Assembly (NCBI GenBank): GCA_030694975.1
Contig: JAUYTU010000019.1
Location: 1 to 64,000, forward strand
Source of the DNA: Erysipelotrichaceae bacterium
Lineage (GTDB): Bacteria > Bacillota_I > Bacilli_A > Erysipelotrichales > Erysipelotrichaceae
DNA: 64,000 nucleotides
Direction of reading: 5' to 3'
Shown: one piece after another, positions 1-64,000 of the stretch
Position numbering within the stretch: the first letter of the stretch is position 1
Layout of the letters: each line of letters starts with the position of its first letter
Program-made: the position numbers and the translations under genes
The notes under the pieces: generated by a model
What the model was told of the DNA's origin: nothing
Seen by the model: only the letters and a program-made list of their open reading frames with translations
Database searches by the model: none

Positions 1-71
1 ATTTATCGGAAAGGTCCAGTTCAAAACTGTTATTACCTATGAAATTGCCAGAACTGGTCCTTCGAATATAA

Positions 72-109
72 AAAGATCGCCATTATAGACGATCTTTCTG
101 GGTTTTTTA
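72..109. terminator. Bidirectional intrinsic terminator
   Basis: An 8-bp perfect stem (AAAGATCG at 72-79, CGATCTTT at 90-97) has T-rich tracts on both sides. It can end an upstream plus-strand gene lying mostly outside the window and the minus-strand operon that stops at 121. Bases 1-71 are too short to assign to a gene. Confidence 0.7.
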
Positions 110-120
110 TTCGGTGTCCT

Positions 121-708
121 TTACAAAGGGTACAGTTTAAAAAACCATAAAGGCAGAGATGTATTAATCAGAGCAATGTCTAAATTCCAAACATCCACAC
201 TAACAAATAGTGCAACTAACAGAGTACCGATAAACGCAGATGAACCCAGTTTACCACCAATTCCGACAAAAATGTTTTTACCCATCAGATAGACTATGGA
301 GGCAATCAGAGATGCGAATATTATCCCACTGTATGTAAACAATAGGACAGAGCACATTCCAACGAATGAACCGGTAAAAATCTCGATTTCATAACGTTTG
401 ATTAAAAGCGATCCGACAATCCCAACAAGTGAAGAAGCTAAAACCGCGGACATGCCGTTTTTCGCCAGAAAGAAGGTAGCAAGTGCACCAATCACTACAG
501 CCAAAATGGCTTTTGGATATTCTTTCCATTCGACAACGAAAGCTTGCACTGACAATATTTTGATGGATGAGAAGATGACCGATGTGGATAGAATAACAAA
601 AAATATGGTTATCCATAGTATGCCAGTTTGATAGGAGGCAAACAATAGAGACAATAGGAACATAGATACTAACAATACAAAAAACACGGACGAGTTTAAC
701 CTGGACAT
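121..708 (-). CDS. Polytopic membrane protein of unknown function
   Basis: A 195-residue protein that is almost entirely hydrophobic, with about six predicted membrane segments. I recognise no family. The start at 708 (MSRLNSS) is preferred because GAGAGGA lies at the right distance. The in-frame ATG at 729 would add seven residues and has no such site. It is the last gene of a three-gene minus-strand operon (FUSC protein, YciI-like protein, this gene), 45 bases after the YciI gene, so a role in small-molecule export or envelope homeostasis is possible but unproven. Confidence 0.6.
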   Translation of the reverse strand: MSRLNSSVFFVLLVSMFLLSLLFASYQTGILWITIFFVILSTSVIFSSIKILSVQAFVVEWKEYPKAILAVVIGALATFFLAKNGMSAVLASSLVGIVGSLLIKRYEIEIFTGSFVGMCSVLLFTYSGIIFASLIASIVYLMGKNIFVGIGGKLGSSAFIGTLLVALFVSVDVWNLDIALINTSLPLWFFKLYPL

Positions 709-753
709 ATTGATCCTCTCATTCACCATTGAAAAACGGCATTGCCGTTTTGT

Positions 754-1044
754 TTACTTTAAAAGAAAATCAGGAATCAGACAGGGAATGATTTCAATGG
801 TCTCCCAAACATTACCAGTTACATAAGGTTCGCTTTTTAACAGTTCTTCAACTTCTTCTTTTGTGTCAACCGTAAAAAAGGATGCGGATCCATTAAGCGA
901 TTTATCCTCACTCAACAAACCGGCCGCAACATACAACTTACCTTCACTGCTTAGCTTTCGCAGGTTTTCCAAATGAGCACTGCGATTTTCCATACGTCTT
1001 TCAAACCCATCCTTATAATCTTTCCCAATAACTAAAAATGGCAT
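754..1044 (-). CDS. YciI-like domain protein
   Basis: A 96-residue single-domain protein resembling the YCII family (ferredoxin-like alpha+beta fold, active site built on a conserved His-Asp pair). The central RSAHLENLRKLSSEGKL region matches the family's R-x-x-H-helix pattern, and a later segment ending VTGNVWETIEI matches its C-terminal strand. It is probably a cytosolic small-molecule enzyme or stress protein; family functions are mostly unknown. An AGAGGTC site precedes the ATG. It follows the FUSC gene by 12 bases, which suggests co-transcription. Confidence 0.7.
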   Translation of the reverse strand: MPFLVIGKDYKDGFERRMENRSAHLENLRKLSSEGKLYVAAGLLSEDKSLNGSASFFTVDTKEEVEELLKSEPYVTGNVWETIEIIPCLIPDFLLK

Positions 1045-1056
1045 AATGACCTCTTT

Positions 1057-2079
1057 CTATTGTATGGTTTGAGTTAAACTCAACACCTTGTTGAACTCAA
1101 TGGACATTAATCCGATGTTATCGCTAATACGATTATCAGCAGAATCTAATACATTTAACATCGTAAATGACCTCTTTTCTTTTTGAGTGAAGTCGATAGT
1201 GCCCAATAATTGAATGATATTACGTAATGTTTCAATGTCAGTATCGCACACCACAACATTATTCTCAACATGGATATAATTACTGTCATAGGCAAGATGA
1301 ATGATGATTTTCAGACTTTTAATAACCTCATAAATAATATGAAGATTCTTCTTTTCTTTCAGATTAAAGGGCAACCAAGTTTCTTTCATCATCGTCTCAA
1401 CATTCGACTTGACCATTTCAATATCACTGAATACCAAGGCTAAAATGGTATTGTTCGTGTTGTGATCCGATGGATTCGATGATAGTTCTTCTATAGTCTT
1501 ATTCAATCCAATCAGACTTTGAAGCTTTGCGAACTCTAATCTGCGTCGGCCGATTTGACGGTAATACAAAAATGAAAATAGATAATTGAAGGTGATTGCT
1601 ATCAATATCCCAAGACCTAATGCTGCGATTCGTAATTGAAAAGTCAAAAGTACACTGGGATTACCGGCAACATCACGTTGGATAAACTGTGACATATAGA
1701 TACTGGTAAAAATCGCGACAGGGGAAACCATCCGATAATCAATTATTAAGGCAATGTAAAGAGTGAGTCCCATCCCGATAGCTACAGTGAGTACTGTGAC
1801 ATTATATCCCATTGCATAAACAAGCAGTCCGGTCGTCATAGCGCCAAGGGTCGAGGCAAGCATTTGATTGATTCCGCCTTTAACTCCAGAAACATTGATC
1901 GCTTCTAGGTTGTACATAACCCCAAGCATTACAGATATCATGTCCATTCGGGTGATGGAAAAAGCGTTTCCCAAGATAAATCCGGCACTGATTGCGCACA
2001 TGGCTTTAAGAATGTAAAGACGGGAGTCAAGTAAAATGGCTTCTCTTTTTAATCCGAAGATGTTATATATATTATTCAT
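1057..2079 (-). CDS. FUSC/aromatic acid exporter family (ArAE_1-like) membrane protein
   Basis: A 340-residue protein whose N-terminal half carries about six membrane segments and whose C-terminal half is a soluble helical domain, the usual architecture of the ArAE_1/FUSC group. Members are linked to efflux of aromatic acids or other small molecules, with few direct tests. The start at 2079 (MNNIYNIF) has AAAGGTGA six bases upstream. A longer reading from 2127 lacks a ribosome binding site. It heads the minus-strand operon and is divergent from the HAD gene at 2176. Confidence 0.75.
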   Translation of the reverse strand: MNNIYNIFGLKREAILLDSRLYILKAMCAISAGFILGNAFSITRMDMISVMLGVMYNLEAINVSGVKGGINQMLASTLGAMTTGLLVYAMGYNVTVLTVAIGMGLTLYIALIIDYRMVSPVAIFTSIYMSQFIQRDVAGNPSVLLTFQLRIAALGLGILIAITFNYLFSFLYYRQIGRRRLEFAKLQSLIGLNKTIEELSSNPSDHNTNNTILALVFSDIEMVKSNVETMMKETWLPFNLKEKKNLHIIYEVIKSLKIIIHLAYDSNYIHVENNVVVCDTDIETLRNIIQLLGTIDFTQKEKRSFTMLNVLDSADNRISDNIGLMSIEFNKVLSLTQTIQ

Positions 2080-2132
2080 AAAATCACCTTTCTCTAATAT
2101 TATAACCGAAGTAAGTTCGAGTGGCATACGAT

Positions 2133-2160
2133 TTGTTTTTGATTGATTTTGTGGTATATT
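2133..2160 (+). promoter_or_regulatory. Probable sigma-A promoter for HAD gene
   Basis: TTGTTT (2133-2138) and TATATT (2155-2160) are separated by 16 bases. The -10 box ends 15 bases before the ATG at 2176, so the leader is very short. Confidence 0.5.
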
Positions 2161-2175
2161 GAATTCGGTGATTTT

Positions 2176-2832
2176 ATGAAAAACGTTAAAGTTTTAGCTT
2201 TTGATATGGATAACACACTGATTGACCGTCAGGGTGCTCTTTTATGTTGTGTTCGCGATATGATTGAGGAAGATACGAAGGAAAAGATTAATGATCAGTC
2301 TTTTTCAAAGTTTATGGAACAGTTTCTCATTCTGGATAATAATGGAATGGGAAACAAAGAAGTTCTTTTTAACTATTATATAGACTACTTCCATTTAAGT
2401 TTAACCTGGAATATAATCATGGATCGCTGGGTCGATCGCTTGGCTAAGTATATGCGTCTGATGGAAGATACGACTGAAGTGTTGGATGAACTGTCAAAAA
2501 AGTACCGTTTGGCAATATTGACCAACGGAGATTCTGTTTCACAGAGGGGAAAACTGAATACATTCCCTCATTTGGATTGGTTTGAAATCGTGATGGTTGC
2601 CGGCGATTATCCCTGGGCAAAGCCGGATGTGCGCATATTTGATCTCTTGTGTGAAAAACTGAAAGTCATACCGGCTGAAGTGGTATTTGTGGGAGATACG
2701 ATCGTTTCGGATATCGCGGGTGCGAAAAATGCCGGGATGAGGACGGTTTGGATTCAGGGTGATGAAAAGTTAAATTCAGATCTTCCGGATATTCGGTTAT
2801 ATCGATTAAGTGAACTGTTGAGCGTCTTTTGA
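2176..2832 (+). CDS. HAD-superfamily hydrolase, YjjG-like subfamily
   Basis: A 218-residue cytosolic phosphatase. Motif I is DMDNTLID (residues about 10-17, nucleophile and acid/base aspartates), motif II the Thr in LAILTNGD, motif III Lys in AKPDVRIF, and motif IV GDTIVSDIAG. The helical cap between motifs I and II places it in HAD subfamily IA, closest in style to YjjG/YfnB nucleotidases. The substrate cannot be read from sequence. The start is the ATG following GGTGAT. Its stop codon lies inside the loop and stem of its terminator. Confidence 0.8.
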   Translation: MKNVKVLAFDMDNTLIDRQGALLCCVRDMIEEDTKEKINDQSFSKFMEQFLILDNNGMGNKEVLFNYYIDYFHLSLTWNIIMDRWVDRLAKYMRLMEDTTEVLDELSKKYRLAILTNGDSVSQRGKLNTFPHLDWFEIVMVAGDYPWAKPDVRIFDLLCEKLKVIPAEVVFVGDTIVSDIAGAKNAGMRTVWIQGDEKLNSDLPDIRLYRLSELLSVF

Positions 2833-2844
2833 CGCTTTTTTTTT
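2821..2844 (+). terminator. Intrinsic terminator overlapping the HAD stop codon
   Basis: Stem AGCGTC/GACGCT with a TTTT loop and a run of eight or more T. The TGA stop (2830-2832) is within the hairpin. It separates the HAD gene from the ribosomal operon. Confidence 0.85.
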
Positions 2845-2859
2845 GAATGCAAAAAAAAC

Positions 2860-2888
2860 TTGCAATCGCCAATGTATTGTAGTAATAT
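2860..2888 (+). promoter_or_regulatory. Sigma-A promoter of the S10-spc-alpha operon
   Basis: TTGCAA (2860-2865), a 17-base spacer and TAATAT (2883-2888). This is the only strong promoter I see before the 14-kb run of ribosomal genes. It leaves a leader of about 130 bases before rpsJ. Confidence 0.75.
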
Positions 2889-2894
2889 ATTTAG

Positions 2895-3015
2895 GCATCC
2901 GCATGGACGTGCGAGGTTGCCGGCACACTGGAAGACGTTGTCATGGTACAGTGAGAAGTCGGGGAATTTGCATCGAGCGGAGTCTATCATGGATATAGAC
3001 GCAAGAGAACAGGAG
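2895..3015 (+). promoter_or_regulatory. Structured 5' leader of rpsJ, candidate r-protein autoregulatory element
   Basis: About 125 untranslated bases lie between the promoter and rpsJ. They are noticeably more GC-rich than the flanking DNA and contain complementary blocks (for example GTTGCCGGCA and the GTGCG/CGCAT-type segments). Autoregulatory leaders upstream of S10 operons are known in Proteobacteria (L4-binding) and have been proposed in Firmicutes. I infer such a function here from length and structure and did not match it to a named model. Confidence 0.45.
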
Positions 3016-3023
3016 GATATTCC

Positions 3024-3335
3024 ATGGCAAAGAATAGCATTCGCATTCGCTTAAAAGCTTATGAACACAGATCGTTGGATCAGGCCGCACAGAAGATTGT
3101 TGTAGCAGCTAATGACCACGGTGCCAAGAAAGTGGTTGGCCCGGTACCGTTGCCGACCGAAAAACAGATTATCACCGTACTTAGAGCCGTTCATAAGTAC
3201 AAGGATTCTCGTGAGCAATTTGAAATGAGAACACACAAACGTTTGATTGAGATCGTCGGACCTACCGCAGAAACGATTGACGCTTTAAGCCGTCTTGAGT
3301 TACCTAGCGGTGTTGACATCGAAATCAAGCTGTAG
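3024..3335 (+). CDS. rpsJ: 30S ribosomal protein S10
   Basis: A 103-residue protein of the small-subunit head, also the NusB partner in antitermination. The N-terminal [16 protein letters not shown] block and the [12 protein letters not shown] loop are family hallmarks. First gene of the superoperon, with AGGAGG eight bases before the ATG. Length is normal. Confidence 0.98.
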
Positions 3336-3352
3336 TTGATGGAGGTAACGTT

Positions 3353-4036
3353 ATGAAAGGTATTCTAGGTCGTAAGGCAGGAATGACACAAGTGTTTACC
3401 GTTGAAGGTATATTGATTCCGGTAACTGTTGTCGAAGTATTGCCCAATGTCGTATTACAAAAGAAAACTGTCGAAACCGATGGTTATGAAGCAGTTCAAT
3501 TGGGATTGGAAGATGTAAAAACCCAACGCGCAACCAAAGCTCAAATCGGTCATGCAAGCAAAGTGCAAGCAGCTCCGAAGAAGTATGTTCGCGAAATCCG
3601 CGGTAACGAATTGTTTGACTTTGAAGTCGGACAAGAAGTTAAGGCTGATGTATTCGCTGCTGGCGATTACGTTGATGTCACCGGCACTTCCAAAGGTAGA
3701 GGTTTTATGGGCGCAATCGTTCGTAACAACCAAAAAATGGGTCCTGCATCTCACGGTTCAGGCCATCACAGAGGTCTTGGTTCTTTAGCTACGATTGGCC
3801 GTAACAACGGTATTATCAATAAAGGACATATCATGGCCGGTCAAGAAGGCGGATATACGACAACTAACAAAAACTTAGAAGTCGTCAAAGTCGATATTGA
3901 AAATAACTATGTATTAATTAAGGGAAATGTCCCGGGTCCAAGAAAAGGTCTTGTTGTCATCAAATCTGCTACTAAGAAGATTACCCCGACAACTGCCAAG
4001 CATTTAGTGGATCTTACTGCAGCTAAGGAGGAGTAA
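3353..4036 (+). CDS. rplC: 50S ribosomal protein L3
   Basis: A 227-residue protein of the large subunit near the peptidyl transferase centre. Starts with the diagnostic KGILGRKAGMTQVF and carries the long loop GSGHHRGLGSLA. The C-terminus runs somewhat longer than the roughly 209 residues typical of Bacillus, with a Lys/Thr/Ala-rich tail. Lies 17 bases after rpsJ. Confidence 0.98.
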   Translation: MKGILGRKAGMTQVFTVEGILIPVTVVEVLPNVVLQKKTVETDGYEAVQLGLEDVKTQRATKAQIGHASKVQAAPKKYVREIRGNELFDFEVGQEVKADVFAAGDYVDVTGTSKGRGFMGAIVRNNQKMGPASHGSGHHRGLGSLATIGRNNGIINKGHIMAGQEGGYTTTNKNLEVVKVDIENNYVLIKGNVPGPRKGLVVIKSATKKITPTTAKHLVDLTAAKEE

Positions 4037-4039
4037 TCA

Positions 4040-4669
4040 ATGTTGAAGTTAAATGTACTTAACCTTGAAGGTAAGCCGGTAGGTGAGATCGAACTTGCTG
4101 CAGAAGTCTTCGGTATCGAAGTAAACAAACAAGCAATTTTCGATGCCATTATCATGCAACGTGCTTCACTTCGTCAAGGTACTCACGATGTTAAAAACCG
4201 TCGTGAAGTCAGAGGCGGCGGTCGCAAGCCGTGGCGTCAAAAAGGAACCGGACGTGCTCGTCAAGGTTCTATCCGTTCTCCGCAATGGAGAGGCGGTGGT
4301 ATTGTCTTCGGTCCGACACCGCGCAGTTATGCTTACAAGCTTAACCGTAAAGTTCGCCGTTTGGCATTAAAATCCGTATTGACTCAAAAAGTTTTGGATA
4401 GCGCATTGTTGGTTATTAACACCCTTGAGTTCGCTGCTCCGAAAACCAAGGATTTCATCAAAGTGATGGATGCCTTGAAATTAGAAAACAAAACGATGTT
4501 CGTTGTCTCGGCTGATGAAGAATTCGACAACGCATTTCTGTCGTTACGCAATCTTCCGAATGTTATGTTACTTTCGGTTGACGGATTGAACGTATACGAT
4601 ATCAGCAATGCGGATGTATTGGTATTCACAGAAGCCGCAGCCAATTATGCAGGGGAGGTACTTGTTTAA
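4040..4669 (+). CDS. rplD: 50S ribosomal protein L4
   Basis: A 209-residue large-subunit protein lining the exit tunnel. The extended tunnel loop is present ([19 protein letters not shown]). In Proteobacteria L4 represses its own S10 operon; whether it does so here through the 2895-3015 leader is open. Its stop overlaps the rplW start by one base. Confidence 0.98.
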
Positions 4670-4950
4670 TGAGTAACCCAAGAGATATTATCATTCGTCC
4701 GATCATCACTGAAAAGTCGATGAAACTGACAGAAACAGATAACAAATTTACCTTCGAAGTTGCCAAGGGAACAAACAAAACTCAAGTTCGCCAAGCGATC
4801 GAAGCCATCTTCAACGTCAAAGTTGAAAAAGTAAACATTCTCAATGTACGTCCTAAGGACAAGAGAATGGGCAAATACGTTGGTAAGACCAACGCAGTCC
4901 GTAAAGCCATTGTAAAACTGGCAGAAGGACAAACCATCAACTTATTCTAG
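4669..4950 (+). CDS. rplW: 50S ribosomal protein L23
   Basis: A 93-residue protein at the exit-tunnel rim, the docking site for trigger factor and signal recognition particle. Shows the PIITEKSM start and the [15 protein letters not shown] loop. Translationally coupled to rplD by a one-base overlap. A 65-base gap with a small CGGAA/TTCCG hairpin follows before rplB. Confidence 0.97.
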
Positions 4951-5015
4951 TTGTTGGTCACATATCGGAAGAAAACGCTATTTCCGGAAAAAATGCGTAA
5001 GGAGGAAAATTTCCC

Positions 5016-5852
5016 ATGGCGATAAAAGCTTATAAACCGACCGGCAACGGTCGTCGCGGAATGACTACTCTGGCGAATACTGAGTTGACTCAACGTAATG
5101 AGCCTGAGCGTTCCCTGTTAGCACCGCTGAAGAGTAAAGGCGGTCGCAATAATTTAGGTCGTATAACAACCCGTCATCAAGGCGGCGGCCATAAACGTAT
5201 GTACCGTATCATTGACTTCAAAAGAGACAAGGATAGTGTACCTGCAAAAGTAGTAACGATCGAGTACGATCCGAACCGTTCTGCCAATATCGCATTGTTA
5301 AACTATGCGGATGGTGAGAAACGCTATATCTTAGCGCCAAAAGGTTTGACTGTCGGCACAACCGTGTTTAGCGGTCCTGAAGCTGACATTAAAGTAGGCA
5401 ATGCCTTGGAAATGGGTCAAATGCCTGAAGGTACTGTCATTCACAATATCGAATTAAAACCGGGTAAGGGCGGCCAATTGGCTCGTTCCGCCGGTGTATC
5501 CGCTCAAATTCTGGGTTCGGAAGGCCGCTATGTCATCGTACGTTTAGGCTCTGGGGAAGTTCGCAAGATCTTGTCTGTATGCCGCGCGACGATTGGTGCT
5601 GTCGGTAATGAAGATCACAGTTTGGTAAATATCGGTAAAGCTGGCCGTACACGCTGGATGGGCGAACGTCCGACAGTCCGTGGTTCAGCTATGAACCCGG
5701 TCGATCATCCTCATGGTGGTGGTGAAGGCCGTACCGGTATCGGTCGTAAGGCTCCTATGACACCGTGGGGCAAGAAAGCCTTGGGTGTTAAAACTCGTAA
5801 GAAAAAAGCAGCGTCGACGAAGTTTATAGTTCGCGGACGTAAGGCTAAGTAG
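5016..5852 (+). CDS. rplB: 50S ribosomal protein L2
   Basis: A 278-residue core protein required for subunit association and peptidyl transferase assembly. The conserved C-terminal block [16 protein letters not shown] includes the histidine associated with peptidyl transfer. Preceded by AAGGAGG. Confidence 0.98.
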
Positions 5853-5872
5853 ACGAAAGGAAGGAAAAAGAC

Positions 5873-6145
5873 ATGAGTCGTAGTTTAAAAAAAGGTCCGT
5901 TCTGTGACGATTACTTACTTAAAAAAGTAGATGCACTTAACGTGAAAGGTAAAAGAGAAGTTATTAAAACCTGGTCCCGCCGTTCGACCATTTTCCCTCA
6001 GTTCGTTGAACATACCTTTGCGGTTTATAACGGTAAAGAACATGTTCCGGTATTTGTAACCGAGGATATGGTTGGTCATAAGTTAGGCGAATTCGTCCCG
6101 ACCCGCAAATATGGCGGTCACGGCGACGACAAGAAAGCGAAATAA
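5873..6145 (+). CDS. rpsS: 30S ribosomal protein S19
   Basis: A 90-residue head protein binding 16S rRNA with S13. SRSLKKGPF start and [15 protein letters not shown] near the end are family signatures. Normal length, 20 bases after rplB. Confidence 0.98.
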
Positions 6146-6155
6146 GGAGGATACA

Positions 6156-6491
6156 ATGGACGTTAAAGCAACAGCAAAGACCATTCGTGTAACTCCTCGT
6201 AAAGCGCGTCTGGCATTAGATTTAATTAGAGGAAAAGATATTAAAGAAGCAGCTGCCATCTTGAAGTTCACACCGAACTCCTCGGCTAAGGCAACCGATC
6301 GCGTCTTAAAATCTGCAGTAGCCAATGCGGTCAACAATCATCAGTTAACTGAAGATAAGTTGTTCGTTAAGGCGTGCTACGCAGACGAAGGCGTCGTATT
6401 AAAGCGCTTTATGCCAAGAGCCAAGGGTTCTGCCGCATCAATATTCAAACGCACCAGTCACATTACGGTTATTGTGGCTGAACGCGAATAG
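6156..6491 (+). CDS. rplV: 50S ribosomal protein L22
   Basis: A 111-residue tunnel protein. The start at 6156 ([12 protein letters not shown]) follows AAGGAGG; an upstream in-frame ATG at 6111 lies inside rpsS and has no such site. The C-terminal tunnel hairpin ([19 protein letters not shown]) contains the usual macrolide-resistance region. Confidence 0.97.
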
Positions 6492-6502
6492 GAGGAAGTA
6501 CT

Positions 6503-7288
6503 ATGGGTCAAAAAGTAAGTCCTGTCGGATTTCGGATCGGGGTTATCCGCGATTGGGAAGCAAGATGGTTTGCCGAAAAAGAATTCGGTAACCTGTTAAT
6601 AGAGGACATTAAAGTCCGTAAGTTTATTTTAGAAACATTAAAGGGTGCAGCCGTTTCACGCGTTGAAATCGAACGTTCCAAAAACCGCGTTGAACTGATT
6701 ATTCGTACAGCTCGACCGGGGATGGTTATCGGTAACAATGGCGAAAACGCTGAGAACCTGAAAAAACAAATCGAAAAAATGACCGCTGGTAAATCTGTCC
6801 ACCTTCGCGTGGTTGAAATTGCCAATCCGGATCTTGATGCACACCTGGTTGCTCGTGCGATTGCCGATCAACTTGAACAACGTGCATCATTCAGAACTGC
6901 GCAAAAGAAGGCTATCCAAAAAACGATGCGTGCAGGAGCTAAAGGTGTTAAAACCTTGGTTTCCGGTCGTTTGGGCGGTAATGATATTGCGCGTAGTGAA
7001 GGATATGCTGAAGGAATCGTTCCTTTGCATACATTGCGTTCGGATATCGATTTTGCAGTCTGTGAAGCACATACAACTTACGGTCGTCTAGGCGTTAAAG
7101 TCTGGATTTGCCGTGGTGAAGTTTTGCCTGGCCAAATGGTCACTGAGCCGGAAGCTCCGAAGTTCAATCCGAATGATCGTCAAAGACGTCGCCCGGATAA
7201 AGGACGTCCGGATCGTCGTCCGCGTCCCAATGCCAAAGAAGCCGGTGCTGGTGCATCTGCAGAAAAGAACGTTGAAGGAGGTAATTAA
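6503..7288 (+). CDS. rpsC: 30S ribosomal protein S3
   Basis: A 261-residue protein at the mRNA entry channel with a KH domain (GXXG loop reads GNNG, about residue 78) and the S3 C-terminal domain (GRLGG). It is about 40 residues longer than the usual 218, owing to a basic, Arg/Pro-rich and then Ala/Gly/Glu-rich tail, probably disordered. Confidence 0.97.
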
Positions 7289-7290
7289 TC

Positions 7291-7707
7291 ATGTTAATGC
7301 CGAATCGAACGAAATACAGAAGACCTCATCGTGTGAGTCATGAAGGGCGTTCAAAAGCCGGTCGTGAAGTTGTCTTCGGTGAATATGGATTAGTAGCAGA
7401 GTCGGGAGCTTATGTAAGCAACCGTCAAATCGAGTCTGCGCGTATTGCGATGACTCGTTATATGAAGCGTGGCGGTCAAGTGTGGATCAAGATTTTCCCA
7501 CATATGGCAATAACAAGAAAGCCGCTAGAAGTGCGGATGGGTTCTGGTAAAGGTGCACCTGAAGGTTGGGTCGCCGTTGTTTCACCCGGACGCGTATTGT
7601 TTGAAATTGGTGGTGTTGATGAAGCTGTAGCGAAAGAAGCTTTCCGCTTGGCGTCACACAAACTTCCGATCAAGACAAAGTTTGTCCGTAAAGGCGAGGA
7701 GGAATAA
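7291..7707 (+). CDS. rplP: 50S ribosomal protein L16
   Basis: A 138-residue protein at the A-site tRNA elbow and binding site of evernimicin-type drugs. [14 protein letters not shown] start and the [14 protein letters not shown] block are diagnostic. GGAGG precedes the ATG, two bases beyond the rpsC stop. Confidence 0.98.
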
Positions 7708-7709
7708 GC

Positions 7710-7910
7710 ATGTTGGTAAAAGAAATACGTGAAAAAAGCAATGTCGAATTGCTTCAGGAAATCGATTCTTTAAAAGAAGAATTGTTTAACTTGCGCTTTC
7801 AACAAGCAACCGGCCAACTGTCCAACTCCGCCCGTATTAAGACTGTACGCAAAACCATTGCGCGTATTAAGACGGTAATCACTGAGCGTTCGCTTAGTGG
7901 TCAACAATAG
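7710..7910 (+). CDS. rpmC: 50S ribosomal protein L29
   Basis: A 66-residue two-helix protein near the tunnel exit. Contains [17 protein letters not shown], the family signature. Two bases separate it from rplP. Confidence 0.97.
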
Positions 7911-7923
7911 GAGGTCACTAAAA

Positions 7924-8187
7924 ATGGAAGAAAGATCGAATCGCAAAGTTTACCGCGGTAAAGTTGTCTCCGATGTGATGGACAAGACGGTTGTCGTCGA
8001 AGTCACAACATCCAAAAGACATCCGTTGTATGGTAAGCGCGTAAAATATTCTAAGAAATTTAAGGCTCACGATGAGTTAAACGAAGCTAAAGTCAACGAT
8101 ATCGTTGATATTATGGAAACACGTCCGTTGTCCGCAACCAAACGTTTCCGTATCGTTAAAATTGTCGAAAAAGCCGTTATACTTTAG
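7924..8187 (+). CDS. rpsQ: 30S ribosomal protein S17
   Basis: An 87-residue OB-fold primary binder of 16S rRNA. Starts at 7924 after TAGGAGG; the upstream in-frame start at 7897 is inside rpm[17 protein letters not shown] and the late [11 protein letters not shown] are typical. Confidence 0.97.
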
Positions 8188-8201
8188 GTGGAGGGCTAGT
8201 T

Positions 8202-8570
8202 ATGATTCAAAACGAAACCAGATGCCGGGTAGCCGACAATACCGGTGCCAAAGAAGTGTTAGTTATTCGCTGCTTGGGCGGTAGCCGTCGTCGTACTTCC
8301 AATATCGGAGACATCGTTGTATGTACCGTAAAAGAAGCTACTTCCGGTGGAACTGTTAAAAAGGGCGATGTCGTTAAAGCTGTTGTCGTACGTACCAAAT
8401 ATGGTGTGCGTCGCGAAAACGGTTCTTACATCAAATTCGATGACAATGCTGTTGTCATCATTAAAGAAGACAATACGCCAAAGGGCACCCGTATCTTCGG
8501 ACCTGTGGCAAGAGAACTCCGTGACAAAGATTTCATGAAAATCGTATCTTTGGCTCCGGAAGTGTTATAG
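8202..8570 (+). CDS. rplN: 50S ribosomal protein L14
   Basis: A 122-residue protein at the subunit interface, forming bridges with 16S rRNA and the RsfS silencing-factor site. [18 protein letters not shown] and [13 protein letters not shown] are diagnostic. Confidence 0.98.
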
Positions 8571-8582
8571 GAGGTGACATCA

Positions 8583-8891
8583 ATGAAAATCAAAAAAGGC
8601 GATAAGGTAAAAGTAATTACCGGTTCAAGCAAAGGTGTTATCGGTGAAGTCACATCCGTGCTCCGCAAAGACGAGAAAGTCGTCATTGAGGGCGTTAACT
8701 TAATGAAAAAGCATTTAAAGCCGACTCAAGCCAATCCCGATGGCGGAATTGTTGAAAAAGAGGCTCCGATCCATGTGTCCAACGTCATGTTGTACGATGC
8801 TAAGAGCAAAAAAGTCAGCCGCATCGGATTTAAAGAGGTTAAAGGCAAAAAGACCCGTGTCTATAAAAAGACCGGTGTCGCAGTGAAGTAA
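8583..8891 (+). CDS. rplX: 50S ribosomal protein L24
   Basis: A 102-residue assembly initiator with an N-terminal KOW motif ([15 protein letters not shown]). The ATG at 8583 sits after TAGGAGGTG; the in-frame GTG at 8574 falls within that ribosome binding site and is rejected. Confidence 0.97.
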
Positions 8892-8907
8892 AGGAGGAAG
8901 CAAAACG

Positions 8908-9450
8908 ATGAACCGTCTGAATGAAAAATATAAGACGGAGGTTGTACCGGCATTAATGAAGAAATTCGATTATAAATCGGTTATGCAAGCTCCGAAAATC
9001 TTAAAAATTGTAATTAATATGGGTGTTGGTGACGCAATTGCCAATCCGAAAGCATTGGAAGATGCTGTCGCTGAACTTACCCAAATCACCGGACAAAAAC
9101 CAGTGATCACAAAAGCCAAGAAATCAGTAGCGAACTTTAAACTTCGTGAAGGAATGTCGATTGGCTGTAAGGTTACCTTGCGTGGCGAAAGAATGTACTC
9201 ATTCTTCGACAAACTGGTTAATATCGGTTTACCGCGTGTCCGCGATTTCCGTGGTGTAAGTGCCAGTGCCTTCGATGGCCGTGGAAACTATACCTTAGGA
9301 GTTAAGGAACAATTGATTTTCCCGGAAATCAATTACGATAAGGTTAATCGTGTACGTGGTATGGATATTGTTATCGTTACCAGCGCACACACAGATGAAG
9401 AATCTCGTGCTATGCTTCAGTTTATGGGCATGCCGTTTGAAAAGAAGTAG
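8908..9450 (+). CDS. rplE: 50S ribosomal protein L5
   Basis: A 180-residue 5S rRNA-binding protein. Typical blocks are [10 protein letters not shown], the [13 protein letters not shown] loop and the late [17 protein letters not shown]. Normal length. Confidence 0.98.
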
Positions 9451-9462
9451 GAGGACAATAAC

Positions 9463-9648
9463 ATGGCAAAAAAATCAATGATTAATAAGCAACAACGTCC
9501 TCAAAAATTCCAAGTTCGCGAGTATACCCGTTGTGAGCGCTGCGGTCGTCCGCATGCCGTATTACAAAAATTCCAGTTATGCCGTATTTGCTTCCGTGAG
9601 TTAGCCTACAAAGGCCAAATCCCGGGTGTGAAAAAGGCGAGCTGGTAG
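9463..9648 (+). CDS. rpsN: 30S ribosomal protein S14, zinc-binding type
   Basis: A 61-residue short S14 with an intact zinc knuckle (CERC and CRIC pairs at about residues 24-27 and 40-43). The zinc form is typical of Firmicutes and can be replaced by a zinc-free paralog during zinc limitation; no such paralog is in this window. Confidence 0.97.
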
Positions 9649-9671
9649 AACGACGGAAGGAGGAACCAGTC

Positions 9672-10070
9672 ATGATGAATATTACAGATCCTATTGCTGA
9701 TATGCTGACTAGAATTCGTAACGCAGTGCAAGCTCGTCACGAAGTTGTCGATATTCCGGCAAGCAGAGTTAAAGTAGAAGTTGCTAAGATTTTGAAACAA
9801 GAAGGTTTCATTGTGGATTTCAGCATTAGTGGTGATGACAAGAAAACTCTTACCGTCACACTAAAGTATGGTCCGAATAATGAGAAAGTTATCAGCGGTA
9901 TCAAGCGCATTTCCAAACCGGGTTTGCGTGTATATGCCGAAGTCGATAAATTGCCTCGTGTATTAAATGGTTTAGGCATCGCCATTATTTCCACGTCTAC
10001 AGGATTACTGACAGACAAGGATGCCAGAAAGAAACATGTCGGTGGCGAAGTCGTCGCTTACGTGTGGTAA
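9672..10070 (+). CDS. rpsH: 30S ribosomal protein S8
   Basis: A 132-residue 16S rRNA binder, which represses the spc operon in E. coli. [15 protein letters not shown] near the N-terminus and GGEVVAYVW at the end are diagnostic. Two adjacent ATG codons (9672, 9675) are possible starts. Confidence 0.97.
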
Positions 10071-10085
10071 AAGAGGAGCTAAATC

Positions 10086-10631
10086 ATGTCACGTATCGGT
10101 AATAAAGCGATTACCATTCCCAGCGATGTCGAAATAACGATCGAAGCTGCGAATGAAGTGACGGTCAAGGGTCCAAAAGGAACTTTGTCTCGTCAATTTA
10201 ACCCAGAATTAGTCATCGAGATAAACGAAGGTATACTTACCGTTGTTCGTCCCAACGATCAAAAACATATGAAGCAATTGCATGGTACAACTCGTGCGTT
10301 GATCAATAATATGATCGAAGGCGTTACAAAAGGATTTATACGCCAACTTGAATTGGTTGGTATCGGTTATCGCGCAGCCTTAAGAGAAGGCAAGTTAGTT
10401 TTAAATGTTGGTTACTCTCATCCGGTCGAATTTGTATTGGAACCGGGTGTTAACATCGCCATCGGCAAACCAACCGAAATCTCGGTTGAAGGTATCGATA
10501 AACAACGTATCGGTGAATGGGCTGCGAACATTCGTAAAGTACGCCCACCTGAACCGTATCTTGGAAAAGGTATCAAGTATAAGAACGAAATCATCCGTCG
10601 CAAAGAAGGCAAGACGGCTGGTAAGAAATAG
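10086..10631 (+). CDS. rplF: 50S ribosomal protein L6
   Basis: A 181-residue protein at the GTPase-associated region, made of two repeated domains. SRIGNKAITIPSDV start and PEPYLGKGIKYKNEIIRRKEGK end match the family. Confidence 0.98.
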   Translation: MSRIGNKAITIPSDVEITIEAANEVTVKGPKGTLSRQFNPELVIEINEGILTVVRPNDQKHMKQLHGTTRALINNMIEGVTKGFIRQLELVGIGYRAALREGKLVLNVGYSHPVEFVLEPGVNIAIGKPTEISVEGIDKQRIGEWAANIRKVRPPEPYLGKGIKYKNEIIRRKEGKTAGKK

Positions 10632-10652
10632 TGGGAAAGGAGATATTGAACA

Positions 10653-11009
10653 ATGCTTAAGAAAGTATCTAAAAACGAAGAAAGAATTCGTCGTCATAAG
10701 CGCGTTCGTACTAAAATCAGCGGTACGGCTGAACGCCCACGTTTATGTGTCTTCCGTTCTAATGCAAACATTGCCGTTCAGGTCATTGATGATGTCAAAG
10801 GGGTAACATTAGTATCAGCGTCAAGCGTCGATATGAAACTTGCCAACGGAGGTAACATCGAAGCAGCGAAAGCTGTCGGTGCTGAAGTTGCGGCTCGTGC
10901 ATTGAAAGCAAATATTAGTAGTGTAGTATTCGATCGAGGCGGTTATTTGTATCACGGTCGTGTCAAGGCGTTGGCTGATTCAGCCAGAGAAGCCGGACTG
11001 AATTTCTAG
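10653..11009 (+). CDS. rplR: 50S ribosomal protein L18
   Basis: A 118-residue 5S rRNA-binding protein. The central [16 protein letters not shown] and late [24 protein letters not shown] blocks are diagnostic. Confidence 0.98.
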
Positions 11010-11021
11010 GAGGGCTAAACA

Positions 11022-11540
11022 ATGGAACGCAAACCAAGAAGAGTAGATAGAGAGCGCGAAAAAGAATTTGAAGAGCGCGTTGTCGTCATCAACCGTGTTA
11101 CGAAAGTCGTTAAAGGCGGACGCCGTTTTCGCTTTGCGGCATTAGTGGTTGTTGGTGACAAAAAAGGCCGTGTCGGTTTCGGTACTGGCAAGGCAAATGA
11201 AGTGCCTGATGCAATCAAGAAGGCTATCGAAGATGCTAAGAAAAATTTAATCCGTGTTCCGATCGTTAACGGAACCACCATCCCGCATGCAATTATGGGC
11301 CGTTACGGTGCTGGCGAAGTATTTCTTCGTCCTGCAAGCGAAGGTACCGGAGTCATCGCAGGGGGTTCGGTTCGTGCCGTATTGGAATTGGCTGGTATCA
11401 CTGATGTCTTGTCAAAGAGCATCGGTTCCCGCACACCGATTAACATGGTCCGTGCAACCGTTAAAGCGTTGGGCGAATTGACCACACTTGAAAAAGTAGC
11501 GAAACTTCGTGACAAAAAACCCGAAGAGATTCGCGGTTAA
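11022..11540 (+). CDS. rpsE: 30S ribosomal protein S5
   Basis: A 172-residue protein at the mRNA entry site, important for decoding fidelity. Has the N-terminal double-stranded RNA-binding-like domain ([15 protein letters not shown]) and the ribosomal S5 fold C-terminus. In most Firmicutes rpmD follows; here the next gene, 17 bases on, is rplO. Confidence 0.98.
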
Positions 11541-11557
11541 ACCAGGAGGGTGCGAAA

Positions 11558-11998
11558 ATGAAATTACATGAATTACAATATACCGAAGGTTCCCGCAAGG
11601 ATCGCAAGCGTTTAGGCCGCGGCCAAGGCTCCGGCCAAGGCAAGACGGCTGGTAAAGGCCATAAAGGTCAAAATGCCCGTTCCGGTGGTGGTGTTTCCTT
11701 AGGTTTTGAAGGTGGTCAAACACCGTTGTTCCGCCGTATACCAAAGCGCGGATTTACTAATTTTACACGCGTTGAATATGCTATCGTTAATGTCGATGCA
11801 TTGAACGCATTTGAAAACGATACTGTAGTTTCTGTTGAATTATTGAAAGCTGTCGGCTTAGTTCGTCAAGAACTCGATGGTGTTAAGATTCTCGGAAAAG
11901 GTGCGTTGGAGAAAAAACTTACTGTACAAGCAAACAAATTCTCAAAAAGCGCAGTGGAAGTGATTGAGCAGGCAGGCGGAAAAGTTGAGGTAATTTAA
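11558..11998 (+). CDS. rplO: 50S ribosomal protein L15
   Basis: A 146-residue large-subunit assembly protein with the basic Gly-rich N-terminal extension ([19 protein letters not shown]) and [12 protein letters not shown] core. Follows rpsE directly, with no rpmD between them. Confidence 0.98.
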
Positions 11999-12000
11999 GC

Positions 12001-13290
12001 ATGATCAAAATGTTCATCGACTTATTTAAAAACCGAGACATCCGCAACCGCATCCTATTTACATTAGCGATAATGTTCGTATTCCGTTTGGGTGCCGGTA
12101 TACCGGCTCCGATGGTCAATACCGGGAAGTTGTTAGCTGGAATCTCTGATGATTCCATCTTAGGTATGATGAACCTATTGGGCGGTGGGGCACTTCAAGA
12201 ATTCTCAGTCTTAGCCATGGGTGTGGGTCCGTATATCACGGCATCCATTATCATTCAGCTGTTAGCCATGGATGTAGTTCCGCAATTGACCGAAATGGCC
12301 AAGTCCGGAGCACAAGGAAAGATGAAAATGGACAAAATCACTCGCTATGTAGCGGTGGTGCTGGCCTTCCTTCAATCCTTTACCCTGACGTATGCGTTTG
12401 ATATTTCCTATGGTATATTGATCAATGATTCGTTGGGGGTATACTTCTATGTATCCGTAGTTCTCACAGCCGGAACCATGTTCTTGCTTTGGCTTGCTGA
12501 TCGGATTTCCGCATTCGGCATTGGCAACGGTGTCTCGATGATTATCTTCGCCGGCATCGTGTCAAACATTCCGTTTCGTTTTTCTCAGGCGTTTCAGTCG
12601 TTGGTTGATACCAGCAGCAATGCTGCATTGTTTGCCGGCGTATTGAATTTCGCTTTGTTTGTAGCTATGTATTTAGCAATCATCATTCTGGTTATCTTCA
12701 TGCAAAATGCTGTCCGTAAGATTCCGATCCAGTACACATCTTCATCGATGCGTCAGGGGAAAAACGATATTACGTACTTGCCGTTGAAAATCAACTCCGC
12801 AAGTGTAATTCCGGTCATCTTCGCTTCAGCAATCATGACTGCGCCAGTAACGGTGTTAAGCTTTTTCCCGCAAGGGGACTTCTACGGAACACTTGCCGAC
12901 ATCTTGAATTTCCAAAAACCGTTGGGATTAACGATTTATGTCGTTTTGATCATTCTGTTTACCTTCTTCTATACCGGATTGCAAGTCGACCCGGAAAAGA
13001 TTTCGGAAAATCTGAATAAGTCAGGAACGTACATTCCGGGAATCCGTCCAGGTACGGAAACTAAAGAATACTTAGGTAAAGTGTTGAATCGTATTACTGT
13101 ATTAGGAGCGTTATTCTTGGCGTTTATTGCCGCATTACCGTATGTGTTACCGATGATATCCAATCTACCGACATCCGTGTCAGTAGGGGGTACCGGTATT
13201 ATCATTGTGGTGGGTGTTGCGATGGAAACCATGAAGGACTTACAAGGAAAGTTGACGCAAAAATCTTATCGTGGATTTAATTCACGGTAG
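12001..13290 (+). CDS. secY: Preprotein translocase subunit SecY
   Basis: A 429-residue integral membrane channel of the Sec translocon, with ten predicted membrane segments. FRLGAGIPAP in segment 1, the plug region, and the C-terminal cytoplasmic loop with PGTETKEYL (ribosome and SecA contact) are present. Starts two bases after rplO. Confidence 0.98.
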   Translation: MIKMFIDLFKNRDIRNRILFTLAIMFVFRLGAGIPAPMVNTGKLLAGISDDSILGMMNLLGGGALQEFSVLAMGVGPYITASIIIQLLAMDVVPQLTEMAKSGAQGKMKMDKITRYVAVVLAFLQSFTLTYAFDISYGILINDSLGVYFYVSVVLTAGTMFLLWLADRISAFGIGNGVSMIIFAGIVSNIPFRFSQAFQSLVDTSSNAALFAGVLNFALFVAMYLAIIILVIFMQNAVRKIPIQYTSSSMRQGKNDITYLPLKINSASVIPVIFASAIMTAPVTVLSFFPQGDFYGTLADILNFQKPLGLTIYVVLIILFTFFYTGLQVDPEKISENLNKSGTYIPGIRPGTETKEYLGKVLNRITVLGALFLAFIAALPYVLPMISNLPTSVSVGGTGIIIVVGVAMETMKDLQGKLTQKSYRGFNSR

Positions 13291-13302
13291 AAAGGAGCGG
13301 CC

Positions 13303-13953
13303 ATGAACATACTGATTATGGGTGCTGCTGGTAGCGGCAAAGGAACGATGGCTCAGAAGATTGTGGAAACATTCGATGTACCGCACATTTCGACGGGTAA
13401 TATGTTTCGTGAGGCGATGGAAGCGGGCACGGAATTAGGTAGACTGGCACAACACTACATCAATCACGGCATGCTCGTTCCCGATCAGGTCACCATTGAC
13501 ATGATTCGTGAACGACTGCTGCGAGACGATTGTAAAAAGGGTTATCTGCTTGATGGATTTCCCCGCACCTTGGCTCAGGCATTAGCATTGGAAGAAATCG
13601 TTATATCAATCGACAAACCGATTCAAATTGTTTTGAATTTGGCAGTCGAAATCGACGTGCTATCTGCTCGGGTGACCGGGCGGCGCGTTTGCGAAAGCTG
13701 CAAGACCATCTATCATATCAAGTTTCAACCGCCAAAAGTGGAAGGAGTTTGTGATTTATGTGGAGGTCACTTACAGCATCGCAGTGATGACACGCTTGAA
13801 CAACTGACAGTTCGGTTGAGGGAGCATGTCTTACTGACCAAACCGGTACTCGACCATTATGCGGAAGAGGGTTTGGTCCAATACATCGATGCCACTCAAG
13901 AAATTGATGAAGTGTGGCAGGACATTAAGAAAGCACTGGAAAACGTTCGATGA
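13303..13953 (+). CDS. adk: Adenylate kinase, zinc-binding LID form
   Basis: A 216-residue cytosolic enzyme interconverting ATP, AMP and ADP. P-loop GAAGSGKGT at about residue 7, AMP-binding [15 protein letters not shown] hinge, and a LID with four cysteines (CESC and CDLC) that bind structural zinc, as usual in Gram-positive enzymes. Stop overlaps map by four bases. Confidence 0.97.
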
Positions 13954-14696
13954 TTTCAAGCAAATCTATCAGAGAAATTGAGTTGATGCGTCAAGCTGGC
14001 AGAATCGTTGCCTTGGCTCATCAAGAAGTCGCTAAGCACATTGTTGCGGGTGTCACTACGAAAAAACTAGATGAAATCGTAGAGAAGATTATTCGTGATT
14101 ATGATGCAACCCCTTCATTTAAGGGATATGGCGGTTTCCCAGCTTCGATCTGTGCTTCAATCAACAACACGCTGGTACACGGGATTCCCGATAACACAGT
14201 GCTGAAAAGCGGAGATATCATCTCAATCGATATCGGTGCTTGCTACAAAGGCTACCACGGAGATAGCGCTTGGACTTATGCGGTCGGCGAGATTTCTAAG
14301 GAAGCCGCACATCTGATGGAAGTGACAAGAGAGTCATTATTCGTCGGATTGGCTAAAGCCAAGCCCGGAAATCGCCTCGGCGATATATCCAATGCGATCG
14401 GCGAATACGTCTTCTCGCACGGATACAGTGTTCCACTTGAGTATGCCGGACATGGCATCGGCTCAGCTCTTCACGAAGAGCCGTCGATTCCAAACTTCGG
14501 TCAGGCGGGACGAGGCGTTGTATTAAAAGAAGGCATGACCCTGGCCATCGAACCGATGGTGCATCGGGGGAAGCCATTTACAAAAGTGCTTGCTGATGAC
14601 TGGACGGTGAAGACCAAAGATGGTTCATTAGCGGCGCATTATGAGCATACCATTGTGATTACTGCGCAAGGGTACGAAATACTTACAACCCTGTGA
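13950..14696 (+). CDS. map: Methionine aminopeptidase type I
   Basis: A 248-residue metalloprotease removing initiator Met. The five metal ligands are recognisable: the Asp pair in [18 protein letters not shown], His in AGHGIG, and Glu in HEEPSIPN and AIEPMV context. There is no N-terminal zinc-finger extension. Translationally coupled to adk through ATGA. Confidence 0.97.
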
Positions 14697-14717
14697 TCAA
14701 AGGAGGAATTTGCCTAT

Positions 14718-14936
14718 ATGGGAAAACAAGATGTCATTGAGATCGATGGAATCGTTGAAGAAACGTTACCATCCGCTATGTTTAAGGTGAAGTTAGCTAA
14801 CGGGCACGAAATATTAGCCCACGTTTCTGGTAAAATCCGCATGCATTACATCCGCATTTTACCAGGTGACCGTGTAACCGTTGAGATTTCGCCTTACGAT
14901 TTAACACGTGGGCGCATTACATTCAGACATAAATAG
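14718..14936 (+). CDS. infA: Translation initiation factor IF-1
   Basis: A 72-residue S1/OB-fold protein that binds the 30S A site. [20 protein letters not shown] start and [11 protein letters not shown] end are diagnostic. Lies between map and rpmJ as in many Firmicutes. Confidence 0.98.
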
Positions 14937-14954
14937 TCTATAGGAGGGACACGC

Positions 14955-15071
14955 ATGAAAGTAAGACCATCAGTCAAACCCATATGCGATAAGTGCCGTG
15001 TCATTAAGCGTAACGGACGCGTAATGATTATTTGTGAAAACCCTAAACACAAACAACGTCAAGGAAACTAG
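14955..15071 (+). CDS. rpmJ: 50S ribosomal protein L36
   Basis: A 38-residue zinc-ribbon protein, short enough to be missed by ORF finders. Reads [19 protein letters not shown] onward with a CxxC pair, a third Cys and a His ([10 protein letters not shown]). This is the zinc-ligand (C+) form. TAGGAGG precedes the ATG. Confidence 0.97.
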
Positions 15072-15085
15072 GAGGAAACACACAC

Positions 15086-15451
15086 ATGGCACGTATTGCT
15101 GGAGTAGATATTCCGCGCGATAAGCGCGTAGTCGTATCATTAACCTATATTTTTGGTATTGGTCGTCCAATTTCTGAAAAAGTTTTGGCCGCTACCGGTA
15201 TCAGTGAAGATACTCGGGTTAAAGATTTAACCGAAGAACAAGTCAACAACATCCGTAAAGCAGTTGAGTCGTTCAAACTTGAAGGAGATTTACGCCGTGA
15301 AGTTTCATTAAACATCAAACGTTTGATGGAAATCGGCAGTTACCGCGGTATGCGGCACCGTAAAGGTTTGCCGGTTCGTGGTCAACGCACTAAAACAAAT
15401 GCTCGTACTCGCAAAGGTCCGCGTCGTACAGTAGCGAACAAGAAGAAATAG
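15086..15451 (+). CDS. rpsM: 30S ribosomal protein S13
   Basis: A 121-residue head protein contacting P-site tRNA and L5. [25 protein letters not shown] start and the basic C-terminus [18 protein letters not shown] are diagnostic. Confidence 0.98.
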
Positions 15452-15469
15452 GCGATAGGAGGAAATAAA

Positions 15470-15871
15470 ATGGCAAAAGCTCAAACAAAAGCAAGTGCTG
15501 CGCGTAAGCGTCGCGTTCGCAAGAATATAGCTCGTGGAGTTGCTCATATTCACTCCACATTTAACAACACTATCGTTACTATTACTGATGAAAAAGGTAA
15601 CGTATTGGCATGGTCGTCAGCTGGCGCATTGGGGTACAAGGGTTCTCGTAAATCCACACCGTTTGCTGCTCAGTTGGCTGCCGAAGCTGCCGCAAAAGCA
15701 GCGATGGACCATGGCATGAAAGTTGTTGAAGTTAATGTTAAAGGTCCAGGACCAGGACGTGAAGCTGCAGTACGCGCATTGCAAACCGCAGGATTGGAAA
15801 TCAATGTCATCAACGACGTAACTCCGATTCCGCATAATGGTTGCCGTCCGCCGAAACGGCCTCGTGGTTAG
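15470..15871 (+). CDS. rpsK: 30S ribosomal protein S11
   Basis: A 133-residue platform protein near the Shine-Dalgarno helix. [14 protein letters not shown] and the C-terminal [12 protein letters not shown] are diagnostic. Confidence 0.98.
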
Positions 15872-15899
15872 TCAACCCGCAAAAAGGAGGAATTAGTAA

Positions 15900-16859
15900 A
15901 TGCAAAAATTCGAACGTGCTAAAATTGACGTGAGAGAATACTTAGAATCCGATCATTACGGTAAATTTGTAGTTGAACCGTTTGAGAGAGGTTTTGGAAC
16001 AACGATTGGAAATGCACTTAGACGTGTTTTACTCTCCTCTTTACCCGGAGCAGCGGTCTATTCCATCAAGATCGACAAAGTTTATCATGAATTTACGTCG
16101 ATTCCCGGTGTGGAAGAAGATGTTACAACAATCATTTTGAATATTAAAGATTTAGTTATGACTGTCGCGGATGACGAAGTATATACGTTACGGATTGCTG
16201 AAAAGGGTCCGAAAGTCGTTACCGCCAATGACATAATTTGTCCGACCAATGTAGAAATCTTGAATAAAAATCAAGTCATTGCTACCTTGGAAGAAGGTGG
16301 TGTTCTGGAAATGGAACTGAAAGCTCGTGTGGGTCGCGGATATGTCAGCGCTGATACGAACAAAGGTCTCTATCAAGGTTCATCGCAAGGTATCGGTACC
16401 ATTTATACCGATTCGATTTATACCCCGATTGAAAAAGTATCGTATGCTGTTGAACCGACTCGCGTTGGTCAAGACACAAAATACGACCGTCTCATTATGG
16501 AAGTTTGGACCAATGGTTCAATTACTCCGCAAATGTCTCTGGCTTTAGCAGCTAAAATCTTGGACGATCATTTACAATTGTTTATGAACATTCAAGATAC
16601 GGTATCCGCTTTGGACTCCGTGATGAAAGATGCTAATGGTGAAGTAGTTAATAAGGGTTTGATCATGATGATCGAAGATCTCGATTTGTCAGTTCGCTCG
16701 TACAACTGCTTAAAACGTGCCGGAATTCAAACGGTCGAAGAGTTGACGACTCGCACAGAAGACGAAATGATGCGCGTACGTAATTTGGGTAAAAAATCGT
16801 TGAAAGAAGTTAAAGACAAATTGTATGAATTGGGTCTTGGCTTCAAATCTTTTGAGTAA
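15900..16859 (+). CDS. rpoA: RNA polymerase subunit alpha
   Basis: A 319-residue protein. The N-terminal domain (residues about 1-230) carries the dimerisation FERGFGTTIGNALRRVLLSS block; the C-terminal DNA- and activator-binding domain follows a linker (SVRSYNCLKRAGIQTVEEL, then RNLGKKSLKEV). Flanked by rpsK and rplQ as usual. Confidence 0.98.
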   Translation: MQKFERAKIDVREYLESDHYGKFVVEPFERGFGTTIGNALRRVLLSSLPGAAVYSIKIDKVYHEFTSIPGVEEDVTTIILNIKDLVMTVADDEVYTLRIAEKGPKVVTANDIICPTNVEILNKNQVIATLEEGGVLEMELKARVGRGYVSADTNKGLYQGSSQGIGTIYTDSIYTPIEKVSYAVEPTRVGQDTKYDRLIMEVWTNGSITPQMSLALAAKILDDHLQLFMNIQDTVSALDSVMKDANGEVVNKGLIMMIEDLDLSVRSYNCLKRAGIQTVEELTTRTEDEMMRVRNLGKKSLKEVKDKLYELGLGFKSFE

Positions 16860-16880
16860 CAGTAAAGGAGGAAGAACCTT

Positions 16881-17243
16881 ATGTGGAATCGTAAATTAGG
16901 ACGTACGGCTGATCACCGCAAAGCGTTACTACGTAACATGGCTACCAGCGTTATCGTTCATGGTAAAATTGAAACAACCGAAAAGAAAGCGATGGAACTT
17001 CGTTCAGTCGTTGATGAATTGATCACACTTGCTAAGCGTGGAGATTTGCATGCACGTCGCCAAGCCGCAAGATTGATGTTTAATGTAGTTGCTGATGAAA
17101 AAACCGGCCAATTAGCCCTTCAAAAATTATTTGATGAAATTGGTCCGAAATATCAAAGTCGTCAAGGCGGATATACCCGTGTGTTGAAAACAAATCAACG
17201 TCGCGGTGATGCTGCTCCGATGGCCATCATTGAATTAGTTTAA
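16881..17243 (+). CDS. rplQ: 50S ribosomal protein L17
   Basis: A 120-residue large-subunit protein. [21 protein letters not shown] start and the [24 protein letters not shown] end are diagnostic. Last gene of the superoperon; its stop lies at the foot of the terminator hairpin. Confidence 0.98.
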
Positions 17244-17265
17244 AGCGGAGAAATCCGCTTTTTTC
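17242..17265 (+). terminator. Terminator of the ribosomal superoperon
   Basis: Stem AAGCGGA (17243-17249), GAAA tetraloop, TCCGCTT (17254-17260), then a T-run. The O-methyltransferase ATG follows only a few bases later at 17268. Confidence 0.85.
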
Positions 17266-17267
17266 CT

Positions 17268-17876
17268 ATGAAAGAACAAATTGAAACAATAAAGCAAGAA
17301 GCACTGGACCATCAGGTTCCGATTATGTGCGATGAGTCAATCGAGTACATAGTGATCAATCTGCTGAAGTATCGGTGTAAATCAATTCTGGAAGTCGGGA
17401 CGGCCGTCGGTTTTTCTGCGCTTTCAATCGCAAGTGCGATACCGGATGCAATAATAACAACCATTGAGCGCGATGAAATACGCTATGTGAAGGCCATTAA
17501 TAATATTGATCAGCTTAATCTAAGTCATCGAGTAAATGCACTACTTATTGATGCGCTTGATTATCAATGCACTGAAATGGTGGATGCTTTGATTATCGAT
17601 GCCGCCAAAGCTCAAAATAAGACATTTTTTGATCGCTTTTTCCCTTTTGTTAAACCAAGGGGAATTGTTATCGTTGATAATCTTGATTTTCACGGTCACA
17701 ATGAACACATTGATATGTTAACCAATCGGCGTAACTTGCGTCAGATGGTCAACAAGATAAAGGCGTTTGAGGATTATGTCAACAATCGCGCAGATCTTGA
17801 TGTTGAGCGGGTTTTTGTCGGTGATGGAATGATGCTGATTCGGCGAGTCGGTCATTCTTTCAATTTTAATGAGTAG
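17268..17876 (+). CDS. SAM-dependent O-methyltransferase, family 3 (TrmR-like)
   Basis: A 202-residue Rossmann-fold methyltransferase. SAM-binding motif I is EVGTAVGFSALSIAS (about residue 42), acidic post-I IERDE, and the metal-binding pair lies in LIIDAAKAQ and IVIVDNLDFHG. Family members include TrmR, which methylates tRNA hydroxyuridine, and catechol-type methyltransferases; TrmR is likely but not certain. There is no clean ribosome binding site: the only GGAG lies within the preceding terminator stem, 17 bases upstream. Confidence 0.8.
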   Translation: MKEQIETIKQEALDHQVPIMCDESIEYIVINLLKYRCKSILEVGTAVGFSALSIASAIPDAIITTIERDEIRYVKAINNIDQLNLSHRVNALLIDALDYQCTEMVDALIIDAAKAQNKTFFDRFFPFVKPRGIVIVDNLDFHGHNEHIDMLTNRRNLRQMVNKIKAFEDYVNNRADLDVERVFVGDGMMLIRRVGHSFNFNE

Positions 17877-17917
17877 TGTGCTATACTTATTGTAGAAATG
17901 AAAAGGAGAATAATATC

Positions 17918-18124
17918 ATGGTACTCCCGCTAACTTTAAACTTTGTTTTATTGGAATCGGTTGTCTTATATTTCTTCTTCTTAGCACCGATTTTAGCTTG
18001 CATCTACATGTATGACAAAATGAACCCGCAACTAATGGCTAAGTTGAACGTTGACATTGTCAAGGTCATGCATTTTTCCATCTTTGTATATTCGTTTTTC
18101 TATTTGATCGCATGGGTTGTTTAA
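17918..18124 (+). CDS. Small membrane protein of unknown function
   Basis: A 68-residue protein with two hydrophobic segments separated by the short loop YMYDKMNPQLMAKLNVDIVK. AAAGGAG precedes the ATG at 17918; an earlier in-frame ATG at 17876 overlaps the methyltransferase stop and lacks a site. The next gene starts 25 bases after its stop. I do not recognise a family. Confidence 0.65.
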   Translation: MVLPLTLNFVLLESVVLYFFFLAPILACIYMYDKMNPQLMAKLNVDIVKVMHFSIFVYSFFYLIAWVV

Positions 18125-18149
18125 CATTAAACGAAAGGGAGGGATATGC

Positions 18150-19061
18150 ATGAAAAAACTAATTAGTATCATAATTGCTGCGGCAGCGGCAGCGGTTGTT
18201 GCTTTATTGCTAAAGAAGCAAGGTCAACCGAAAGTTCAACCTCGGTTTATTGAAATTGAAGATGATACTCCAAAGGTTGCCACCGAAGCTAAATTCAAAG
18301 CGCAAGTTGAAGTTGTGATTGAAGATGTTGTAACAAAAGTCGAAGAAATAGTTGAGAAAGTGGCTGAAGTAATCCAAACTGCTTTTGAACATGTTGAAAA
18401 TACGGTTATTGAAGTTACCGAAGATGTGAGCGAAAAGGTAGAGGAGACTGTTGAAACTGCACAAGATCTTGCTGAAGATGGGGTAGAAACTGTGGATGAA
18501 ACTGTTGAAGAAGTTTCTGAAAATGTCAGCGAAAAGGTAGAAGAGACTATTGAAACTGCCCAAGAAGTCACTGAAGAAGTGGTAGAAACAGTAGATGAAA
18601 CCGTTGAAGTGTCCGATGAGGTCGAGGATGATTCTGTTGAAGAAATGGAAGAAGATTTCGATGAACCTGACGAAGCAGAGGAAGAACCTGAAGTTATCGA
18701 AGATCCGGAAGAGGAGCTAGAGGAACTTGAGGAAGAGTTTGAAGATGAATGGGAAGATGCTGAGCCCGAAAAACCTTTACGTTTGGATGAAAAACTGGCA
18801 GTTGATTTGCGCAATAAAGGCGATAGAGCAACCGTAAAAATATATCATGCCTGTATATTTAGCGATCAAAACCCGCTGTTTATTGCCGTTAAGGAAGCCA
18901 AACGCAGAGAATACACACTCGAAGAAGTAACACCCGATTTCAGAGTTAAACTAGCTAAGACATTGTCCAATGATTTTGATATTTTATATGCAAGCATATT
19001 GGAAATGGCTGTGATTCTAGAGAGCAACGGAGGCGAATATCTAGGGTTTGAGATTGAATAA
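18150..19061 (+). CDS. Membrane-anchored, highly acidic coiled-coil repeat protein
   Basis: A 303-residue protein. Residues about 4-21 form a single hydrophobic, Ala-rich anchor followed by KKQ, so the rest is probably cytoplasmic. Residues about 55-160 are a low-complexity Val/Glu/Thr-rich helical stretch with near-repeats (VSEKVEETVETAQ, VSEKVEETIETAQ). Residues about 160-225 are almost solid Glu/Asp. The last 75 residues (from LRLDEKLAVDLRNKGDRA) look like a small folded domain. Repeats resemble LEA/apolipoprotein-like helices. Start follows GGGAGGG. Function unknown. Confidence 0.75.
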   Translation: MKKLISIIIAAAAAAVVALLLKKQGQPKVQPRFIEIEDDTPKVATEAKFKAQVEVVIEDVVTKVEEIVEKVAEVIQTAFEHVENTVIEVTEDVSEKVEETVETAQDLAEDGVETVDETVEEVSENVSEKVEETIETAQEVTEEVVETVDETVEVSDEVEDDSVEEMEEDFDEPDEAEEEPEVIEDPEEELEELEEEFEDEWEDAEPEKPLRLDEKLAVDLRNKGDRATVKIYHACIFSDQNPLFIAVKEAKRREYTLEEVTPDFRVKLAKTLSNDFDILYASILEMAVILESNGGEYLGFEIE

Positions 19062-19070
19062 TTGCATGCA

Positions 19071-19099
19071 TTGTCTTTTATTTAATCAACATGTATAAT
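19071..19099 (+). promoter_or_regulatory. Sigma-A promoter for ecfA1
   Basis: TTGTCT (19071-19076), a 17-base spacer and TATAAT (19094-19099), 22 bases before the GTG start of ecfA1. Confidence 0.75.
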
Positions 19100-19121
19100 A
19101 ATGTAGTTATGAGGTGTATTA

Positions 19122-19949
19122 GTGAAACATTTAGAAATTAAGAATCTACGCTTTACCTACGATCAACAAACCGACGTTGTAAAAAACGTCAGTTTTCATG
19201 TGGAAAAGGGTAGCTATACGAGCATAATAGGACATAACGGTAGTGGTAAATCGACCATTGCTAAGTTGATCATCGGATTACTTGAGAAAAGTGATGGTGA
19301 AATCATAATTGATGGGATAGCACTCGGTGAAGACACAGTTAATCAAATACGAGGCAAAGTAGGCATCGTATTTCAAAATCCTGACAATCAGTTCATCGGA
19401 TCAACGGTCCGAGATGACATTGCCTTTGGATTGGAAAATCACCAAGTACCTCAAAAAGATATGGATGATATCATTACGCACTTTGCCCGCGAAGTCGGTA
19501 TGTCGGACTATTTGGAAAATGAGCCAACACGCCTAAGCGGCGGCCAGAAACAACGGGTTGCGATTGCCGGTGTTCTTGCTATGAAACCTGACATTCTTAT
19601 TTTGGATGAGGCTACCAGTATGTTAGATCCTAAGGGAAAAGAAGAAGTCAATGCCCTTGTCGATGAAATCCATCGTGAGCACAATATGACCATTATATCC
19701 ATCACTCATGACATTGAAGAAGTTGTTAAGAGTGACTATGTATTTGTCATGAATGAAGGAGAGTTTGTTATGCAAGGTAAACCTCAAGACGTATTGCTGC
19801 ATGCCAATACATTGATAGACATTGATTTGGATGTTCCTTTTACAGTCAAAATGGCATTAGCACTGAAGAAACACGGAATCAACATCGAAGAACCGATGAA
19901 TATGAAAAGGATGGTGGAACAATTATGCCAATTGCGTTTAAGCAAGTAA
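19122..19949 (+). CDS. ecfA1: ECF transporter ATPase EcfA1
   Basis: A 275-residue ABC ATPase energising vitamin and metal uptake by interchangeable S components. Walker A GHNGSGKST, Q-loop FQNPDNQ, signature LSGGQKQR, Walker B LILDEAT. Begins with GTG, preceded by GAGGTG. Overlaps ecfA2 by 25 bases. No S component is encoded next to it, so this is the shared group-II energising module. Confidence 0.95.
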   Translation: MKHLEIKNLRFTYDQQTDVVKNVSFHVEKGSYTSIIGHNGSGKSTIAKLIIGLLEKSDGEIIIDGIALGEDTVNQIRGKVGIVFQNPDNQFIGSTVRDDIAFGLENHQVPQKDMDDIITHFAREVGMSDYLENEPTRLSGGQKQRVAIAGVLAMKPDILILDEATSMLDPKGKEEVNALVDEIHREHNMTIISITHDIEEVVKSDYVFVMNEGEFVMQGKPQDVLLHANTLIDIDLDVPFTVKMALALKKHGINIEEPMNMKRMVEQLCQLRLSK

Positions 19950-20785
19950 GCTACGAGTACTCACCAGGCACACCCTTTGCATATGGTGCATTGAATGGCG
20001 TAGATGTGGAAATAACCGAAGGAAAAGTAACCGCGATTATTGGTGCCACCGGTAGCGGTAAATCAACCTTGATTCAACATTTAAATGCTTTGCTTTTGCC
20101 TTCAAAAGGTGAAGTTGAAGTACTCGATCGTACGATTGTGGCGGGTGTAAAACCGAAACAATTAAAAAGTCTGCGTCAAAATGTCGGGCTGGTTTTCCAA
20201 TTTCCAGAGTATCAATTGTTTGAAGAAACCATCCTCAAAGATATCATCTTTGGACCCATTAACTTTGGCGTAGAACCGCAAGAAGCTGAATTACGTTCCT
20301 TGCATGCTCTTAATGTTGTTGGGTTGGACGAAACCTATGCTGAAAAGTCGCCTTTGGATTTATCCGGTGGACAGAAACGGCGAGTTGCAATCGCCGGTAT
20401 TTTGGCAATTGATCCCTATGTTTTGGTTCTAGACGAACCGACAGCCGGGCTTGATCCTCAAGGCTCAAAGTCAATGATGAATCTGTTTATGACCATGAAT
20501 CGTAAATACGGTAAAACTGTGTTGATTGTCACCCATGACATGGAGCATGTACTGAACTACTGTGATGAAGTCGTCGTGGTCGATCAAGGCAAAGTTATTT
20601 TGAAATCCGATGTTAAAAGTTTCTTTAGAGATGAAAAATTACTCGATGAATTAAACATATGTCAACCGAAAGTCGTCGATATGAGACGTCAGTTACAAAA
20701 AGCCGGTATGGACCTATCCGATGATATTTTTGATATCGAATCTTTAGCACAGGCAATAGCAAAGGAGGTAAACGGTCATGAATAA
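19925..20785 (+). CDS. ecfA2: ECF transporter ATPase EcfA2
   Basis: A 286-residue partner ATPase. Walker A GATGSGKST, FQFPEYQLF Q-loop typical of the EcfA2 side, signature LSGGQKRR, Walker B VLVLDEP. Overlaps both neighbours, so ecfA1, ecfA2 and ecfT are translationally coupled. Confidence 0.95.
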   Translation: MPIAFKQVSYEYSPGTPFAYGALNGVDVEITEGKVTAIIGATGSGKSTLIQHLNALLLPSKGEVEVLDRTIVAGVKPKQLKSLRQNVGLVFQFPEYQLFEETILKDIIFGPINFGVEPQEAELRSLHALNVVGLDETYAEKSPLDLSGGQKRRVAIAGILAIDPYVLVLDEPTAGLDPQGSKSMMNLFMTMNRKYGKTVLIVTHDMEHVLNYCDEVVVVDQGKVILKSDVKSFFRDEKLLDELNICQPKVVDMRRQLQKAGMDLSDDIFDIESLAQAIAKEVNGHE

Positions 20786-21578
20786 CATCGCATTGGGACG
20801 TTACTTACCGCTTAACTCCATGATGCACCGAATGGATCCTCGAGCTAAGATATTGGCGATGTTGGGCATGCTAACAGCTATATTTATTCCGACGGGATTT
20901 CTGGGTTATGGAATTTTGGCTGTCATCATCATTAGTGTCGTGTTTATGTCTAAACTTAAATTAAACTTTCTAATCAGAGCCATGAAGCCGATGATGTTTA
21001 TGTTGGTATTTTTGATGATCATCAATATCTTCGTACTTAAAACTGGATATGTCGTGGTTGATATATATGGCTTTAAAATTTACAGCGATGCAATCTTCCA
21101 AACGCTCTATATTTCGATTCGTTTGATGTTGATGATCATGATTACCACCATTTTAACAGCAACAACCAAACCTTTGGACTTGACCCTAGGCATCGAAGAT
21201 TTATTAGCACCTTTCAAACGTTTTAAAGTACCCGCTCATGAAATCGCGATGATGATTTCAATTGCTTTACGTTTTATTCCGACGTTGATCGAGGAGACGG
21301 ATCGCATTATGAAAGCCCAAGCCAGCCGTGGCGTTGATTTGGCTGAAGGTAAGTTTAAGGAGAAAATACTTGCAATCCTTTCACTGATCGTCCCTTTGTT
21401 TGTTTCTAGTTTTCAACGTGCCGAAGACCTGGCGGATGCGATGGAAGCGCGCGGTTACGTTCCTCAAGCGACTCGGACACGATACAAACAACTGAAGCGG
21501 ACTTGGAAAGACAATGTGATGCTACTAATCGTTTTGGCAATTATTTTGACGATGGTCGCACTTGCTATCGGCGTATGA
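20778..21578 (+). CDS. ecfT: ECF transporter transmembrane protein EcfT
   Basis: A 266-residue membrane coupling subunit. It has the two Ala-Arg-Gly-type coupling motifs (QASRGVD and MEARGYV) that dock in the two ATPases. About five membrane segments. An AAAGGAGG site lies within the end of ecfA2. Its stop overlaps truA by ATGA. Confidence 0.95.
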   Translation: MNNIALGRYLPLNSMMHRMDPRAKILAMLGMLTAIFIPTGFLGYGILAVIIISVVFMSKLKLNFLIRAMKPMMFMLVFLMIINIFVLKTGYVVVDIYGFKIYSDAIFQTLYISIRLMLMIMITTILTATTKPLDLTLGIEDLLAPFKRFKVPAHEIAMMISIALRFIPTLIEETDRIMKAQASRGVDLAEGKFKEKILAILSLIVPLFVSSFQRAEDLADAMEARGYVPQATRTRYKQLKRTWKDNVMLLIVLAIILTMVALAIGV

Positions 21579-22312
21579 GACTGAAAGTAACGGTTGCATA
21601 CAATGGTGCTAATTTTGTTGGATGGCAACGTCAAAGTAAAGGCAGAACTGTTCAAAAAACCATTGAAAATGTGATTTCTGTTATTTTGAGCCAACCCACG
21701 GAAATTACAGCGTCCGGAAGAACCGATTCCGGTGTTTCGGCATTGGGACAAGTTTTTCATTTCGACAGTGAAATCAGCATTACGGATGCGCAATGGCAGA
21801 AAGCTCTGAATGCGCAATTACCGGATGATATATATATTAAGGATGTAAGTACGGTGTCAACTGACTTCCATGCTCGATTTCATGTTACATCTAAACGATA
21901 TGATTACACGATCCAAACGGGTAACTACGATGTTTTTAGTTATCCTTTTGTTTATCAGTTGAATCGCCCATTAAACGTAGAAAAAATGCGGGAATGCGCA
22001 AATCTGTTTATTGGTGAGCATGATTTCACATCATTCAACGCTACCCCACTTGAAATAATTCCGTATCAAATTCGAACGATTAAACGTTTGGAAATAGTTG
22101 ATGAAGGTGACAAAGTCCGACTGATCTTTGAAGGCAAAGGTTTTTTGCGTTACATGGTACGCATGATCACACAGATATTGATTGAAGTTGGGCTAGGTCG
22201 ATTGAGTCAACAAGATGTCATACACATGTTCCAATTAAATAACAAAGATGCATGCAAATTGAATGCGCCGGCCCAAGGGCTGACTTTGGTGGAAGTACGC
22301 TATGATCGCTAA
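21575..22312 (+). CDS. truA: tRNA pseudouridine(38-40) synthase TruA
   Basis: A 245-residue enzyme modifying the anticodon arm. The catalytic Asp lies in ASGRTDSGVSALGQ. Starts at 21575 in the ATGA overlap with ecfT; an earlier in-frame start at 21503 lies inside ecfT. The ecfA1-ecfA2-ecfT-truA order is common in Firmicutes. Confidence 0.95.
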   Translation: MRLKVTVAYNGANFVGWQRQSKGRTVQKTIENVISVILSQPTEITASGRTDSGVSALGQVFHFDSEISITDAQWQKALNAQLPDDIYIKDVSTVSTDFHARFHVTSKRYDYTIQTGNYDVFSYPFVYQLNRPLNVEKMRECANLFIGEHDFTSFNATPLEIIPYQIRTIKRLEIVDEGDKVRLIFEGKGFLRYMVRMITQILIEVGLGRLSQQDVIHMFQLNNKDACKLNAPAQGLTLVEVRYDR

Positions 22313-23066
22313 CTACCACACACACACAATGCGCTGTAAACACGCAGTTGGCAGTGATGAAGAATATGTACTTGAAGCCATTAAACATGGCTACAAAGTA
22401 CTGGCCTTTACCGATCATGCGCCATGGCCGTTGCATCCGTTTGAATCAACTTCGATACGGATGGATATTGCGGAAATAGCAGAGTATGTTGATTCAGTTC
22501 AGTTACTAAAGAAGAAATATAAGGATAAGATTGAAATACAACTAGGTTTGGAAGCTGAGTATTTTGAAGATCGTATCGAATGGCTTGCACGTATGAAAGA
22601 ACTTTTTGAAATGGATTTGCTTATATTTGGCAATCACTTTCACCGAACGATTTCCTATGGAACGTATTATGCCTTTTACAACAATCCGGATCAAGTACTG
22701 AACCATTATAAAAATGACTCACTCGCAGGTTTGAAAACCGGTTTGTTCAAGATATTCGCCCATCCGGATATATTTGCTCGTTCATTACGGGTTTGGGATA
22801 AAAAAGCAGAAGATATGTCCCGGGAAATAATTACTTGTGCAAAAGATCAAGGTGTCTTTCTAGAGTTTAACTTGGGTGGTATGCGTTCACATACCGGATA
22901 TCCCGCGTTACCTTTTTGGAAAATCGTAGCACAAGAAAATGCGCCGACCATTATCGGTATCGACGCACATTCACCTTCGGATTTATCCGATATAAAATCT
23001 ATTGAGGAAGCCAAGCGTATTTTAAAGGAATTAAATATTCAGGTAACAGACAGAATAAAAGATTAG
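22302..23066 (+). CDS. PHP-domain phosphatase, histidinol-phosphatase-like
   Basis: A 254-residue metal-dependent phosphoesterase. Metal ligands are visible in NYHTHT (N-terminal HxH), the DHAP motif, GLEAEYF, GNHFHR and IDAHSP. Resembles HisK-type histidinol phosphatases, but no histidine genes are nearby, so another phosphate ester is possible. The ATG lies 11 bases inside truA. Confidence 0.8.
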   Translation: MIANYHTHTMRCKHAVGSDEEYVLEAIKHGYKVLAFTDHAPWPLHPFESTSIRMDIAEIAEYVDSVQLLKKKYKDKIEIQLGLEAEYFEDRIEWLARMKELFEMDLLIFGNHFHRTISYGTYYAFYNNPDQVLNHYKNDSLAGLKTGLFKIFAHPDIFARSLRVWDKKAEDMSREIITCAKDQGVFLEFNLGGMRSHTGYPALPFWKIVAQENAPTIIGIDAHSPSDLSDIKSIEEAKRILKELNIQVTDRIKD

Positions 23067-23070
23067 TTAA

Positions 23071-23640
23071 TTATTCTGCTTCATGCCAATCGATAATCAT
23101 TTGAATAGGATCTTTAGGATCAATAGCGATGATGTGATGCGGATTTGGCCGCAGCTGAAGCGCATTAATCCACGCCGGATTTTCGTGTATCAGAAGCAGT
23201 GGCATTTTCCATGTATTCAACCAGGTAGGTTTATCGGTATCACACACCGAGGGATTGAGCAGTGTGATCTTTTTTATATTCTTATTATCAAAGACATCCA
23301 TTAACAACCATCCAGCAGGTTGATCACAAGCGATCATTGAAATTTCATGATGATTACAGTCGGGTTGGATCATCATATCGGTAAGAATCGTTTTGATTTC
23401 CTTAGGCAAATCACTTTTTACCATGGCAATATCGTCTTGAAGTTGGATGTCGTAAAGACAAACCAAATAGCCTAAACTACAAAAAGTTTCGGTTAGTTGA
23501 ATAATCAAATCTGCCTCAGTTTCTTGAGAATCTATCAAAACAAGCACTCCGGATAGGGGTACGTTCACTAAGTCCGGATAACAATAAGTTACCGGAATTC
23601 GATGTTGATAGTGTGGGATAAGAATGTGTTCTTTGTGCAT
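23071..23640 (-). CDS. Alpha/beta-hydrolase-like protein lacking a clear nucleophile elbow
   Basis: A 189-residue protein. The predicted alternation of strands and helices (GVLVLIDSQETEADLI, GYLVCLYD, ISMIACDQPAGWLLMD, ITLLNPS, PLLLIHENPAW) follows an alpha/beta-hydrolase plan. At the elbow the sequence reads ACDQPAG instead of G-x-S-x-G, so the usual Ser is missing. Start at 23640 follows AAGGTGAT. Converges on the PHP gene. Function unknown. Confidence 0.55.
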   Translation of the reverse strand: MHKEHILIPHYQHRIPVTYCYPDLVNVPLSGVLVLIDSQETEADLIIQLTETFCSLGYLVCLYDIQLQDDIAMVKSDLPKEIKTILTDMMIQPDCNHHEISMIACDQPAGWLLMDVFDNKNIKKITLLNPSVCDTDKPTWLNTWKMPLLLIHENPAWINALQLRPNPHHIIAIDPKDPIQMIIDWHEAE

Positions 23641-23670
23641 GGTATCACCTTCGATTTCATTGTAACACAT

Positions 23671-23693
23671 TTAACAGTTTTGTGAACTGTTAA
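23671..23693. promoter_or_regulatory. Perfect 9-bp inverted repeat between divergent genes
   Basis: TTAACAGTT and AACTGTTAA flank a TTGTG spacer. No T-run follows on either strand, so it resembles a dimeric-regulator operator more than a terminator. It lies 10 bases upstream of the rplM -35 box and 31 bases upstream of the minus-strand gene. Confidence 0.45.
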
Positions 23694-23703
23694 GAGATTT
23701 TAC

Positions 23704-23732
23704 TTGACACTTGACCATGTTCATAATAGAAT
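23704..23732 (+). promoter_or_regulatory. Sigma-A promoter of rplM-rpsI
   Basis: A consensus TTGACA (23704-23709), a 17-base spacer and TAGAAT (23727-23732). Confidence 0.85.
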
Positions 23733-23735
23733 TGT

Positions 23736-23785
23736 ATGTGGCACTTTATGCCAAACGTAGCCCCGGAAAACTACATTTGGTTAGG
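23736..23785 (+). promoter_or_regulatory. L13-type ribosomal protein leader
   Basis: A TGGCA/TGCCA hairpin with a CTTTA loop is followed by AACGTAGCCCCGGAAAACTAC, closely resembling the Rfam L13 leader of Firmicutes rplM operons. That family is thought to bind L13 and repress translation or transcription. Identification is by eye. Confidence 0.7.
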
Positions 23786-23796
23786 AGGAATTATTC

Positions 23797-24234
23797 ATGC
23801 GCCAAACTACTATGGCCAAACCAAGCGAAGTTGTTCGTCAATGGTTTATCGTTGATGGAACAGGTCTCACACTAGGTCGTCTGGCTACCGAAGTAGCTAC
23901 AATCTTACGCGGCAAACACAAACCCACATACACACCTAATGTGGACACGGGTGATTATGTGATCATTGTGAATGCAGATAAGATCGTGGTTACAGGTAAC
24001 AAAGACGAAACCAAAAAATATTACAATCACTCTCAATACCCTGGTGGTTTAAGAGTGCGTACGACTCGTACGATGCGTGCTCAATACACCATCGAATGGG
24101 TTGAAAGAGCAGTTCACGGTATGATCCCGCACACCAAATTAGGTGACAAGCAACGTATGCATTTATTTGTATACAAAGGAAGCGAACATCCTCATGCTGC
24201 GCAACAACCGGTTGAATTGAAGATTAAAGGTTAG
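23797..24234 (+). CDS. rplM: 50S ribosomal protein L13
   Basis: A 145-residue early assembly protein of the large subunit. [20 protein letters not shown] and the [13 protein letters not shown] end are diagnostic. GGAGG lies at the expected spacing. Forms an operon with rpsI. Confidence 0.97.
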
Positions 24235-24248
24235 AAGGGAGAAGAACT

Positions 24249-24656
24249 ATGGCTGCAAAAAAGAAACAAGCTGTTGTCTATCTAGGGACAGGGCGTCGTA
24301 AGTCTTCTGTCGCTCGCGTCTACATGACGCCGGGAACCGGTATCGTTACCGTTAACGACAAGACATTGGATGAATACCTTCCGTTAGAAACACTCCGTAT
24401 GGTGGTTCGCTCACCAATGGAACTCACGGGTACTTTAGGTACTTGGGATGTTAAAGTGAATGTCTACGGTGGTGGATATACCGGTCAATCCGGCGCAATC
24501 CGTCATGGTATTTCTCGCGCATTGCTGGAAGCTTCTGTTGACTATCGTCCGAAGCTCAAGGCTGCTGGCTTCTTGACACGTGATCCACGTGCTAAAGAAC
24601 GTAAAAAATACGGTCTTAAGGGAGCTCGTCGCGCACCTCAATTCTCGAAACGTTAA
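24249..24656 (+). CDS. rpsI: 30S ribosomal protein S9
   Basis: A 135-residue protein whose C-terminal tail reaches the P-site t[15 protein letters not shown] near the start and RRAPQFSKR at the end are diagnostic. Confidence 0.97.
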
Positions 24657-24678
24657 TCGAGAGAATCTGTTTACAAAT

Positions 24679-24702
24679 TGCCCCATTCTTGGGGCTTTTT
24701 TG
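24679..24702 (+). terminator. Terminator of rplM-rpsI
   Basis: Stem GCCCC/GGGGC with an ATTCTT loop, then six T. Bases 24703-24863 after it contain nothing I can assign. Confidence 0.85.
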
Positions 24703-24863
24703 TTTATGAAACTACCGCGCTATAACAGTGCTTTTATTAGTGGCTTCTGACGGAAGTGAAATTGGTGCAGCACATTGATTTTCCGAAGGAAATCTACGTA
24801 AAATCGAACGTTGTACAGTTAATAACAGCCCCTTTTTTGACGGTATAAATTGCTCGTAAATTG

Positions 24864-24892
24864 TTGACATCCATCCCAGTAAATGTTATATT
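24864..24892 (+). promoter_or_regulatory. Sigma-A promoter for the tRNA-Ile/tRNA-Ala pair
   Basis: TTGACA (24864-24869), a 17-base spacer and TATATT (24887-24892), 21 bases before the tRNA. Confidence 0.85.
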
Positions 24893-24913
24893 TATATGGC
24901 ATTCGGTGAGTAT

Positions 24914-24990
<77 letters not shown>

Positions 24991-25010
24991 TTTACCGAAT
25001 TAATATACAT

Positions 25011-25086
25011 GGGGTTTTAGCTCAGTTGGGAGAGCACCTGCCTTGCACGCAGGGGGTCATCGGTTCGAGCCCGATAAGCTCCACCA
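25011..25086 (+). tRNA. tRNA-Ala (TGC)
   Basis: A 76-base cloverleaf with anticodon TGC in CTTGCAC, GGTTCGAGCCC T-arm and encoded CCA. The Ile-Ala pair normally sits in the 16S-23S spacer; here there is no rRNA around it. Confidence 0.95.
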
Positions 25087-25098
25087 TTTACACGAAAC

Positions 25099-25125
25099 AT
25101 GCGATGGGCTTCCATCGCATTTTTT
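25099..25125 (+). terminator. Terminator after tRNA-Ile/tRNA-Ala
   Basis: Stem ATGCGATGG/CCATCGCAT with a GCTT loop and five T. The MATE gene begins 18 bases later and may depend on read-through or an unseen promoter. Confidence 0.8.
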
Positions 25126-25143
25126 AAATAAAGAGGTCATTTT

Positions 25144-26520
25144 ATGAGATACAGCAAGTTTATCGGTCCGAAACAGTTTTACAAAGATGTACTGAAAATC
25201 GCAGTACCTTTAATGCTTCAACAATTGATTACCAGTTCCGTAAACTTAGTTGACAATCTGATGGTAGGACAGTTAGGGGATGCCTCATTGGGAGGCGTTG
25301 CCGCTACCAATCGCTTTTACATGATCGCATTTTTCGCAACGTTTGGTATCTTGGCAGCAGCCGGAATCTTTATTGCTCAATATCTTGGCGCAAAAGATGA
25401 AGAACACATGAAGCAATCCTTCCGATTTTCGATTCTAAGTGCTTATTTGGTAATCTTACCCTTCTTTGTGCTCGGATTTCTAAAACCGGAGTGGGGGATT
25501 CAATATTTTACTACAGATGCCGGAATTGTATCAGAAGGTATCAAGTATATGTCGGTAGCATCATTTTCACTATTGCCATTGGGTTTGATTTTAGCGATGA
25601 CCAGTGCCATGCGCTCAACCGGGGAAACAAAAATACCGCTTTTTGCCGGAATAATTTCCGTATTGACCAACGCAGTATTTAACTATATGTTTATTTTTGG
25701 ACACTTTGGATTTCCAGCGATGGGTGTCGCCGGCGCTGCATATGCAACAATCATTGCCCGGGTTGTCGAAGTAGTAATTCTATTGGTTGTGATGAAAATG
25801 AAGTCCTTTGCCTTTTCAACTAAAATTTCAGAACTGTTCCATATTTCAAAACTGATTGTCAGAAATGTCTCGGTCAAAGCTGCACCATTAGCCGTGAATG
25901 AGTTCTTCTGGGCAAGCGGTATGGCGACGCTATTCAAATTTTATGCTACTCGCGGACCGGAAGTTATTTCGGGAATGTCCATTGCCGGAACGACCGCCGA
26001 CTTATTCTTTACTTTATTTGGAGGAATGGCTGTAGCTTCGACAGTCATGATCTCTCGTCCCTTGGGTGCAAATGATCTTGAAACCGGTCGTGCTAATGGC
26101 TACAGAATGTTGGGATTCAGTGTGTTTTTGGCCTTATGCTTTGCGATTTTAATGTTTGGATCCTCTTTCATTGTCCCTTATTTCTATAATGTTTCAATTG
26201 AAGCCAGAAGTATCTCGCAGAATATTCTGAGAATCATGTCTGTGATGTTTTGGATTTACATGGGTACCGCACAATGTTACTTTATCTTAAGAGCTGGAGG
26301 CGATACCAAATCGACATTCCTAATGGACTCTGGATTTATGTGGTTTGTCAATATTCCGGTGGTATTTGCATTTGCATATTTTACAAAGTATCCCATTTAT
26401 GTTCTCTATATTGCCGGCCAAAGCACGGATTTTATAAAGCTATCGTTCTCATATTGGTTAGTCAAAAAAGAAAAATGGGTAAAGAATCTGACCCTTCAAA
26501 AAGAAACCACTCTTATGTAA
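25144..26520 (+). CDS. MATE-family multidrug/metabolite exporter
   Basis: A 458-residue protein with twelve predicted membrane segments in two pseudo-symmetric halves; LQQLITSSVNLVDNLMVGQLG at the start of half one is the MATE signature. It probably exports cationic compounds in exchange for Na+ or H+. Start follows AAGAGGTC. Flanked by tRNA genes on both sides. Confidence 0.88.
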   Translation: MRYSKFIGPKQFYKDVLKIAVPLMLQQLITSSVNLVDNLMVGQLGDASLGGVAATNRFYMIAFFATFGILAAAGIFIAQYLGAKDEEHMKQSFRFSILSAYLVILPFFVLGFLKPEWGIQYFTTDAGIVSEGIKYMSVASFSLLPLGLILAMTSAMRSTGETKIPLFAGIISVLTNAVFNYMFIFGHFGFPAMGVAGAAYATIIARVVEVVILLVVMKMKSFAFSTKISELFHISKLIVRNVSVKAAPLAVNEFFWASGMATLFKFYATRGPEVISGMSIAGTTADLFFTLFGGMAVASTVMISRPLGANDLETGRANGYRMLGFSVFLALCFAILMFGSSFIVPYFYNVSIEARSISQNILRIMSVMFWIYMGTAQCYFILRAGGDTKSTFLMDSGFMWFVNIPVVFAFAYFTKYPIYVLYIAGQSTDFIKLSFSYWLVKKEKWVKNLTLQKETTLM

Positions 26521-26546
26521 CGCCGTTATTTTTTATTTAAATAGTA

Positions 26547-26575
26547 TTGAAAAAGCGAAGTGTTTATGTTATATT
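26547..26575 (+). promoter_or_regulatory. Promoter for the tRNA-Asn/tRNA-Glu pair
   Basis: TTGAAA (26547-26552), a 17-base spacer and TATATT (26570-26575). Confidence 0.75.
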
Positions 26576-26587
26576 TTATAAGCACTT

Positions 26588-26663
26588 GCCTGAATAGCTC
26601 AGTAGGTAGAGCAACCGGCTGTTAACCGGTTGGTCACAGGTTCGAGTCCTGTTTCAGGCGCCA
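26588..26663 (+). tRNA. tRNA-Asn (GTT)
   Basis: A 76-base cloverleaf: acceptor GCCTGAA with TTCAGGC, anticodon GTT in CTGTTAA, encoded CCA. Confidence 0.95.
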
Positions 26664-26666
26664 GTT

Positions 26667-26742
26667 GGCCCGTTGGAGAAACGGTTAACTCACATGCCTT
26701 TCACGCATGCATTCACGGGTTCGAATCCCGTACGGGTCACCA
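26667..26742 (+). tRNA. tRNA-Glu (TTC)
   Basis: A 76-base cloverleaf: acceptor GGCCCGT with ACGGGTC, anticodon TTC in CTTTCAC, encoded CCA. Three bases after tRNA-Asn, clearly co-transcribed. Confidence 0.95.
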
Positions 26743-26754
26743 TGTAAAATATCA

Positions 26755-26780
26755 ATCACCTGCTCGGGTGATTTTTATTT
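26755..26780 (+). terminator. Terminator after tRNA-Asn/tRNA-Glu
   Basis: Stem ATCACC/GGTGAT with a TGCTCG loop and a T-rich tail. Confidence 0.7.
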
Positions 26781-26828
26781 AGCTTCATCCTCAACCGTCA
26801 TAATTTCCCTGAAACCAAGATATTTGGG

Positions 26829-26857
26829 TTGATTTTTATGTTATTTGAGGTTATAAT
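26829..26857 (+). promoter_or_regulatory. Promoter for tRNA-Lys
   Basis: TTGATT (26829-26834), a 17-base spacer and TATAAT (26852-26857). Confidence 0.8.
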
Positions 26858-26870
26858 CAGAGGGCACAAT

Positions 26871-26946
26871 GTCTCCTTAGCTCAGTTGGTAGAGCAACTG
26901 ACTCTTAATCAGTGGGTCGAGGGTTCGAATCCCCCAGGGGACACCA
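26871..26946 (+). tRNA. tRNA-Lys (CTT)
   Basis: A 76-base cloverleaf: acceptor GTCTCCT with AGGGGAC, anticodon CTT in ACTCTTAAT, GGTTCGAATCC T-arm, encoded CCA. Confidence 0.93.
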
Positions 26947-26956
26947 TTGTTGAATC

Positions 26957-26981
26957 AAGATTGCAATCGCAATCTTTTTTA
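26957..26981 (+). terminator. Terminator after tRNA-Lys
   Basis: Stem AAGATTGC/GCAATCTT with an AATC loop and a T-run. Confidence 0.8.
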
Positions 26982-27020
26982 TTTGTTTCTTTAGTGTATA
27001 ATCTAATCAGAGGTGGTTCA

Positions 27021-28028
27021 ATGAAAGTGCTGCTGACAGGAGCTTGCGGAGCCGTAGGACATCATGCCATTCCAATGATCATTGATCAAGGTCATGACTT
27101 GACTATTTTTGAATTGAAGACTAAAAAGAACGTTTCTGAGCTAAGCCGATACGAAAAAAAAGCAACGATCATCTATGGTAATGTGACTGATCGAACGACT
27201 GTTTTTGAAGTGTGTAAAAATCAGGATGCCGTCATTCATTTGGCAGGAGTGATTCCGCCATTGGCAGATCGCGATCCCCAACTAACACTTGAAGTCAATT
27301 TTAAAGGCACAAAAAATCTTGTTGATGCAATCAGTGAATCCGGCCATGGATTTTTAATGTTTGCATCCTCCATCAGCGTGTATGGCGATCGAGTCGACGA
27401 CTATCAAATCAGCTTGAGCGACATAATCAAATTCAGTCAAGATGACTATTATGCTCATGTTAAAAAGATGACAGAGGATATGATTGTTGCCAGCGGGATT
27501 GAATATACAATCTTTCGATTGACCGCAATCATGGACAAACCACGCATTGATCCTCTGATGTTTCACATGCCTTTGGACACAAAAATCGAAATTGCCAGTG
27601 GTAGAGATACAGCAAAAGCCTTTGTCTTGAGTTTGGAAAAAAAAGAACAAATACAAGGCCGAATTTTCAATTTAGGCGGTGGAGAGTCGTGCCGATGTTC
27701 CTATCGTGATTTACTTAAAGGCTGTTTTGATATTTACGGATTAAATTACAAACATTTGGATGAAAAGGGATTTGCGAATCACAACTTCCACTGTGGATAT
27801 TATAAAGATGGCGATGAATTAAATGATATCCTCGGTTTCAGGTCTGATTCATTAGAAAGTTATTACCAGTACTTAAGTGAACATGTCTCTAGCACTCAAA
27901 AGACATTAACGAAGATATTTTCATATTTCATATTGTCCAGACTAAATGCGCAATCAGAACCACGGTTAGCCCTACGAAGTCAGAATGAAGAACGGATTAG
28001 AAAATACTTTCGTAAACCAAACCAATAG
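27021..28028 (+). CDS. NAD-dependent epimerase/dehydratase (extended SDR)
   Basis: A 335-residue Rossmann-fold protein. Nucleotide-binding GACGAVGHH at residues about 7-15, HLAG motif at about residue 77, catalytic-type Ser-Ser-Ile-Ser and Tyr-x-x-x-Lys (YYAHVKK). Substrate unknown (sugar nucleotide or similar). The start at 27021 follows AGAGGTGG; any longer reading would run through the tRNA-Lys gene. A TATAAT at 26998-27003 may serve as its -10. Confidence 0.8.
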   Translation: MKVLLTGACGAVGHHAIPMIIDQGHDLTIFELKTKKNVSELSRYEKKATIIYGNVTDRTTVFEVCKNQDAVIHLAGVIPPLADRDPQLTLEVNFKGTKNLVDAISESGHGFLMFASSISVYGDRVDDYQISLSDIIKFSQDDYYAHVKKMTEDMIVASGIEYTIFRLTAIMDKPRIDPLMFHMPLDTKIEIASGRDTAKAFVLSLEKKEQIQGRIFNLGGGESCRCSYRDLLKGCFDIYGLNYKHLDEKGFANHNFHCGYYKDGDELNDILGFRSDSLESYYQYLSEHVSSTQKTLTKIFSYFILSRLNAQSEPRLALRSQNEERIRKYFRKPNQ

Positions 28029-28034
28029 TGTAAC

Positions 28035-28057
28035 AACCTCACTCACGAGGTTTTTTT
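28035..28057 (+). terminator. Terminator after the epimerase
   Basis: Stem AACCTC/GAGGTT with an ACTCAC loop and seven T. Confidence 0.85.
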
Positions 28058-28118
28058 GTAAGTGAAAGTAATTGTGAAATCTATGTGAACATTTACAGAG
28101 TCAAATGTAAAATAATCA

Positions 28119-28147
28119 TTGTATTTTACAATTCTTTCATTTATAAT
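28119..28147 (+). promoter_or_regulatory. Promoter of the liv operon
   Basis: TTGTAT (28119-28124), a 17-base spacer and TATAAT (28142-28147), 29 bases before livK. Confidence 0.7.
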
Positions 28148-28176
28148 CAAACCATATTACCTAGAGGAGGGTATCT

Positions 28177-29328
28177 ATGAAAAGACTAATCACAATACTG
28201 GCCGTAATGTTGATGTCTCTTGCGGCTTTGACCGGCTGTGGCCCTAAAGAAGCTGAGACAATCAAAATCGGGGTCAACTTAGAGTTAACCGGGGAAGTTT
28301 CTGTATACGGAGTTCCAGAAAAGCTAGCATTTCAACTAGCAGTTAAGGAAATCAATGCCAAAGGTGGAATTGATGGCAAACAAGTTGAATTGGTTATGTA
28401 TGACAATGCATATGACACAGCGAAGGCTGTAGAAAACGCTACAAAACTGGCAACTGTAGACAATGTCGTTGCCATGTTAGGTTCAGCTACTTCAGCACCT
28501 ACACTGGCTATCGGACCTGTTGCTAAACAGTATGAAGTTCTTGCATTCACACCTTCCGGTACCAACGCAAAAGTTACGATGGATGGAACAGCTGTTAACC
28601 CATGGGTGTTCAGAGCTTGCTTTATTGACCCATTCCAAGGATTGGTCTTAGCAAACTTTGCATCCAATACTCTTCAAGCGAAAAAAGCGGTCGTTATGGG
28701 ATCAAGTTCTTCTGATTATGCAAAAGACTTAGCTGCCATCTTCGGCGAAAAATTTGCTGCTAATGGTGGTGAAGTTTTAACAGTAGAATACTACACAGAT
28801 ACTGACACGGATTTCAGTGCTCAATTAACGACCATCAAAGGTTTGGGCGAATTTGATGTGTTGTTTGTAGCTGACTATGCGGCTCGCGCTGGTTTGATCA
28901 TCGGTCAAGCTCGTTCTATGGGCATTGATGTTGCCATCATCGGACCTGATGGCTTTGAATCTCCAGATCTCAACGACTTGGCTGGCGGTGCAGCGAATGT
29001 GAATAATGTTTACTTCTCGACTCACTTCTCCACATTGAGTACAGATGCAAAAGTACAAAACTTTATTGCAGCTTACACAGCTGAAACCGGTGAAGCTCCA
29101 AGTGCTTTAAGTGCATTGGCTTACGATGCAGCATACATGTTGTTTGCCGCAATTGAATCTGCAGGCACTGATCCTGTCAAGGTACGTGATGCATTGAAAG
29201 CAACAACGAATTTTGCAGGTGTAACCGGAACGATTTCATTTGACGATTTAAACAATCCGATCAAATCGGCCGTTGTTGTTAAATTGGAAAATGGCGTACA
29301 AGTGGAAGCGACAATCGTAAATCCATAA
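28177..29328 (+). CDS. livK: Branched-chain amino-acid ABC transporter, substrate-binding lipoprotein
   Basis: A 383-residue lipoprotein. Signal peptide with lipobox LTGC (Cys about residue 21), then a periplasmic-binding-protein type I fold (IKIGVNLELTGEVSVYG; GSATSAPTLAIGPVAKQY). It should capture Leu/Ile/Val or a related amino acid outside the membrane. Codon use is polished, as expected for a highly expressed gene. First gene of a five-gene transporter operon. Confidence 0.9.
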   Translation: MKRLITILAVMLMSLAALTGCGPKEAETIKIGVNLELTGEVSVYGVPEKLAFQLAVKEINAKGGIDGKQVELVMYDNAYDTAKAVENATKLATVDNVVAMLGSATSAPTLAIGPVAKQYEVLAFTPSGTNAKVTMDGTAVNPWVFRACFIDPFQGLVLANFASNTLQAKKAVVMGSSSSDYAKDLAAIFGEKFAANGGEVLTVEYYTDTDTDFSAQLTTIKGLGEFDVLFVADYAARAGLIIGQARSMGIDVAIIGPDGFESPDLNDLAGGAANVNNVYFSTHFSTLSTDAKVQNFIAAYTAETGEAPSALSALAYDAAYMLFAAIESAGTDPVKVRDALKATTNFAGVTGTISFDDLNNPIKSAVVVKLENGVQVEATIVNP

Positions 29329-29349
29329 GCCAAACATACAGTAATATCC

Positions 29350-29380
29350 AAACAGGTGAAAGTACCCCTTTCACCTGTTT
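29350..29380 (+). terminator. Intercistronic hairpin after livK
   Basis: A 13-bp perfect stem (29350-29362 with 29368-29380) around TACCC, followed by a weak T-stretch. Probably a partial terminator or 3' stabiliser that raises binding-protein output over the permease. Confidence 0.75.
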
Positions 29381-29404
29381 GTTTCATTGAATACAGGAGG
29401 TTCT

Positions 29405-30283
29405 ATGCAACAATTCTTACAACAGACAATCAATGGTCTTTCCATCGGTGGCGTATATGCGCTTATCGCTTTGGGATATACCATGGTTTATGGAATTATT
29501 AAATTAATTAACTTCGCCCATGGAGATATTTTCATGTTCGGAGCTTACGTCGGTATGATTGCCGTTATGAATTTCAATATGCCGATTTATCTGGCTTTTA
29601 TTATCGCTATGGCCGTGACTGCATTGTTTGGTGTTATCATTGAGCGAGTCGCATACAAACCCTTACGAAAATCATCTCGAACAGCTGCGCTTATCACAGC
29701 TATCGGTGTGTCATTTTTAATTCAAAACGGTATGTTAATGATCATGGGAGCAAACATTTATGCGTTTCCACAAGTCATTCCTAATCGTTTTTTCACAGTT
29801 TTCGGACTTCGTCTCAATATGTTACAGCTTGTCATCTTTGCGACTTCCATTGCACTCATGATCATTCTTCAGTTTGTTGTTTCTAAAACAAAACTGGGTC
29901 GAGCCATGCGTTCGGTCGCAGTTGATAAGGATGCGGCAGCACTGATGGGTGTCAATGTGGATAATGTTATCACCATCACCTTTGCGATTGGCAGTGCTTT
30001 AGCAGCCGCCGCAGGGATCATGGTTGGGTTATACTATATTAAAGTCTTTCCGTTTATGGGCTTTACCCCTGGACTAAAAGCCTTCGTTGCCGCTGTATTT
30101 GGCGGTATCGGAATCATTCCCGGAGCCATGATCGGTGGCTTTGCGATTGGTTTGATTGAAACGTATGTGGCTGGTTATGGCAGTACACTATATAAAGATG
30201 CCGTGGTATTTATTATTCTTATTCTGATCTTGTTAGTTAAACCAAGTGGTTTGCTTGGTAAAAATGTAAAGGAGAAAGTGTGA
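29405..30283 (+). CDS. livH: Branched-chain amino-acid ABC permease LivH
   Basis: A 292-residue integral membrane protein, about eight segments. GLSIGGVYALIALGYTMVYG and the cytoplasmic coupling loop LGRAMRSVAVDKDAAALMGVNVDNV are diagnostic. The ATG at 29405 follows CAGGAGG. Overlaps livM by three bases. Confidence 0.93.
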   Translation: MQQFLQQTINGLSIGGVYALIALGYTMVYGIIKLINFAHGDIFMFGAYVGMIAVMNFNMPIYLAFIIAMAVTALFGVIIERVAYKPLRKSSRTAALITAIGVSFLIQNGMLMIMGANIYAFPQVIPNRFFTVFGLRLNMLQLVIFATSIALMIILQFVVSKTKLGRAMRSVAVDKDAAALMGVNVDNVITITFAIGSALAAAAGIMVGLYYIKVFPFMGFTPGLKAFVAAVFGGIGIIPGAMIGGFAIGLIETYVAGYGSTLYKDAVVFIILILILLVKPSGLLGKNVKEKV

Positions 30284-31260
30284 TGAAAAATCTGTTCTCT
30301 AAGAAAAATCTGATTTGGTTGGGATTGCTAATTGTATTCTTCTTCCTTGTTCAGTTTTTAATTGATATAAGAGTCATTACTCCGTACTATCGAACCATCG
30401 TTTACTGGGTCGGTATATTTATTATTTTGGGTGTAAGTCTGAATATCATTATCGGTATCACCGGACAGCTTTCATTGGGGCATGCCGGATTTATGTCCAT
30501 CGGTGCATACAGTGCCGCTATTGTTATGCAAAATATGCCGGATATGACGGGATTGCTGCTGGGGATGTTGATTGGCGGATTGGTCAGTATCTTGGTATCG
30601 TTTGTGGTTGCGATTCCGACACTTCGTCTTAAAGGTGACTATTTAGCCATTGCTACGTTGGGTGTTGGGGAAATTATTCGAATCGTAATATTGAATCTTG
30701 AAATCACCAACGGGGCAAGTGGTATAAGTAATATCAAGAATCTGATCAGTTGGCCATTATTGTTTGTATTTGTCGTTCTGGCGGTCGTTTTATCCGCTAA
30801 CTTCAAAAACTCGGCAATCGGTCGTGCGTGTATATCGATTAAAGAAGATGAAATAGCTTCAGAGGCTATGGGTATTCATACAACCAAATATAAGGTTATT
30901 GCCTTTATCTTTGGGGCAGTATTAGCTTCGGTTGCGGGGTCTTTATACGCCACAACGTACTATGTCGTAAAGCCTGAAACATTCGGAATTGCAACATCGA
31001 TCAATATTCTGATTATCGTAGTGTTTGGTGGTATGGGTTCGTTAACCGGATCGGTTATTGCGACAGGATTCATTGGAATTATCAATATGTTCTTGCAATC
31101 ATTTGCGGAAGTACGATTAATCACGTATGCTTTAGTTTTGATTGTTGTCATGATTTTCCGACCTCAGGGATTATTGGGATCAAAGGAATTTGGGTTGGAT
31201 AAAATCCTTGGATTTAAGCCGCCTTTTAGCAAGAAGTTGCGAAAGGAGAAATCAACATGA
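30283..31260 (+). CDS. livM: Branched-chain amino-acid ABC permease LivM
   Basis: A 325-residue membrane permease. ITGQLSLGHAGFMSIGAYSA and coupling loop IGRACISIKEDEIASEAMGI are diagnostic. The ATG at 30283 shares bases with the livH stop and follows AAAGGAG. Stop overlaps livG by ATGA. Confidence 0.93.
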   Translation: MKNLFSKKNLIWLGLLIVFFFLVQFLIDIRVITPYYRTIVYWVGIFIILGVSLNIIIGITGQLSLGHAGFMSIGAYSAAIVMQNMPDMTGLLLGMLIGGLVSILVSFVVAIPTLRLKGDYLAIATLGVGEIIRIVILNLEITNGASGISNIKNLISWPLLFVFVVLAVVLSANFKNSAIGRACISIKEDEIASEAMGIHTTKYKVIAFIFGAVLASVAGSLYATTYYVVKPETFGIATSINILIIVVFGGMGSLTGSVIATGFIGIINMFLQSFAEVRLITYALVLIVVMIFRPQGLLGSKEFGLDKILGFKPPFSKKLRKEKST

Positions 31261-32033
31261 GTTACTTGACTGTGGAACATCTCACGAAGAATTTCGGTGG
31301 GTTGAGTGCCGTGTCCAATGTTTCTATTTCGGTCAATGAGGGAGAATTGGTCGGTCTGATCGGTCCCAACGGAGCCGGAAAAACAACGTTGTTTAATGTG
31401 TTGACAGGGGTTTACAAACCTACCCAAGGCAAAGTAATATTAAATAAAGATGGAAAAAGTATTGAATTGAGTAAATTGCCTCCTTATAAAATCACGCATC
31501 AAGGTGTAGCACGAACATTTCAGAATATTCGTTTGTTTAAGGATTTGACGGTTTTGGATAATGTCAAAATAGCGATGAATCAACAGGCAAAGTATGGACT
31601 GTTTGGGGCACTGACTCGTTTAGGAAAGTTCTATGCTTCCGAAGCAGATATCGAACAGCGAGCGCATGAATTTTTAAAGAAAGTGAATCTTGATGATTTG
31701 GCCTATGATTTGGCAAAAAATCTACCTTATGGTAAGCAACGTCAGTTGGAAATTGCCAGAGCCATGGCGACCGGAGCTAAGTTATTATTCTTGGATGAAC
31801 CGGCTGCGGGTATGAATCCTCAGGAGACGCATGCGCTGACTGAATTTATTGCGAAAATCCGCAAAGAAATGGATTTGACCATTGTATTGATCGAACATGA
31901 TATGTCTTTGGTTATGAATATTTGCGAGCGTATATTCGTGTTGGATTATGGAAAGCTGATAGCTTCCGGTACTGCGGATGAAGTGAAGAACAATCGCAAG
32001 GTCATTGAGGCATATCTTGGAGAAGAGGAGTAA
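31257..32033 (+). CDS. livG: Branched-chain amino-acid ABC ATPase LivG
   Basis: A 258-residue ATPase. Walker A GPNGAGKTT, Walker B LLFLDEPAAGMNP. The signature region reads NLPYGKQRQLEIARA, a usual LivG variant without canonical LSGGQ. Translationally coupled to livM. Confidence 0.93.
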   Translation: MSYLTVEHLTKNFGGLSAVSNVSISVNEGELVGLIGPNGAGKTTLFNVLTGVYKPTQGKVILNKDGKSIELSKLPPYKITHQGVARTFQNIRLFKDLTVLDNVKIAMNQQAKYGLFGALTRLGKFYASEADIEQRAHEFLKKVNLDDLAYDLAKNLPYGKQRQLEIARAMATGAKLLFLDEPAAGMNPQETHALTEFIAKIRKEMDLTIVLIEHDMSLVMNICERIFVLDYGKLIASGTADEVKNNRKVIEAYLGEEE

Positions 32034-32036
32034 GCG

Positions 32037-32741
32037 ATGTTAAAAGTTGAAAATCTGAATGTGCATTACGGCGTTATTCATGCGCTGAAGGATGTCAGTA
32101 TAAATGTTGAACAAGGGAAAATCGTTTCACTGATCGGTTCTAACGGGGCAGGAAAAACAACGCTGCTTCGTACCGTGAGTGGATTAATTAAGCCGACATC
32201 AGGAGCCATATCCTATGAAGGTAACGACATTATTACGGTTGCTCCTGCGCAGCTACCGATGCGCGGCTTAGTTCATGTTCCAGAGGGCCGAAGAATTTTC
32301 TCCGGGTTGACGGTTATGGAAAATCTACAGATGGGTGCTTATCTTCGAAAAGATAAGGCAGGCATCAAAGAGGATCTCGATAAAGTGTTTAAACGATTTG
32401 AAATTCTTTATTCCCGTCGCAATCAAGATGCTTCTACCTTATCGGGTGGTGAGCAACAGATGTTGGCGATTTCGCGGGCATTGATGGCTAAACCACGACT
32501 ATTGTTATTGGATGAGCCGAGTATGGGATTAGCACCCTTATTGGTTAAGGAGATTTTTAATATCATCCGTGAGATCAATGCTCAAGGTACAACAATCTTA
32601 CTGGTTGAGCAAAATGCCATGCAAGCGCTGAAGATTGCGGATTGGGCCTATGTACTGGAAACCGGCACCATTGTCTTAGGCGGTTCGGGTGAGGAGTTAT
32701 TAAACAGTCCTGAAATTCAGAAAGTTTACTTGGGAGGGTAG
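32037..32741 (+). CDS. livF: Branched-chain amino-acid ABC ATPase LivF
   Basis: A 234-residue ATPase. Walker A GSNGAGKTT, signature LSGGEQQML, Walker B LLLLDEPSMGLAP, VEQNA switch. Pairs with LivG. Three bases after livG. Confidence 0.93.
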   Translation: MLKVENLNVHYGVIHALKDVSINVEQGKIVSLIGSNGAGKTTLLRTVSGLIKPTSGAISYEGNDIITVAPAQLPMRGLVHVPEGRRIFSGLTVMENLQMGAYLRKDKAGIKEDLDKVFKRFEILYSRRNQDASTLSGGEQQMLAISRALMAKPRLLLLDEPSMGLAPLLVKEIFNIIREINAQGTTILLVEQNAMQALKIADWAYVLETGTIVLGGSGEELLNSPEIQKVYLGG

Positions 32742-32744
32742 ATT

Positions 32745-33377
32745 ATGTACGTAAAAAATAGAATGACCGTCAATCCGGTATGTATTCATCCGGACCAAAC
32801 GATTTCAGAAGTCTTAGATTTGATGCATGATCACAGCATTCACCGTTTGCCAGTTATTGAACGAGGCCGTTTGGTGGGTTTGGTCACCGAGGGAGTCGTT
32901 GCGGAAAACAGTCCGTCCAATGCAACTTCACTATCGATGCATGAAATCAATTATTTGTTATCGAAGACCAAAGTAAAGGATATCATGATTAAGAAAGTGT
33001 TTACGATTTCCCCGGAAGCACTGCTTGAAGAAGCGGCGGATGTGATGGAAACTCGTGATATCGGTTGTTTACCGGTAGTTGGTGAGGATTCGGTTCTACT
33101 GGGTATTATCACTCGAAATGATATTCTAAAGGCATTTGTGGAGTTGTTGGGTTATCATCAAAAGGGCACACGTGTTGTCATTGAGATGAAAGAGGACAAG
33201 CCAGGTGTGATTATGGAACTGTCAAAAGTGTTTACCGATCAAACCATCAATATCACCCACTTTGCGGCCCATCGAAACGGTGTTAGTGAAATGGTGTTGC
33301 GAGTTGATGAGCTCGACAAAAACAAGGTAAGAAGGTTGCTGGAAGACAAAGGATACAAAGTCGTTTCGGTTTTATAG
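32745..33377 (+). CDS. Tandem CBS plus ACT domain protein (AcuB-like)
   Basis: A 210-residue cytosolic protein: two CBS domains (about residues 4-60 and 75-130, beginning KNRMTVNPVCIHPDQTISE and KVKDIMIKKVFTISP) and a C-terminal ACT domain (about 140-210, KPGVIMELSKVFTDQTINITH). CBS pairs bind adenosyl ligands and ACT domains bind amino acids. Placed three bases after livF, it is probably an intracellular sensor tied to amino-acid uptake; its target is unknown. Confidence 0.85.
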   Translation: MYVKNRMTVNPVCIHPDQTISEVLDLMHDHSIHRLPVIERGRLVGLVTEGVVAENSPSNATSLSMHEINYLLSKTKVKDIMIKKVFTISPEALLEEAADVMETRDIGCLPVVGEDSVLLGIITRNDILKAFVELLGYHQKGTRVVIEMKEDKPGVIMELSKVFTDQTINITHFAAHRNGVSEMVLRVDELDKNKVRRLLEDKGYKVVSVL

Positions 33378-33405
33378 CAGATGGGTTTCCATCTGCTTTT
33401 CTTTT
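33376..33405 (+). terminator. Terminator of the liv operon
   Basis: Stem AGCAGATGG/CCATCTGCT with a GTTT loop and T-rich tail, overlapping the end of the CBS-ACT gene. Confidence 0.85.
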
Positions 33406-33436
33406 GGTGTACAATAGAGGTCAAGGAAGTGGTGTT

Positions 33437-34201
33437 ATGAAATTATTTGCTTCAGATTATGACGGGACTTTGCATTTAAATGGTGAAGTCTCGCAAGATA
33501 CATTGGATATGATTCATAAGTTTCGCCAACAGGGAAACCTTTTTGGTATTGCGACCGGTCGTTCGATTGGTTCGATTGTTTCGGAAATTGAAAAATACGG
33601 AGTTCCGGTAGATTTTTTGGTAGGTAACAATGGCAGTATCGTGATGAATCAGCATCGTGAGGAACTGTTTTACCAGTTAATGGATTTTGAGATCTGTATG
33701 GAAATCGTCAACAGTATCCCTCAGGATAAAGTCGCTTTTTATGGGATCAGTGACGGTTATAAGTTTGGGTTGCATGATGCGACGTATACTACAGACTTTG
33801 TGGATCAATTGATCGACATTAAGGATATTATTAAAGAGAAGACGGCCGTCGGTATTTTCGTTAGGTTCAATCAAGAAGGACTTTCACATTATTATGCGGA
33901 CCTTTGGAATCAGAAGTATCACGGGATCATAAAAGCATATCCATTTTATGATGGCGTCGATGTCGTTTCTTATGGAATCACAAAAAAGTCGGGGATATTT
34001 CATATCAATGATTACTTTGAGTTTGATGGTCCGATCTATACGATTGGTGATTCGTTCAACGATATTCCGATGATCAAAGGGTTCAATGGCTTTGCGATGT
34101 GCAGTGGTGAGGACGCGGTCAAAGAAGTGGCTTCCCAGTGCTTTGACACGGTTGCGGATGCCCTGCGTTTTGTTATGAATCAAGATGAAGTGAAGTCTTG
34201 A
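33437..34201 (+). CDS. Cof-type HAD phosphatase
   Basis: A 254-residue class IIB HAD hydrolase: motif I SDYDGTL at residues 5-11, T in GIATGRS, C2 cap in the middle, motif III/IV KKSGIFH and GDSFNDIPMI. Family members dephosphorylate sugar phosphates or flavin intermediates; the substrate is open. The start at 33437 follows AAGGAAGTGGTG. Its last 111 coding bases recur exactly at 38170-38280. Confidence 0.85.
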   Translation: MKLFASDYDGTLHLNGEVSQDTLDMIHKFRQQGNLFGIATGRSIGSIVSEIEKYGVPVDFLVGNNGSIVMNQHREELFYQLMDFEICMEIVNSIPQDKVAFYGISDGYKFGLHDATYTTDFVDQLIDIKDIIKEKTAVGIFVRFNQEGLSHYYADLWNQKYHGIIKAYPFYDGVDVVSYGITKKSGIFHINDYFEFDGPIYTIGDSFNDIPMIKGFNGFAMCSGEDAVKEVASQCFDTVADALRFVMNQDEVKS

Positions 34202-34312
34202 TTTCATCGACAGTTGTTGTATGCTAAACTAGCATTTACGCGAAATTGGCCGACGCACTAGACTTAGGATCAAGATGGCAACCATGGGGGTTCGAGTCCC
34301 TTCACGCGCACC
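34091..34312 (+). repeat. Left copy of HAD-3'-end plus tRNA-Leu duplication
   Basis: Bases 34091-34205 are identical to 38170-38284 (115 of 115). Similarity continues, with changes, through the tRNA-Leu CCA at 34312 and 38399. This is the left boundary of the island. Confidence 0.9.
34232..34312 (+). pseudogene. Degenerate tRNA-Leu
   Basis: The T-arm, 3' acceptor strand and CCA match the intact tRNA-Leu at 38317, and the anticodon loop CTTAGGA survives. The 5' acceptor strand GCGCGTG is replaced, and the anticodon stem is broken (TCTAG became TCAAG), so it should not fold or charge. A candidate promoter (TTGATT at 34198-34203, TATGCT at 34220-34225) remains. Confidence 0.85.
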
Positions 34313-34499
34313 AAATTAGTAAGTATTCGCAGTGCAAATCTCTATGAAAAACCTTTCACGAAAGGGCCCGGTGCCGAAGCAAAAGACTGAGGTAACTATC
34401 TTAATCATAATCTACTAATGGTTAAATCCATCGTTAATAAATATCTGAGTTAATTAGAAGTGAGCAGAGACTAAAACGCGCCGAGCCATAGTAAGAGGA

Positions 34500-35245
34500 T
34501 CACAGCAATATGAAACATCACGACCATGCTTAAATGGAACATGCACCAGAAGTTGCGCAGAAACCAATACCCACGGATCCAGTAGATATAATAAGATGAA
34601 TCATAACTCTCATTCGAATACGAATTATAGATCAGAAAAACATACGGGGTAAGATGATCACCATAATCATCACTTAATGATGGTGAATGATTTCAAACGT
34701 AGATTCTTGGTATCATTATTAATTACAATTCCTGTACTATTGCTCTCTCCGATAATCCCAATGTTCATGAATGTTAACTGGTAATTTTCAGGGGATACAT
34801 ATTTATTGTTTGCACACTCTTCCGTACTTTTCATTTATGGAGAAAAACCCTTCTTGGCAGGTGCTGTTGAAGAATTGAAGCAGAAGACGCCAGCTATGAT
34901 GACCTTAATCGCCCTTGCGATTTCGACCGCTTACATATTTAGTGCACTGACAGTTTTCGTTCTTTTAGGCAATGACTTTTTTGGGGTTTGGCAACGTAGA
35001 TAACAATCATGTTGCTCGGTCACTGGATCGAGATGAAATCAATCATGGGGGTTTCCAGAGCGCTGGTAGAATTAATCAAATTGATGCCCGAAATCGCGTA
35101 TGCCATCCAACCCAACGGCGAAACCGCAGATGTCATGATGAGATATTTAAAAGAAGGGGACATCGTATTGGTAGAACCTGATCGACTAATTATTTCGCGT
35201 AATTTAATGATCAAACCAGGGAAAGCCGATGCTAACGGAGTCCCT
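34500..35245 (+). pseudogene. Copper-transporting P-type ATPase (CopB-like), decayed N-terminal third
   Basis: Reading across several frames gives a His-rich start (MKHHDHA, HHNHHLM), then VNDFKRRFLVSLLITIPVLLLSP, a stop, GDTYLLFA, KTPAMMTLIALAISTAYIFSA and, after a frameshift, MLLGHWIEMKSIMG and LKEGDIVLVEPD. These are in-order blocks of the CopB transmembrane and actuator region. At least three in-frame stops and a frameshift make it non-functional. The phosphorylation (DKTGT) domain is absent here. Confidence 0.8.
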
Positions 35246-35379
35246 TTTAATTCACATTTTTTTGAGGAACTAAAGAGAAATCACATAAAAGACCTTTCGA
35301 AAGTCGTAAATCTACATAAGTTATTCATAATGATTTGGTAAAATGGTTACTCAACCAAAATGGAAATTGCTATGAATTC

Positions 35380-35760
35380 TCTTGAAAGCAAATTACATTT
35401 GAAACCGACTCTGATGGCCAACGATGAAATGAAAACATCTATGTAAACCGCAATCGAAGAGAAATTAACAGGCTTCAAACTTTGTCACGGACATCGTTAT
35501 ACAAGTATTAACGTGACATCAAAAAGCTCTATTCAGTGGGCATCGAAGTCTCAATGATTACCGGAATTATAAAAAGTCCGCGAACGCGATTGGACTGCAA
35601 TGGTCAATATTAAGTTGTACCGGATTAATGAAATCGCGAAGGCAATATTAATGTGCGGAATAAACAGCCTTTGTTACTTTGGGTATAGATATTGAAGATT
35701 TGATCACTCGGAACGCTGTTGAAAAAGCGGGGTACAAGGCGACAGATTATGTATTGTCAT
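35380..35760 (+). pseudogene. Further heavy-metal ATPase remnants
   Basis: Positions 35518-35565 read IKKLYSVGIEVSMITG, which fits the P-domain hinge of metal ATPases (family consensus ends MITGD). Positions 35670-35753 read FVTLGIDIEDLITRNAVEKAG and on, resembling the end of a heavy-metal-associated domain. Stops and frame changes separate them. They probably come from one or two deleted copper ATPase genes. Confidence 0.45.
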
Positions 35761-35962
35761 ATGGTATTCAATATTGAGTATTAAAGCCATCCTTTGATGA
35801 TCAAGGATGACCTTTCATTCACAGAGAATATTTCAACCTCCATGCTCGGCATAAATATGCTTCTATATTTAATAACTGTGCTCCTAACCTTCAAGAAAGT
35901 ATTCACATAATCATAAGATTGGTAATATGCTAACTCGATTTTTGTTAAGAAAGCGGTTAAAA

Positions 35963-37273
35963 ATGGAAAAATATGGACTAATTAAATCATTTATCATTTA
36001 TAGTATGATTGCGTTTATACTAACCGGTATAATTTTATCTCAAATCACTTATAGTCATATTAGGAAAGACGACTTATCAAATATTGTTGAAATAGCTACT
36101 GTTTCAACAAAAAGCATAGTCAAAAATAATCTTGAAAAGGTAGATTTTGGTCAAGTATTTTCTGCTTCAAAAGTACAAGAGATTGAATCGAATCTTAATG
36201 AATTTATGAGTGCATTTAGCATTGAATCAATTACAGTATTAAACAATAAAAGGGAAATTGTTATGTCGACAGGTGAATGGCCATTTTCGGTAGAGGAGAA
36301 GCAGAATAAATTGAATCTCGACAAGATTATCAATCATAGTTTACCTTACATCGTTTCTGATGCTTTTGTTGCAAACGAATCAGCAAGTACGAAATCAAAT
36401 ATAACCTATTTCAATTTTTTTATAACTGTGTATTACGAAAATGGAGTTGAAGGAGTGTTTGTCTTGCGAATGCCTTCTAAATCTATCAGTGCACATGCCG
36501 ATTTACTCACTCAAGAGATAGCATTGGCGCTTACCGGAGGACTACTTTTGCTTTTTCTATTATTAATTGGTTTACTTTATAAAACTTCCAAAACTTTGAT
36601 TAACCAGAATGAGCACCTGAATATGCGAAAAAATGAGGTTGAGGAATCATATAAACGCTTAGATGACTCATATAAAAGTACGGTGATTGCAATGTCCAAT
36701 GCAGTTGATGCCAGAGATTCATATACTGCTGGCCATTCTAACAGAGTGTCAGAAATATCAATATTGTTAGGCCAAGAATTAGGATTATCAGATACTGATT
36801 TAAAGAATCTGCATTATGCTACCCTATTTCATGATATTGGGAAGATCGGGATTTCGGACAGCATCTTAAACAAGAATGGAAAGTTGAGTAATGTAGAGTA
36901 CGAAATTATTAAAGAGCATCCGGACATTGGCGTTAAAATACTCAAAGGTATAGATTTTCTCGCTGATGCACTAACAATCATTCGTCATCATCATGAAAGG
37001 TTTGATGGTGGAGGATATCCATGCGGTTTGAAAGGTGAAGAAATCCCGTTAGGATCAAGAATTATCGCCATTGCAGATACATATGATGCGATGACTTCTA
37101 ATCGGCCATACCGATTAGGAATAAATCATGAGTTAGCTTTAAGCAAAATCATCGAAAATAAAGGATCTCAATTTGATAGCAAATTGATTGATGTATTTTT
37201 AATGCTTGAAAAAAGGATTTATACTCAAAAACAAACAAATATGCTTATAGATAGAGTCGAAAAGTTACTATGA
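35963..37273 (+). CDS. Membrane HD-GYP domain c-di-GMP phosphodiesterase
   Basis: A 436-residue protein with a membrane segment near residue 20, an extracytoplasmic sensor region (about 35-175), a second membrane segment (about 185-205), a short coiled coil, then an HD-GYP domain (about 230-430). Metal and catalytic residues are intact: FHDIGKIGI, HHHERFDGGGYP and DTYDAMTSNRPYR. It should hydrolyse cyclic di-GMP. The start at 35963 is preferred, but 35927 is possible; neither has a strong binding site. Stop overlaps the next gene by ATGA. Confidence 0.85.
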   Translation: MEKYGLIKSFIIYSMIAFILTGIILSQITYSHIRKDDLSNIVEIATVSTKSIVKNNLEKVDFGQVFSASKVQEIESNLNEFMSAFSIESITVLNNKREIVMSTGEWPFSVEEKQNKLNLDKIINHSLPYIVSDAFVANESASTKSNITYFNFFITVYYENGVEGVFVLRMPSKSISAHADLLTQEIALALTGGLLLLFLLLIGLLYKTSKTLINQNEHLNMRKNEVEESYKRLDDSYKSTVIAMSNAVDARDSYTAGHSNRVSEISILLGQELGLSDTDLKNLHYATLFHDIGKIGISDSILNKNGKLSNVEYEIIKEHPDIGVKILKGIDFLADALTIIRHHHERFDGGGYPCGLKGEEIPLGSRIIAIADTYDAMTSNRPYRLGINHELALSKIIENKGSQFDSKLIDVFLMLEKRIYTQKQTNMLIDRVEKLL

Positions 37274-37962
37274 AAAAGATGCATATTGCAATTATGTTTG
37301 TGACTTTTACAACTTTGGGAGCACTTTTTGGATTAATACTTCACTCAGTATTGATTTCGGCAAGGGGTAATTTTCTCATCCATTGTTTATTGATTGGTGG
37401 TGTATTTGGTTTACTTAATTCAATCACTTCTCTTTACTTTTTGAGAAAAAATAATATGTTAGTAAGCACTAATCTTAAACTGGACTTAGAAATCCGAAAA
37501 GACAAACTGACAGATTTATTCAATAGGAAAGCGTTTGATTATGATCTTAATACTATTTATTTAAACGAAGTCTGCTCAGTTATATTTCTTGATGTGGATA
37601 ATTTTAGAGATTTTAACAATGTGTATGGTCACCAAGTTGGAGATAATGTACTTATCGAGTGTGCGAGAATCATTAAAAGTTGCATAAGAGAAAGTGATAT
37701 GTCGTATCGATATGGTGGGGAGGAGTTCATCGTGATATTACGCAATTGTATAAAAAAAGAAGCTGGTAAAATTGCACAAAATATCGTTAAAAATATAAGT
37801 TGCAGAGAAAATGGATCTTTACCAATGATGACAATTTCTGCTGGTGTTTCCTCAATGCCTGAAGATGCTTCTACGATTGAGCAAATAGTTAGAGCCAGTG
37901 ATCTAGCATTGATCTCAGCTAAAAAGCTAGGTAAAAATCAAGTGGTATTATATGAAATATAA
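37270..37962 (+). CDS. Membrane GGDEF diguanylate cyclase
   Basis: A 230-residue protein with two N-terminal membrane segments (about 5-28 and 35-58) and a GGDEF domain. The active site reads GGEEF (in YRYGGEEFIVIL) and the upstream metal Asp is in FLDVDNFRDFN, so it looks catalytically competent. Co-translated with the HD-GYP gene, it would make what its partner degrades. I see no RxxD inhibitory site at the usual position, only KSCIRESD. Confidence 0.87.
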   Translation: MKKMHIAIMFVTFTTLGALFGLILHSVLISARGNFLIHCLLIGGVFGLLNSITSLYFLRKNNMLVSTNLKLDLEIRKDKLTDLFNRKAFDYDLNTIYLNEVCSVIFLDVDNFRDFNNVYGHQVGDNVLIECARIIKSCIRESDMSYRYGGEEFIVILRNCIKKEAGKIAQNIVKNISCRENGSLPMMTISAGVSSMPEDASTIEQIVRASDLALISAKKLGKNQVVLYEI

Positions 37963-38276
37963 AATCCAATCATTTGTAAATAAGAGATCATACTCTAATT
38001 TTAGTCTAACTGAGAAGTTGTCAGATGTCTGATTCTAGAATAGGGCGGTTCCGTAGAACCACTATGTTGAAGTTGATTACGTACAACGGGGAATATAGTA
38101 TCGACAAATCATAGAAATTTCATTTTGTTGAAAATCTCTTGTTTTCCTCTTGTTCCATATTTTCATACGTTTGCGATGTGCAGTGGTGAGGACGCGGTCA
38201 AAGAAGTGGCTTCCCAGTGCTTTGACACGGTTGCGGATGCCCTGCGTTTTGTTATGAATCAAGATGAAGTGAAGTC

Positions 38277-38305
38277 TTGATTTCGATGTCAGTTGTTGTT
38301 ATAAT
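38277..38305 (+). promoter_or_regulatory. Promoter of tRNA-Leu, starting inside the HAD-fragment stop codon
   Basis: TTGATT (38277-38282) overlaps the TGA of the HAD sequence; a 17-base spacer leads to TATAAT (38300-38305), 12 bases before the tRNA. Confidence 0.8.
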
Positions 38306-38316
38306 AAGTTGGCATT

Positions 38317-38399
38317 GCGCGTGTGGCGAAATTGGCAGACGCACTAGACTTAGGATCTAGCGGGCAACCATGGGGGTTCGAGTCCCTTCACGCGCACCA
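38317..38399 (+). tRNA. tRNA-Leu (TAG)
   Basis: An 83-base class II tRNA: acceptor GCGCGTG with CACGCGC, anticodon stem CTAGA/TCTAG with loop CTTAGGA (TAG), short variable arm, GGTTCGAGTCC T-arm, encoded CCA. Confidence 0.95.
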
Positions 38400-38408
38400 T
38401 TGAATTTG

Positions 38409-38430
38409 AAGCACGAAAGTGCTTTTTCTT
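38409..38430 (+). terminator. Terminator after tRNA-Leu
   Basis: Stem AAGCAC/GTGCTT with a GAAA loop and T-run. Confidence 0.8.
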
Positions 38431-38470
38431 ATAAAAATTAATTAAAAAAACTTTAACCACATTTTGATTT

Positions 38471-38496
38471 TATATTTCGATTATAGTCGAAATATA
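38471..38496. promoter_or_regulatory. Palindromic operator copy 1
   Basis: Perfect 10-bp arms TATATTTCGA and TCGAAATATA around TTATAG. Centred 40 bp upstream of a second, inverted copy. Confidence 0.65.
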
Positions 38497-38498
38497 GG

Positions 38499-38534
38499 TT
38501 GATTATTTAATATATTTCGACTATAATCGAAATA
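38499..38534 (+). promoter_or_regulatory. Promoter with embedded palindromic operator copy 2
   Basis: TTGATT (38499-38504), 17 bases, TATAAT (38522-38527). The -10 box lies within palindrome TATATTTCGA, CTATAA, TCGAAATA (38511-38532). A protein bound here would block transcription of the ATPase gene. Confidence 0.7.
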
Positions 38535-38546
38535 GAGGTGGGTATA

Positions 38547-39728
38547 ATGATTAAAAGAGAGCGGTATCAACGATTACTAAACAACTATAAAGATAAGCCT
38601 TTTATCAAGGTTGTCACCGGAATCAGAAGAAGTGGAAAATCGGTGCTACTGGATCTTCACATTCAGAACTTATTGGAACAAGGTGTCCCAAGTGATAATA
38701 TATTCAAACTCAATTTTGAATTGCCCGATAACTTTCACATAACCAACTACTTGGAGTTATCAAGGATAGTTTTGGATTGGTCTAAAGACAAAGTGGGAGT
38801 CTTATATATCTTTTTAGACGAAGTCGGTAGGGTTAGTGAATGGGAAAAGGCGGTCAATGGATTTCATGCCATGAACAAATTTGATATTTATATCACTGGT
38901 TCTAATGCAGATCTTCTTTCTTCAGATCTATCTACTTTTTTAGCTGGCCGATATGTGGAGATTTTAGTTCATCCTTTTTCATATCAAGAATTTCTACAAG
39001 TTCACAAAAATGCAAAATTTACGGACTATCTTGTATTTGGCGGATTGCCTTCAATATCTGTATTCAATCTCGAATATGAGCCATCCATGACGGTTCTGAG
39101 AGATAGTTTTGGGTCAGCTGTTTTGCAAGATGTAATACAACGATATGCAATCAGAAATACAGTCGTACTTGAAAAACTCATTGTGTATCTCTGTGCAAAT
39201 ACCTCTTTGACCTTTTCGGCTTTATCCATTTCTAAATATCTTAAATCTCAACACATCTTAGCAACTGTTGATACAGTACTGAATTATATCAATATATTAG
39301 TGAGTGCATTTATAGTATACAAAGCCCCTCGATATGATCTTCTTGGGAAATCAATTATGAAAACTGAAGAGAAATACTTTATTGCTGACCATGGTTTCAG
39401 AGAGGCAATGGTGGGGAAAAATACAAATTCTATTGAACTTATTCTGGAAACTATCGTTTATATCGAACTGATCCGACGTGGGTTCCAAGTATTCATTGGA
39501 AAAATTGATCAGTTTGAGATTGATTTTGTGGCAGTTAAACAGGATTACAAAGAATACTACCAAGTATCATATGTACTTAACTCACCTAAAACTCGAGAAA
39601 GAGAATTCAGTGTTTATCATCGTGTTAATGATTTCTTTCCAAAGTTCGTATTATCCATGGACGAAGTAGATTTTTCTCAGGAGGGTATCATCCATAAAAA
39701 CATTGTTCAGTTTCTGTTGGAAAAATAA
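38547..39728 (+). CDS. AAA ATPase with DUF4143 C-terminal domain
   Basis: A 393-residue protein. Walker A GIRRSGKSVLL at about residue 28, Walker B IFLDEVGR at about 93, sensor ITGSNADLLSS, then YVEILVHPFSYQEF, typical of the AAA_14/DUF4143 group. The C-terminal third (IELIRRGFQVFIGKIDQFEIDFVA) is restriction-endonuclease-like. These ATPases are widespread and of unclear function. Start at 38547 after GAGGTGGG; the in-frame GTG at 38538 lies in that site. Probably autoregulated through the two palindromes. Confidence 0.85.
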   Translation: MIKRERYQRLLNNYKDKPFIKVVTGIRRSGKSVLLDLHIQNLLEQGVPSDNIFKLNFELPDNFHITNYLELSRIVLDWSKDKVGVLYIFLDEVGRVSEWEKAVNGFHAMNKFDIYITGSNADLLSSDLSTFLAGRYVEILVHPFSYQEFLQVHKNAKFTDYLVFGGLPSISVFNLEYEPSMTVLRDSFGSAVLQDVIQRYAIRNTVVLEKLIVYLCANTSLTFSALSISKYLKSQHILATVDTVLNYINILVSAFIVYKAPRYDLLGKSIMKTEEKYFIADHGFREAMVGKNTNSIELILETIVYIELIRRGFQVFIGKIDQFEIDFVAVKQDYKEYYQVSYVLNSPKTREREFSVYHRVNDFFPKFVLSMDEVDFSQEGIIHKNIVQFLLEK

Positions 39729-39854
39729 TATTGAAGCTTCTGAGTTCATCAAAGATTGACTCATTGCAACTTGCTCACATTCAAATGCATCTTGTCATAA
39801 AATTATGGTAATTACACTAGCTTTATCTATAATGAATATCAAAGGAGAGATTCT

Positions 39855-40301
39855 ATGAAACTCAAAACATTAATTGCCATGTTATCCATATTGCTTGTGC
39901 TTACCGGTTGTACGGCTGCCGCAGGCGATCTAAACAACTCTGAATTAGCGAATGATGATCGCATCATGCCGGTATACTTGGAATTAGAGAATACCGTTAT
40001 TACCGATCAGACAGTTCCGCTAAAGTTTACGATTAAGAATAATACTCAGAATGTGTATACTTACGGTTTGTTGTTCACCTTGTTTCAATACGATGGAGCA
40101 AAGTGGGTAGAAGTCGAAATGAAGGAAGAAATGGCCTTTATCATGATCGTTTACAATCTCAATCCTGGTGAAACGATCGATGGTGGTTTGGACTTGTCGT
40201 TCTTCTATAACGAGCTTCCCGAAGGATTCTATCGTTATGAGAAGAAAATGATGTCCGAACATGGCGATGTGCTTGCCTTCGGCGAATTCAATATCGAGTA
40301 G
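39855..40301 (+). CDS. Lipoprotein with Ig-like fold
   Basis: A 148-residue secreted lipoprotein: signal peptide with lipobox LTGC (Cys about 19), then a beta-rich domain (VPLKFTIKNNTQNVYTYG; FYRYEKKMMSEHGDVLAFGEFNI) resembling bacterial Ig-like domains of the Big_8 type. Possible envelope or binding role. Monocistronic, closed by a terminator. Confidence 0.75.
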   Translation: MKLKTLIAMLSILLVLTGCTAAAGDLNNSELANDDRIMPVYLELENTVITDQTVPLKFTIKNNTQNVYTYGLLFTLFQYDGAKWVEVEMKEEMAFIMIVYNLNPGETIDGGLDLSFFYNELPEGFYRYEKKMMSEHGDVLAFGEFNIE

Positions 40302-40305
40302 ACTT

Positions 40306-40326
40306 AAGGGCGAAAGCCCTTTTTTG
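40306..40326 (+). terminator. Terminator after lipoprotein gene
   Basis: Stem AAGGGC/GCCCTT with a GAAA loop and six T. Confidence 0.88.
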
Positions 40327-40355
40327 TTGGATTAATATACAAAAGCAGATATAAT
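40327..40355 (+). promoter_or_regulatory. Promoter of the TPR-trk operon
   Basis: TTGGAT (40327-40332), 17 bases, TATAAT (40350-40355). It leaves a leader of about 125 bases before the TPR-like gene. Confidence 0.65.
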
Positions 40356-40438
40356 AGTTCTCTATTGTGTAACAGAACTTGTTCTAGTAAAAGTTCAAGA
40401 GAATTCTTTATACCATCTTTATATGAGTGGCCATTAAT

Positions 40439-40463
40439 TAACACATTTTTTATGTGTTTTTTA
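40439..40463 (+). terminator. Terminator-like hairpin in the trk operon leader
   Basis: Stem AACACAT/ATGTGTT with a T loop and trailing T-run, between the promoter and the first gene. This is the layout of a transcriptional attenuator. GAAC/GTTC complementary blocks upstream (about 40376-40405) could form competing structure. Confidence 0.5.
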
Positions 40464-40487
40464 CTATACTCTTTATGGAGGTTCTAT

Positions 40488-40760
40488 ATGAATACTGAAC
40501 TTGAGCAAAGATTACTATCTGCCTTAACTACAAATCAACTGGACAAGGCGGCTGAATACTTAGCAGTCGCTTACAATGACAATGTAGATATGTCGAAAAT
40601 TTTAATGTATACAGCCATTGTTTATGAAGGTCAACATATGCCTGAAAAGGCAATGTGTTACTATCGGGCATCTCTTGCCATTGATGGGACCAATAAGGCT
40701 ACACTTTATAATCTCTATCGTCTTGCTGAATCAAAGAAAGAACCCATAAGGTTTCTATAG
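40488..40760 (+). CDS. Short TPR-like helical protein
   Basis: A 90-residue protein with helical pairs resembling one or two tetratricopeptide repeats (LDKAAEYLAVAYNDN; PEKAMCYYRASLAIDGTNKATLYNLYRLA). Start at 40488 after TGGAGG. First gene of the potassium-uptake operon, nine bases before the first TrkA-like gene, so perhaps a regulator or adaptor. Not a known Trk component. Confidence 0.6.
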   Translation: MNTELEQRLLSALTTNQLDKAAEYLAVAYNDNVDMSKILMYTAIVYEGQHMPEKAMCYYRASLAIDGTNKATLYNLYRLAESKKEPIRFL

Positions 40761-40769
40761 GAGTTTATT

Positions 40770-41417
40770 ATGTACGTAATTATCGTAGGATGTGAACTCT
40801 TAGGCTCTAGAATTGCTAAAGAGATGGCAAACTTAAACAATGATGTGGTAGTAATTGAACGCAGTGAGTCTAAATTAGAGACGTTAACTGGTGACTTCAA
40901 TGGAATGATTTTGCATGGAATTGAGTTTGATCAGGACAATCTGGTTCAAGCAGGAATAGAAAAAGCAGATGTAATACTAGCGCTGACCGATGATGATAAC
41001 ATAAACATTACAGTCAGTTTGGTAGCGAGCAAAGTCTTTAATGTCAAAAGAGTAATCTCTCAAGTCATTGATCCAAGTCGACGTTATCTGTATGAACTGC
41101 TCGATATCGAATCATTTTGCCCGACAAATATGGGAGTCAACTCCCTATTATCAAAATTAGACATAAACCAAGTTGATCAACTTGCCCAAATCAGTTCTGG
41201 AATAGAGTTGACGCGCATCGTTGTTGAAAGAAACATATCTATCTCTGTAAGGGAGGTTTATGTTCAAACAAACGCATTAATCAGTATACTGATACACAAT
41301 GGTATATCTTCAATATGTAAAGAAGATACTATTGTTACCAAAGGTGACATGATTGTGTGCAGTAATCATCTAAGAGATCGCAAAAAGCTGACAGAACTGT
41401 TGGTGCAGGAGGATTAA
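40770..41417 (+). CDS. TrkA/KtrA-family RCK protein with altered nucleotide loop
   Basis: A 215-residue regulator of K+ uptake: N-terminal RCK_N Rossmann domain (about 1-125) and RCK_C (about 135-215). The glycine loop reads VGCELLGSR; the middle glycine of G-x-G-x-x-G is Glu, while the acidic ribose-binding residue (VIERSES) remains. Nucleotide affinity may be changed. Followed immediately by a second, canonical TrkA. Confidence 0.83.
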   Translation: MYVIIVGCELLGSRIAKEMANLNNDVVVIERSESKLETLTGDFNGMILHGIEFDQDNLVQAGIEKADVILALTDDDNINITVSLVASKVFNVKRVISQVIDPSRRYLYELLDIESFCPTNMGVNSLLSKLDINQVDQLAQISSGIELTRIVVERNISISVREVYVQTNALISILIHNGISSICKEDTIVTKGDMIVCSNHLRDRKKLTELLVQED

Positions 41418-42068
41418 GTGAGAGCCATTATCATCGGAGGAGGAAAAGTCGGATATTTCCTCGTAAAAACACTTTTAGAGAAGAAAATGAAAGTCACTTT
41501 GATTGAGAAAAATCGCGATCGTGCTACTCAAATTTCAAAAGAGTTGGATATAGATGTTTTATGGGGAGACGGTTCCGATTTGTCCATACTTGAGGAAGCC
41601 AATATTAGTGATTGTCAGTTGGTAGCTGCCGTTACCGGAAGTGATGAAGAGAATCTGGTTGTTTGTCAAATTGTTAAGTTGAGATTTGAAAATACCAAAA
41701 CGATCGCACGGATCAATAATCCTAAAAATATCAAAATGTTTCGTATGTTAGGTGTGGATCGCACGGTTTGTAGTACTGAAGTAATCGCGAACCTCATCCA
41801 TGCCGAGTTTGAAAGTGATACGGTTAGAATCATCCAGACTTTTGAAATGGGAACAATGTTGTTGGCAGAACTTGTATTACAGGGCAATCATAAATGGTTA
41901 AGTAAGGAAATTAGAAATCTAGAATTGCCTCGCAAACTGGTCATTGTTTCTATCTTACGTAATGATGAAGTGATTTACCCTAAAGGGAATGTGATGCTTC
42001 AGCTTGGGGATAAGATTGTGTTTGTTTGTGATAAAGAAACAATTTCGGGGTTGAAAAAATATTTATGA
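41418..42068 (+). CDS. trkA: TrkA-family RCK potassium-uptake regulator
   Basis: A 216-residue protein with canonical IIGGGKVGYFLVKTL glycine loop, LIEKNRDR ribose contact, WGDGSD and RCK_C domain. Begins with GTG directly after the previous stop. Probably forms a heteromeric gating ring with its neighbour on TrkH. Stop overlaps the small ORF at 42065 by ATGA. Confidence 0.87.
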   Translation: MRAIIIGGGKVGYFLVKTLLEKKMKVTLIEKNRDRATQISKELDIDVLWGDGSDLSILEEANISDCQLVAAVTGSDEENLVVCQIVKLRFENTKTIARINNPKNIKMFRMLGVDRTVCSTEVIANLIHAEFESDTVRIIQTFEMGTMLLAELVLQGNHKWLSKEIRNLELPRKLVIVSILRNDEVIYPKGNVMLQLGDKIVFVCDKETISGLKKYL

Positions 42069-42157
42069 AAAGATTAAATGGTTATATATTTGAAATTGGA
42101 TTTGTCATGGTAATGATGAGTGTGTATTTCCTGATTACTTGGCTGATTAGCTTATGA
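42065..42157 (+). CDS. 30-residue KdpF-like membrane peptide in trk operon
   Basis: MKRLNGYIFEIGFVMVMMSV followed by a hydrophobic end (YFLITWLISL), one membrane segment. Start overlaps the trkA stop (ATGA) and stop overlaps the trkH start (ATGA), so it fills the gap exactly and would be translationally coupled on both sides. Size and position recall KdpF, the 29-residue stabilising peptide of the Kdp K+ pump, but I see no clear sequence relation. Real translation is inferred from the double overlap. Confidence 0.65.
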   Translation: MKRLNGYIFEIGFVMVMMSVYFLITWLISL

Positions 42158-43674
42158 AAGTCGATACAAGTAATTGGGGTAGTGTTTGCTACTATACTGG
42201 CAAATCTATTCTGATTTTTTCTGCACTGTTCGCATTGCCTATTTTTGTCGCAATCAGTCACAGTGATTGGAACTCGGCATTGGATTTTACCATATCAATG
42301 AGTATATCGATCATCTTATCGATTGGACTAACATTTTATGGTGAGCAAAAAAGAAAAAATGCTCATAATTTATCTTGGCGTCATGGATTGGTTGTGGCTT
42401 CTTTTTCTTGGATACTTCTTTCCTTAATAAGCGCCATTCCCTATTCTTTAAGCGGCCACTCACTTTCATATCTTGACTCTGTGTTTGATGTAATGAGCGG
42501 TTTTACGACAACAGGCGTATTTCTTATTCAAGATCTAGACCATATATCACAAGCATTGAACACTTGGCGGCATTTACTGACATTTGTCGGTGGACAGGGA
42601 ATGATTGTATTGGCTATCAGTTTTTTTGTAAAAGAAAGTGGCAGTGCCTATAAATTTTATGTTGGTGAAGGCAAAGATGTATCATTGGTTCCCAATGTGC
42701 AAGGCACAGCAAAGTGGATTTGGCGTATTAGTTTGGTCTATTTGCTCATTGGAACTACCCTGTTATTTATCCAAGGAATGAGAATCGGATTAAATCCAAT
42801 TAACTCACTATTCCACGGTTTGTATATTTTTATGTCTGCTTGGAGTACAGGTGGGTTTGCACCGAACTATCAAAATATTTTGTTTTATCATGATTTCATG
42901 TATGAAAGTATTGGTCTTGTATTTTTTATTGTCGGTTCATTTAATTTTGGACTGCACTTTGCTTTTATTCAGGGAAAATATAAAGAGTTTCGAAAGAATA
43001 TTGAGATCGTTAGTTTCTTTGTATCATCTTTTGTCCTAAGTGTTTTTGCAGTTGTCTATCTAAGCAACACAGGGATATATTCTGATTCAATAAGTCTTTT
43101 CAGACGGGTTGTTTATAATGTGCTTTCAGCTCATACAACAACCGGATTCGGATCTGTGTATGCCCAACAGTTTATTTCAGATTGGGGAGGATTAGGAATA
43201 ACCGTCATGGTTGTGGCAATGTTGATTGGTGGCAGCGCTTGTTCTACCGCAGGGGGAATAAAGGGTTTAAGAATAGGTATTATATTCAAAGGAATTTATA
43301 ATGACATTCAGAAATTGATGAAAGGCGAAAGGACGATGCGCGTAGTTAAGTATCATCACATAAAAGATTATATTCTTGATGATGCTACTTTTCGTTCTGC
43401 AGCTAGTATAGCCATATTGTATATCGCACTTTTTACTGTCGGTGTCTTACTGACATCACTCAGCGGGTACAGCCTAATTGAGTCCAGTTTCGAGGTAGCC
43501 TCGGTTACCGGTAATGTAGGCTTAAGTGTTGGAATCATACAAGCCTCAATGCCTTCATACTTAAAGCTGTTCTACATTTTTGCTATGTATCTAGGACGCT
43601 TAGAATTCATTTCAGTATTTATCCTTATTGGAATGTTTATCAAAGGAGCACGTAAATGGTTTCAACAATACTAG
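42154..43674 (+). CDS. trkH: Potassium uptake protein TrkH family
   Basis: A 506-residue membrane channel with four pore loops; recognisable filter regions include SGFTTTGV, SAWSTGGFAP, SAHTTTGFGS and VTGNVGLS. Length matches TrkH (about 480) better than KtrB (about 445). Imports K+ when gated by the RCK proteins encoded upstream. Ends inside the next gene (19-base overlap). Confidence 0.92.
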   Translation: MKVDTSNWGSVCYYTGKSILIFSALFALPIFVAISHSDWNSALDFTISMSISIILSIGLTFYGEQKRKNAHNLSWRHGLVVASFSWILLSLISAIPYSLSGHSLSYLDSVFDVMSGFTTTGVFLIQDLDHISQALNTWRHLLTFVGGQGMIVLAISFFVKESGSAYKFYVGEGKDVSLVPNVQGTAKWIWRISLVYLLIGTTLLFIQGMRIGLNPINSLFHGLYIFMSAWSTGGFAPNYQNILFYHDFMYESIGLVFFIVGSFNFGLHFAFIQGKYKEFRKNIEIVSFFVSSFVLSVFAVVYLSNTGIYSDSISLFRRVVYNVLSAHTTTGFGSVYAQQFISDWGGLGITVMVVAMLIGGSACSTAGGIKGLRIGIIFKGIYNDIQKLMKGERTMRVVKYHHIKDYILDDATFRSAASIAILYIALFTVGVLLTSLSGYSLIESSFEVASVTGNVGLSVGIIQASMPSYLKLFYIFAMYLGRLEFISVFILIGMFIKGARKWFQQY

Positions 43675-44147
43675 CTCTATTGTTAGTTTCTCAAATTAAT
43701 CAAGTTACAATCAATCAAATAATCGCAAATAGCCATGATTTTGATCAATCCGTCATTATGATAGAAGCAGAAGTAATACTTGAAGTGCTTGAGCGTAATG
43801 AGAATGCTTGGATCAATGTTAACGACGGAACCAATGCTATCGGTGTATTTTTGCCTTTAAGCATGACTGCGGATCTTGAAGTGTTTGGTGACTATGAACA
43901 TCAGGGCGACACAGTTAGAGTTGTCGGGGTATTTTCAAGAAATTGTGTAGAACATGGTGGTGAAATCGATATCCATGCATCAAGCTTAGAAGTCATTAAG
44001 CAAGGTGTCAAACAAAATCACAAGGTTCCGGTATGGAAAGGATTATTAGCCTTGGTAGGAGTTTCCATGAGCATAACTGCCTTACTTTTGCATCGTAAGA
44101 GAAAAGTAATCATGAAATTCAGCAATCGCTTTGTGAAACCAGTATAA
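43656..44147 (+). CDS. OB-fold protein with signal segment and C-terminal membrane anchor
   Basis: A 163-residue protein: N-terminal hydrophobic segment, an OB-fold nucleic-acid-binding-like domain (VIMIEAEVILEVLERNENAWINVNDG; VRVVGVFSR), then a membrane segment near residues 130-148 and a basic cytoplasmic end. AAAGGAG supports the ATG at 43656 within trkH. Last gene of the K+ operon. Function unknown. Confidence 0.65.
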   Translation: MVSTILALLLVSQINQVTINQIIANSHDFDQSVIMIEAEVILEVLERNENAWINVNDGTNAIGVFLPLSMTADLEVFGDYEHQGDTVRVVGVFSRNCVEHGGEIDIHASSLEVIKQGVKQNHKVPVWKGLLALVGVSMSITALLLHRKRKVIMKFSNRFVKPV

Positions 44148-44153
44148 TATCTC

Positions 44154-44178
44154 AAAAAAAGGGCATTGCCCTTTTCAA
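44154..44178. terminator. Bidirectional terminator between convergent operons
   Basis: Stem AAAAGGGC/GCCCTTTT around ATT serves the K+ operon on plus and the MarR operon on minus. Confidence 0.75.
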
Positions 44179-44179
44179 T

Positions 44180-44593
44180 TTATTGCTTCCCTAGTTTTTT
44201 CAACAAATTTTGTAATTCATCTTCTTCGCTTGCATCAAGTACATCGATGACCGATCGCATATGAGCAAGATGCTTGGGATAAACCTCATCAAATAATCCC
44301 CTACCTTTTTCACTAAGATGAACCATGTGGATGCGTCTATCATTTTCATCTTTCACTTTCTCAATCAACGCCTTCTTAATCAGATTCTCAATCACATAAC
44401 TCATACTTGAATTAGCAATGAGTACTTTCTCACAGATTGATTGTACTGGCAACGGCCCTTTATGGTACAACACTTCCAACGCTCCAAACTCTGATAAGTT
44501 GAGTCCATGCTTTGAAACATCATGCTTAATCGTCTCTTGAATGAAATTCGTTGCCCGAAATAAGATGGTAATTGTTTTTAGGTCTTTGCTCAT
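44180..44593 (-). CDS. MarR-family regulator, MhqR-like
   Basis: A 137-residue winged-helix repressor (recognition region PVQSICEKVLIANSSMSYVIENL; wing EKVKDENDRRIHMVHLSEKG). Co-transcribed with the dioxygenase gene, overlapping by four bases. In Bacillus, MhqR represses mhqO and other quinone-stress genes through a TATCTCGAATTCGAGATA-type site; a near-identical palindrome lies at 45610-45627. Confidence 0.82.
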   Translation of the reverse strand: MSKDLKTITILFRATNFIQETIKHDVSKHGLNLSEFGALEVLYHKGPLPVQSICEKVLIANSSMSYVIENLIKKALIEKVKDENDRRIHMVHLSEKGRGLFDEVYPKHLAHMRSVIDVLDASEEDELQNLLKKLGKQ

Positions 44594-45579
44594 TCAAAAT
44601 ACTCCTTCTCAAATACTTTTGTACTTCTGACCGTATCAATCGGACGTACGACAGATTCAATATATTCACGACGTCCTCTGAATTTCGGAGGTAATGCCAA
44701 TAGTTCACCCAATGTTTCATAGGGTTCTTCATCATCAATAAATCCCGGACCTTCCGTCGCAAACTCAAACAAGATCCCTGGATATAGACGTGTATATAAA
44801 GATTTGAAGTAGAAACGATCGACAAATCCCGAGTGTCCGGCTTTGAAAGAATTCAAACGTTCGATCCATTGGTCCAACTCGGCTCTGTCTTCAATTCTGA
44901 AGGCAACATGGTGCACACCACCATATCCTTGTTGAGCGGATCGCAGGGATGATTGAAAATCAAGAATAACACTGGCCCCATTACCGCCATCTCCCATTTC
45001 ATACAAATGATAGTTATCTTCGTTTGTGGTGAAGCGCATCATCATAATTTCCCTCAAAACAGAGTCCATTCTTTCGATATTATTGACTCTGAAGTATATT
45101 GGACCAAGTCCGGTAATCCCGAATTCTACAGGTACGGGCCCTTTGAGCCAGGGAGTACCTGAATCAATGCCAACATTATTTTCATCGGAGAATAATGCAT
45201 ATTCCTGATTGTCAAAATCTTCGAAATTTAAAATCTTTCTTCCAAACAAGAGTGTTATACCTTCGTGTTTAACTTTGTAGTGATCAAAACGTTTTACCCA
45301 ATACTCAAGAGATGCATCGTCTTTAACGCGCAGACCGATTCTTGAGATTTCATTGTTTCCTTTAACCGCTTTTGCGGATCCTTGAAAATCAAAGAACGTA
45401 ACATCTGTTCCGGCACTTCCGCGATCATCCGCAAAGAACAGGTGATACGTATTAATATCATCCTGATTGACCGTTTTCTTCACTAGCCTCATGCCTAATA
45501 TATTTGTAAAAAATTCATAGTTTTTCTCCGCACTGCTTGTAATAGCCGTGACATGATGGATTCCTTTTAGCTGATTCAT
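44590..45579 (-). CDS. VOC-family ring-cleaving dioxygenase, MhqO-like
   Basis: A 329-residue protein of two vicinal-oxygen-chelate modules. Metal ligands are visible as His in GIHHVTAI, His in GGVHHVAFR and Glu in ILFEFATEGPG. MhqO/MhqA proteins are thought to cleave or detoxify hydroquinones and catechols. AAGGAGAT precedes the ATG. Upstream of its regulator in the same operon. Confidence 0.85.
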   Translation of the reverse strand: MNQLKGIHHVTAITSSAEKNYEFFTNILGMRLVKKTVNQDDINTYHLFFADDRGSAGTDVTFFDFQGSAKAVKGNNEISRIGLRVKDDASLEYWVKRFDHYKVKHEGITLLFGRKILNFEDFDNQEYALFSDENNVGIDSGTPWLKGPVPVEFGITGLGPIYFRVNNIERMDSVLREIMMMRFTTNEDNYHLYEMGDGGNGASVILDFQSSLRSAQQGYGGVHHVAFRIEDRAELDQWIERLNSFKAGHSGFVDRFYFKSLYTRLYPGILFEFATEGPGFIDDEEPYETLGELLALPPKFRGRREYIESVVRPIDTVRSTKVFEKEYFE

Positions 45580-45605
45580 AAATAATCTCCTTTTTTGATA
45601 ACGTA

Positions 45606-45634
45606 ATTATATTTCGAATTCGAAATAATATCCA
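45606..45634 (-). promoter_or_regulatory. MhqR-type operator within the dioxygenase promoter
   Basis: Perfect 18-bp palindrome TATTTCGAATTCGAAATA at 45610-45627. On the minus strand a TATAAT (plus 45606-45611) and TGGATA (plus 45629-45634) are 17 bases apart, so the operator fills the spacer. Matches the known MhqR consensus except for the outer C/G pair. Confidence 0.75.
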
Positions 45635-45713
45635 CACTTATGCCTAGAGCGTGAGAATATTCATGGCTTACTAATTAAAGCGTTTAGCTTGTGAAAATTT
45701 CACTTGGATTTCA

Positions 45714-45742
45714 TTGTTATTCAAATAAGGGAGTGCTAGTAT
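45714..45742 (+). promoter_or_regulatory. Promoter of the ribokinase gene
   Basis: TTGTTA (45714-45719), 17 bases, TAGTAT (45737-45742). Confidence 0.6.
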
Positions 45743-45775
45743 TAAATTACCAAAATTGTCAAAGGAGGCAATGAA

Positions 45776-46696
45776 ATGCAAACAAAAATTCTAATGGTGG
45801 GTAGTGTAATGATGGATCTTATTTTAACTATGGACAGAGCCCCGGAACTGAGCGAAAGTGTTTTGGGCGAAATCTATGGGAACGCTTGCGGGGGCAAAGG
45901 ATCAAACGCTGCCGTCGCAGCATCGCGCTTAGGCGCAAAAGTTTCCGTCTTTGGAACATTGGGAAAAGATGGTAACGGAGATGTCTTGGTAGACATGCTT
46001 TCAAGTGAAGGAATCGACACAAAGAATCTAAAGTTAAAAGAAGGTGCGCATAGTGGATTTGTTGTTATCCTGTTGGAAAAAGGTGGTAAAAACCGTTTGG
46101 TTATCTGTCCGGGTGCCAATATGGAAACCACTCCGGAAGGATTGGAAGAAGTATTTGAAGAAGACTTCGATGCATTGTTGTTACAATTGGAAATTCCTTT
46201 GGAAGCAAACATCGCAGCCATCAAACTGGCACAAGAAAAAGGTGTCATTACCGTATTGGATGCCGGTCCTGCTCAGGAATATCCACTGGAAAAACTAAAA
46301 GGCTTGACGATTTTATCACCAAATGAAACCGAAACCAAAGCATTGACAGGTATTTATCCGGCAGATTTAGAAACATGCAGAGCCGCCGCAAAAGTCTTAC
46401 ATGAACGCAATGATTGTAAGTTTGTGGTCTTGAAATTAGGCGATCGCGGATCATACATTTATGGTGAAGGTATCGATGAAATGGTTGCGCCATATAAAGT
46501 GGTCGCACTCGACCCAACCGCTGCCGGAGATGCATTCACTGGAGCATTAGCAAAGAAATACGCAGAAACCAAAGACATCGTCGGATCTGCAAAATATGCG
46601 AATGCTGTCGGGGCACTGAGTACATTAAAAGTGGGTGCACAACCTTCCTTGCCGACCGACAAAGAAGTTGATGCATTTATTGCATCGTACAAGTAG
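45776..46696 (+). CDS. rbsK: PfkB-family carbohydrate kinase, probable ribokinase
   Basis: A 306-residue sugar kinase. N-terminal GGKGSNAAVAASRLGA and C-terminal DPTAAGDAFTGALA (anion hole and catalytic Asp) are the two PfkB signatures; spacing and length fit ribokinase (ribose to ribose-5-phosphate). AAAGGAGG precedes the ATG. No ribose transporter lies nearby, so nucleoside-derived ribose is a likely source. Confidence 0.85.
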   Translation: MQTKILMVGSVMMDLILTMDRAPELSESVLGEIYGNACGGKGSNAAVAASRLGAKVSVFGTLGKDGNGDVLVDMLSSEGIDTKNLKLKEGAHSGFVVILLEKGGKNRLVICPGANMETTPEGLEEVFEEDFDALLLQLEIPLEANIAAIKLAQEKGVITVLDAGPAQEYPLEKLKGLTILSPNETETKALTGIYPADLETCRAAAKVLHERNDCKFVVLKLGDRGSYIYGEGIDEMVAPYKVVALDPTAAGDAFTGALAKKYAETKDIVGSAKYANAVGALSTLKVGAQPSLPTDKEVDAFIASYK

Positions 46697-46707
46697 TAAC
46701 GTAAACG

Positions 46708-46736
46708 AAGATTCGGCAATGTCGGATCTTTTTTTA
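46708..46736 (+). terminator. Terminator after ribokinase
   Basis: Ten-base stem with wobbles (AAGATTCGGC/GTCGGATCTT) around AAT, then seven T. Confidence 0.8.
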
Positions 46737-46800
46737 TCACGAAGCAGATATTTCATCTTCTTGAATATGTTACAATAAACAAAGAATGAGAGGCCTGCAT

Positions 46801-47823
46801 GTGAAGATTCAACGAACCCCAGAAATAGACAACTTTTTCAAAAACTGTATGGATAACTTGAAAAAGGAAAATAAGAACCGTTTTTTAAGTGCGAAAGTTA
46901 CCAATAAAAATGAAAGTTACCTTCAAAAGCAAATGGGAAAATCTGGTTTTCAGGAATTTATGAAACCAAAAGAACAGTGGCCTTCGCTGTTTATCCGCTC
47001 CAGTGATGCAATCCAACGTCCGTACAATTCCACGATAACATTGGACATGATCAAAAACGATGATTTCCGCTTTTCTTTGGAAATGATACCTGCGAATCAA
47101 TTATTTAATGTTTCGGGAATTATTTTCGATCAACATCGTGAGCTCAATGATTGGATGCAACTGCGTGCTCTCGATCAACCGTATCCAGCTGCTGTTCTGT
47201 GGCAAGGGGATGATGTATGGATGTTGGATGCACCCTCCGAATCATTTACAATCGATCCCTATGCAAAGAAGGCTAAAGGTGATGTCCTGACCTTTGGATT
47301 GGGAATCGGATACTTCACATTTATGGCCTTACTAAATCCGTCTGTTCAATCGGTCACGATCGTGGAGAGATCTGTGAGTGTGATAGCGATGTTCAATGAA
47401 TATATTCTTCCTCAATTCCCACAAAGGAATAAAGTGAAGATAATTGAAGCGGATGCTTTTGATTGTTACAATGAAACATTTATAAATCAATTTGATTACG
47501 TTTTCGTCGATATCTGGAAATCAGGAGATGACGGTTTTCTGATGATTGAGAAGTTACTTGAACAGTATGAACCTCCATTTGAGAAAGTTGACTTCTGGAT
47601 TGAGACTTCCTGCTTTGAGTTTATTCCAACATTGATCTTTCTGTATTTTAACTCATTGGCTTATGAAAAAAATCAAAGTCACCAGAATGCTCTGTATAAA
47701 AGAATATTATCGAAAATTGAACGATATTTTGCTTCTGAAGACATTAACGTATCGGATGTCGGTTCTTTAAAAGACAGGATGTATGATCTTCGGACATTAA
47801 GGAAAATTATTTCGGATCAATGA
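46801..47823 (+). CDS. Spermidine-synthase-like SAM-dependent methyltransferase fold protein
   Basis: A 340-residue protein. A Rossmann core in the second half has motif I VLTFGLGIGYFTFMALL, acidic TIVERS, and EADAFD, followed by YVFVDIWKSGDDG, resembling spermidine synthase. Substrate unknown. GTG at 46801 is favoured because GAGAGG lies seven bases upstream and an extended -10 (TGTTACAAT, to 46776) leaves a short leader; ATG at 46786 would add five residues. Confidence 0.65.
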   Translation: MKIQRTPEIDNFFKNCMDNLKKENKNRFLSAKVTNKNESYLQKQMGKSGFQEFMKPKEQWPSLFIRSSDAIQRPYNSTITLDMIKNDDFRFSLEMIPANQLFNVSGIIFDQHRELNDWMQLRALDQPYPAAVLWQGDDVWMLDAPSESFTIDPYAKKAKGDVLTFGLGIGYFTFMALLNPSVQSVTIVERSVSVIAMFNEYILPQFPQRNKVKIIEADAFDCYNETFINQFDYVFVDIWKSGDDGFLMIEKLLEQYEPPFEKVDFWIETSCFEFIPTLIFLYFNSLAYEKNQSHQNALYKRILSKIERYFASEDINVSDVGSLKDRMYDLRTLRKIISDQ

Positions 47824-47873
47824 CCGTTGAATCAGTTGTCTAATCGATAAAAAGTCTTGTATTGGATATTAGT

Positions 47874-47881
47874 GCTATAAT
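47874..47881 (+). promoter_or_regulatory. Extended -10 promoter for the metalloprotease gene
   Basis: TGCTATAAT (TG-n-TATAAT) at 47873-47881 with no clear -35 at normal spacing. Confidence 0.55.
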
Positions 47882-47920
47882 GAGGCTATAGAGCATACAA
47901 TGTTCAAGGAGGCTTTTACC

Positions 47921-48772
47921 ATGAAATGGAAAGGTAGAACAACCAGTGGAAATGTAAGCGACCGTCGCGTCGGAGGCAGTAAGACAGCCATCGGCGGCGT
48001 CGGAATTGCGGTTTTACTCATATATACGCTATTTACTGGCGATCCCAGTGCGCTTTTAGGCAGTTTATTTAATGGAGGATCAAACAATAATGAGCCTCTA
48101 ACCGCTGAAGAAGTTGAAATGGGAGAGTTTGTTTCAGTTGTCTTAGCTGACACAGAAGTCGTATGGCGAAAAGTATTTGCGGAGTATGATAAGACTTATC
48201 AGCCGGCAAAATTGGTCCTGTATAAAAATACCACCAATTCCGGGTGTGGTACCGCATCATCCAATGTCGGACCGTTCTATTGTTCAACCGATCAAACCAT
48301 TTATGTCGATTTGATTTTCTACAAAGATTTAAAGACACGATTTAAAGCGCCAGGTGATTTTGCGATGGCCTATGTTATCGCTCATGAAGTCGGACATCAC
48401 ATTCAATACCAGTTAGGTGTACTCAAAGAATTTTACGATTTACGATCACAAGTGAGCGCGACCGAATTCAATCAGCTGTCTGTCCGACTCGAATTGCAAG
48501 CAGACTATTTGGCCGGTGTTTGGGCTCACCATATTCAAGGGATGGGATATCTTGAAGACGGTGACCTAGAGGAAGCCATCACAGCGGCGGGGGCTGTTGG
48601 TGATGACAGAATTCAAGAGCAAAGCCAAGGCCAAGTCAATCCCGACAACTTTACGCATGGCACATCCGAGCAAAGAGTCCGTTGGTTCAGGAAGGGATTC
48701 ACGGCTGGAGATTTAGAAGAATGGGATACCTTTAACGCAACAACACTTACCATTCAAGCAGTAATCATCTAA
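47921..48772 (+). CDS. YpfJ-type neutral zinc metallopeptidase, membrane-anchored
   Basis: A 283-residue protein: basic N-terminus with KWKGR and SDRRVGGSK, one membrane segment (about residues 27-45), then the zinc protease domain with HEVGHHIQ (HExxH) and a late Glu-rich ELQADYLAGVWAH third-ligand region. Typical of family DUF/PF04228. Start at 47921 follows AAGGAGG. Physiological substrate unknown. Confidence 0.85.
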   Translation: MKWKGRTTSGNVSDRRVGGSKTAIGGVGIAVLLIYTLFTGDPSALLGSLFNGGSNNNEPLTAEEVEMGEFVSVVLADTEVVWRKVFAEYDKTYQPAKLVLYKNTTNSGCGTASSNVGPFYCSTDQTIYVDLIFYKDLKTRFKAPGDFAMAYVIAHEVGHHIQYQLGVLKEFYDLRSQVSATEFNQLSVRLELQADYLAGVWAHHIQGMGYLEDGDLEEAITAAGAVGDDRIQEQSQGQVNPDNFTHGTSEQRVRWFRKGFTAGDLEEWDTFNATTLTIQAVII

Positions 48773-48777
48773 TAACA

Positions 48778-48810
48778 AAAAAAGCAGGAGAGTTCTCCTG
48801 CTTTGTTTAT
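48778..48810. terminator. Bidirectional terminator between convergent genes
   Basis: Stem AAAGCAGGAG/CTCCTGCTTT with AGTT loop. The longer T-run is on the minus strand, serving the purine permease. Confidence 0.8.
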
Positions 48811-48827
48811 GAATAATATGGGTTTGC

Positions 48828-50153
48828 TTATTTAAGAATGAAGTGAACAATAAATACAGCAATCAACACCCAGATAACCGGTTTGACTTCTTTTGCTCTA
48901 CCGCTTGCTGCCATAACAACACCGTAAGTAATGAAGCCAGTAGCGATACCATCAGCAATAGAGTAAGCTAAGACCATCGTGATAATAGCAACAAATCCGC
49001 TGGTAGCAGCAACGAAATCTTCCCAATCAATACCGCCCAATTGCTGAGCCATCAACACACCAACGACGATCAATGCCGGAGCAGTGACTGTTCCATTAAT
49101 GACAGCTAGTACTGGGAAGAAGAATATTGATAAGATAAACAGTACGCCCGTTGTAACGGCGGTTAAACCGGTACGACCACCAACGCCAACACCAGCAGCC
49201 GATTCGATATAAGAAGTAACGGTTGATGTACCTAAGATAGCGCCCGCAACAGTACCGATAGCATCAGACATCAACGCTTTATCAACATCTTTCAACTCAC
49301 CATTTTCATCCATTAAATCAGTTTTTCCTGCAACAGCAACCAATGTGCCAGCTGTATCGAAGAAGTCGATGAATAAGAAGGTGAAGATAATCAGAACAGC
49401 GGAAGGACTTGCGAATAATTCTCCAAACCCACCGATAAATGCTCCGAAGGTAGGCATATCAAATTCAAAGGATACGATCGCTGTCGGTAATGTAGGCATC
49501 CCTTCAAACCCAAACAACCCAGCGATGACACCGACTACAGCCGTAATAACCAAACCATAGAATACACCGGCAGAGACTTTACGAGCCAGCAATGCAAATG
49601 TAACCAAGATTCCAAATACAGCCAATAACACGGTCGGTGCGGTCAAATCGCCCAATCCAACCAATACAGCATCATTATTAACAACGATTCCGGCATTTTG
49701 TAGGCCGATAAATGCAATAAAGAATCCGATTCCAGCGCCAATAGCTAGTTTTAAGTTTTTAGGAATAGCGTTAATAACAATTTTACGAATACCAGTCATA
49801 GAAATAATCATAAACAGAACGCCGGAAACAAAAACAGCCGCTAAACCTGCTTGCCAACTGCCCCCAAGCATATTTACCGCGGTAAATGAAAAGAAAGCAT
49901 TAACGCCCATCCCCGGTGCCAAAGCGATCGGGTAGTTTGCGTATAAACCCATGATTATACAAGCCAATGCGGAAGATAAAGCGGTTGCAAGAAACACGGA
50001 TTGGAATGGCATTGCGGCTCCAAATTCACTGGATAACAAGCCTGGGTTAACACCTAAAATGTAAGCCATCGTCAGGAAGGTCGTTAAACCAGCCAACAAT
50101 TCGACTTTTACGGTTGTGCCCTTGGATGACAACTTAAATAATTTTTCGAACAT
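48828..50153 (-). CDS. NCS2-family purine permease (AzgA/PbuG-like)
   Basis: A 441-residue membrane protein with about 13 segments. LLAGLTTFLTMAYILGVNP near the N-terminus, GMGVNAFFSFT and the FLFIDFFDTAGTLV block mark the AzgA subgroup (guanine/hypoxanthine/adenine uptake). The start at 50153 follows AAGGGGAA; an upstream in-frame ATG at 50171 lacks spacing. Controlled by the guanine riboswitch upstream. Confidence 0.88.
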   Translation of the reverse strand: MFEKLFKLSSKGTTVKVELLAGLTTFLTMAYILGVNPGLLSSEFGAAMPFQSVFLATALSSALACIIMGLYANYPIALAPGMGVNAFFSFTAVNMLGGSWQAGLAAVFVSGVLFMIISMTGIRKIVINAIPKNLKLAIGAGIGFFIAFIGLQNAGIVVNNDAVLVGLGDLTAPTVLLAVFGILVTFALLARKVSAGVFYGLVITAVVGVIAGLFGFEGMPTLPTAIVSFEFDMPTFGAFIGGFGELFASPSAVLIIFTFLFIDFFDTAGTLVAVAGKTDLMDENGELKDVDKALMSDAIGTVAGAILGTSTVTSYIESAAGVGVGGRTGLTAVTTGVLFILSIFFFPVLAVINGTVTAPALIVVGVLMAQQLGGIDWEDFVAATSGFVAIITMVLAYSIADGIATGFITYGVVMAASGRAKEVKPVIWVLIAVFIVHFILK

Positions 50154-50189
50154 ATAGTTCCCCTTTCTCATGTGCTACTCACCGCCAAA

Positions 50190-50217
50190 AAAGAAAAAAC
50201 TTCCGTTTCGACAGAAG
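50190..50217 (-). terminator. Riboswitch expression-platform terminator
   Basis: On the minus strand, CTTCTGT, CGAA loop, ACGGAAG, followed by six T, between aptamer and permease gene. Confidence 0.8.
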
Positions 50218-50235
50218 CACTGAAAAAGTGGACTT

Positions 50236-50305
50236 CCATCGTAGTCCGGCAGTTTACGGTTGCCGGGTAGAGACTCTTGCGCCTTATTCGCAAGGATATA
50301 CGGTG
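50236..50305 (-). promoter_or_regulatory. Purine riboswitch aptamer, guanine class
   Basis: The minus strand shows the conserved TATATCC, GAGTCTCTACC core, two hairpins whose loops match the kissing-loop pattern, and a closing GGACTACG. The residue equivalent to position 74 is C, predicting guanine/hypoxanthine rather than adenine. Binding should favour the downstream terminator and switch the permease off. Confidence 0.9.
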
Positions 50306-50319
50306 TTTAGCATGGAGTC

Positions 50320-50348
50320 ATTTTAGCACGACTGAGGCCACTTGTCAT
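50320..50348 (-). promoter_or_regulatory. Promoter of the riboswitch-permease unit
   Basis: On the minus strand ATGACA (plus 50343-50348) and TAAAAT (plus 50320-50325), 17 bases apart. Confidence 0.65.
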
Positions 50349-50481
50349 TAACCTTTTGAAATTTTTCACAACTTCTCAATAAATTTATATCCTTATATAC
50401 TATATGAAAATATTATTATTGATAGTATTGATAATTGTTCTTTATTATTCATGTTCCTTAGGAATATCAGAGTACATAGAC

Positions 50482-50523
50482 CTACTTGACAATCGTTTGA
50501 ATATTGTCGTACACTCCAAGTAG
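50482..50523. promoter_or_regulatory. Nested inverted repeats upstream of the pucR-like gene
   Basis: An outer pair CTACTTG (50482-50488) and CAAGTAG (50517-50523) encloses an inner pair GACAAT (50488-50493) and ATTGTC (50503-50508). TTGACA at 50486-50491 is a likely -35. Good candidate for a PucR-type or autoregulatory operator. The remaining intergenic bases 50349-50481 are AT-rich with nothing assigned. Confidence 0.5.
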
Positions 50524-50555
50524 ACAAAGAATAAATGAAGATCGGAGGTATGCGT

Positions 50556-52217
50556 ATGCACTCCTTTACTATTGAAAAACTCATTCAACACCTCGGTCCG
50601 GTCGGTGCACAATTAAAAGCGGGCAGAAAAGGATTAACAAATAAGATCTTTAATGCCAACATCATTGACAATCCAGACTCTTTTGATTGGTTTACGGCGG
50701 GAGATTTTATATTGACCACCGGTTATATTTTTCTTAATGACACAACGTTGCAACGCAAACTCGTTAAAGAACTTGCGGATCAAAATTGCGCTGGTCTTGG
50801 GGTTAAAGTGAAAAGATATTGGGATGAGATCCCCAAGGCAATTATCGATGAAGCAAACGCACGAGGTCTGCCGGTTATCGAAATCCCATTTACCTACAGC
50901 CTGGCACAAATTTCCAATATCATTAATGCGGAAGTCCATCAACGTGAGGAAAGCGTATTTAAGAAGTATCGTGATATTCATAATGCTTTTAGTAAATGTT
51001 CCATCGAAGGTGGTAACTTATGGGAGATCGTCAAGCTGACTTCGGATTTAGTCGAAAACCCGGTAATCATGCTCGACAGCGGGTTTAATTTATTAAGCTA
51101 TTATGAACAACCAAGCAATCCCTACAAACTTGCGGACAATTTACAGTTGATTGAACGTGAAAAAGTTTTTACCAAAGAGTTTACCGATGGAATACCAACG
51201 AGTGCAAATAAATTCACCTTAAGCATTAAACGTAAATTCCCAGATGAGAACGGTCATATCGTCTGTCGAGTGATACCGATTGCATACTCACAAATCATCT
51301 ATGGATACATTATTGTTTGGGAAGTAGCTCATAAACTGGAGAGCATTGACTATATCGCTCTGGAAAGTGCTGCCCAATCAGCCGCGATGGAACGAGTAAA
51401 GACCAAGCAGATGATTGAAGCTCAGCACAAAATCAAAGAAGATTTCTATGACGATCTGTTGCAAGGGAAAATCATTTCGGTCAATGCTGTTAAAAGTTTA
51501 GCTGAGATTCATGGTATGAATCCATTGCGCAACCATATTTGTGCTGTAATCAATACAAAGGATGCACCTCGAGACACCTTAAAAGAAATCATTAACATAT
51601 GCAGTGACGTCGCCATGAAATGTCGACGTCGGGTAAGATCAATCATCCGCGAGAATAATATCATCATGTTTATTGAGCTAGAGGAAGCAGAGAGTCGCTA
51701 TGAGCCAAGCATTGAAGTTCGGGGATTTTTAGAACGTCTGGAACTTAACATTAACTCATCATGCAAAGGACTGGTATATCGAATTGGCGTCAGCAATGTC
51801 TGCACAGACTTTCTGGCCATCGGTAAATCGTGTCTGCTCGCTCAAGATGTTTTGCGTATTTCCGCAAAACTTCCAACCAGCGAAGGTGTGTTCTATTTTA
51901 ATGATCTAATCAGTTATCACTTGCTTGACAGTACACTCGATAAGGTAAGACTCCGCAATTTCTTTGATTCGACCCTTGGAAGTCTGAGGGATTATGATAA
52001 ACATAACAAAGGTGAACTGATGAGCACCTTAGAATCATATTATCTAGCCAATGGAAATGTCAGTATTGCGGCTAAAGCAATGTTTATTCATCGAAATACC
52101 TTTATTTATCGAATTGAGAAGATCAAACAAATCTTACAGAATGACCTGAAAGACGCGGAATATAACTTTAATTGTCAATTAGCGCTCCATATAAGCAAGA
52201 TTATTGATGTAAACTAG
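50556..52217 (+). CDS. PucR-family transcriptional regulator
   Basis: A 553-residue regulator: N-terminal PucR sensor domain (about 1-125; FTAGDFILTTGYIF, LGVKVKRYWDEIP), a central GGDEF-related non-catalytic region (about 280-430), and a C-terminal HTH_30 (NVSIAAKAMFIHRNTFIYRIEKI). PucR proteins activate purine/allantoin and related catabolic genes in response to pathway intermediates. ATG at 50556 is seven bases after GGAGG; nearby ATGs at 50535 and 50550 are poorly spaced. Precedes and probably controls the operon downstream. Confidence 0.87.
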   Translation: MHSFTIEKLIQHLGPVGAQLKAGRKGLTNKIFNANIIDNPDSFDWFTAGDFILTTGYIFLNDTTLQRKLVKELADQNCAGLGVKVKRYWDEIPKAIIDEANARGLPVIEIPFTYSLAQISNIINAEVHQREESVFKKYRDIHNAFSKCSIEGGNLWEIVKLTSDLVENPVIMLDSGFNLLSYYEQPSNPYKLADNLQLIEREKVFTKEFTDGIPTSANKFTLSIKRKFPDENGHIVCRVIPIAYSQIIYGYIIVWEVAHKLESIDYIALESAAQSAAMERVKTKQMIEAQHKIKEDFYDDLLQGKIISVNAVKSLAEIHGMNPLRNHICAVINTKDAPRDTLKEIINICSDVAMKCRRRVRSIIRENNIIMFIELEEAESRYEPSIEVRGFLERLELNINSSCKGLVYRIGVSNVCTDFLAIGKSCLLAQDVLRISAKLPTSEGVFYFNDLISYHLLDSTLDKVRLRNFFDSTLGSLRDYDKHNKGELMSTLESYYLANGNVSIAAKAMFIHRNTFIYRIEKIKQILQNDLKDAEYNFNCQLALHISKIIDVN

Positions 52218-52276
52218 CAAAGTAACCATTTTTATATAAAAGTAAGCGATATCAATAAGCAACTTTTGTGCAACGT

Positions 52277-52301
52277 GCCCAATACATTTGGGCTTTTTTT
52301 A
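52277..52301 (+). terminator. Terminator or attenuator between regulator and catabolic operon
   Basis: Stem GCCCAA/TTGGGC with a TACAT loop, then seven T. The operon after it has no clear consensus promoter in 52302-52361, so read-through control is possible. Confidence 0.85.
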
Positions 52302-52361
52302 TTCGATTTAAACATTGTTGTGTCTTGCGTGCTGTGGGAAAATGAAGACGGACGTGAGGTG

Positions 52362-53231
52362 ATGTTTATCGACCAAATAAAATCCTATTGTAAACATTTC
52401 AAACCTCTTTTTGACAACGAAAAACGTGCAATTGTTCATTCAGTTTATAAAAGCACAATCAACTGCATGGTTGATGATCGGATTTTCTCATTACAACATC
52501 AAGAAATGCCGATTACACCGCTAAGTATAAATTTAGATATACCGAAGCGAGTGTTTGAACTGATTCGCGTCAGTCGAGGGGATGAAGTACAGTTTACAAA
52601 AGATGGTCTTATAGCATTTAATTCAATGTTTACCATGGAACATGCGGAGGTATTTGATTGTGATTTAACGGAAGGAACCATTCCTTTGGATAAAGTTAAG
52701 ATTAAAATATTGACCGATCACATTCTCATGTACATTGAAAAAGGTGAGTTTGGCCGCATTGCAAAATCTTTGAAAGACAATGAGACCATACCATTGTCGT
52801 TTGCAGGAAACTATGTTTCCGGAATATTGTTGAAACTGTCCAACAGTTCAAATGTTTCTGAGATTGGCGCTTACTCTGCTCAGCTCATCGGCGTGGGAGA
52901 AGGATTGACCCCATCCGGAGATGATTTCAACTGCGGAATGCTTGCAGCTCAGTATTACCTAAGAGGTCACTCGCATGCGGATGAACTAAAAAATCATTTA
53001 ATATCACAAATCACACCGCGGATTAACACCACGACAATCATAAGCAAGGAATTTCTTATTTATGCTTGTGAAGGTAAGTTTAGTCAAATGGTCAAAAATG
53101 TTTTGCTTAAAAGTCAGGAAGAAATTGATGTTACATCAGAAATCATAAAGATACGCGACATCGGTCATACATCCGGTATTGATTTTCTGACAGGTTTGTA
53201 TTTCGGATTATTAAAGGGAGGAAATGAATGA
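52362..53231 (+). CDS. DUF2877 protein, AllH/YlbF-like carbamoyltransferase component
   Basis: A 289-residue cytosolic protein. The C-terminal half has the family block LIGVGEGLTPSGDDFNCGML and TTTIISKEFLIYACEGKFS. In E. coli the DUF2877 protein YlbF (AllH) is needed with FdrA and YlbE for oxamate carbamoyltransferase. Start at 52362 (MFIDQIKSY) is close to GAGGTG; a longer frame from 52266 runs through the terminator and is rejected. Stop overlaps fdrA. Confidence 0.82.
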   Translation: MFIDQIKSYCKHFKPLFDNEKRAIVHSVYKSTINCMVDDRIFSLQHQEMPITPLSINLDIPKRVFELIRVSRGDEVQFTKDGLIAFNSMFTMEHAEVFDCDLTEGTIPLDKVKIKILTDHILMYIEKGEFGRIAKSLKDNETIPLSFAGNYVSGILLKLSNSSNVSEIGAYSAQLIGVGEGLTPSGDDFNCGMLAAQYYLRGHSHADELKNHLISQITPRINTTTIISKEFLIYACEGKFSQMVKNVLLKSQEEIDVTSEIIKIRDIGHTSGIDFLTGLYFGLLKGGNE

Positions 53232-54775
53232 TGATTCATAATGTAATTAAACACAATGCATACTTTGATTCCGTAACACTAATGTTGTTCTCAAGCAAAT
53301 TGGGGGGCATTGAAGGTGTTTCGGAAGCTGCCGTAATGATGGGGACTGATCACAACATCGAATTAATGAAAAGTTCGGGAATTCTTTCAGAAGAACTGGC
53401 AAGCAAAGTTACCGCAAATGATTTGGTTATTGGTATTAAAGCGGTTTCTCAAGAAGTTATTGATTTAGCGATCAAAACATTAGAAGAACAATTTGAAAAC
53501 AAAACGAAGTCAAGTGAAGGCAGTGGCGCTGTTCGAGTCAAAACGGTCGATGCGGCTGTAAAGAAAATGGAAGGCTTGAATTTTGCCATTATTTCAGTTC
53601 CGGGAAGATTTGCAGCTGCTGAAACAATGAAATGCCTTAAGAACAATATGAACGTACTGCTATTCTCAGATAACATTACCATCGAAGAAGAAAACGAACT
53701 AAAAGATTTCGCTATTAAAAATGAATTGCTAATGATGGGAACCGACTGCGGGACCGCAATTATTAATGGAGTTGCTCTTGGATTTGCCAATGTCGTTCGC
53801 AGAGGCAATATCGGTCTTGTTGCAGCATCCGGAACCGGTCTTCAAGAGTTGACCGTTGTCATCGATAAACTGGGTGGCGGCATTTCTCAAGCCATCGGTA
53901 CCGGTGGCAGAGATGTCAAAAAGGAAATCGGCGGGAAGATGATGCTGTTTGCATTGGATGCATTAATCAACGACCCCGAAACACAAGTCATCGGAATCGT
54001 TTCCAAACCGCCTGCCCAAGAAGTCATGGTTAAGATCTTGGATAAAGTTAAAGGCATATCTAAACCAGTTGTTGCTTGTTTCTTAGGTGGTGATCCGAGT
54101 TTAGTTGAAGGCACACATACCATCGCAACTGAAACAATTGAAGAAGCAGCAAAGCAGTTAGTGACATTATCAAAAGGCGAGTTAACGGTCAACTTAAACA
54201 GTTTTAAAGATCACCAGTTGGATGAACTTGTTGCGGATGAAGTTGCAAAACTTCAAGGTCAGAAGTATCTGCGCGGTTTATATACCGGGGGTACATTGGC
54301 TTATGAAGCGATGCTAATTCTTAACAAGAAAATCGGTAACGTTTATTCAAATATTGCCATCAACAAAGAATTATCCTTAAAAGATGTAGAAGTAAGTCAA
54401 GACAATACGATTCTGGATATGGGCGAAGATTATTTCACCGATGGCATGCCTCATCCGATGATCGAGCCGAAATTACGTTCAGAACGAATTAAGAAAGAAG
54501 CTTCTGATCCACAGACGGCCGTCATTCTATTGGACTGTGTCTTGGGTTATGGCAGTCATGAAGACCCGGCTGGCGCAGTCGTTAAAGCGGTTGAACAAGC
54601 CAAAGCCCTGCAGAGAGATCGTCATGTCACTTATATCGCTTCGGTGTGCGGTACTGAAAAAGATCCTCAAGTATTGAGTAATCAAGTTGAAAAATTGTTA
54701 AATGTTGGCATCATCGTTCTTCCGACCAATGCACAAGCCTCACAACTGGCCGCCCGCATTTTAGAAAGACTTTAG
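53228..54775 (+). CDS. fdrA: FdrA, acyl-CoA-synthetase-like carbamoyltransferase subunit
   Basis: A 515-residue protein built like succinyl-CoA synthetase alpha subunits. The N-terminal third has a CoA-binding-like Rossmann; the middle has NELLMMGTDCGTAIINGVA and GLVAASGTGLQE; the C-terminal ligase-like domain has LRGLYTGGTLAYEA and LLDCVLGYGSHEDPAG. In E. coli FdrA (AllF) is a subunit of oxamate carbamoyltransferase, cleaving oxalurate with phosphate to oxamate and carbamoyl phosphate. Overlaps DUF2877 by four bases; two adjacent ATGs can start it. Confidence 0.9.
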   Translation: MMIHNVIKHNAYFDSVTLMLFSSKLGGIEGVSEAAVMMGTDHNIELMKSSGILSEELASKVTANDLVIGIKAVSQEVIDLAIKTLEEQFENKTKSSEGSGAVRVKTVDAAVKKMEGLNFAIISVPGRFAAAETMKCLKNNMNVLLFSDNITIEEENELKDFAIKNELLMMGTDCGTAIINGVALGFANVVRRGNIGLVAASGTGLQELTVVIDKLGGGISQAIGTGGRDVKKEIGGKMMLFALDALINDPETQVIGIVSKPPAQEVMVKILDKVKGISKPVVACFLGGDPSLVEGTHTIATETIEEAAKQLVTLSKGELTVNLNSFKDHQLDELVADEVAKLQGQKYLRGLYTGGTLAYEAMLILNKKIGNVYSNIAINKELSLKDVEVSQDNTILDMGEDYFTDGMPHPMIEPKLRSERIKKEASDPQTAVILLDCVLGYGSHEDPAGAVVKAVEQAKALQRDRHVTYIASVCGTEKDPQVLSNQVEKLLNVGIIVLPTNAQASQLAARILERL

Positions 54776-54787
54776 GAGGAAAATGAC

Positions 54788-56203
54788 ATGTCAAAAGTAA
54801 ATGAGTTGTTTAATCATTCGATTAAAGTAACCAATGTCGGTTTGGAAACATTCTATCAAACGGTAGTTGAGCAAAATGTATCCGCTGTTCATGTCGAATG
54901 GCGTCCGGTGGCCGGTGGGAATGCAAAACTAGCTTCTCTATTGGCGAAGTTGAATACTCCGGAAATCGAAGAGGCGAACAAAAAGGCCTTTGATATCATG
55001 AACAATGCGGAACCTGTGCTTACTGATATCCGTTATGCCTATGAAGTTCTTGAAGGTATGGATAAGTATACCATTGGTCATGCCGGTCCCCCATTGGCTT
55101 GGGAAGACATGTGCGGTCCTTTGCAAGGCGCTGTTCTTGGAGCGATTATGTATGAAGGACTTTCAAACAGTCTAGAAGAATCGGAAGAACTTGTCAAAGC
55201 AGGTAAAATCAAATTCAAATCCAATCACAGCATGGGTGCTGTCGGTCCGATGACCGGCATGGTCACCTATTCAATGCCGCTATGGGAAGTTACAAATACT
55301 TCCTATGGAAACAAGGCTTATTGCCCTTTCAATGAAGGTTTGGGAAAAGTTATGCGCTTTGGCGCAAACGGACCGGATGTTATTGAGCGCTTAAAATGGT
55401 TGGAAACATCCTTAGGGCCAGCCATGAAAAAAGCACTGACATTATCGGGACCGATTTCACTTAAAGTTATAATTGCTAAGGCCCTTGCCATGGGCGATGA
55501 AATGCACCAACGCAATACCGGCGCAAGCTCATTGTTTGTTCGTGAAATCATGAAATACTTGGTTCAAGCAGTGGAAGACAAAGATGAATTATTCAAAATT
55601 ACTGAGTTTGTTACTGGAAATGATCAGTTCTTCCTCAACATTGCGATGGCAACCGGTAAAGCGATTTGTGATCCAGTGAAAAATGTACCTAACAGTACAG
55701 TCGTTACAACGTTGAGCCGTAACGGTACTAACTTTGGTATCAAAGTAAGTGCTTTAGGTGAAGAATGGTTTGAGGCTCCGGTCAATCAACCCAAGGGATT
55801 ATATTTCCCGGGATATTCCGCCGAAGATGCTAATCCGGACATCGGTGACAGTACCATTATTGAAACCTTCGGAATCGGTGGTTTCGCGATGGGGTCTGCT
55901 CCGGCTGTCGTACGATTTGTAGGTGCAAGTTCCGTCGATGAAGCGATTGCTTATTCGAAAGAAATGCAAGATATATGCGTCGGTTTGAGTCCACATTTCG
56001 TCATTCCGAATATGAATTTCGTAGGTACGGCAACGGCTATCGATATTCGCAAAGTAGTTGAAACGGGTAGTTTGCCTGTAATCAATACCGGTATGGCGCA
56101 TAAAAAGCCGGGTATCGGTCAGGTGGGGGCTGGAATCGTTTTTGCACCGCTTGACTGTTTCGTTAAAGCTCTAACAGCTTTTGGCGAAAAATACGGTCAA
56201 TAG
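54788..56203 (+). CDS. DUF1116 protein, AllG/YlbE-like, copy 1
   Basis: A 471-residue protein of the YlbE/AllG family. Family blocks: VNVGLETFYQTV-like start (KVTNVGLETF), HVEWRPVAGG, GHAGPPLAWEDMCGPLQGA, GAVGPMTGMV, GDEMHQRN, YFPGYSAEDANPDIGDS. Works with FdrA and DUF2877 in carbamoyl transfer. Follows fdrA by 12 bases with AGGAGG. A second copy (62319) replaces several of these residues. Confidence 0.88.
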   Translation: MSKVNELFNHSIKVTNVGLETFYQTVVEQNVSAVHVEWRPVAGGNAKLASLLAKLNTPEIEEANKKAFDIMNNAEPVLTDIRYAYEVLEGMDKYTIGHAGPPLAWEDMCGPLQGAVLGAIMYEGLSNSLEESEELVKAGKIKFKSNHSMGAVGPMTGMVTYSMPLWEVTNTSYGNKAYCPFNEGLGKVMRFGANGPDVIERLKWLETSLGPAMKKALTLSGPISLKVIIAKALAMGDEMHQRNTGASSLFVREIMKYLVQAVEDKDELFKITEFVTGNDQFFLNIAMATGKAICDPVKNVPNSTVVTTLSRNGTNFGIKVSALGEEWFEAPVNQPKGLYFPGYSAEDANPDIGDSTIIETFGIGGFAMGSAPAVVRFVGASSVDEAIAYSKEMQDICVGLSPHFVIPNMNFVGTATAIDIRKVVETGSLPVINTGMAHKKPGIGQVGAGIVFAPLDCFVKALTAFGEKYGQ

Positions 56204-56256
56204 TTTAGTTTTTACGGACATTGTCCGAGAGTATTCATTACCACAGGAGGGAAAAA

Positions 56257-57267
56257 ATGAATAAATTAGTAAAAGTCATACTCATCGCCATGTTAGCATT
56301 TGCGTTTGCTGCATGCGGTCCAAAAGAAGTAGAGGAAGACAAAGTCTTCACAGTCAAACTTCATCATGCTCAACTTGAAACCACAGCGATGCACTTAGGT
56401 TCTGTGAAGTTTAAAGAATTGGTTGAAGCAGGCACCAATGGAAAAGTTAAAATTGACATCTTTCCGAATGCCCAATTAGGTACAGATACTGAAGCTGCTG
56501 AATACATCCAAACCGGATCCATTCAAGCGGGTATCATTCCCACCGCAAAATTAAGCGGATTCCATGCACCGATTCAAATTCTTGATCTACCGTTCTTATT
56601 CCCGAATCGCGAATCCTTATACAAAACCATGGATGACCCTGAATTTTTAGAAAAAGTCTTCAAACCGATGGAAACTGTTGGGTTCAAAGGCATTAACTTC
56701 TGGGAAAGCGGATTCAAACAATTCACCGCTGACAGAGAAATTCATGCTCCGGCTGATTTTGTAGGTACTAAGTTCCGTACGATGGAATCACCGTTGATTA
56801 TTGCTCAGTTTAAAGCTGTGGGTTCCAATCCGGTTCCGATTGACTTTGCTGAAACATACAATGCTCTTCAACAGAAAATCGTTAACGGACAAGAAAATCC
56901 GGTCGTATCCATTAAGAACATGAAATTCTACGAAGTACAATCGAATATGATCATTTCAAATCATGCGTACTTGGGTTATGCATTCTTATTTGGTAACACT
57001 TTCTGGAATACGTTGCCGAAAGAATATCAAGATGTCATTCTTGAAGCTGCTGTTGAAGCTGCTGAGTACGAACGTCAATTGTCGATTGATTCGGAAGCTA
57101 CGATGATTGCTGAAATCGCCGCATCCGGAACAACAGTTACTTATTTGACAGAAGCTGAAATCGCAGTGTTTGCCGCAGTTATGAAGCCGGTTCATGAAGA
57201 GTTCCGTGATGTCTTAGGTTCTGATCTTCTCGACTTGACCTATAGATTAATTGAAGAATACAAATAG
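56257..57267 (+). CDS. dctP: TRAP transporter solute-binding lipoprotein DctP
   Basis: A 336-residue lipoprotein (signal peptide, lipobox FAAC, Cys about 21). Family features: FTVKLHHAQLETT, FPNAQLGTD, and the carboxylate-clamping Arg in GTKFRTMESP, then QENPV. The Arg implies an anionic, probably carboxylate, ligand. Start at 56257 follows AGGAGG. Directly downstream of DUF1116, so the ligand is likely the pathway substrate. Confidence 0.9.
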   Translation: MNKLVKVILIAMLAFAFAACGPKEVEEDKVFTVKLHHAQLETTAMHLGSVKFKELVEAGTNGKVKIDIFPNAQLGTDTEAAEYIQTGSIQAGIIPTAKLSGFHAPIQILDLPFLFPNRESLYKTMDDPEFLEKVFKPMETVGFKGINFWESGFKQFTADREIHAPADFVGTKFRTMESPLIIAQFKAVGSNPVPIDFAETYNALQQKIVNGQENPVVSIKNMKFYEVQSNMIISNHAYLGYAFLFGNTFWNTLPKEYQDVILEAAVEAAEYERQLSIDSEATMIAEIAASGTTVTYLTEAEIAVFAAVMKPVHEEFRDVLGSDLLDLTYRLIEEYK

Positions 57268-57276
57268 TTAGTTTAC

Positions 57277-57308
57277 TTCAGCGGTGCGAATAAAATCGCA
57301 TCGCTGAA
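57277..57308 (+). terminator. Intercistronic hairpin after dctP
   Basis: A 13-base stem with one wobble (TTCAGCGGTGCGA pairing with TCGCATCGCTGAA) around ATAAAA, no strong T-run. Likely 3' stabiliser or partial terminator, as after livK. Confidence 0.7.
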
Positions 57309-57329
57309 TTTGAGAGGAGGAAAAGACCT

Positions 57330-57836
57330 ATGTTCAAGGTATTGGATAAGATTCTTACGTATTTCGAAAACACATTGGTCGTAACCGGATTATTAAGTGT
57401 TACCTTTGTACTGTTTATTAACGTTGTGTTGCGCTATGTTTTTAAGGCTGGCTTAGTGTGGGCAGAAGAATATGCCCGATATGCCATCATTTGGATCGTT
57501 ATGGCAGGCAGCGGCGCTGCGGTACGCGAAAATATGCATATGAGTATCACTGCACTTGTCGATGTTACCAAAGGAAAAACCTTTCACTTTATCATCAATA
57601 TGTTCGTCATCGCCGCATCAATGACATTTTCGATATTCTTAATATATTTCGGATTTAGACTGACATCATCAATGATTGCTAATAATCAGGTTTCACCAGC
57701 ATTAGAAATCCCCCTTTGGTGGATTTATATATCGATTCCGATTGGCGGTACCTTGATGACGATTCGCTACATTCAATCATTCTTTAAGCAACTGGCTAAC
57801 TACAGGAAAGGTAAATCGGAGGATCTTGCATTATGA
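57330..57836 (+). CDS. dctQ: TRAP transporter small membrane subunit DctQ
   Basis: A 168-residue protein with four membrane segments. FINVVLRYVFKAGLVWAEEYARY and the WWIYISIPIGG motif are diagnostic of DctQ. AGAGGAGG precedes the ATG. Overlaps dctM by four bases. Confidence 0.93.
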   Translation: MFKVLDKILTYFENTLVVTGLLSVTFVLFINVVLRYVFKAGLVWAEEYARYAIIWIVMAGSGAAVRENMHMSITALVDVTKGKTFHFIINMFVIAASMTFSIFLIYFGFRLTSSMIANNQVSPALEIPLWWIYISIPIGGTLMTIRYIQSFFKQLANYRKGKSEDLAL

Positions 57837-59119
57837 TCATTACATTATTTTTATTGCTAGCCATCCTGCTGTTTGCTACCGTTCCGATCTTCGTAGCACT
57901 TTCTGGCTCAGTCGCTGTTAGCTTTGCCTTATTCAACGATATGGATTTGGTCATCATTCTACAACGTATGTTCGCCGGAGTTAATAAGTTCTCGCTGATG
58001 AGCATTCCGCTGTTTGTGCTGGCTGCCAATTTAATGGGTGAAGGTGGAATTTCAAAACGCATCATCCGTTTAGCTAATGTATTCGTCGGGCATATTCCTG
58101 GAGGTCTTGGGATAAGCGTTGTTGTATCCTGCTTGTTCTTTGGGGCAATTTCGGGATCCGCACCGGCAACCGTCGTTGCAATCGGTGCATTACTTTATCC
58201 GGCATTAAGAGAAAAGAAATATCCGGAAGGATACTCGGTCGGTGTTATTACGAGTGCAGGATCGTTGGGTATCATCATTCCGCCATCGGTTACCATGATC
58301 GTCTATGGTACCGTAACCGGTGCTTCGGTCGGAACATTGTTTATGGCTGGTTTTGGAGCCGGATTAATCTATGCATTGCTCTATATCATTTACACCGTGT
58401 ATGTTGCATACAAGCATCCAGAGATTGAACGTGATCGTAAATCAACCTGGCCCGAACGAGGAGCTGCATTGCTTGATTCCATGTGGGGATTGGGTGTTCC
58501 GGTCATCATTCTTGGCGGTATCTATGGCGGTGTGTTTACACCGACGGAAGCTGCTGCCGTTGCCTCGGTTTACTCATTGTTTGTAGCCATGGTCGTATAT
58601 CGTGAACTGAAATTTAAAGACATGCTCAAATGTGTGTTGGGTGCCGCACTAACTACGGTTCAAGTCATGATCTTGCTGGCTGCCGCATCTGTATTTGCTT
58701 GGATTCTGACATCCGAAGGTATTACCGTTGCACTAGCAAATGCCGTACTTTCTGTTAGTTCCGAACAATGGATGATCTTAATGATGATGAACATCATCTT
58801 GCTGATTGCCGGTATGTTCATTGATGGAGCTTCAATCATCACGATTCTAGGACCTCTTTTCTTCCCAATTGCCGTTGCTGCCGGTATTGACATCATTCAC
58901 TTAGGTATCGTCATGACAGTCAACGCTGCCGTCGGAATGTTTACACCGCCCTTCGGACTTAACTTATTCGTTGCTTCCAGTATTACGAAGCAGCCGATTC
59001 TCAAAGTATCAAAAGGTGCATTTCCATTCATAATTATTTCCATCATTGCTTTGCTTCTAATCACATACTTCCCGGAAATCAGTCTATGGCTTCCGCGTCA
59101 AGTGTATGGAGCATGGTAG
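57833..59119 (+). CDS. dctM: TRAP transporter large permease DctM
   Basis: A 428-residue sodium-coupled permease with about 12 segments. FGAISGSAPATVVAIG and IGMLTPP-like VGMFTPPFGLNLF are the paired family motifs. Forms the transporter with DctP and DctQ. Confidence 0.94.
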   Translation: MIITLFLLLAILLFATVPIFVALSGSVAVSFALFNDMDLVIILQRMFAGVNKFSLMSIPLFVLAANLMGEGGISKRIIRLANVFVGHIPGGLGISVVVSCLFFGAISGSAPATVVAIGALLYPALREKKYPEGYSVGVITSAGSLGIIIPPSVTMIVYGTVTGASVGTLFMAGFGAGLIYALLYIIYTVYVAYKHPEIERDRKSTWPERGAALLDSMWGLGVPVIILGGIYGGVFTPTEAAAVASVYSLFVAMVVYRELKFKDMLKCVLGAALTTVQVMILLAAASVFAWILTSEGITVALANAVLSVSSEQWMILMMMNIILLIAGMFIDGASIITILGPLFFPIAVAAGIDIIHLGIVMTVNAAVGMFTPPFGLNLFVASSITKQPILKVSKGAFPFIIISIIALLLITYFPEISLWLPRQVYGAW

Positions 59120-59139
59120 TCAAAAAATACCCAGGTTGT

Positions 59140-59170
59140 TTCCTTCACCGGTCACCGGTGAAGGAATTTT
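59140..59170 (+). terminator. Strong hairpin after dctM
   Basis: A perfect 12-bp stem (TTCCTTCACCGG at 59140-59151, CCGGTGAAGGAA at 59155-59166) with TCA loop and TTTTC. Could end or attenuate the operon before lctP. Confidence 0.75.
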
Positions 59171-59211
59171 CATAGAAATCCATAAATTGTGATAGAAAGA
59201 GGATAGGGGAA

Positions 59212-60819
59212 ATGAATATTCCATTGAATTTCGGGATGTGGATTCTGGCCGCATTACCCATCATTGTATTATTGGTATTAATGGTCGGATTCCAATGGGG
59301 AGCAACGAAAGCTGCGCCGATTGGATTTTTGATTGCGTTGTTTACAGGTCTTTTCTTTTATAAAGCAGACCTGATTTTGGTTCTGATTGAGAGTCTAAAA
59401 GGTGCATGGAGTACGATGGTCGTACTTATCGTGGTGTGGCCGGCCATTCTGCTGTTTGAAGTTGTCAGCGAAGCCAAAGCCTTTACCGTGTTTCGTAATG
59501 GATTACAAAAATACACGCCCAATGAACTGGTTCAAGTCATTGCTTTGGGTTGGGTATTTATGAGTTTCTTACAAGGTATTACCGGATTTGGCGTACCGGT
59601 TGCGGTAGGTGCACCACTTTTAGTAGGAATTGGTGTCACTCCGATTTGGGCCGTATTGATTCCCCTCATCGGACATGCTTGGGCTAACACCTTTGGAACA
59701 TTGGCTGTAGCATGGGATGCGCTTGTTTTACAAACCAATCTGGCAGCAAATCCGACTCTTTTACTTCAAACCGCTTTATGGGCCGCAAGCTTCATTTGGG
59801 TTTGGAACTTCATTACCGGTATCGCGATTTGTTGGATCTATGGTAAAAAAGAAGGTCTGATCCGCGGATTACCGGTGGTTATCGTTATTTCGCTTATTCA
59901 AGGCGGCGGACAATTGCTATTGAGTCAAGTCAACCAGACGCTGGCAGCTTTTATTCCGGCGGTTCTATCGTTGATTGCTATATTTTTGATTGGCAGAACC
60001 AAAACTTATGGAAAACCTTGGCGTATAGAAAACAGTAAAGTCATGAACCGTCAAAACAATGGTGCGGTTCAAGATTATCCAAAAGATATGAACATGCATC
60101 AGGCGTTTTTACCTTATTACGTACTCACGTTCATTACACTTTTCATCTTACTGATTCAACCGATTAAACAATTCTTGGGTCAGATTAAATTCGGATTCGC
60201 ATTCCCTGAAACAATAACCGGATTTGGATATGTTAATGCTGCAACCGCATCGTTTTCACCTTTCTCACCATTGACACATGCCGGTATGTTTTTGCTTCTA
60301 TCTTCATACATCGGCTATGTTTTCTTTAAGAAACACGGATGGATCCAGAAAGATGGCGGTAAAGCTGTTATAAGTCGATCGCTTGAAAAAACACTGCCAT
60401 CAGCACTTGCGGTTCTAGGATTTATTTTAATGTCCAGAATCATGGGCGGAACAGGACAAACCGTTATTCTTGCTCAAGGCATTGCATCGACTTTAGGAAA
60501 GAGTTATGCAATTCTTGCGCCGGTCGTCGGAATGTTAGGAGCATTTATGACCAGTTCGAATATGGCATCCAATATCTTATTTGGTGAATTTCAGTTAACG
60601 ACCGCAAAAATTCTGTCGCTCAATGTTGCCGCAATTCTGGGCGCTCAGACAGCAGGAGGCGCGATTGGAAACACCATTTGTCCGGGCAATATTATCCTAG
60701 GTACCACAACTGCGGGTATTCTTGGCCAGGAAGGTGTCGTACTCAAGAAAGTTCTACCGATTACGGTTACAGCCGCAGTGATTGTCGGAGCAATATTATT
60801 TATAACACAAGTGTTGTAG
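59212..60819 (+). CDS. LctP/LldP-family monocarboxylate permease
   Basis: A 535-residue membrane protein with about 14 segments. FLQGITGFGVPVAVGAPLLVGIGVTP, HAWANTFGTLAVAWDAL and the late TSSNMASNILFGEFQ are typical of L-lactate/glycolate permeases. In this operon it may take up the substrate or export a small acid such as oxamate, a lactate/pyruvate analogue. No lactate dehydrogenase is nearby. Confidence 0.85.
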   Translation: MNIPLNFGMWILAALPIIVLLVLMVGFQWGATKAAPIGFLIALFTGLFFYKADLILVLIESLKGAWSTMVVLIVVWPAILLFEVVSEAKAFTVFRNGLQKYTPNELVQVIALGWVFMSFLQGITGFGVPVAVGAPLLVGIGVTPIWAVLIPLIGHAWANTFGTLAVAWDALVLQTNLAANPTLLLQTALWAASFIWVWNFITGIAICWIYGKKEGLIRGLPVVIVISLIQGGGQLLLSQVNQTLAAFIPAVLSLIAIFLIGRTKTYGKPWRIENSKVMNRQNNGAVQDYPKDMNMHQAFLPYYVLTFITLFILLIQPIKQFLGQIKFGFAFPETITGFGYVNAATASFSPFSPLTHAGMFLLLSSYIGYVFFKKHGWIQKDGGKAVISRSLEKTLPSALAVLGFILMSRIMGGTGQTVILAQGIASTLGKSYAILAPVVGMLGAFMTSSNMASNILFGEFQLTTAKILSLNVAAILGAQTAGGAIGNTICPGNIILGTTTAGILGQEGVVLKKVLPITVTAAVIVGAILFITQVL

Positions 60820-60832
60820 AAAAGGAGGGTTT

Positions 60833-62296
60833 ATGAAAAAACTCATAACCAATGCTACATATTTGACTAAAGATTACACTTGGCAAACGGGGAATATCTT
60901 AATAGAAGAAGGAAAGATTGCTAATTTAGGTTGTGATTTGGTTTCCGTCGATGAAACCATCGATGCAAAAGGGCAGATTGTCATCCCCGGACTTATTAAT
61001 GCTCACTCACATTCTTATACGAGTTTTTTAAAGGGAACGATTGACAATGTACCCTTGGATATTTATATGTTGCATGCTTTTGCGGGAAACACCGTCAGAA
61101 ATCCAAGGGAGATTTATGTATCTACCCAGCTAGAAGGACTCCAATTATTAAAGTTTGGTGTTACTTCAACCTTTGATCATTTCATGATGCGACCAAAAGC
61201 AACGTTGGAAGGTATGGAATCCGCCGCAACTGCCTACACGGATTGTGGAATCAAGGCGAATATCGCCCCTCAATACTCAGATTTGCCGTTTACGGATACC
61301 ATTCCTTTTGAAAAGGATGAGTTACCCAAAGAATTTCACAGTTTACCCTCATCCATGAGCCATGAGGAATACTTTGACTTAATGAAAAAGGCGATGGAAA
61401 AGTACAACGGCAAAAGTAAAGTTAATTTTGTAGTCGGTGTAGATGGTCCGCAGCGTTGCAGTGATGAGCTTATGATTAAAACAGCTGAATTTATTAAAGA
61501 GCATGACTGTGGTTGGCATACGCATATTTTAGAAACAAAAACGCAAGCCGTAGCATCCTATAATCGTTATGGTAAAGGTTTGATTGAATATATCGATGAG
61601 TTGGGATTATTGAACAAGAAAACAAGCTTTGTGCATTATATTTGGGTAACCGATGTTGAGAGAGAATTGGTACGTAAAAACCAAGTCAATATCGTCCATT
61701 GCCCAAGTTCTTCTTTGCATCTTGGAAGTGGTGTAGCACCGGTCGATCAATTGGTAAAAGATGGCAATAAAGTGGCCATCGGTACCGATGGCGGAAATTC
61801 CGGGAATCTGAATTTACTTGAGAAAATACGTCTGACCGCAGACTTGCACAATTTGTCACAGCCGGATTATGATCTGTGGCTATCGGCCAAGCAATCCTTA
61901 CAGATGTGCTATGATAACGGTGCACGGGTGATGATGCGCGATAATATTGGCAAGATTGAAGTAGGTTATGCGGCTGATTTGGTGTTTATCGATACGATGA
62001 ACATCCTTTGGCAACCCATTCGCGATATCCTGACGCAGTTGGTCTATATGGAAACCGGTCAGAATATCGTTCGTGTAATGATTGATGGGGAGACGGTCGT
62101 ACAAGACGGTAAGTCATTGTTGATTGATGAACAAGCCCTTATCAAAGAAGCGATGGAAATTTCAGAGAAACTTTCAGCAACGACGAAGGAAGCGTTTGTG
62201 CGTCTTGAACTACAGCATCCTTATTTCAGAAAGATGTATTTAAGAGAAATTAAAAAGGATATCGGCATGAACAGATTTATCCGTCCAGTCGAGTAA
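60833..62296 (+). CDS. Metal-dependent amidohydrolase/deaminase (SsnA/AtzB/TrzN-like)
   Basis: A 487-residue TIM-barrel amidohydrolase. Ligands: NAHSHSYTS (HxH, about residue 60), WHTHILETKT (His), a position where VHYIWVTD supplies the next His, and IGTDGG (catalytic Asp). Resembles chlorohydrolase/deaminase subgroup enzymes that hydrolyse C-N or C-Cl on purine, pyrimidine and triazine rings. In this operon it could deaminate the ring before opening. AAAGGAGG precedes the ATG. Confidence 0.85.
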   Translation: MKKLITNATYLTKDYTWQTGNILIEEGKIANLGCDLVSVDETIDAKGQIVIPGLINAHSHSYTSFLKGTIDNVPLDIYMLHAFAGNTVRNPREIYVSTQLEGLQLLKFGVTSTFDHFMMRPKATLEGMESAATAYTDCGIKANIAPQYSDLPFTDTIPFEKDELPKEFHSLPSSMSHEEYFDLMKKAMEKYNGKSKVNFVVGVDGPQRCSDELMIKTAEFIKEHDCGWHTHILETKTQAVASYNRYGKGLIEYIDELGLLNKKTSFVHYIWVTDVERELVRKNQVNIVHCPSSSLHLGSGVAPVDQLVKDGNKVAIGTDGGNSGNLNLLEKIRLTADLHNLSQPDYDLWLSAKQSLQMCYDNGARVMMRDNIGKIEVGYAADLVFIDTMNILWQPIRDILTQLVYMETGQNIVRVMIDGETVVQDGKSLLIDEQALIKEAMEISEKLSATTKEAFVRLELQHPYFRKMYLREIKKDIGMNRFIRPVE

Positions 62297-62318
62297 TAAT
62301 AAGAAAGCAGGTGTTATT

Positions 62319-63743
62319 TTGAGCTCAGTTAATAATTTATTCGGATCAAAGTTGAATGTTCTCAATGTCGGACTTGAGCAGTTTTATCTGACATTGCAAC
62401 AACAAAACGTGGAGTCCGGTCATGTTGAGTGGAAACCGCGTGCTCAAGGCGACCTGGAATACGTTAAGATGGTCGATGCATTGACAAGTGATCCGCGAGT
62501 CGTTGAAGCCAATCAGAAGGCGTTTAATAAACTGAATGCGGCTGCGCCGGTATGGGTTGATGTCAAACCGGCGCACCAAGCCATACATTTAGACCGTTAT
62601 ACACTTCTGCATGCTGGCCCACCCATTGAGTTTAAAGATATGTGTGTTCCGATGCAAGGAGCGGTATTTGCGGCACTTATGTATGAAGGATTGGCTGAAA
62701 ATGATGTCCAGGCACATGAATTAGCTTTGAATCGCATTCACTTTGAACCTTGTCATCATTATGGATGTGTCGGTCCGATGACCGGCGTGATATCTTATTC
62801 CATGCCGTTGCTTTGTGTGAAGAATACTGAAGAAGGAAACATGGCTTATTCAACCTTTAATGAAGGTGCCGGCGATGTCGCTCGATTTGGGGCGTATGGC
62901 GAAAATACCGTTCGTCGCTTAAAGTGGATTGAAACAGTACTGGCGCCAACGATGAAGAACATCGTGGATAAAGGATCGGTTAACTTAAAAGTACTGATCT
63001 CACAAGCGTTGAACATGGGAGATGAGTTGCATATGCGCAATAACTCGTCAACTCCGATTTTTTTAAAAACGATTATGGCGGCACTGACGGAAAGTGCTGA
63101 TTCAAACTCACTTCCGGAAATAGCTCGGTTCTTAACAACCAATAACGATCAGTTTTTCCTAAACTTTGCGATGGCAGCGATGAAAGCCTCCGCTGATGCG
63201 GCAAGCCATATACCATATTCTACCATGGTTACAGCCATGGCTAGAAATGGGGTCAATATTGGTATTCGAGTCAGCGGGCTGTACGATCAATGGTTTATAG
63301 CACCAGCCGCAGATGTTGACGGACTTTATTTCCCGGGATATACCGCTGATGATGCTAATCCGGACATTGGGGACAGTGCCATCATGGAAACCGGGGGTGT
63401 GGGTGGATTTGCAATGGCAGCTGCTCCGGCCATCGTTAAACTGTTAGGCGCAGGCTCAGTGGCTGATGCACTCAACTATACCCATGAAATGTATGATATC
63501 TGCTTGGGTGAGAGTGCAATGTTCGCGATTCCGAATCTTAACTTTAGAGGATCACCATTAGGCATCAACATTGTTCGAGTCGTCGAAACCGGAACACTAC
63601 CGGTTATCAATACAGCAATTGCCAGTAAAAAAGCGGGTGGCGGGATGGTTGGGGCAGGGGTTGCCCGTACACCCATTGCTATGTTTAAAGAAGCAATTAA
63701 AACACTATATAAACAAATGGAGGAATCATATGAAAGATTTTAA
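62319..63743 (+). CDS. DUF1116 protein, AllG/YlbE-like, copy 2
   Basis: A 474-residue paralog of the product at 54788, starting at a TTG after AGGTG; the two N-termini align residue for residue (SSVNNLFGSKLNVLNVGLEQF against SKVNELFNHSIKVTNVGLETF), confirming the TTG. Shared blocks include HAGPP, CVGPMTG, YFPGYTADDANPDIGDS. Differences near the conserved core (HHYGCVG for HSMGAVG) suggest another substrate or a heteromeric partner. No second fdrA is present in the window. Confidence 0.87.
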   Translation: MSSVNNLFGSKLNVLNVGLEQFYLTLQQQNVESGHVEWKPRAQGDLEYVKMVDALTSDPRVVEANQKAFNKLNAAAPVWVDVKPAHQAIHLDRYTLLHAGPPIEFKDMCVPMQGAVFAALMYEGLAENDVQAHELALNRIHFEPCHHYGCVGPMTGVISYSMPLLCVKNTEEGNMAYSTFNEGAGDVARFGAYGENTVRRLKWIETVLAPTMKNIVDKGSVNLKVLISQALNMGDELHMRNNSSTPIFLKTIMAALTESADSNSLPEIARFLTTNNDQFFLNFAMAAMKASADAASHIPYSTMVTAMARNGVNIGIRVSGLYDQWFIAPAADVDGLYFPGYTADDANPDIGDSAIMETGGVGGFAMAAAPAIVKLLGAGSVADALNYTHEMYDICLGESAMFAIPNLNFRGSPLGINIVRVVETGTLPVINTAIASKKAGGGMVGAGVARTPIAMFKEAIKTLYKQMEESYERF

Positions 63744-64000
63744 TGTATATCGCTTACCAATGGCAGGTCCGGATGATGTATCTCAATTAGCGAAGCTAGT
63801 CGAAGACGGCACTGTGGATCCAAAGGATATTTGTGCAATCATTGCTCAAACGGAAGGCGATGGTTATGCGCGTGGATACAGTGCGCTAAGTTTTGAGTTA
63901 ATGTTATCAGAAAAAATGAATGTTTCACGTAAGGCAGTTGCGGATCAGATTCCGATGTTGATGATTGGTCTGACCGGTGGATTGATGAGTCCGCATTATA
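63730..64000 (+). CDS. Ring-opening amidohydrolase (cyanuric acid hydrolase/barbiturase family), N-terminal part
   Basis: 90 residues before the window ends. NVYRLPMAGPDDVSQLAKLV, then IIAQTEGDGYARGYSALSFEL and MIGLTGGLMSPHY correspond to the first-repeat landmarks of AtzD/TrzD/barbiturase (K/QTEGNG, SGGTEG-LSPH). These enzymes hydrolyse cyanurate to carboxybiuret or barbiturate to ureidomalonate. The conserved Ser-Gly-Gly in the first repeat is here L-T-G-G, so Thr replaces Ser at one of the three catalytic-type positions. Overlaps copy 2 by 14 bases with GGAGG upstream. Truncated by the window edge. Confidence 0.8.
   Translation, partial: MKDFNVYRLPMAGPDDVSQLAKLVEDGTVDPKDICAIIAQTEGDGYARGYSALSFELMLSEKMNVSRKAVADQIPMLMIGLTGGLMSPHY

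Follow-up and report, generated by a model that had tools for sequence, protein, structure and literature searches.

The window, the 64,000 nt stretch of DNA analysed here, carries at its tRNA-Leu(TAG) gene a real, apparently species-specific and decaying island, flanked by a duplication that is longer than usual and lacking a recognizable integrase gene. With moderate confidence we read it as the remnant of a genomic island that inserted at this locus in one species by way of a circle carrying a copy of the HAD gene end and the tRNA, followed by later conversion. The 3' end of the HAD-family hydrolase gene and the tRNA-Leu(TAG) that follows it are present twice, at 34091–34313 and 38170–38399, about 4.1 kb apart and in the same orientation, as a direct repeat of about 230 bp per unit. 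The inserted segment (34206–38169, about 4 kb) is foreign-looking and partly decayed. The features of the region are as follows.

33437–34201, + strand: intact HAD-family hydrolase gene (Hydrolase_3; Pfam PF08282, E = 1.7e-30), which precedes tRNA-Leu in 4/4 same-genus full-site loci
34091–34205, + strand: left 115 nt exact repeat, which covers the HAD 3' end and the first 4 nt beyond the stop (alignment of the copies)
34206–34313, + strand: left spacer and predicted pseudo-tRNA-Leu (Rfam score, alignment of the copies, relatives)
34367–34459, + strand: remnant of a luxS 3' end (tblastn with LuxS residues 117–147 of G030, a genome from another genus of the same family, 61%, E = 3.8e-08; the Pfam LuxS match is weak, E = 0.098)
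34498–35314, + strand: pseudogene of a CopB-type P-type ATPase, residues 24–352 of about 760 (tblastn, E = 2e-99)
35315–35926, no strand assigned: decayed DNA of about 600 bases with no Pfam family (Pfam scan)
35927–37273, + strand: intact gene for an HD-GYP-type protein (Pfam HD_5, E = 2.4e-40)
37270–37962, + strand: intact gene for a GGDEF protein, overlapping the HD-GYP gene by 4 nt (Pfam GGDEF, E = 5.7e-37)
38170–38284, + strand: right 115 nt repeat, a HAD fragment without a gene (alignment of the copies)
38317–38399, + strand: intact tRNA-Leu(TAG), followed by a terminator as in the relatives (ARAGORN, relatives)

Alignment of the two copies gives 115 identical nucleotides (34091–34205 and 38170–38284), beyond which the spacer and the 5' part of the tRNA have diverged; the last 37 nt of the tRNA are then identical again (34277–34313 and 38363–38399). 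ARAGORN makes a single tRNA call, the right copy at 38317–38399, and the left tRNA scores 22.9 bits against the Rfam tRNA model, below the gathering score of 29. The left copy is thus a predicted pseudo-tRNA and the right copy is predicted to be intact. An earlier note, made from the sequence alone, had described 115 identical bases followed by a broken left and an intact right tRNA, and the alignment, ARAGORN and Rfam all agree with this; the duplication is as real as described there, but its 37 nt exact tRNA 3' end had been overlooked. A third copy of the unit is not found in the same genome; the next-best hit there, at 72%, is a tRNA-like stretch of contig C13. RNA folding of both tRNAs gave z-scores near 0 and was uninformative.

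Seven genomes of the genus, including that of the window, were searched for the site. All four relatives that hold it in full (G001, G002, G003 and G006) have one HAD–tRNA–terminator unit and no island; left out of this count were G005, whose contig begins within the HAD end, and G004, whose contig stops short of the tRNA. Because the island is absent from 4/4 full-site relatives, the segment 34206–38169 is, on this comparison, an insertion. The earlier note, which had proposed such a comparison, was therefore right to favour an inserted element over a plain tandem duplication. The right unit runs on into the same terminator as in the relatives, and the best explanation makes this unit, with the native terminator behind it, the source of the working tRNA. 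A terminator homology after the left tRNA seemed plausible by eye and was rejected, with 247 of 2000 shuffles scoring as well.

The segment downstream of tRNA-Leu(TAG) is variable, since the first gene after the tRNA differs among the genomes of the genus: it is lipoprotein-like in G001, G002 and G003, Fic in G006 and AAA_14/DUF4143 in G005 and the window. In the latter this ATPase gene occupies 38538–39728, with a 24 nt perfect inverted repeat upstream of it at 38473–38534. The gene after tRNA-Leu(TAG) in G024, from another genus, also resembles the AAA_14/DUF4143 gene by eye. In G005 the contig break falls within the HAD end next to tRNA-Leu, where a repeat of the segment in that genome would be expected to cause one.

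The left half of the island is wreckage, with the luxS 3' end and the CopB-type ATPase, and the right half holds the intact HD-GYP and GGDEF genes. Within 589 aligned bp the CopB pseudogene contains three in-frame stops and one frameshift. Its private changes number 40 in these 589 sites and fall on the three codon positions as 16/12/12, compared with 6/3/26 for the intact G030 gene. Because they are spread evenly over the codon positions, the CopB piece is judged to be in neutral decay. The segment 35181–35926 has no match to CopB, CopA, LuxS, HD-GYP or GGDEF that is better than those of shuffles; a CopA remnant suspected there by eye was rejected, with no CopA match and other matches no better than shuffles. 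Rfam found no c-di-GMP or other riboswitch upstream of copB. By eye, the GGDEF protein carries what we take to be a GGEEF motif with an RxxD site five residues before it, and the HD-GYP and GGDEF genes lie beside the copper-ATPase remnant.

Integrase and transposase families were not detected by Pfam in the intact ORFs of the island or in the scanned read-through frames, and over this range the earlier remark that no integrase is visible holds. An IS-borne composite insertion, which would have transposase genes at its ends, was also considered, and the same scan found no transposase family. The five PF00589 genes of the same genome are all located on other contigs.

The two units have decayed unevenly. 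In the left unit the promoter −10 element is altered and 6 nt of the 5' acceptor strand are deleted, while the tRNA body has four differences in 74 sites and its last 37 nt are untouched. The copies differ in 26 alignment columns, and in 17 of these (counted by eye) the left letter is unlike both the right copy and all five same-genus relatives, which there agree with the right copy. Because these columns are private to the left copy, it is taken to be the one that decayed, and its changes look like private decay and not like a diverged working tRNA. The uneven decay to which the earlier note drew attention is therefore real, but its proposal that the element brought its own diverged tRNA fits poorly with the private columns, the altered −10 element and the deleted and broken acceptor stem, all of which are decay-like.

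Over 112 compared columns no difference is seen in the right HAD piece, against six and seven in the closest relatives; this piece codes for nothing complete. At the decay rate of CopB (40 in 589), we calculate that 115 sites would stay free of differences with a probability of about 3e-4, which argues for a younger or a homogenized HAD piece; a separate conversion step is proposed because of this improbability. The timing argument would be weaker if CopB had decayed before the insertion, as it may have. We infer that homogenization best accounts for the identical HAD piece, and the phrase 'homogenised or recently recombined' of the earlier note stands in this conditional form. The uneven decay is the one interesting point and has an ordinary explanation, and the age of an insertion can be misjudged from identical flanking repeats.

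We propose that a DNA circle had captured a copy of the segment from the HAD 3' end to tRNA-Leu and held it alongside the cargo. A single crossover in the shared segment, whether by site-specific recombination at the 3' end of the tRNA or by homologous recombination, would have joined this circle to the chromosome and left one HAD-end/tRNA unit on each flank. An exact tRNA 3' end, here of 37 nt, is a typical attachment core. The right unit, on the side of the native terminator, would have taken over as the working tRNA, and the left tRNA, now redundant, would have decayed, as would the luxS–copB cargo. The right HAD fragment would have stayed or become identical to the HAD gene by later conversion, with the left HAD gene or an island-free strain as the possible donor. 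Had conversion run further from left to right, it would have broken the sole tRNA-Leu(TAG) detected; selection for this tRNA would therefore have ended it directly beyond the HAD gene. Against this history stand the failure to find an integrase or a remnant of one, the reversed side of the intact tRNA and the inclusion of the HAD end. The case itself adds no new mechanism; it illustrates how, through an island remnant at a tRNA, a second copy can take over the role of the sole tRNA-Leu(TAG) detected.

Close to the view of the earlier note, and possible but rather unlikely, is a recent integration in which an element with an already decayed tRNA and decayed cargo recombined homologously through its HAD end. 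This would agree with the 115 exact bases beside diverged ones and with the absence of the island from the genus relatives. The HAD piece on such an element would, however, have been as free to decay as the adjoining tRNA, so its identity would still need conversion, and most of the changes on the left are confined to that copy, with none of the five relatives sharing them. More doubtful is a tandem duplication of the HAD-end–tRNA–island segment with subsequent loss of the second island copy. Although the direct orientation and the reach of the unit beyond the tRNA favour it, an extra deletion is needed, and no island copy or piece follows the right tRNA, where the terminator and the AAA_14/DUF4143 gene are found as in G005. 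The segment 34300–38200 has no other copy in the same genome and does not recur after the second repeat.

Least probable, and very improbable in absolute terms, is an artefact of the assembly or library by which two molecules were joined through the 115-base repeat: the assembly is a draft of 42 contigs, but its k was probably 141, which exceeds the repeat, so both passages through it rest on spanning sequence. This k was derived from 81 contig ends: 34 that read N were set aside, and the other 47 include 21 pairs with exactly 141 bases in common. The assembly chimera considered in the earlier note is thus unlikely at the level of the graph, and a chimeric molecule could still have been the source of a junction. 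Judging by the unbroken contig with k = 141, an island-free form was not abundant in the sample.

In G030 a PF00589 phage integrase gene starts 243 nt after its tRNA-Leu(TAG), and for this reason the tRNA is probably used as an integration target in the family. G030 is the only one of 21 listed tRNA-Leu(TAG) loci with a tyrosine integrase noticed beside the tRNA; Pfam was applied to two downstream proteins of this list in all, and some loci have under 2 kb of sequence after the tRNA. In G008 a gene resembling a serine recombinase by eye lies about 1.2 kb after tRNA-Leu(TAG) (L090).

Island DNA is matched at E = 1e-20 or better in six of the 272 family genomes, its own included, and beyond its own genome only pieces match. 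The best match of CopB is in G030, with 83% DNA identity over 685 bp. The order HD-GYP–transposase–GGDEF–copB on G030:C63, compared with copB–HD-GYP–GGDEF in the window, would fit a circular permutation; the argument is not clean, as luxS lies directly before copB on G030:C18 (luxS–copB–copA). The transposase on G030:C63, between the HD-GYP and GGDEF genes, is truncated and of the mutator family (L045, 3560–4030). For the HD-GYP protein, 32 loci in named genomes gave best segments of at most 49% identity and no donor is named. The exact left pseudo-tRNA has 0 matches in viral contigs.

Among known systems, the ssrA islands of Dehalococcoides resemble the present island in lying at a single-copy RNA gene and in having the 3' end of that gene as a direct repeat on their flanks (PMC3146451). 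This repeat measures 20 bp, compared with about 230 bp in the window, and 16 ssrA islands hold an integration module with a serine recombinase, of which no counterpart was found in the window (PMC3146451). The metal-resistance genes of G030 (luxS–copB–copA, HD-GYP and GGDEF) are of the same types as those of the island, but they are intact, differ in gene order and have no tRNA gene on the stretches taken.

With tRNA-gene islands of the tyrosine-recombinase type, the window shares a tRNA-Leu target with an insertion at the gene and an empty site in relatives, direct repeats containing the tRNA 3' end on both flanks (37 nt exact) and foreign-looking cargo. It differs in that Pfam finds no integrase gene in the ORFs and scanned frames of the island and in that the repeat includes the tRNA promoter and the end of the preceding gene. 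Usual tRNA islands have the intact tRNA on the 5' side and only a 3' fragment on the far side, whereas the present island has its broken copy on the 5' side and the intact tRNA at the opposite end. Literature searches on duplications at tRNA islands listed no example of a gene-end/tRNA module. We think it highly unlikely that islands carrying a whole gene-end/promoter/tRNA module as attachment site form a class; if they did, insertion would swap the working tRNA of the host for the copy of the element, and the host would depend on the repeat end of the element. Because it departs from tRNA-gene islands in two defining features, we do not file the present island as a proven member, although it works like one.

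Follow-up and report, generated by a model that had tools for sequence, protein, structure and literature searches.

TrkH, whose structures have been solved, is a textbook example of a K+ uptake channel, and its working unit is taken to be TrkH together with a TrkA ring; KdpA, like TrkH, belongs to the SKT superfamily. Tiny single-span membrane subunits that accompany a large membrane protein are known elsewhere, CydX and AcrZ among them. KdpF, a peptide of 30 residues, is supposed to stabilise the KdpABC complex and has also been reported to bind KdpD (PMC3618439). A literature search on small proteins associated with TrkH or KtrB and on KdpF-like peptides, conducted largely outside the subscription journals, found no report of the peptide described here.

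The window, a stretch of 64,000 nucleotides from an Erysipelotrichaceae bacterium, carries on its forward strand a gene for a small membrane protein of 30 residues (42065-42157), with the product MKRLNGYIFEIGFVMVMMSVYFLITWLISL and the frame ATG...TTA TGA. An ATGA at 42065-42068 contains the TGA stop of the preceding gene, trkA2, and a second ATGA at 42154-42157 contains the ATG start of trkH; the ATG at 42065 is the sole in-frame start of the ORF. The first-pass annotation, which had described an unannotated 30-residue ORF with ATGA overlaps at both ends, was thus right on its structure and also on its lack of annotation, as the peptide matched nothing in Pfam, NCBIfam or the PDB. The copy in the window lacks a strong ribosome-binding site for itself, which we count against the reading that we prefer. 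Its product shows a glycine at position 6 and a glutamate at position 10 (G6-x3-E10), followed by one transmembrane helix.

Homologues of this gene lie beside all trkH genes of one divergent subfamily. A TrkH alignment run against 84,980 species genomes retrieved 27 loci of the same subfamily as the window, distributed over Erysipelotrichaceae, other Bacillota, Clostridium, Sedimentibacter, Hathewaya and Romboutsia on the Bacillota side and, beyond it, over Athalassotoga and Mesoaciditoga (Thermotogota), Coriobacteriia, Gaiellales and another actinobacterium. From 398 additional genomes came 17 new ones with a subfamily trkH, and the peptide was present in all 17. Counting the 28 first loci, the 17 further genomes and a second copy in one genome, an ORF of 29-45 codons for a single-span protein stands directly 5' of trkH in 46/46 subfamily loci (45 genomes) of the Bacillota, Thermotogota and Actinomycetota. 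The locus with the nearest TrkH (86% identical) encodes MKRLKGYLVEIGFVSIMMFLYFALAWIVSL at the same place and with the same trkH overlap. The first-pass annotation had set conservation of the ORF in related trk operons as the check on its proposal; frame and sequence proved to be kept in relatives, so the loss of frame that was to count against it was not found, and the product that it had called a single membrane helix is a genuine single-span peptide. At locus L058 (7222-8682), a second subfamily trkH, 39% identical to that of the window, stands in tandem after the OB-fold-like gene and apparently lacks a peptide of its own.

That the Gly/Glu pattern aided the spotting of the first 28 peptides by eye is a further point against the preferred reading, although the later profile searches were independent of it. 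A profile built from these 28 peptides and run on all six-frame ORFs of 19 later loci ranked the trkH-adjacent ORF first in every one (E 6e-10 to 0.017), the next-best ORF being no better than E 1.8; two of these loci (L089 and L100) belong to genomes that had supplied peptides for the profile, leaving 17/19 as independent. The same profile found no such ORF where the host and its relatives carry an ordinary trkH (28 loci, TrkH proteins 26-31% identical to that of the window), and its best hit there (E 0.54) lay away from trkH. In a six-frame search of the whole window genome the profile identified 42065-42157 at E 2.6e-10 with no second match, and the top match adjoined trkH in 11/11 whole genomes, three of which had not been used for the profile; the weakest of the eleven (G819, E 0.8) counts by its position alone. 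Across 390 genomes of the class, matches below E 1e-4 occurred only in the two that carry the subfamily trkH. An early, weak query with a single peptide sequence had given one sub-threshold match, in genome G280, later found beside a subfamily trkH. Moreover, pN/pS over close peptide pairs was about 0.30 (uncorrected counts from pairs that are not fully independent), and therefore selection acts on the protein. The peptide gene is real and conserved, and its linkage is exclusive to one TrkH subfamily; its product belongs to a new family of small proteins characteristic of a distinct TrkH clade.

The partner gene, trkH (42154-43674, forward strand), encodes a divergent TrkH of 506 residues that scores 130 bits against PF02386 (cut-off 27) but falls far below the curated cut-offs of the NCBIfam TrkH equivalog PRK10750 and of TIGR00933, with 136 of 866 and 212 of 331 bits, respectively. 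The protein has four pore loops with the filter glycine (TTTG, STGG, TTTG and GNVG, alignment A3). The subfamily forms a clade apart from ordinary TrkH (support 0.99), with which it shares 21-34% identity, and has invariant residues of its own, e.g. Q126, N136, Q148, W190, S193, N241 and N282. The predicted model of an orthologue found its best fold match in Vibrio TrkH (6v4l, TM 0.81 by target), with 3pjz also matched, and the fold match to VpTrkH indicates that the D0 part is present. Among the matches listed in a plasmid collection there were only ordinary TrkH proteins, below 34% identity. In the group L092-L098, the four trkH genes inspected (L093, L095, L097 and L098) have GGWDTAGF as the second pore loop, vs the usual AWSTGGF, which places an acidic residue beside the selectivity filter.

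The remaining genes of the operon are, in order and all on the forward strand, a small soluble ORF of 90 residues at its head (40489-40760), conserved in the nearest relative only (L032, 51% identical) and without a Pfam family; trkA1 (40770-41417), the second single-RCK TrkA gene (TrkA_N); trkA2 (41418-42068), a single-RCK TrkA gene with a GTG start (TrkA_N and TrkA_C); and, beyond the peptide gene and trkH, a gene that overlaps the trkH end and encodes a 163-residue protein with a signal segment, an OB-fold-like extracytoplasmic domain and a C-terminal membrane anchor (43656-44147). Both trkA assignments rest on Pfam, and both genes are conserved 5' in most loci. A hairpin at 44157-44185 (forward strand) resembles an intrinsic terminator at the operon end and another at 40306-40321 one ending the preceding gene, each by consensus match only. 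The 163-residue protein itself matched no Pfam or NCBIfam family, and the OB-fold assignment comes from weak PF01336/PF13742 matches in its relatives; it and its homologues (alignment A7) share an AC-x-EHGGDMDIHA-type motif and the C-terminal anchor. Wherever a subfamily locus extends far enough, this OB-fold-like gene lies directly 3' of trkH; it is a second unrecognised component, uncharacterised but conserved, that goes with the subfamily trkH, in a five-gene neighbourhood that is largely fixed. No separate promoter for the peptide was evident in a consensus scan, whose matches were at chance level, and Rfam gave no credible regulatory RNA, apart from a tRNA, between 38000 and 46000. Further upstream, a near-perfect repeated palindrome of the TATTTCGA-TATAGTCGAAATA type at 38476-38535, just 5' of an ATPase-like gene (38538-39728), resembles an operator or the end of a small transposon, and at 36000-37963, 5' of the tRNA (38317-38396), HD-GYP-like and GGDEF-like signalling genes, identified by eye, lie side by side.

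The description of the peptide as locked between trkA and trkH was not supported as the essential fact, as the peptide goes with that TrkH subfamily and can do without trkA. In one genome of the Coriobacteriia there is an additional, more divergent copy of the unit (L101, 1692-3890) in which peptide, trkH and OB-fold-like gene stand among unrelated genes with no trkA 5', an arrangement which suggests that these three form the core unit; moreover, trkA2 is shortened at two loci (L038 and L041) where the peptide is still there. The peptide therefore follows TrkH, not TrkA. Nor are its frame and length fixed by its neighbours, as had been proposed: in relatives, whose peptides range from about 29 to 45 residues, the gene is often set off by a gap or has a good Shine-Dalgarno sequence of its own, and the ORF occurs in any frame relative to trkH. 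Overlap with the neighbours is not conserved, and translational coupling is thus a local detail rather than the reason for the gene.

The anatomy of the family was drawn from 43 distinct peptides. A glycine and, four residues on, a glutamate are invariant in 43/43, marking the cytoplasmic end of the helix; basic residues lie 9 positions before the glutamate in most peptides, none has a charged residue in the 18 positions after it, and the 19-residue hydropathy maximum averages 2.36. Counted from the glutamate, position +2 is mostly small, +7 is large and hydrophobic (almost always L, F, Y or M) and +15 is mainly T, A, S or G, and this pattern therefore describes a conserved helix stripe bearing a membrane-buried acid near the cytoplasmic end. 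By the positive-inside rule, the distribution of charges suggests an N-in, C-out topology. The window peptide has the three traits by which we propose to delimit the family, namely a single span, G-x3-E at the start of the span and a position directly 5' of a subfamily trkH.

Since the peptide lies 5' of the divergent trkH in all 46 loci and in three phyla, it is probably a real and so far unrecognised subunit of this transporter. We consider it likely that the peptide is translated and serves a divergent TrkH-type K+ transporter as a single-span accessory subunit, packing on TrkH and stabilising or tuning it; the steps that we infer are its translation, its topology, its binding to TrkH and any influence on gating or stability. 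The peptide would be made from the same operon and inserted beside TrkH with its basic N-terminus inside and its C-terminus outside, and one face of its helix, formed by the invariant glycine, the buried glutamate four residues on and the large hydrophobic residue seven further, would pack against the lipid-facing surface of TrkH. Once bound, it may tune the channel or lend it stability, the role supposed for KdpF in the Kdp pump. For docking with AlphaFold2, the peptide and trkH of two natural loci where they share one frame were modelled with stops read through, and peptide-only rows, which the aligner misplaced, were left out of the alignments. TrkH was modelled with reasonable confidence, while the pLDDT of the peptide was about 32-67 in one model (A5) and 34-45 in the other (A6), with only 5-6 rows containing the peptide and a forced linker that may distort it, so the models give no readable binding site on TrkH. 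A bolder form of the proposal, to which we give only a low probability, is that peptide, TrkH and the secreted OB-fold-like protein together are the obligate core of a separate transporter class for K+ or another monovalent cation, in which the buried glutamate, placed beside the pore, would contribute to gating or ion coupling, the OB-fold-like protein would sense or cap the outside and TrkA would be optional.

Other readings of the locus were weighed against this accessory subunit. That the ORF is a chance open frame or a gene remnant, as its mere 30 codons might allow, is scarcely credible, and a chance ORF is ruled out by conservation, selection and whole-genome specificity: it recurs in 46/46 subfamily loci, its genome-wide profile E-values go down to 1e-10 and it is under purifying selection. 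In the window and in L032 the ORF overlaps both of its neighbours by ATGA, which would also suit a translational coupling device that merely relays ribosomes from trkA to trkH, with an irrelevant product; we regard this as very improbable, because purifying selection acts on the amino acids, some of which are invariant across phyla, because the overlaps are not conserved, with gaps and separate Shine-Dalgarno sequences at many loci, and because one locus has no trkA 5' of the peptide.

Two further readings grant the peptide a function. It might be a regulator that binds TrkH or another membrane protein conditionally and inhibits or activates K+ flux, and its size, single span and conserved buried acid do fit regulatory membrane peptides, as does the reported binding of KdpF to the KdpD sensor kinase (PMC3618439). 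However, an in-operon site immediately 5' of trkH everywhere predicts constant co-production, and a separate promoter is not evident, which makes conditional regulation rather unlikely. It might also be an insertion or assembly factor that assists TrkH in folding, in dimerising or in joining TrkA and the OB-fold partner and that stays outside the finished complex, and its translation immediately before TrkH and the largely fixed five-gene neighbourhood speak for this; yet sequence constraint along one helix face, where Gly and Glu are invariant, is more typical of a stable helix-helix contact, and although this point is not decisive we judge such a factor improbable.

If the peptide is an accessory subunit, a whole Trk clade in at least three phyla has a different subunit make-up, with single-span and extracytoplasmic partners, that family libraries have missed, and the peptide family itself is widespread. 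The pairing of KdpF with KdpA and of the peptide with TrkH suggests that single-helix helpers of SKT-superfamily channels arose more than once.

Among described systems, TrkH/TrkA (VpTrkHA, 4J9U and 6V4J-L; E. coli TrkH) is similar in the SKT fold, with 6v4l/3pjz closest by structure and TrkH by profile, and in the TrkA genes 5'; the subfamily differs by adding two single-RCK TrkA genes, the peptide and the OB-fold-like extracytoplasmic protein. KtrAB is likewise an SKT-superfamily channel with RCK regulators and a structural match, but its profile match to the window-type TrkH is weaker (E 5e-16 vs 1e-55 for TrkH) and leaves the D0 part unaligned. CydX and AcrZ belong to the same class of tiny subunits, with other partners, whereas the peptide has no sequence match to any family: 28 peptides gave none in Pfam and NCBIfam, KdpF included, and the PDB yielded no credible match, its best hit (photosystem II M chain, E 0.058) being rejected as a generic transmembrane match. 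The likeness to KdpF that the first-pass annotation had pointed out is an apt analogy of function without homology, since PF09604 recognised a control KdpF at E 1e-6 while the window peptide was recognised by nothing in the same scan. Both are of about 30 residues and form a single hydrophobic helix, which hydropathy and an AlphaFold helix support for the peptide as a resemblance rather than proof of kinship, and both genes lie immediately 5' of the gene for a K+-channel-like subunit. In contrast to the peptide, the control KdpF sequence lacks the G-x3-E motif; the neighbours of the peptide are trkA (usually), trkH and the OB-fold-like gene instead of kdpA, kdpB or kdpC, and its presumed partner is TrkH, not a P-type ATPase complex. 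Thus, the peptide most likely has a role functionally like that of KdpF, to which it is unrelated in sequence.
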